Assembly (NCBI GenBank): GCA_001897035.1
Contig: MKRS01000155.1
Span: forward strand, 1 to 17,515
Length of the DNA stretch: 17,515 nt
Direction of reading: 5' to 3'
Origin: Bacteroidales bacterium 45-6
Lineage (GTDB): Bacteria; Bacteroidota; Bacteroidia; Bacteroidales; Dysgonomonadaceae
Both the position numbers and the translations under genes were made by a program. This document shows, piece by piece, positions 1 to 17,515 of the stretch. The notes under the pieces are model-generated. The model saw nothing but the letters and a program-made list of their open reading frames with translations, ran no database searches and had not been told where the DNA came from. Each line of letters begins with the position of its first letter. Position 1 is the first letter of the stretch.

Positions 1-2979
1 GTCACATTGAAGTCGAATCCGACAATTGGGGCGACGACAGACTTAGATGGTAAATTCTCTTTGCAGATACCATCTGGAAGCCAAGTTTTGATTTTCACTT
101 ATCTTGGAATGAACAAAAAGGAGGTGCCGGTGCATGGACAACGCCTTCTCAATGTGCAAATGGAAGAAGACAACAAAGTGCTGAACGAAGTAATTGTGGT
201 CGGTTATGGACAACAGAAAAAAGAAAGTGTGGTGGGTTCTATCACCCAAACTTCGGGAAAAGTGCTGGAACGCGCGGGAGGGGTCACAAACCTTGGCCAG
301 GCGCTGACCGGGAATCTCCCTGGGGTGGTTACTACAAGTTCTACGGGCGTTCCCGGGGCAGAAGATCCTAAGATTGTAATCAGGAGTCAAAGCTCATGGA
401 ACAACAGCGACCCTTTGGTCCTGGTGGATGGAATAGAACGTTCCCTAAGCTCCATCGACATCTCTTCCGTGGAAACCGTGTCGGTGCTCAAAGATGCGTC
501 TGCAACGGCAGTATATGGTGTGAGAGGTGCCAATGGAGTTATCTTGATCACGACCAAGCGTGGCTCGGAAGGAAAAGCCAATATTCAGATCCGAGCTAAT
601 ATGACGGCCAAGGTTGTGTCAAAACTTCCTAAAAAATACGATGCTTACGATACGTTCCAGCTTCTCAACAATTCGATAGAAAGAGAGCTTCCCCTTTCCT
701 CGGGAGGATGGTCGAGCTACACGCCGACGGACATCATCAACAAGTATAGGTATCCGGCGAATGCCGAAGAATGGGATCGTTATCCCAACGTGGATTGGGA
801 AAAAACCCTTTTCAAAGATTATGCCATGTCATACAACACCAGTGTGAATGTTGCTGGTGGAACAAAAACTGTTAAATATTTCACAGCTGTGGACTTTGTG
901 CACGAAGGAGACTTGTTCCGCACTTTTGAAAACAATAGGGGATATAGCTCTGGCTATGGCTACAATAGAATCAATGTACGTAGCAATTTGGACTTCGACT
1001 TGTCGAAAACTACCAAGTTTTCTGCCAATTTGTTTGGATCCAATGGCGTGCGCACTCTCCCTTGGGTAGGAGCCGCTGGAAATGAATCGGATCAAGGATA
1101 TTGGGCCTCGGCCTACCGCACTGCACCGGATGCCATGCGTCCTATTTATTCCAATGGGGCATATGGGTTTTATGGACCAAGAGATGCGGATGTTCCCAAC
1201 TCGGTTTACAATCTTGCCATATCGGGGATAGAAAAAAGTACCAAGACTCAGATTACCACCGACTTTATCCTTAATCAGGATTTGGGTACGCTTGTTAAAG
1301 GAATGAGTGTAAAGGCCAATATTTCGTTGGATAATTCTTTCCAGGAATATGAACGTGGAATCAACGATTTATACCATTATGCACAGCAAATATGGGTGGA
1401 TCCGGCAACTGGGATTGTAAAATACAAGCAGCCTGTAAACTCAGGAACTCAGCTTGACTTCGCGGAAAGTGTTATTTGGGCACCCCAGGCGGGAAATGTA
1501 AACCTGGGAGCCACTTTCCGTAAGGTTTATTACTCTGGTCAGCTCAATTACGCCCGCAAGTTCGGAAAGCACGATGTGACCGGAATGGGTCTGTTCAGTC
1601 GTGAAAAGTACACTTTGGGGAACGAATTTCCTCACTTCCGTGAAAACTGGGTATTCCGCACAACATACAATTATGATTCAAGGTATTTTGCAGAAGTCAA
1701 TGGAGCTTACAACGGATCGGAGAAATTTGGTGCGAACAATCGTTTTGCTTTCTTCCCTTCTTTCTCAGGGGGATGGCTGATGACAAGTGAGGATTTCATG
1801 AAAGACGTGAAATTTCTCGAGATGCTGAAATTCCGCGCTTCTTGGGGTAGGATAGGGGACGACAATGTGGGTGGCCGCTTCCTGTACACAGATCAGTGGG
1901 CTTACACAGGCAATGCCTCTCTGGGAGATGTTACTCCAGCCAATACTCCCTACACTTTTTATAGAATCAGCTCTTTGGGAAATCCCAATGTATCGTGGGA
2001 AACTGTCGAAAAACGCAACTTTGGTGCTGATTACTCGTTGTTCGGTGGATTGCTCGCCGGATCTGTCGATGTCTTTAGCGACAAACGTTCGGACATCCTG
2101 ATTGCTGGTGGTTCTCGCGCTGTTCCGAGCTATTTTGGTGATACGCCTCCGATGATTAACCTGGGAAAAGTGAATAGCCATGGATATGAACTGGAAGTTC
2201 GTTTTAATCACGTGTTTGGAAATGGAATGCGCCTGTGGTCAAACGCAAACATGACTCACGCCGTAAACAAAGTGATATTCCGGGATGATCCGGAACTATA
2301 TTACGCATACCAGAAACAGCAAGGATATCCGATTGGGCAAACCAAAGCATACCTTGATTATGGATACCTTAAAAGCTGGGATGATGTGTATGGAAGCACT
2401 GAAAGGGCAACAAACAATCCAAACAAGCTTGCCGGAGATTATAATATAATCGACTACAATGGTGACGGAGTTATTGACGATTATGATCGGGCTCCTTATG
2501 AATATACGGGAACTCCTCAAAACACCTACAGTGCCTCGCTCGGGTTCGAATGGAAAGGATTCAGTGCATTCGTGCAATTTTATGGAGTGAACAATGTCAC
2601 CCGCGAAATTACGTTTCCCACTTTCCATTCCACTTCGCATGTCGCTTTTGTTGAAGGATCCTACTATGCTAAGGGTGTGGGTGGAGACGTTCCGTTGCCA
2701 CGCTGGACTACCAACGTGGGCGGCGATGCGGCCGGTACTCGCTATTTATACGATGGTTCTTACGTGCGTTTGAAAAATGCTGAAATTGCCTATACATTCA
2801 AGAATGTATTAGTGAACAAAATCGGAATCAAGTCCTGCCGGGTTTACCTGAACGGAGACAACCTGTTGCTATGGACCAAAATGCCCGATGACCGCGAGTC
2901 AAACTTCAGCGGCAGCTCTAGCTTTGGAGCATACCCTACCGTACGTCGTTTTAATTTAGGGATAGACATAACCTTATAA
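1..2979 (+). CDS. xusA: SusC-family TonB-dependent outer-membrane transporter, XusA-like (5' end cut off)
   Basis: Outer-membrane beta-barrel that, with its SusD partner, imports glycan oligosaccharides into the periplasm using TonB energy. The frame is open from base 1, so the start and signal peptide lie upstream; 992 residues are visible. The visible N-terminus is the tail of a carboxypeptidase-regulatory-like domain (TTDLDGKFSL, about residues 12-21). It is followed by the TonB-box region EVIVVGYG (about 63-70) and a plug with LVLVDGIE and GVRGANGVILITTKRG. The barrel follows, carrying the calcium-loop-like DYNGDGVIDDYD (near 2455-2490) usual in SusC proteins. The C-terminus is NLGIDITL. 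It lies 12 bases before a SusD gene, so the two form a pair. The xusA name and the xylan specificity come from gene order (SusCDCD, DUF1735 lipoprotein, GH10-type gene), not from the protein itself. The SusC assignment is very secure; the substrate is inferred. Confidence 0.93.
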   Translation, partial: VTLKSNPTIGATTDLDGKFSLQIPSGSQVLIFTYLGMNKKEVPVHGQRLLNVQMEEDNKVLNEVIVVGYGQQKKESVVGSITQTSGKVLERAGGVTNLGQALTGNLPGVVTTSSTGVPGAEDPKIVIRSQSSWNNSDPLVLVDGIERSLSSIDISSVETVSVLKDASATAVYGVRGANGVILITTKRGSEGKANIQIRANMTAKVVSKLPKKYDAYDTFQLLNNSIERELPLSSGGWSSYTPTDIINKYRYPANAEEWDRYPNVDWEKTLFKDYAMSYNTSVNVAGGTKTVKYFTAVDFVHEGDLFRTFENNRGYSSGYGYNRINVRSNLDFDLSKTTKFSANLFGSNGVRTLPWVGAAGNESDQGYWASAYRTAPDAMRPIYSNGAYGFYGPRDADVPNSVYNLAISGIEKSTKTQITTDFILNQDLGTLVKGMSVKANISLDNSFQEYERGINDLYHYAQQIWVDPATGIVKYKQPVNSGTQLDFAESVIWAPQAGNVNLGATFRKVYYSGQLNYARKFGKHDVTGMGLFSREKYTLGNEFPHFRENWVFRTTYNYDSRYFAEVNGAYNGSEKFGANNRFAFFPSFSGGWLMTSEDFMKDVKFLEMLKFRASWGRIGDDNVGGRFLYTDQWAYTGNASLGDVTPANTPYTFYRISSLGNPNVSWETVEKRNFGADYSLFGGLLAGSVDVFSDKRSDILIAGGSRAVPSYFGDTPPMINLGKVNSHGYELEVRFNHVFGNGMRLWSNANMTHAVNKVIFRDDPELYYAYQKQQGYPIGQTKAYLDYGYLKSWDDVYGSTERATNNPNKLAGDYNIIDYNGDGVIDDYDRAPYEYTGTPQNTYSASLGFEWKGFSAFVQFYGVNNVTREITFPTFHSTSHVAFVEGSYYAKGVGGDVPLPRWTTNVGGDAAGTRYLYDGSYVRLKNAEIAYTFKNVLVNKIGIKSCRVYLNGDNLLLWTKMPDDRESNFSGSSSFGAYPTVRRFNLGIDITL

Positions 2980-2991
2980 AACTATTAGAAA

Positions 2992-4887
2992 ATGAATAAA
3001 TATATCAACAAGGTATTAGTGTCTGCGGCATTTGCGCTCGGCCTTCTGGGCATTACCTCGTGCACCGATTATCTGAACAAATCGCCTTTGAGCGATATCA
3101 ATTCGAATGATTCCTTTAAGAATTTCACGAATTTCCAGGGATTCACCGAAGAATTGTATAACTGTATTCCGGTCGTGAGCGCCCATGATTATCACAACAG
3201 TTGGAATTATGGGGAAGAAGAGCTTTGGGAAACGACTGCTTCGTATGCATTTGGAACCCGTATCGATCAAGGGGACTATTGGGCATGGACATCTGAAGGA
3301 ACAGGCTGGTTTATGCCAAAGGGGGATGATGATTATACCTTTAGCCAAACGCGCGGGGATAAGAAATACCTTTGGGGGCTTGCCTGGTATGGCATCCGTA
3401 AAGCAAACATTGGCCTTGCTAATTTGGACAAACTGACCGAAGCCACAGATGAAGGTAAAAGGCTGATTGCCGGACAGTTGTATTTTTTTAGGGGTTGGTT
3501 TTATTTCATGCTCATGCAGTACTGGGGTGGGCTTCCTTACATTAGCACGGCGCTTTCGCCCGAAGTGCAGCCAAAGCTTCCTCGGTTGAGCTACCAAGCT
3601 ACGGCCGATAGCGTTGCTCTCGATTTCAGGAAAGCAGCCGACCTGCTTCCCGTGAATTGGGATCAGACAGACATCGGCTTGACCACCAAAGGAAACAATA
3701 ATTTCCGTGCCAACAAGATTATGGCCTTGGCCTACTTGGGGAAAAACTATCTTTGGGCAGGTAGCCCCTTGATGAACCAAGAATCCACTGGTAGTAAATC
3801 TTATAACACCGAATATTGCAAGAAAGCCGCCGATGCTTTCGCCGAAGCTTTGCAGACCACCGAGTCAACAGGACGGTATGCTCTGGCTGACTTTTCCCAA
3901 TGGACAGATCTATTTTATATACGTAGTGCAACCGCCAAAGTTCCAGGACTGAAAGAGTCCATTTTTATGGAAAATATATGCGAATTGGCTGCTCGCTGGC
4001 GCTGGAACATGGTCAACGACTTCCGTCCACAGGTCATCAATACTTCAGGGGTGAAAGTATATCCCACAGCTAATTATGTTGATAATTACGGAATGAAAAA
4101 TGGCTTCCCGATAAAAGACCCAACGGTGAAGGATCCAGAATCTGGATACGATCCCGAATATCCTTGGAAAAACCGAGATCCTCGTTTCTACAAAGACATT
4201 GTTTTTGATGGAGTGAAATGTACCAACAACGGTAAGGGAACTCAAAAAGAAGATGTTCAGTATGCGAGCCTTTATACAGGTGGAACATACAGAACCAGCG
4301 GAGCAGCCAAAGGTGTGGTTACAGGATATATGAACACTAAGTTGTGTCCTCCCTTAATGAACGACGATGATGGGTATAAAGAGAACAACTGTTTGGCCTT
4401 GTCGTTTATGCGCTTGTCCGATGTTTACCTGATGTATGCCGAAGCTACAGCTTGGGGGTATGGATCTCCTCAAAGTGCTGCGGGCAATTATTCGCTGAAG
4501 GCCTATGAAGCAGTCAACAAAGTCCGCGCCAGAGCAGGCGTAGGAAACGTTGCCGAAAAATTCCTGAATGATAATGACAGTTTTATGGGCGAACTTAGAC
4601 GTGAACGTGCTGTCGAATTGGCTTTTGAAGGTCACCGTTTTGTTGACCTAAGGCGTTGGATGTTATTGACAGAGAGTCCCTATACGTTGAAAAAATCCGT
4701 AGAGTTTGACCGTGCCAATGATGTTGCTCCATCTGTGTTGTATGCAAATCCGCAGAACGCACGCGTGAAGAATTTCCGTGAAGTGGTCTTGCTTGAAAGG
4801 CATCTGAGTGTGAAGCACTATTGGTTCCCACTCCCAAAAGCGGATGTGAACATGTATAAGGAATTCAAGCAGAATCCTGGATGGTAA
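2992..4887 (+). CDS. xusB: SusD-family surface glycan-binding lipoprotein, XusB-like
   Basis: Cell-surface lipoprotein that caps the upstream SusC channel and helps bind incoming oligosaccharides. The 631-residue product starts MNKYINKVLV, with a hydrophobic segment ending in the lipobox-like GITSC. Cys24 is the expected lipidation site and is followed by TDYLNK, typical of SusD. The body fits the TPR-rich SusD/RagB fold. The family signature RRERAVELAFEGHRFVDLRR is at about residues 535-554, and the C-terminus WFPLPKADVNMYKEFKQNPG W is the usual SusD ending. The start at 2992 is chosen because it gives a complete signal peptide 12 bases after the upstream stop, with the A-rich leader normal for Bacteroidetes. 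It is probably co-transcribed and complexed with the upstream SusC. Xylan as ligand is inferred from the neighbours; the binding residues cannot be read from sequence. Confidence 0.93.
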   Translation: MNKYINKVLVSAAFALGLLGITSCTDYLNKSPLSDINSNDSFKNFTNFQGFTEELYNCIPVVSAHDYHNSWNYGEEELWETTASYAFGTRIDQGDYWAWTSEGTGWFMPKGDDDYTFSQTRGDKKYLWGLAWYGIRKANIGLANLDKLTEATDEGKRLIAGQLYFFRGWFYFMLMQYWGGLPYISTALSPEVQPKLPRLSYQATADSVALDFRKAADLLPVNWDQTDIGLTTKGNNNFRANKIMALAYLGKNYLWAGSPLMNQESTGSKSYNTEYCKKAADAFAEALQTTESTGRYALADFSQWTDLFYIRSATAKVPGLKESIFMENICELAARWRWNMVNDFRPQVINTSGVKVYPTANYVDNYGMKNGFPIKDPTVKDPESGYDPEYPWKNRDPRFYKDIVFDGVKCTNNGKGTQKEDVQYASLYTGGTYRTSGAAKGVVTGYMNTKLCPPLMNDDDGYKENNCLALSFMRLSDVYLMYAEATAWGYGSPQSAAGNYSLKAYEAVNKVRARAGVGNVAEKFLNDNDSFMGELRRERAVELAFEGHRFVDLRRWMLLTESPYTLKKSVEFDRANDVAPSVLYANPQNARVKNFREVVLLERHLSVKHYWFPLPKADVNMYKEFKQNPGW

Positions 4888-4940
4888 TGCAAAGGACGAT
4901 TGCTGGAGTAATAACGAAGTAACTTAAATAGATCCTAAAG

Positions 4941-7799
4941 ATGAAAAGAAAATATATGAATATCGGCTATGCTCTTTTTGCCTCGTTCCTGCTAAATGCG
5001 GTAGGCTTGCAGGCACAGGAAAAGAAGGATAGCCTTGCCAATGTTGCTTTTGGGACAGTTGCTCAGAAAGATTTGCTGGGTGGTGTTTCGGTGGTCAATG
5101 TATCTGATTTGATGAAGAAAAATTATGCCACATATAGTCTCGATGGAATCCAGAGCTTTGTGGGCGGATACACTGGGAATATCTGGGGGCAAGGAGGCTT
5201 GGTGTTGGTGGACGGGATTCCTCGAAACGCGTCGGATGTACGTGCTTCCGAGGTGGAGTCCGTCACAGTGCTGAAAGGGGCGAGCGCGATTGCGCTTTAT
5301 GGCAGCAAGGCGGCCAAAGGTGTTGTCCTGATAGCCACCAAAAGGGGCGAAATCAAACCATTGGCTATTGATTTTCGGGTTAATACCGGCCTTTATGTTC
5401 CAAAAAGGTATCCGAATTATCTGAATTCGGCAGACTATATGACTTTATACAATGAGGCATACAGGAACGATGGAAATTCAACGGACTATTATAGCCCAAG
5501 CCAGATCTACAATACGGCTTCGGGTGTAAATCCTTACCGTTACCCGGATGTTGATTTCTTCAATTCAGATTATCTAAAGAAAGCGTACAACAAGACAGAT
5601 GCCACAATGGAAGTTTCCGGCGGAACTGAACGTGTGCGCTACTATTCGAATTTTGGAATGTCGTACAACAACAGCTTGATAAAGTATGGAGAACAGAGCA
5701 AAAACAATGATATGCGCTTCAATGTCAGGGCCAATCTCGATATGGACCTCAATGAATGGTTGTCCGCTTCTGCCGATGCTGTGGTCGTTGTCTCTGACAA
5801 CTACACGGGCCGGGGAGATTTTTGGGGAAATTCAGCGACACTGCGTCCCAACTGGTTTTCGCCATTGATCCCTGTTAGCATGTTGGATCCTAACAATTCG
5901 ACCTTGCAAACGTATGTGAAGAACAGCAATCACCTCATCGGAGGGCAATATTTGTTAGGTGGATTGTCCACTAACCTGACTAACGCATTTTCCGATATGC
6001 TTGCCGCAGGTTATGTCAAGAACAAAAACCGCACATTTATGTTCGACGTCAATGTGAAGGCCGATTTGGACAAAATCTTGAATGGCTTGTCTTTCAAAAC
6101 TCTTTATAGCGTGGACTATACCGATGCCTATTCAGAGGCTTACAACTTGCCTTATGCTGTGTATCAGCCTACTTGGGCAAACACCAACGGAGCCGACATG
6201 ATTATTGGACTGACCAAATACAACGATGATAAGAATTCTACCAACGAATATGTAGGTAGCACTTCATATCGCCAGACTATGTCTTTCAGTTCACAGTTCA
6301 ACTACCAGCGGACGTTTGCGCAGCATCACAATGTGTCAGCCGCTTTGATCGGTTGGGGATATCAGATTCAAAACTCGGCAGATGCAAATCACAGCGGTAG
6401 CGCTTATCACCGCACCAGCAATGTGAATCTCGGTATGCAGGCCGCATATAATTTCAAGAACAAGTATTATTTCGATTTTTCTGCTGCCGAAGTTCATTCC
6501 GCTCAATTGCCCGAAAAGAACCGCAATGCATTTTCTCCTACCGTAACTCTCGGATGGCGCATCAGCGATGAGGCTTTTTTCAAGAACAAGTTGCCGTTTG
6601 TTGACAATTTGAAACTGACAGCTTCCTATGCCAACCTTCATCAGGATATTGATATTACAGCCACCATCTCGGATGTAGTGACAGACTACTATCTTTATAA
6701 GGGATATTTTGCTAACAATGCGGGCTGGTATCAATGGCATGACAGTTCTGCCGGAGGAAACACCACTGGGTCTAAACGAGGCAACAACATGAATATGAAC
6801 TTTGTTGAACGCAATGAATACCGTGTGGGATTGGAAGCTTCTGTCCTTAACAAGCTGATTACCTTGGATGCCAATTACTTCTTGCAATATACCAATGGGG
6901 GCTTGGTGCAAGGAAGCAACACAATCTATCCTTCTTATTTTTCAAATTGGGATTTTTCATTCTTGCCTTACCAGAACTATAACAAGGACAAGAGAACTGG
7001 TGTCGATTTCACGGTGAATATGAACAAAAAGGTAGGACGAGTGGACTGTTCGCTTGGCTTTGCGGGTATGCTTTTCTCGTCAAAGGCTCTTCGCCGCGAC
7101 GAAGTATATTCGGATAAATACCAATACCGTGTGGGCAAACCTCTCGATTCTTCATGGGGGTATATCAACGAAGGATTCCTGACGCAGGCTGATGTGGATG
7201 CAATAAATACTGGCAAGCAGGCGAACCCAACGTTTGGTACCGTTAAGCCCGGTAATCTTAAATATAAGGATGTGAACCAGGATAACGTTATCGATTCCAA
7301 AGACCAAGTAAACCTTGGGCACAATGGTTGGGCCGTTTCCCCCTTTACCTATGGTGTCAACTTGACTTTGAAATGGAATAATTTCACCTTCTTTGCATTG
7401 GTGACAGGCCAGAGTGGTGCAATTGCTTTCAAAAATTCATCCTATTACTGGGTCAAAGGCAGCAGCAAATATTCAGATGTAGTTTGGGGACGCTGGACTG
7501 GGGAAGACATGCAAGACAAGGCCACCTATCCGAGGCTCACCACTACCGATAACAGCAATGACTATCAAAACTCCACTTTCTGGATGTACAAAAACAATCG
7601 TTTAGACCTCAATAGAGCGCAGATCACGTATGACTTTGATAAGAAAGTGTTGAAAAATTCATTTGTTCACAACCTTAGCGTGTATCTGAGTGGAGAAAGC
7701 TTGCTTACAATATCGAAAGAGCGTAAGCTGATGGAAACTAATGTTGGAGTTTCCCCACAATGCCGGTTCTTCAACCTGGGTGTCAAGGCCTCTTTCTAA
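4941..7799 (+). CDS. xusC: Second SusC-family TonB-dependent transporter, XusC-like, without the N-terminal regulatory domain
   Basis: Outer-membrane importer of 952 residues, the second SusC of the operon. The signal peptide ends at LQA (about residue 25). The mature protein begins QEKKDSLANVAFGTVAQ, so the carboxypeptidase-regulatory-like domain that precedes the plug in the first SusC is absent. The usual VVVGYG is replaced by NVAFGTV (34-40). The plug is also shorter: GIQSFVGGYTGN (69-80) runs almost directly into LVLVDGIP (87-94). It still keeps VESVTVLKGASAIALYGSKA and GVVLIATKRG. A calcium-loop-like DVNQDNVIDSKD lies near 7270-7305. The barrel ends in FNLGVKASF, with the terminal Phe expected for outer-membrane assembly. 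The gap to xusB is 53 bases with no promoter motif seen, so read-through transcription is likely. The family call is secure. The shortened N-terminus looks native, because a good signal peptide sits directly before it. Confidence 0.92.
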   Translation: MKRKYMNIGYALFASFLLNAVGLQAQEKKDSLANVAFGTVAQKDLLGGVSVVNVSDLMKKNYATYSLDGIQSFVGGYTGNIWGQGGLVLVDGIPRNASDVRASEVESVTVLKGASAIALYGSKAAKGVVLIATKRGEIKPLAIDFRVNTGLYVPKRYPNYLNSADYMTLYNEAYRNDGNSTDYYSPSQIYNTASGVNPYRYPDVDFFNSDYLKKAYNKTDATMEVSGGTERVRYYSNFGMSYNNSLIKYGEQSKNNDMRFNVRANLDMDLNEWLSASADAVVVVSDNYTGRGDFWGNSATLRPNWFSPLIPVSMLDPNNSTLQTYVKNSNHLIGGQYLLGGLSTNLTNAFSDMLAAGYVKNKNRTFMFDVNVKADLDKILNGLSFKTLYSVDYTDAYSEAYNLPYAVYQPTWANTNGADMIIGLTKYNDDKNSTNEYVGSTSYRQTMSFSSQFNYQRTFAQHHNVSAALIGWGYQIQNSADANHSGSAYHRTSNVNLGMQAAYNFKNKYYFDFSAAEVHSAQLPEKNRNAFSPTVTLGWRISDEAFFKNKLPFVDNLKLTASYANLHQDIDITATISDVVTDYYLYKGYFANNAGWYQWHDSSAGGNTTGSKRGNNMNMNFVERNEYRVGLEASVLNKLITLDANYFLQYTNGGLVQGSNTIYPSYFSNWDFSFLPYQNYNKDKRTGVDFTVNMNKKVGRVDCSLGFAGMLFSSKALRRDEVYSDKYQYRVGKPLDSSWGYINEGFLTQADVDAINTGKQANPTFGTVKPGNLKYKDVNQDNVIDSKDQVNLGHNGWAVSPFTYGVNLTLKWNNFTFFALVTGQSGAIAFKNSSYYWVKGSSKYSDVVWGRWTGEDMQDKATYPRLTTTDNSNDYQNSTFWMYKNNRLDLNRAQITYDFDKKVLKNSFVHNLSVYLSGESLLTISKERKLMETNVGVSPQCRFFNLGVKASF

Positions 7800-7821
7800 T
7801 AAACTAAATGTATATAGTGAA

Positions 7822-9597
7822 ATGAAAAAGAATATATTATTTATTTTTGCTAGCATCTTATTGTTCTGTAGCTGTGATGACTTGTTTAATCCGGCTGCCG
7901 AAAACTTCAAGGATGTCGATCAGATGTATACCGACCCGGCGTATGCGCAAGGGTTTCTGGTGAACGTGTACCGCACCATTCCTGCTTATTACGATAATAG
8001 CGATTATGCTACGGACGATGCCGTAACTAATCAGAAAAGCAACAGCTATCTCAAGATGGCCACTGGTGCCTGGACTTCATCCAACAATCCGGTTAATCGC
8101 TGGACGGATGCTTTTGGAGCTATCCAATACCTTAATTTGTTTCTTGCCAATGCAGATAAGGTGAAATGGGCGCAGGACGAGCAGCCGTCTAAGCTTTTCA
8201 ATAGAAGGATGAAGGGTGAGGCATTTGGAATGCGTGCATTGTTCATGTACTACCTCCTCAGAGCACATGCCGGATTCTCGGCAGACGGAACCTTGCTGGG
8301 GGTGCCCATCCTGAAACAGTTCCAGACGATAAACGACAACTTCAATTTGCCTCGTGCCACTTTCAACGATTGCGTGAAGCAAATATACCAGGACTTGGAT
8401 AGTGCCCAGTTGTATTTGCCGATGGAATTTGAAGATGTAAAAACCGATGCTGATATCCCTGCCCGTTTTAGAGACATCACAACTACATCCGTCGTTTATA
8501 ACCGTGTTATGGGACAATACGCCCGGCAGCTTTATAATGGTTTGATAGCGAGATCGTTTAGGGCAAGAGTCGCCCTTCTCGCAGCCAGCCCTGCTTTTCA
8601 GGATTCATCGAATCCTTCCACCTGGGTTGAGGCTGCTGATGCGGCCGCTTCTGTGCTCGATTACATCCAGGGTGTGGCCGGTCTCGATCCTAATGGTGCT
8701 ACTTATTATGCCAATACAGCCGAGATTGATAATCTCAAAGATGGGCTTAATCCAAAGGAAATGATCTGGAGGGAGAATATCAGCGCAACCAACAGCGATC
8801 AGGAAGCTCAGAACTTTCCACCTTCGTTATACGGGACTGGATATATGAATCCTACCCAAAACCTTGTGGATGCATTCCCCATGGCGAATGGCTATCCGAT
8901 CAATTATGCCGACCCAAGCAAAAGCGGCTATAGTGCTTCCAATCCTTATGCCAACAGGGACCCGCGTTTAGGCAAGTATATTATTTACAATGGTAGCACT
9001 GAAGGTGTTTCGAATACCGTCATCAATACAGGAAGTGCGGGAGGAAAGGATGGTATAAATGTCACGGATGGCTCTTCAACCCGTACGGGCTATTACATGA
9101 GGAAACGTCTTCGGATGGATGTCAACCGAAATCCGGCATCCATACAAGGTAAGCCCCATTACAATCCACGTATCCGATATACGGAAATGTTCTTGACGTA
9201 TGCCGAGGCTGCTAACGAGGCCTGGGGACCGACAGGCACAGGTACTCACTCATATTCCGCGTATGATATCATCAAGGCCATCCGCAAAAGAGCAGGAGTG
9301 GGCACCACTAACGGTGATCCATATTTGGAAGAGTGCAAGGGAGATCAAGCTAAAATGCGGGAATTGATACGCAACGAACGCCGTCTCGAACTTTGTTTCG
9401 AAAGCTTCCGCTTCTGGGACCTTCGCCGCTGGAAGCTCAATTTGAACGAGACCGCCCGCGGTATGGATGTTTCCAGATCTTATCAGCTAATTGATGTGGA
9501 AGAACGTTCTTATGAAGATTATATGTATTATGGTCCTATTCCATATTCAGAGATACTCAAATACAGTAATTTGACTCAGAACAAAGGATGGAACTAA
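7822..9597 (+). CDS. xusD: Second SusD-family surface lipoprotein, XusD-like
   Basis: Surface glycan-binding lipoprotein paired with the second SusC. The start at 7822 gives MKKNILFIFASILLFCSCDD, a short lipoprotein signal with Cys18 as the likely lipidated residue; the mature protein starts CDDLFNPAAENF. The frame is open further upstream to 7741, but that stretch overlaps the SusC gene and would bury the signal peptide, so it is not used. The product is 591 residues. The SusD C-terminal signature ERRLELCFESFRFWDLRRW is at about 519-537, and the protein ends in YGPIPYSEILKYSNLTQNKG WN, typical of the family. It lies 22 bases after the xusC stop. It differs clearly from the first SusD, so the two SusC/D pairs may prefer different chain lengths or decorations. 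The ligand is inferred from context only. Confidence 0.92.
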   Translation: MKKNILFIFASILLFCSCDDLFNPAAENFKDVDQMYTDPAYAQGFLVNVYRTIPAYYDNSDYATDDAVTNQKSNSYLKMATGAWTSSNNPVNRWTDAFGAIQYLNLFLANADKVKWAQDEQPSKLFNRRMKGEAFGMRALFMYYLLRAHAGFSADGTLLGVPILKQFQTINDNFNLPRATFNDCVKQIYQDLDSAQLYLPMEFEDVKTDADIPARFRDITTTSVVYNRVMGQYARQLYNGLIARSFRARVALLAASPAFQDSSNPSTWVEAADAAASVLDYIQGVAGLDPNGATYYANTAEIDNLKDGLNPKEMIWRENISATNSDQEAQNFPPSLYGTGYMNPTQNLVDAFPMANGYPINYADPSKSGYSASNPYANRDPRLGKYIIYNGSTEGVSNTVINTGSAGGKDGINVTDGSSTRTGYYMRKRLRMDVNRNPASIQGKPHYNPRIRYTEMFLTYAEAANEAWGPTGTGTHSYSAYDIIKAIRKRAGVGTTNGDPYLEECKGDQAKMRELIRNERRLELCFESFRFWDLRRWKLNLNETARGMDVSRSYQLIDVEERSYEDYMYYGPIPYSEILKYSNLTQNKGWN

Positions 9598-9629
9598 AAC
9601 TTTTGATTAATCCTAAAAAAGAAAACAAT

Positions 9630-10745
9630 ATGAAAATAGTTAAGATATTCGCAGGAATCGCAGTTGCCACTGTTGTGGCACTAAGCTCGACTTCATGCGA
9701 AAACCGGGATGTGGAGTATGGCGATTTCGACTATCAGACCGTCTATTTTGGAAATCAGTTCCCCGTACGAACACTGGAGCTTGGTGAAGACTTGTATGTG
9801 GACAACTCCATAGACAACGAACATAAGGTGATTATCAAGGCTACAATTGGTGGTACGCGTAACAACACAAAAGACATCACGATTGGCTTCGCTGTAGATA
9901 ATACCTTGTGCAACGGCTTGTATTTTAATGGCACAAATACACCTCTCACGCCAATGCCGGCTTCCTATTATGAATTGGCTTCCAACACGATGACGATTCC
10001 TGCCGGAAGCATACTCGGAGGTGTGGAAGTGAAGTTGACCGATGCTTTTTTTGCTGACCCTAAGGCACTTTCTAATAATTATGTGATCCCATTGGTGATG
10101 ACCAATGTGGTAGGGGCCGATTCTATTCTTCGCGGCACACCATTGGTGGCTAATCCAAACCGTTGCATTGATGCTGACTGGAACGTGAAGCCAAGAGATT
10201 TTGTCCTTTATGCTGTGAAATATGTAAATAAGTGGCACGGCAATTACTTGAGGAGAGGAACAGACAATGTGGTCAAGGACGGTGTTACCGCTACGGAGGT
10301 TCGCCACAGCCAATATGTGGAAAATGATCCTGTTTATACACTCACCACTTCATCATTGTCTCAGTTGAATTTTCCGCTTTCGTTTTTGAGCAAGCAAAAA
10401 GTGAATCTCCCCATTCCTTTGCAGCTTTCATTCGATTCAAATTCCAATTGCACTATTGGGCAGCCTTCTTCCAGCATTCAAGTGAGCGACAGTGTTTTGA
10501 TTTACAATATTGCTTTGACTAAGGGACAAGGTAAGTTTGCGCAAAAGGGAGAGTTGAACAGCTTTGGCGGAAAAAGCAGGGATGCCATTTACTTGGATTA
10601 TTCCATCAGCTTTGAAGTGCAATCCACTTTTCCGAAGGCCAAACTGCCACTCATCCATGAAGTTCGATCTTATGCAACCAAAGACACATTGGTGTTGAGG
10701 GATAGAGGTGTAGCTCCGGAATATTTTACTGTGGTGAAAAAATAA
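9630..10745 (+). CDS. xusE: XusE-like surface lipoprotein with DUF1735-type N-terminal domain
   Basis: Putative surface glycan-binding protein of 371 residues. The start at 9630 gives MKIVKIFAGIAVATVVALSS with lipobox STSC and Cys23 as the lipidation site. An upstream in-frame ATG at 9588 overlaps the end of xusD and would place 14 polar residues before the signal, so it is rejected. Residues about 33-165 resemble the DUF1735 (BT_3987-like) beta-sandwich domain found in Bacteroidetes surface lipoproteins, with YQTVYFGNQFPVRTLELG near its start. After a short link (PNRCIDADWN), the region from WNVKPRDFVLYAVKYVNKWH GNYLRRG onward looks like the DUF5627-type C-terminal half seen in XusE proteins. 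No catalytic motif is visible. It follows xusD by 32 bases and sits where xusE occurs in known xus operons. Glycan binding is inferred from family and position. Confidence 0.82.
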   Translation: MKIVKIFAGIAVATVVALSSTSCENRDVEYGDFDYQTVYFGNQFPVRTLELGEDLYVDNSIDNEHKVIIKATIGGTRNNTKDITIGFAVDNTLCNGLYFNGTNTPLTPMPASYYELASNTMTIPAGSILGGVEVKLTDAFFADPKALSNNYVIPLVMTNVVGADSILRGTPLVANPNRCIDADWNVKPRDFVLYAVKYVNKWHGNYLRRGTDNVVKDGVTATEVRHSQYVENDPVYTLTTSSLSQLNFPLSFLSKQKVNLPIPLQLSFDSNSNCTIGQPSSSIQVSDSVLIYNIALTKGQGKFAQKGELNSFGGKSRDAIYLDYSISFEVQSTFPKAKLPLIHEVRSYATKDTLVLRDRGVAPEYFTVVKK

Positions 10746-10772
10746 TCTACTGACATAAAACAAAATAGTTCG

Positions 10773-10838
10773 GGTTTCCGAATAGCTATGTGGTTGGCTG
10801 TGGCTTCAACGCAGCTACCATCCCGAGATTCGGAAACC
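10773..10838 (+). promoter_or_regulatory. Long two-part stem-loop between xusE and the GH10-like gene
   Basis: The 118-base gap holds a clear inverted repeat. The outer arms GGTTTCCGAAT (10773-10783) and ATTCGGAAACC (10828-10838) pair perfectly over 11 bases. Inside lies a second helix: TGGT (10791-10794) with ACCA (10817-10820), then GCTGTG (10797-10802) with CGCAGC (10810-10815, one G-T pair) around the loop GCTTCAA. No T-run follows, so it is not a standard intrinsic terminator. A role in RNA processing, stability or partial termination before the last gene is inferred. The structure itself is seen directly. Confidence 0.6.
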
Positions 10839-10863
10839 TTGATAATTTAAAGAAGTAATAGAT

Positions 10864-12594
10864 ATGAAACATATAAATAAATTTCTTTTGCTTGCTGTGG
10901 TTGCTGCTGCGTTGGTTTCCTGCGCGGAAGATTACGAGTCGGGTCATACCTACTCTAAGCCAGACCCCGTCCTGGAAACAGAATACCTAAACAGCTTTGG
11001 CATTTTGAAAACCTATGTGGATCGTGCTGCCAACCCCATCTTTAAACTGGGTGCAGGTGTCAATGCAAGTGTTTTTCTAAAGAAAGAGGTGGATTATAGC
11101 TTGCGGTATGCTAATTTTGATGAAGTCACACCGGATACAGCTCTGACTCATAAAGTGGCCATCAAAAACGATGGAACAACAGACTTCTCGACAGCTTCAT
11201 CCTTCATAAAAGCGGCGAAAGCATCTGGTGTTGCTGTTTATGGGCATACACTTTGCTGGCACGCTAACCAAAACAACACATATCTCAATAGTATCATCCA
11301 GGGAAAGGCTTATTCCGGGACAACGTTGATTGCTGACTTCGAGTCGAATGCTATCGGAGACAGCTATTTGATGACAGGCAATAGCTCGGCTACTGTGATG
11401 GCGGATCCTGCAAAACAATCAGGTAATGTCTTAAAAGTGGGTACTTCGGCTACTCCCGCCAGCCAGTCTTTTCCAAAGTTCAACATCACCTTGCCTGCAG
11501 GCCGGGTGTTGGGGGATTACAAAACATTGACTCTGGATTTCAATGGACCTGGTAATGGAGGACTCTACGGAAGTGGCATGAGAGTAATCATCAATTCGAA
11601 TGCGGCAGTGGTGTTCGGATCTCCTTCAAGTTTCGGCTGTCCAGATGGAGCTTGGGGTAGAGGAAAGATTGTCCTGGACTTGACCAAATTGAACCTTTCG
11701 GATGCAGACAAGGCTTTGACTAACTTCACGATGGCTGTTGGTTCGGGAACCGGTTCGGGAAACTATTATATAGACAATATTACCATGAAATGGCAATATA
11801 ACGACGTAAAGAGTCCCGCGCAAAAAATGGAAATTATTACCACAGCGTTGAATCAGTGGATTGATGGCATGATGAAAGCAAATGCAGGCTACGTCACGGC
11901 CTGGGATCTGGTTAGCGAGCCGATGTCCGACAATGACAGTTACCTGTTGAAATCAGGTGCAACTGAGGCCAATGCCAGCTCTTATTTCTTCTGGCAAGAT
12001 TATCTTGGGGAAAATTATGCGCGTAAAGCTGCAAGTGCAGCACGCACTTACTTTGCTCAATATGGAGGCAAAGCTGACGACTTGAAGCTTTTTGTTGATG
12101 ACTACGGTCTTGAAAACGGTAGCAGTACCAAATGTGACCGGTTGATACAAATCATAGCCCAATGGGAAGCGGACGGAACAACAAAGATTGATGGAATAGG
12201 CACCCAAATGCATGTGGTTTATTCGCTTGACGCCACCAAACAGGCGGCCAACGAGGCAGGTATCCTAAGCATGTTCAACAAGTTGAAGGCTACCGGCAAG
12301 CTTATTCGCATTTCAGGCTTGAGCGTAGATATTGCCGATGCAAGCGGTGCAGCCATCAAAACCGCAAATGTGACTCCTGAACAACAAAAAGCGATGGCGG
12401 CCTATTACTATTATATAGTTCAAAAATATATGGAGATCATACCAAGCGCGCAACGCTATGGAATCACTTTGTCGAACCCGACTGATGTGGGTGATAAAGC
12501 GTATGGACTTTGGACATCCACTTACAACCGCAAATATACCTATATCGGGTTCTTGCAAGGATTGGCTGGACAACCGCTTAATATAGCTAAATAA
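10864..12594 (+). CDS. GH10 xylanase-fold lipoprotein with inserted CBM-like domain, predicted catalytically inactive
   Basis: 576-residue lipoprotein (lipobox ALVSC, Cys20) in the position of xyn10A in known xus operons. The GH10 fold is recognisable from KLGAGVN (61-67), GHTLCWHANQN (127-137), AWDLVSEP (346-353), FWQDYLGENY (376-385), LKLFVDDY (407-414), IDGIGTQMH (442-450) and the C-terminal YNRKYTYIGFLQGLAG. A beta-rich insert (about 150-311), starting LIADFE and ending YYIDNITMKW, is the CBM-like domain that splits Bacteroidetes GH10 enzymes. The acid/base Glu352 remains, but the Asn normally before it is Ser351. The nucleophile motif, normally ISELD, is ISGLS, so the nucleophile is Gly485 (codon GGC, 12316-12318). 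ENxMK of the early loop is DTALT (91-95), and a Trp expected near the glycone site is Ser537. Most likely a surface xylan-binding pseudoenzyme; weak residual activity cannot be excluded from sequence. Confidence 0.88.
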   Translation: MKHINKFLLLAVVAAALVSCAEDYESGHTYSKPDPVLETEYLNSFGILKTYVDRAANPIFKLGAGVNASVFLKKEVDYSLRYANFDEVTPDTALTHKVAIKNDGTTDFSTASSFIKAAKASGVAVYGHTLCWHANQNNTYLNSIIQGKAYSGTTLIADFESNAIGDSYLMTGNSSATVMADPAKQSGNVLKVGTSATPASQSFPKFNITLPAGRVLGDYKTLTLDFNGPGNGGLYGSGMRVIINSNAAVVFGSPSSFGCPDGAWGRGKIVLDLTKLNLSDADKALTNFTMAVGSGTGSGNYYIDNITMKWQYNDVKSPAQKMEIITTALNQWIDGMMKANAGYVTAWDLVSEPMSDNDSYLLKSGATEANASSYFFWQDYLGENYARKAASAARTYFAQYGGKADDLKLFVDDYGLENGSSTKCDRLIQIIAQWEADGTTKIDGIGTQMHVVYSLDATKQAANEAGILSMFNKLKATGKLIRISGLSVDIADASGAAIKTANVTPEQQKAMAAYYYYIVQKYMEIIPSAQRYGITLSNPTDVGDKAYGLWTSTYNRKYTYIGFLQGLAGQPLNIAK

Positions 12595-12611
12595 GATACT
12601 CTCGATTGTGC

Positions 12612-12633
12612 TGCGCATATTGTGATATGCGTA
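12612..12633 (+). terminator. Small hairpin just downstream of the GH10-like gene, possible transcript end
   Basis: CGCATAT (12614-12620) and ATATGCG (12625-12631) form a perfect 7-base stem around TGTG, extended by a G-T and a T-A pair to 12612-12633. It begins 17 bases after the stop at 12594. No T-run follows (TGATGAAATG), so a rho-independent terminator in the strict sense is not supported. It may be a 3'-end stabilising hairpin or chance. Confidence 0.35.
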
Positions 12634-12647
12634 TGATGAAATGTCAC

Positions 12648-12712
12648 GCATGGGTTTTCCAACTAAGACGAATTTGACAAAAAGAATACGTCTAAGATAA
12701 GGAAGCCCATGC
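12648..12712. repeat. 65-base imperfect inverted repeat (long stem-loop)
   Basis: The left arm GCATGGGTTTTCC (12648-12660) pairs with the right arm GGAAGCCCATGC (12701-12712) with one G-T pair and one bulged base. Farther in, CTAAGACG (12663-12670) pairs with CGTCTAAG (12689-12696) except for one A-A mismatch. The 18-base loop is AT-rich. This could be a strong RNA terminus for transcripts arriving from either side, or a worn inverted-repeat element. It also lies inside the minus-strand HTH-like frame, so part of the symmetry could be coincidental with coding sequence. Confidence 0.5.
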
Positions 12713-13066
12713 TTGTTTTGTTTTCTGGCCGCCGATTTGCTAAAAGTCGTAGGGGTATTTCCCATTTTCGTTGGATAGGCCTCCTCATTTTTCAGAATAG
12801 GCTCTGCTGCCTGTCGGTCATAAAGGGCCATCTCTATTTGCCTAATGAGCACTTTTGCAATCCATTCATGCAAGCTGTCACAATCCTGCCATTTTATATT
12901 CGTGGGCATTCGCCTTCCATCCTCTTTCACCTAGTTTTCCCGGCTTTCAATTTGCTTCAAAACCTCGGATTTCAGGAATGCAATTTTTTGGTTTGCAAAT
13001 GGGATATTTAACAGACTTAGGTGCCATTTGCGCCATTTTTTTGCATGGATGAAACGAAGAGAAATG

Positions 13067-13081
13067 TATTTGTTACAAATA
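13067..13081. promoter_or_regulatory. 15-base palindrome upstream of the GH43 promoter, candidate operator
   Basis: TATTTGT-T-ACAAATA is a perfect inverted repeat with 7-base arms around one central T. It lies about 40-70 bases upstream of the candidate -33/-7 elements, a usual position for an activator site. TTACGTAA (13093-13100), another perfect palindrome, follows 11 bases later. The regulator is unknown; AT-rich palindromes can arise by chance. Confidence 0.35.
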
Positions 13082-13118
13082 GAAACATACTGTTACGTAA
13101 TCAAACGAATGGGAAACA

Positions 13119-13156
13119 TTTGTAAGGCTTCCCTTGAACCTATGTTTGTATATTTG
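13119..13156 (+). promoter_or_regulatory. Candidate Bacteroidetes-type promoter for GH43-GH95
   Basis: TATGTTTG (13141-13148) matches the Bacteroidetes -7 consensus TAnnTTTG exactly. It is followed directly by a second match, TATATTTG (13149-13156). A -33-like TTTG sits at 13119-13122, leaving an 18-base spacer to the first -7 box, one base short of the usual 19-21. Transcription would begin near 13155-13165, giving a leader of about 125-135 bases before the GH43 start at 13289. It is the only site in the window where both boxes were found at near-correct spacing. Confidence 0.55.
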
Positions 13157-13185
13157 TAGTACTTGGATTTTATACCATAATTGTA

Positions 13186-13268
13186 AATGTGCCAATCGTC
13201 GAATATGCCAATGTAAGAACGGCCAATGTGCCAATAGAGGGAATTAGTAAATGCTATAATTCGCGAAT
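13186..13268. repeat. Repeated GCCAAT motif and palindrome in the GH43 leader
   Basis: GCCAAT occurs four times, at 13191, 13207, 13222 and 13230. The longer unit AATGTGCCAAT occurs twice (13186-13196 and 13225-13235). Downstream lies the perfect 10-base palindrome ATTCGCGAAT (13259-13268), overlapping a second inverted repeat, GAATTA (13241-13246) with TAATTC (13257-13262). AATCGT is repeated at 13266 and 13273. All of this falls between the candidate promoter and the GH43 start, so it could be a regulator-binding cluster or leader-RNA element. Function is inferred only from density and position. Confidence 0.4.
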
Positions 13269-13288
13269 CGTTAATCGTAAATAAATAT

Positions 13289-15028
13289 ATGAAAAAAATT
13301 AGTCTTAAAATCAGCCAGCTTATTGCCTTCATGGCCATTTTTGCAACCTCCTTCCAGTCGGGAGCGGCGCAGGTTGCGAAAAACAATAAAAACAACCCCT
13401 TATTCACCAAGTTTGTGTATCAGGGCGAAGACCAGATATATAAAGACAATCCGCTTGCAGAAGGCGAGTTTTATACTCCGATTCTTCAAGGTTGTTACCC
13501 CGACCCGAGCATCACGCGCAAAGGAAACGACTACTATCTGGTCAATTCCACCTTTGCCATGTTTCCGGGGGTTCCCATTTTCCACTCCACCGATTTGGTG
13601 AACTGGAAACAGATCGGCCACGTCTTGGACCGCAAGTCGCAGCTGAAAGTGGAGGATTCGGGTGTGAGCGCAGGAATTTATGCTCCGGACATCAAATACA
13701 ATCCCTACAACGATACTTTCTACATGATTACGACTCAGTTTTCGGGAGGTATGGGAAACATCATGGTGAAGACCAAAGATCCGCTGAAAGGTTGGAGCGA
13801 CCCGGTCAAATTGAAGTTCGACGGCATCGACCCGTCTATCTTCTTCGATGACAACGGCAAGGCATATATCGTTCACAACGATGCTCCCTACCGTGGCAAG
13901 GAACTCTACAACGGACACCGCGTGATAAAAATCTGGGAATACGATTTGAATACCGATCAGATTATTCCCGGCACCGACAAGATAATTGTGGACGGAGGCG
14001 TGGACATCAAGAAGAAGCCCATCTGGATTGAAGGCCCGCACATGTATAAGAAAAACGGGAAATACTACCTGATGTGTGCTGAAGGCGGCACTGGCGGATG
14101 GCACAGCGAAGTTATCTTCATGGGCGATAGTCCCAAAGGCCCTTTTGTACCTTCCAGCAACAACCCCATCCTCACTCAGCGGTATTTCACCGGCAAACGT
14201 GCCAACCAAGTGGATTGGGCAGGACATGCCGACCTGGTGGAAGGTCCCGATGGCAAATACTATGGAGTTTTCTTGGCTATCCGCCCCAATGACAAAGGGT
14301 TGGTGAATAGCGGCCGCGAAACGTTTATCCTTCCGGTGGACTGGACAGGCAAGTTTCCCGTGTTCGAAAATGGGCTGGTGCCGCTTGAGCCGAAATTGAA
14401 AACTCCCAACGGGGTGGCCAACCGCACAGGCCAGGACGGATTTTTCCCGAACGGCAACTTCACCTTCACCGAGAATTTCGCAACTCCTTCGCTCGATTTC
14501 AGATGGATCGGCATGAGAGGCCCGCGCGAAGACTTTATTTCCGTCAATGCAAAGTCGGGAGGAGTGCAAATCGTGCCTTTCCCTGTCAACATCAAAGCCG
14601 TGAAGCCCGTCTCTTGCCTTTTCCACAGGCAGCAACACAAGAATTTTACGGCTACCACCACGCTCGACTATCGTCCCAAACTTGAAACAGACTTGGCTGG
14701 CCTTGTTTGCTACCAGTCGGAAAGATTCAACTATGTTTTTGGGGTGACAAAAAAAGGCAAAGACACCTACCTCCTTTTGCAAAGGACGGAAAAGGGTAAT
14801 TCAGTGATTCTTGCAAGCGAAAAGGTGGATGTGGCCAAACCAATCCAGTTGCAGGTGTCGGCAAAAGGTGACAGCTACACTTTCAGCTATTCGGCGAATG
14901 GCGGCGAATGGAAGAATTTGGGCGGAACAGTTTCCGGCGACATCTTGTCAACGAATGTGGCTGGCGGTTTCACCGGAAGCTTGATAGGCCTCTACGCTAC
15001 TTCGGCAAACGACGCTCTTCCCCAATAA
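13289..15028 (+). CDS. GH43 beta-xylosidase/alpha-L-arabinofuranosidase, periplasmic
   Basis: Exo-acting glycosidase expected to release xylose and/or arabinose from imported xylo-oligosaccharides. The 579-residue product has a Sec signal peptide (cleavage near SGAA-QVA, about residue 27) and no lipobox, so it is probably periplasmic. The five-bladed propeller starts ILQGCYPDPSI, with Asp72 as predicted base. Asp181 in GIDPSIFFDD is the pKa modulator and Glu248 in WIEGPHMYKK the acid. WAGHADLVEGPDG (310-322) carries the conserved His of the central site. Residues about 390-575 form the concanavalin-like GH43_C2 domain found in XynB-type members. Family relatives usually end with one more strand (ADFDWF-like); this one stops shortly after GLYATSANDALPQ, so the last strand may be missing. 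The start follows an A-rich leader and its own promoter candidate. Subfamily and exact specificity cannot be settled by eye. Confidence 0.9.
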   Translation: MKKISLKISQLIAFMAIFATSFQSGAAQVAKNNKNNPLFTKFVYQGEDQIYKDNPLAEGEFYTPILQGCYPDPSITRKGNDYYLVNSTFAMFPGVPIFHSTDLVNWKQIGHVLDRKSQLKVEDSGVSAGIYAPDIKYNPYNDTFYMITTQFSGGMGNIMVKTKDPLKGWSDPVKLKFDGIDPSIFFDDNGKAYIVHNDAPYRGKELYNGHRVIKIWEYDLNTDQIIPGTDKIIVDGGVDIKKKPIWIEGPHMYKKNGKYYLMCAEGGTGGWHSEVIFMGDSPKGPFVPSSNNPILTQRYFTGKRANQVDWAGHADLVEGPDGKYYGVFLAIRPNDKGLVNSGRETFILPVDWTGKFPVFENGLVPLEPKLKTPNGVANRTGQDGFFPNGNFTFTENFATPSLDFRWIGMRGPREDFISVNAKSGGVQIVPFPVNIKAVKPVSCLFHRQQHKNFTATTTLDYRPKLETDLAGLVCYQSERFNYVFGVTKKGKDTYLLLQRTEKGNSVILASEKVDVAKPIQLQVSAKGDSYTFSYSANGGEWKNLGGTVSGDILSTNVAGGFTGSLIGLYATSANDALPQ

Positions 15029-15078
15029 TATGAATGCGTACATGTAAGGTTTGTTGTTTGAAATGGTTAGTTTTTTGT

Positions 15079-15120
15079 GTTGATTCGGAAGAGGTGCTGA
15101 CAGCCTCTTCTTGAATCAAC
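15079..15120 (+). terminator. Strong stem-loop after GH43, possible terminator or processing site
   Basis: GTTGATTC (15079-15086) pairs with GAATCAAC (15113-15120) and AAGAGG (15089-15094) with CCTCTT (15104-15109). GG and CT join the two helices with one bulged T, and the loop is TGCTGACAG. The hairpin begins 51 bases after the GH43 stop. A T-run lies before it (15071-15076) and none directly after, so classic intrinsic termination is uncertain. A weaker hairpin follows at 15124-15147 (TACC/GGTA and GCC/GGC around TCTTTT). No clear second promoter is visible in the 219-base gap, so GH95 may depend on read-through. Confidence 0.45.
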
Positions 15121-15247
15121 TCTTACCGGCTGCCTCTTTTGGCGGTACTCTTTTCCCTTGACAATCGTACCTGAACTTTCAATAGCGGAGGCTTCGCCTT
15201 GATCCAGCAATCAAAACGGGGAGCTCCATGCCTTCTAAACAGTAGAA

Positions 15248-17515
15248 ATGAAACGGATGAAAAAAATAAACATATATGTGCTGTCGCTCTTTGCTTTGCT
15301 TACGGCATCTGCTTCGGCGCAGAACCTCAAATTGTGGTACGATCGGCCTGCCAAAGTGTGGGAAGAAGCTTTACCGCTTGGAAACTCTCGTCTGGGAGCC
15401 ATGGTGTACGGGATTCCCCAGCGGGAAGAATTGCAATTGAATGAAGAAACCATTTGGGGAGGAGGACCTTACCGGAACGACAACCCGAAGGCACTGGCTG
15501 CTTTGCCCGAAATACGCCAACTGGTCTTTGACGGGAAGTCTGGTCAAGCAGACAAACTGATAAACGAGACATTCTTCACGAAAACGCATGGAATGCCTTA
15601 CCAAACTGCCGGAAGTGTTGTCCTGACTTTTCCCGGCCATCAAGCGTTTCAAAACTATTACCGAGAATTAGATATCAGCAAAGCTGTCGCTACCACCCGC
15701 TATACGGCGAACGGCGTGAACTACACCCGCGAAACATTTGTATCGTTTGCCGACAATGTAGTAATCATGCGGGTTACGGCCAGCAAGAAGGGCGCAATCC
15801 ATTTCGTGATGGGATATGCGAACCGGGCCGAACATAAGATTTTCAAGAAGGGTGATGTGTTGGTTCTGGAAGGAAAAGGTTCTGAACACGAAGGAATTGC
15901 CGGAAAAATAATCTACCAGACCCACACTTTCGTGAAAAACGAAGGGGGAAAGGTGGAAGTTTCCGACAGCACAATTTCCGTGTCGGGTGCCACGGTGGCC
16001 ACGGTGTATATTTCCATCGGCACAAATTTTAAAGATTACAAGACTGTCGGAAGTGGTCAAGCCGAAAAAGCGGCCAGCTATTTGGCGGCAGCCATCAAGA
16101 AAAATTACGATGCAGCCATCAGGAAACACTCAGATATGTATGCCAAGCAGTTCAACCGTTTCAAATTGGATTTAGGCACTGTCACTGAGGCTTCCAAAGA
16201 AAATACAGTAAAGCGCATAGCTGATTTCCATACCACTCAAGACCCTTCCTTGGTCACTCTCTTGTTTCAGTTTGGGCGTTATTTGCTGATTTGTTCATCC
16301 CAGCCAGGCGGGCAACCTGCAAATTTGCAAGGCATTTGGTGCAACTCGATGCGGCCACCTTGGGATAGCAAATACACCATCAACATCAATGCTGAAATGA
16401 ATTACTGGCCCGCGGAAGTGACCAACTTGTCCGAGACCCACCAGCCATTTATTCAAATGGTGAAAGAACTGAGCGAAAGTGGGCGTGAGACAGCCAAAGT
16501 ACTCTACGGAGCCGAAGGTTGGGTGGCCCACCACAACACCGACATTTGGCGTGTCACCAGCCCGATTGATTTTGCGGCGGCAGGTATGTGGCCCACCGGA
16601 GGTGCCTGGGTGAGCCAGCATTTGTGGGAGCATTATTTGTTCACAGGCGACAAGAAATATTTGGCGAGTGTGTATCCGGCGATGAAAGGTTCTGCTGATT
16701 TTTTCCTCAGCTCTTTGGTGAAGCATCCCCAATATGGCTGGATGGTGGTGAATCCTTCCATTTCGCCCGAACACGGTCCTATTTCTGCTGGCTGCACGAT
16801 GGACAACCAATTGGTTTTCGACATACTTACGCGGACAGCCTTGGCCAATGAGATACTTGGCGAGGACGCCTCTTACCGGGCCCGACTGTTGGACATGGTG
16901 AAAAAACTGCCTCCGATGCAAATTGGGAAATACACCCAGTTGCAGGAATGGCTCGAAGACAAAGACGATCCCAAGGAAGACCACCGGCATGTCTCGCATC
17001 TCTACGGATTGTTCCCCAGCGACCAGATTTCTCCCTACACCACTCCTCAATTGTTTGAGGCGGCACGCAATTCGTTGGTTTATAGAGGGGATATGGCGAC
17101 AGGCTGGTCTATCGGCTGGAAAGTGAACTTGTGGGCGCGCTTGTTGGACGGCGACCATGCGTATAAAATCATCCGCAATATGCTCACGTTGGCGGGCAAC
17201 AACAATCCCGAAGGAAGAACCTATCCCAACATGTTCACGGCGCATCCGCCTTTCCAGATCGATGGCAATTTTGGACTAACGGCCGGTGTGGCCGAAATGC
17301 TCCTTCAGAGCCACGACGGAGCAGTGCATTTGCTCCCGGCCTTGCCCGGCGCATGGAAAACTGGTGCTGTGTCAGGGATTGTGGCGCGCGGAGGGTTCGA
17401 AATAGCAATGAAATGGCAAGATGGGGAACCGGCGGAAGCAACTGTCCTTTCAAAGCTGGGCGGTAATCTGCGACTCCGTTCCTATGTGCCTCTGCAAGCT
17501 GCCGGACTGAAGAAA
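15248..17515 (+). CDS. GH95 alpha-L-fucosidase/alpha-L-galactosidase, periplasmic (3' end cut off)
   Basis: Inverting exo-glycosidase that removes terminal alpha-L-fucose or alpha-L-galactose. 756 residues are visible and the frame is open at the window end; family members are about 800 residues, so only the tail is missing. The signal peptide MKRMKKINIYVLSLFALLTA SASA is cleaved near ASA-QN (about residue 24), with no lipobox, so it is probably periplasmic. The N-terminal beta domain starts LKLWYDRPAKVWEEALPLGN. The (alpha/alpha)6 domain carries the family motifs: YTININAEMNYWPAE with the two base-activating Asn (379, 381), NPSISPEH with the acid Glu508, and FQIDGNFG with Asp672. All three key positions are intact. 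In xylan loci, GH95 enzymes can act on L-galactose caps of complex glucuronoarabinoxylan. L-fucose versus L-galactose preference is not decidable here. It lies 219 bases after GH43 on the same strand. Confidence 0.9.
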   Translation, partial: MKRMKKINIYVLSLFALLTASASAQNLKLWYDRPAKVWEEALPLGNSRLGAMVYGIPQREELQLNEETIWGGGPYRNDNPKALAALPEIRQLVFDGKSGQADKLINETFFTKTHGMPYQTAGSVVLTFPGHQAFQNYYRELDISKAVATTRYTANGVNYTRETFVSFADNVVIMRVTASKKGAIHFVMGYANRAEHKIFKKGDVLVLEGKGSEHEGIAGKIIYQTHTFVKNEGGKVEVSDSTISVSGATVATVYISIGTNFKDYKTVGSGQAEKAASYLAAAIKKNYDAAIRKHSDMYAKQFNRFKLDLGTVTEASKENTVKRIADFHTTQDPSLVTLLFQFGRYLLICSSQPGGQPANLQGIWCNSMRPPWDSKYTININAEMNYWPAEVTNLSETHQPFIQMVKELSESGRETAKVLYGAEGWVAHHNTDIWRVTSPIDFAAAGMWPTGGAWVSQHLWEHYLFTGDKKYLASVYPAMKGSADFFLSSLVKHPQYGWMVVNPSISPEHGPISAGCTMDNQLVFDILTRTALANEILGEDASYRARLLDMVKKLPPMQIGKYTQLQEWLEDKDDPKEDHRHVSHLYGLFPSDQISPYTTPQLFEAARNSLVYRGDMATGWSIGWKVNLWARLLDGDHAYKIIRNMLTLAGNNNPEGRTYPNMFTAHPPFQIDGNFGLTAGVAEMLLQSHDGAVHLLPALPGAWKTGAVSGIVARGGFEIAMKWQDGEPAEATVLSKLGGNLRLRSYVPLQAAGLKK

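Follow-up and report, generated by a model that had tools for sequence, protein, structure and literature searches.

Does the GH10-like gene that follows two SusC/SusD pairs in the window, that is, the whole 17,515-nucleotide stretch of DNA analysed here, still encode a xylanase, or does it encode a glycan-binding protein derived from one? The window corresponds to contig C155 in a draft genome of 3.8 Mb (899 contigs, about 85% completeness), and the features described below lie on its plus strand. A SusC-like transporter (7..2979) and a SusD-like protein (2992..4887) are followed by a second such pair (SusC-like, 4941..7799; SusD-like, 7741..9597) and by a XusE/BACOVA_03430-like protein (DUF5627; 9588..10745; E = 1.6e-96 to PDB 3n91). 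Next come the GH10-like gene (10864..12594), whose product we call P0001, a GH43 with a GH43_C2 domain (13289..15028) and a GH95 that extends past the window end (15248..17515). About 700 bases (12595-13288) separate the GH10-like gene from the GH43, and their sole plus-strand ORF of at least 80 aa is one of 100 aa (12709-13011). For P0001 we computed residues, predicted fold, homology and gene order; on these grounds it is very probably a surface glycan-binding lipoprotein, derived from a GH10 xylanase but catalytically inactive, that belongs to a xylan utilization locus resembling PUL-XylL of Bacteroides ovatus.

Domain composition and active-site replacements of P0001

P0001 is a predicted lipoprotein of 576 aa with a reading frame uninterrupted over all 576 codons. 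Its lipoprotein-type signal peptide (10864..10923) includes LVSC at residues 17-20, which we take to be the lipobox, and Cys20 is invariant in 37/37 aligned sequences. A profile match and a (beta/alpha)8 barrel in the predicted model, obtained with high confidence, place the protein within the GH10 fold. Residues 149-315 (11308..11808) form a single-copy inserted CBM-like beta-sandwich, which resembles both tandem inserts of the B. ovatus protein BACOVA_03431 (121 and 49 bits). The insert has no Pfam match, its best PDB sequence match is an unrelated protein (E = 0.84), and its likeness to CBM22, CBM11 and CBM4 is confined to the sandwich fold.

Of the two catalytic residues of an active retaining GH10 enzyme, P0001 has the acid/base, Glu352, and lacks the nucleophile Glu. 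The original prediction had read ISGLS (residues 483-487) in place of ISELD, with Gly485 encoded by GGC at 12316..12318, and this is what the sequence contains. The P0001 segment GKLIRISGLSVDI aligns without gaps with GKLIKISELDMGI of a same-genome paralogue on contig C499, which is 36% identical to P0001 and has both catalytic Glu intact; Gly485 falls on its nucleophile, Ser351 (11914..11919 together with Glu352) on its Asn and Ser537 (12472..12474) on its Trp, just as had been proposed for intact GH10 proteins, and family alignments agree on the placement of Gly485. Among the relatives from the organism's family (n = 29 at E 1e-20), the acid/base Glu is found in 29/29 and the nucleophile Glu in 28/28 with that column aligned; the ISGLS motif, for which the original prediction had suggested a survey of orthologues, recurs in Rufibacter latericius. 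A wider, non-random sample, gathered in part by querying with the inactive protein of B. propionicigenes and taking in GH10 proteins from other genome positions, comprised 188 distinct GH10-like sequences, of which 6 fell outside the final alignment and 176 had both Glu columns aligned. Both Glu are kept in 149 of these 176; the other 27, P0001 among them, have lost one or both (nucleophile, 24; acid/base, 11; both, 8).

The intact relatives also bear out the proposed Ser-for-Asn and Ser-for-Trp replacements, with Asn at position 351 in 146/149 and Trp at 537 in 147/149; position 487 is Asp in 146. The claim for the early loop stands in part. DTALT (11134..11148) occupies the place of the canonical ENxMK, and its replacement of Lys95 by Thr is informative (Lys in 136/149). 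However, the E and N positions vary among the same intact relatives (Gly for E in 117/149; for N, 80 with Asn, 42 with Tyr and 14 with Trp), and because most have Gly for E the change of the motif as a whole is only partly diagnostic. This loop, with Lys95, presumably belongs to the -2 subsite, whose disruption is a trait of BACOVA_03431-type binders; the replacements seen here may disturb that subsite in P0001. The joint loss of the nucleophile, Asn351, Trp537 and Lys95 supports inactivity, and the retention of Glu352 and several subsite residues counts against reading P0001 as an inactive binder. It had further been argued that the kept frame, lipoprotein signal, CBM-like insert, His128, Trp132, Gln448 and His450 point to selection for binding. 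All of them are indeed present, but the kept residues do not by themselves indicate such selection: His128, Trp132, Gln448 and His450 occur in 2, 5, 5 and 19 of the 27 Glu-loss sequences, respectively, and the rarity of the first three means that the class as a whole does not conserve them.

Comparison with BACOVA_03431 and other readings of the altered active site

The tentative mention in the original prediction of inactive GH10-like xylan binders in Bacteroidetes proved correct. BACOVA_03431 of B. ovatus PUL-XylL is described as a surface-located GH10 protein that is inactive on xylans and binds BGX and CX (Rogowski et al. 2015, PMC4491172); the available text of that paper also remarks that no other inactive GH10 binder was known and identifies 3N91 as the structure of BACOVA_03430. 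The inactive GH10 of PUL-XylL is likewise mentioned in the accessible portions of PMC4855328 and PMC11610566. No further inactive GH10 binder was recognized in a literature search that covered the available text of sources including PMC7815789, PMC7848910 and PMC8631079, with subscription papers mostly outside its scope. The inactive GH10 xylan binder is, as a kind, already known from BACOVA_03431.

Genome G517 encodes all 310 printed residues of 3n91 in an exact match; hence, we take it as B. ovatus and, from the gene order, infer the next gene to be BACOVA_03431, with the motifs WNIIGNP, RVSDLSMM and ISISG. The SusC/SusD/SusC/SusD/XusE block of the window is collinear with this PUL-XylL locus (65, 55, 59, 63 and 48% identity, respectively), and the GH43 of the window is 45% identical to a stretch adjoining the PUL-XylL Sus genes. 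A second B. ovatus locus (L265/L271) matches the block about equally (66, 59, 59, 61 and 45%), and similar blocks occur in Tannerella, Mediterranea, B. propionicigenes and Rufibacter. Both BACOVA_03431 and P0001 are GH10-like lipoproteins encoded after a 3N91-like protein and two SusC/SusD pairs, and in both the nucleophile Glu is lost, Trp has become Ser and an insert of one type is present. They differ in that BACOVA_03431 has two inserts in about 752 aa, whereas P0001 has one in 576 aa, and in that BACOVA_03431, with IIGNP and VSDLS, has lost the acid/base too, whereas P0001 retains Glu352, His128, Trp132, Gln448 and His450. P0001 is a member from another Bacteroidota family that retains more of the old active site. 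The second B. ovatus locus encodes a further GH10-like protein (L265:8299-10053, minus strand; G517:C1, approximately 3.142-3.144 Mb), which has lost both Glu (RWDIASCPM and ISDLNIT), follows SusC/SusD/SusC/SusD and a XusE-like gene and is 42% identical to P0001; we found no mention of it in the available text of PMC4491172.

Two other systems bear comparison. Xyn10C-type CBM-inserted GH10 xylanases of the xus operon, such as Pm25, share with P0001 an interrupted GH10 fold and a gene position after xusE, but they keep both catalytic Glu and have reported xylanase activity, whereas P0001 is without the nucleophile (PMC7848910, in its available text). The GH18 chitin-binding lectins offer an analogy, drawn in the accessible part of PMC4491172, of hydrolase family members turned into binders by catalytic loss, although their family and ligand are unrelated to those of P0001.

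The lost nucleophile, the intact frame and an operon matching that of BACOVA_03431 support the repurposing as a surface glycan-binding protein put forward in the original prediction. To judge from its sequence, P0001 would not hydrolyse xylan but would bind it and be exposed on the cell surface. Its GH10 cleft and single CBM-like sandwich could capture xylan at the outer membrane, next to the two SusC/SusD pairs and the XusE-like protein, and cleavage would fall to different enzymes encoded in this genome, for instance the intact Xyn10C-type paralogue on C499.

The same replacements might instead mark a pseudogene in decay, in which case P0001 would be a redundant, drifting copy without its former active site. 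The intact paralogue in the same genome fits this explanation, as does a Bacteroides genome (G549) in which the copy is broken into three matches and one of these contains 3 in-frame TGA codons. We nevertheless consider it improbable: P0001 combines an open frame, a lipobox and a high-confidence fold over 576 codons, the operon is conserved, and the Bacteroides relatives are under purifying selection. For ten Bacteroides BACOVA_03431-like genes, dN/dS was 0.05-0.17 in 25 of 45 pairs (dS near 2.5 in four of these and not computable in the other 20 pairs); selection was measurable in these relatives only, P0001 being without a close orthologue, and the two same-genus genomes searched gave no match to P0001 at E 1e-20. 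Still less probable is a weak or altered catalyst in which Glu352 and Gly485 give residual, rescued or synthetic chemistry, like an engineered E-to-G glycosynthase. GH10 nucleophile-to-Gly mutants do serve as glycosynthases, but the syntheses in the available text of PMC6151457 use glycosyl fluoride donors, and BACOVA_03431 is reported as inactive (PMC4491172). The glycosynthase structures 9fk1 and 9fk6 are among the fold matches of the P0001 model, and the engineered XT6 E265G shares Gly at the nucleophile; its change, however, is man-made, whereas in P0001 Asn351, Trp537 and Lys95 are gone as well. We know of no natural activated donor for glycosynthase-like synthesis. As for a sequence or assembly error, the window is one of the 899 contigs of a draft genome, yet such an error is hardly credible: codon 485 needs two base changes, ISGLS recurs in R. 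latericius, whose record names a strain, and several other active-site codons are changed too, so that, as had been argued, a single sequencing error is no explanation.

Shared versus separate loss of catalysis

In a tree of the GH10 core (76 rows, catalytic columns removed), P0001 falls in a 14-row clade (support 93/95), whose other members are ten BACOVA_03431-like rows, the second B. ovatus protein and two rows from Tannerella. All but one of the 14 rows lack a catalytic Glu; in the exception, L232, both are present, but the Asn, Asp and Trp are gone. A group made up of P0001 and the ten BACOVA_03431-like rows was not rejected (P = 0.47). A common origin of P0001 and the Rufibacter GH10 core (P = 1.3e-4) and a grouping of P0001 with its own intact paralogue (P = 3e-7) were tried and rejected. 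Over its length, P0001 is most similar to L264 (480 bits, 46%), followed by L265 (455 bits) and the Rufibacter protein (434 bits), with BACOVA_03431 matching in two 211-bit pieces. L264 (L264:8925-10988, minus strand), from B. ovatus, retains both Glu and has the insert type of P0001; it may show what the active ancestor looked like.

The best-supported tree has P0001 descending from the loss that gave BACOVA_03431. This common loss is not established, since neither a clade of the other 13 rows excluding P0001 (P = 0.36) nor a grouping of P0001 with L264 (P = 0.32) was rejected. P0001 might therefore have lost catalysis on its own from an intact insert-bearing enzyme, a possibility that we take seriously without favoring it and that would yield the same kind of binder, so that it is compatible with the main functional reading. 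Besides these two tests and the high similarity of L264, insert included, it draws on the recurrence of catalytic loss, for which the tree requires 9 changes under a strict label (a rough count, because some rows are long branches), and on the Rufibacter protein, which has the motifs of P0001 despite the rejected common origin. Against it stand the clade support and the match of the operon block to that of BACOVA_03431, though the loci of other inactive members match too.

Spread of catalytic loss among GH10-like proteins

What goes beyond the published case is the spread and repeated origin of catalytic loss. Outside the 14-row clade, losses were found in R. latericius (VVSEP, ISGLS), Confluentibacter sediminis (nucleophile), Desertivirga and Niabella (both Glu), Plebeiobacterium (both) and Botryobacter (acid/base to Asp, and Asp in place of Glu need not equal full inactivity); in four more genomes, both Glu are changed in two and the acid/base in two. 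We think it rather likely that GH10 pseudoenzymes form a general, repeatedly evolved xylan-capture class in Bacteroidota, in which the Xyn10C position in the xus operon came to encode a binder on several occasions, in some cases with identical motifs (ISGLS and VVSEP in this genome and Rufibacter) and often with one particular insert module. To judge from the survey, some of the "GH10 xylanase" genes found at this place in the operon appear to encode binders, which would affect genome-based prediction of xylan degradation; these pseudoenzymes would also provide a series of intermediates for studying the change from enzyme to lectin.

Several individual loci add to this picture. The Rufibacter protein (L204:10993-12672) has, besides its VVSEP and ISGLS, the Ser-for-Trp replacement of P0001 and an insert of the same type. 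A Tannerella sp. MAG encodes tandem GH10-like copies after XusE (L139:11066-14172 and L266), L266 having a partial copy without both Glu and then a copy with both. Two genomes of the order (L128:14611-16896 and L061) have proteins that have lost both Glu and lie outside the BACOVA_03431 clade. Finally, GH10-like proteins of Pontibacter and Botryobacter (L158, L161 and L176) have Lys instead of the Asn that precedes the acid/base, and Glu instead of the Asp that follows the nucleophile; both catalytic Glu are present in L158 and L161, but activity is doubtful.
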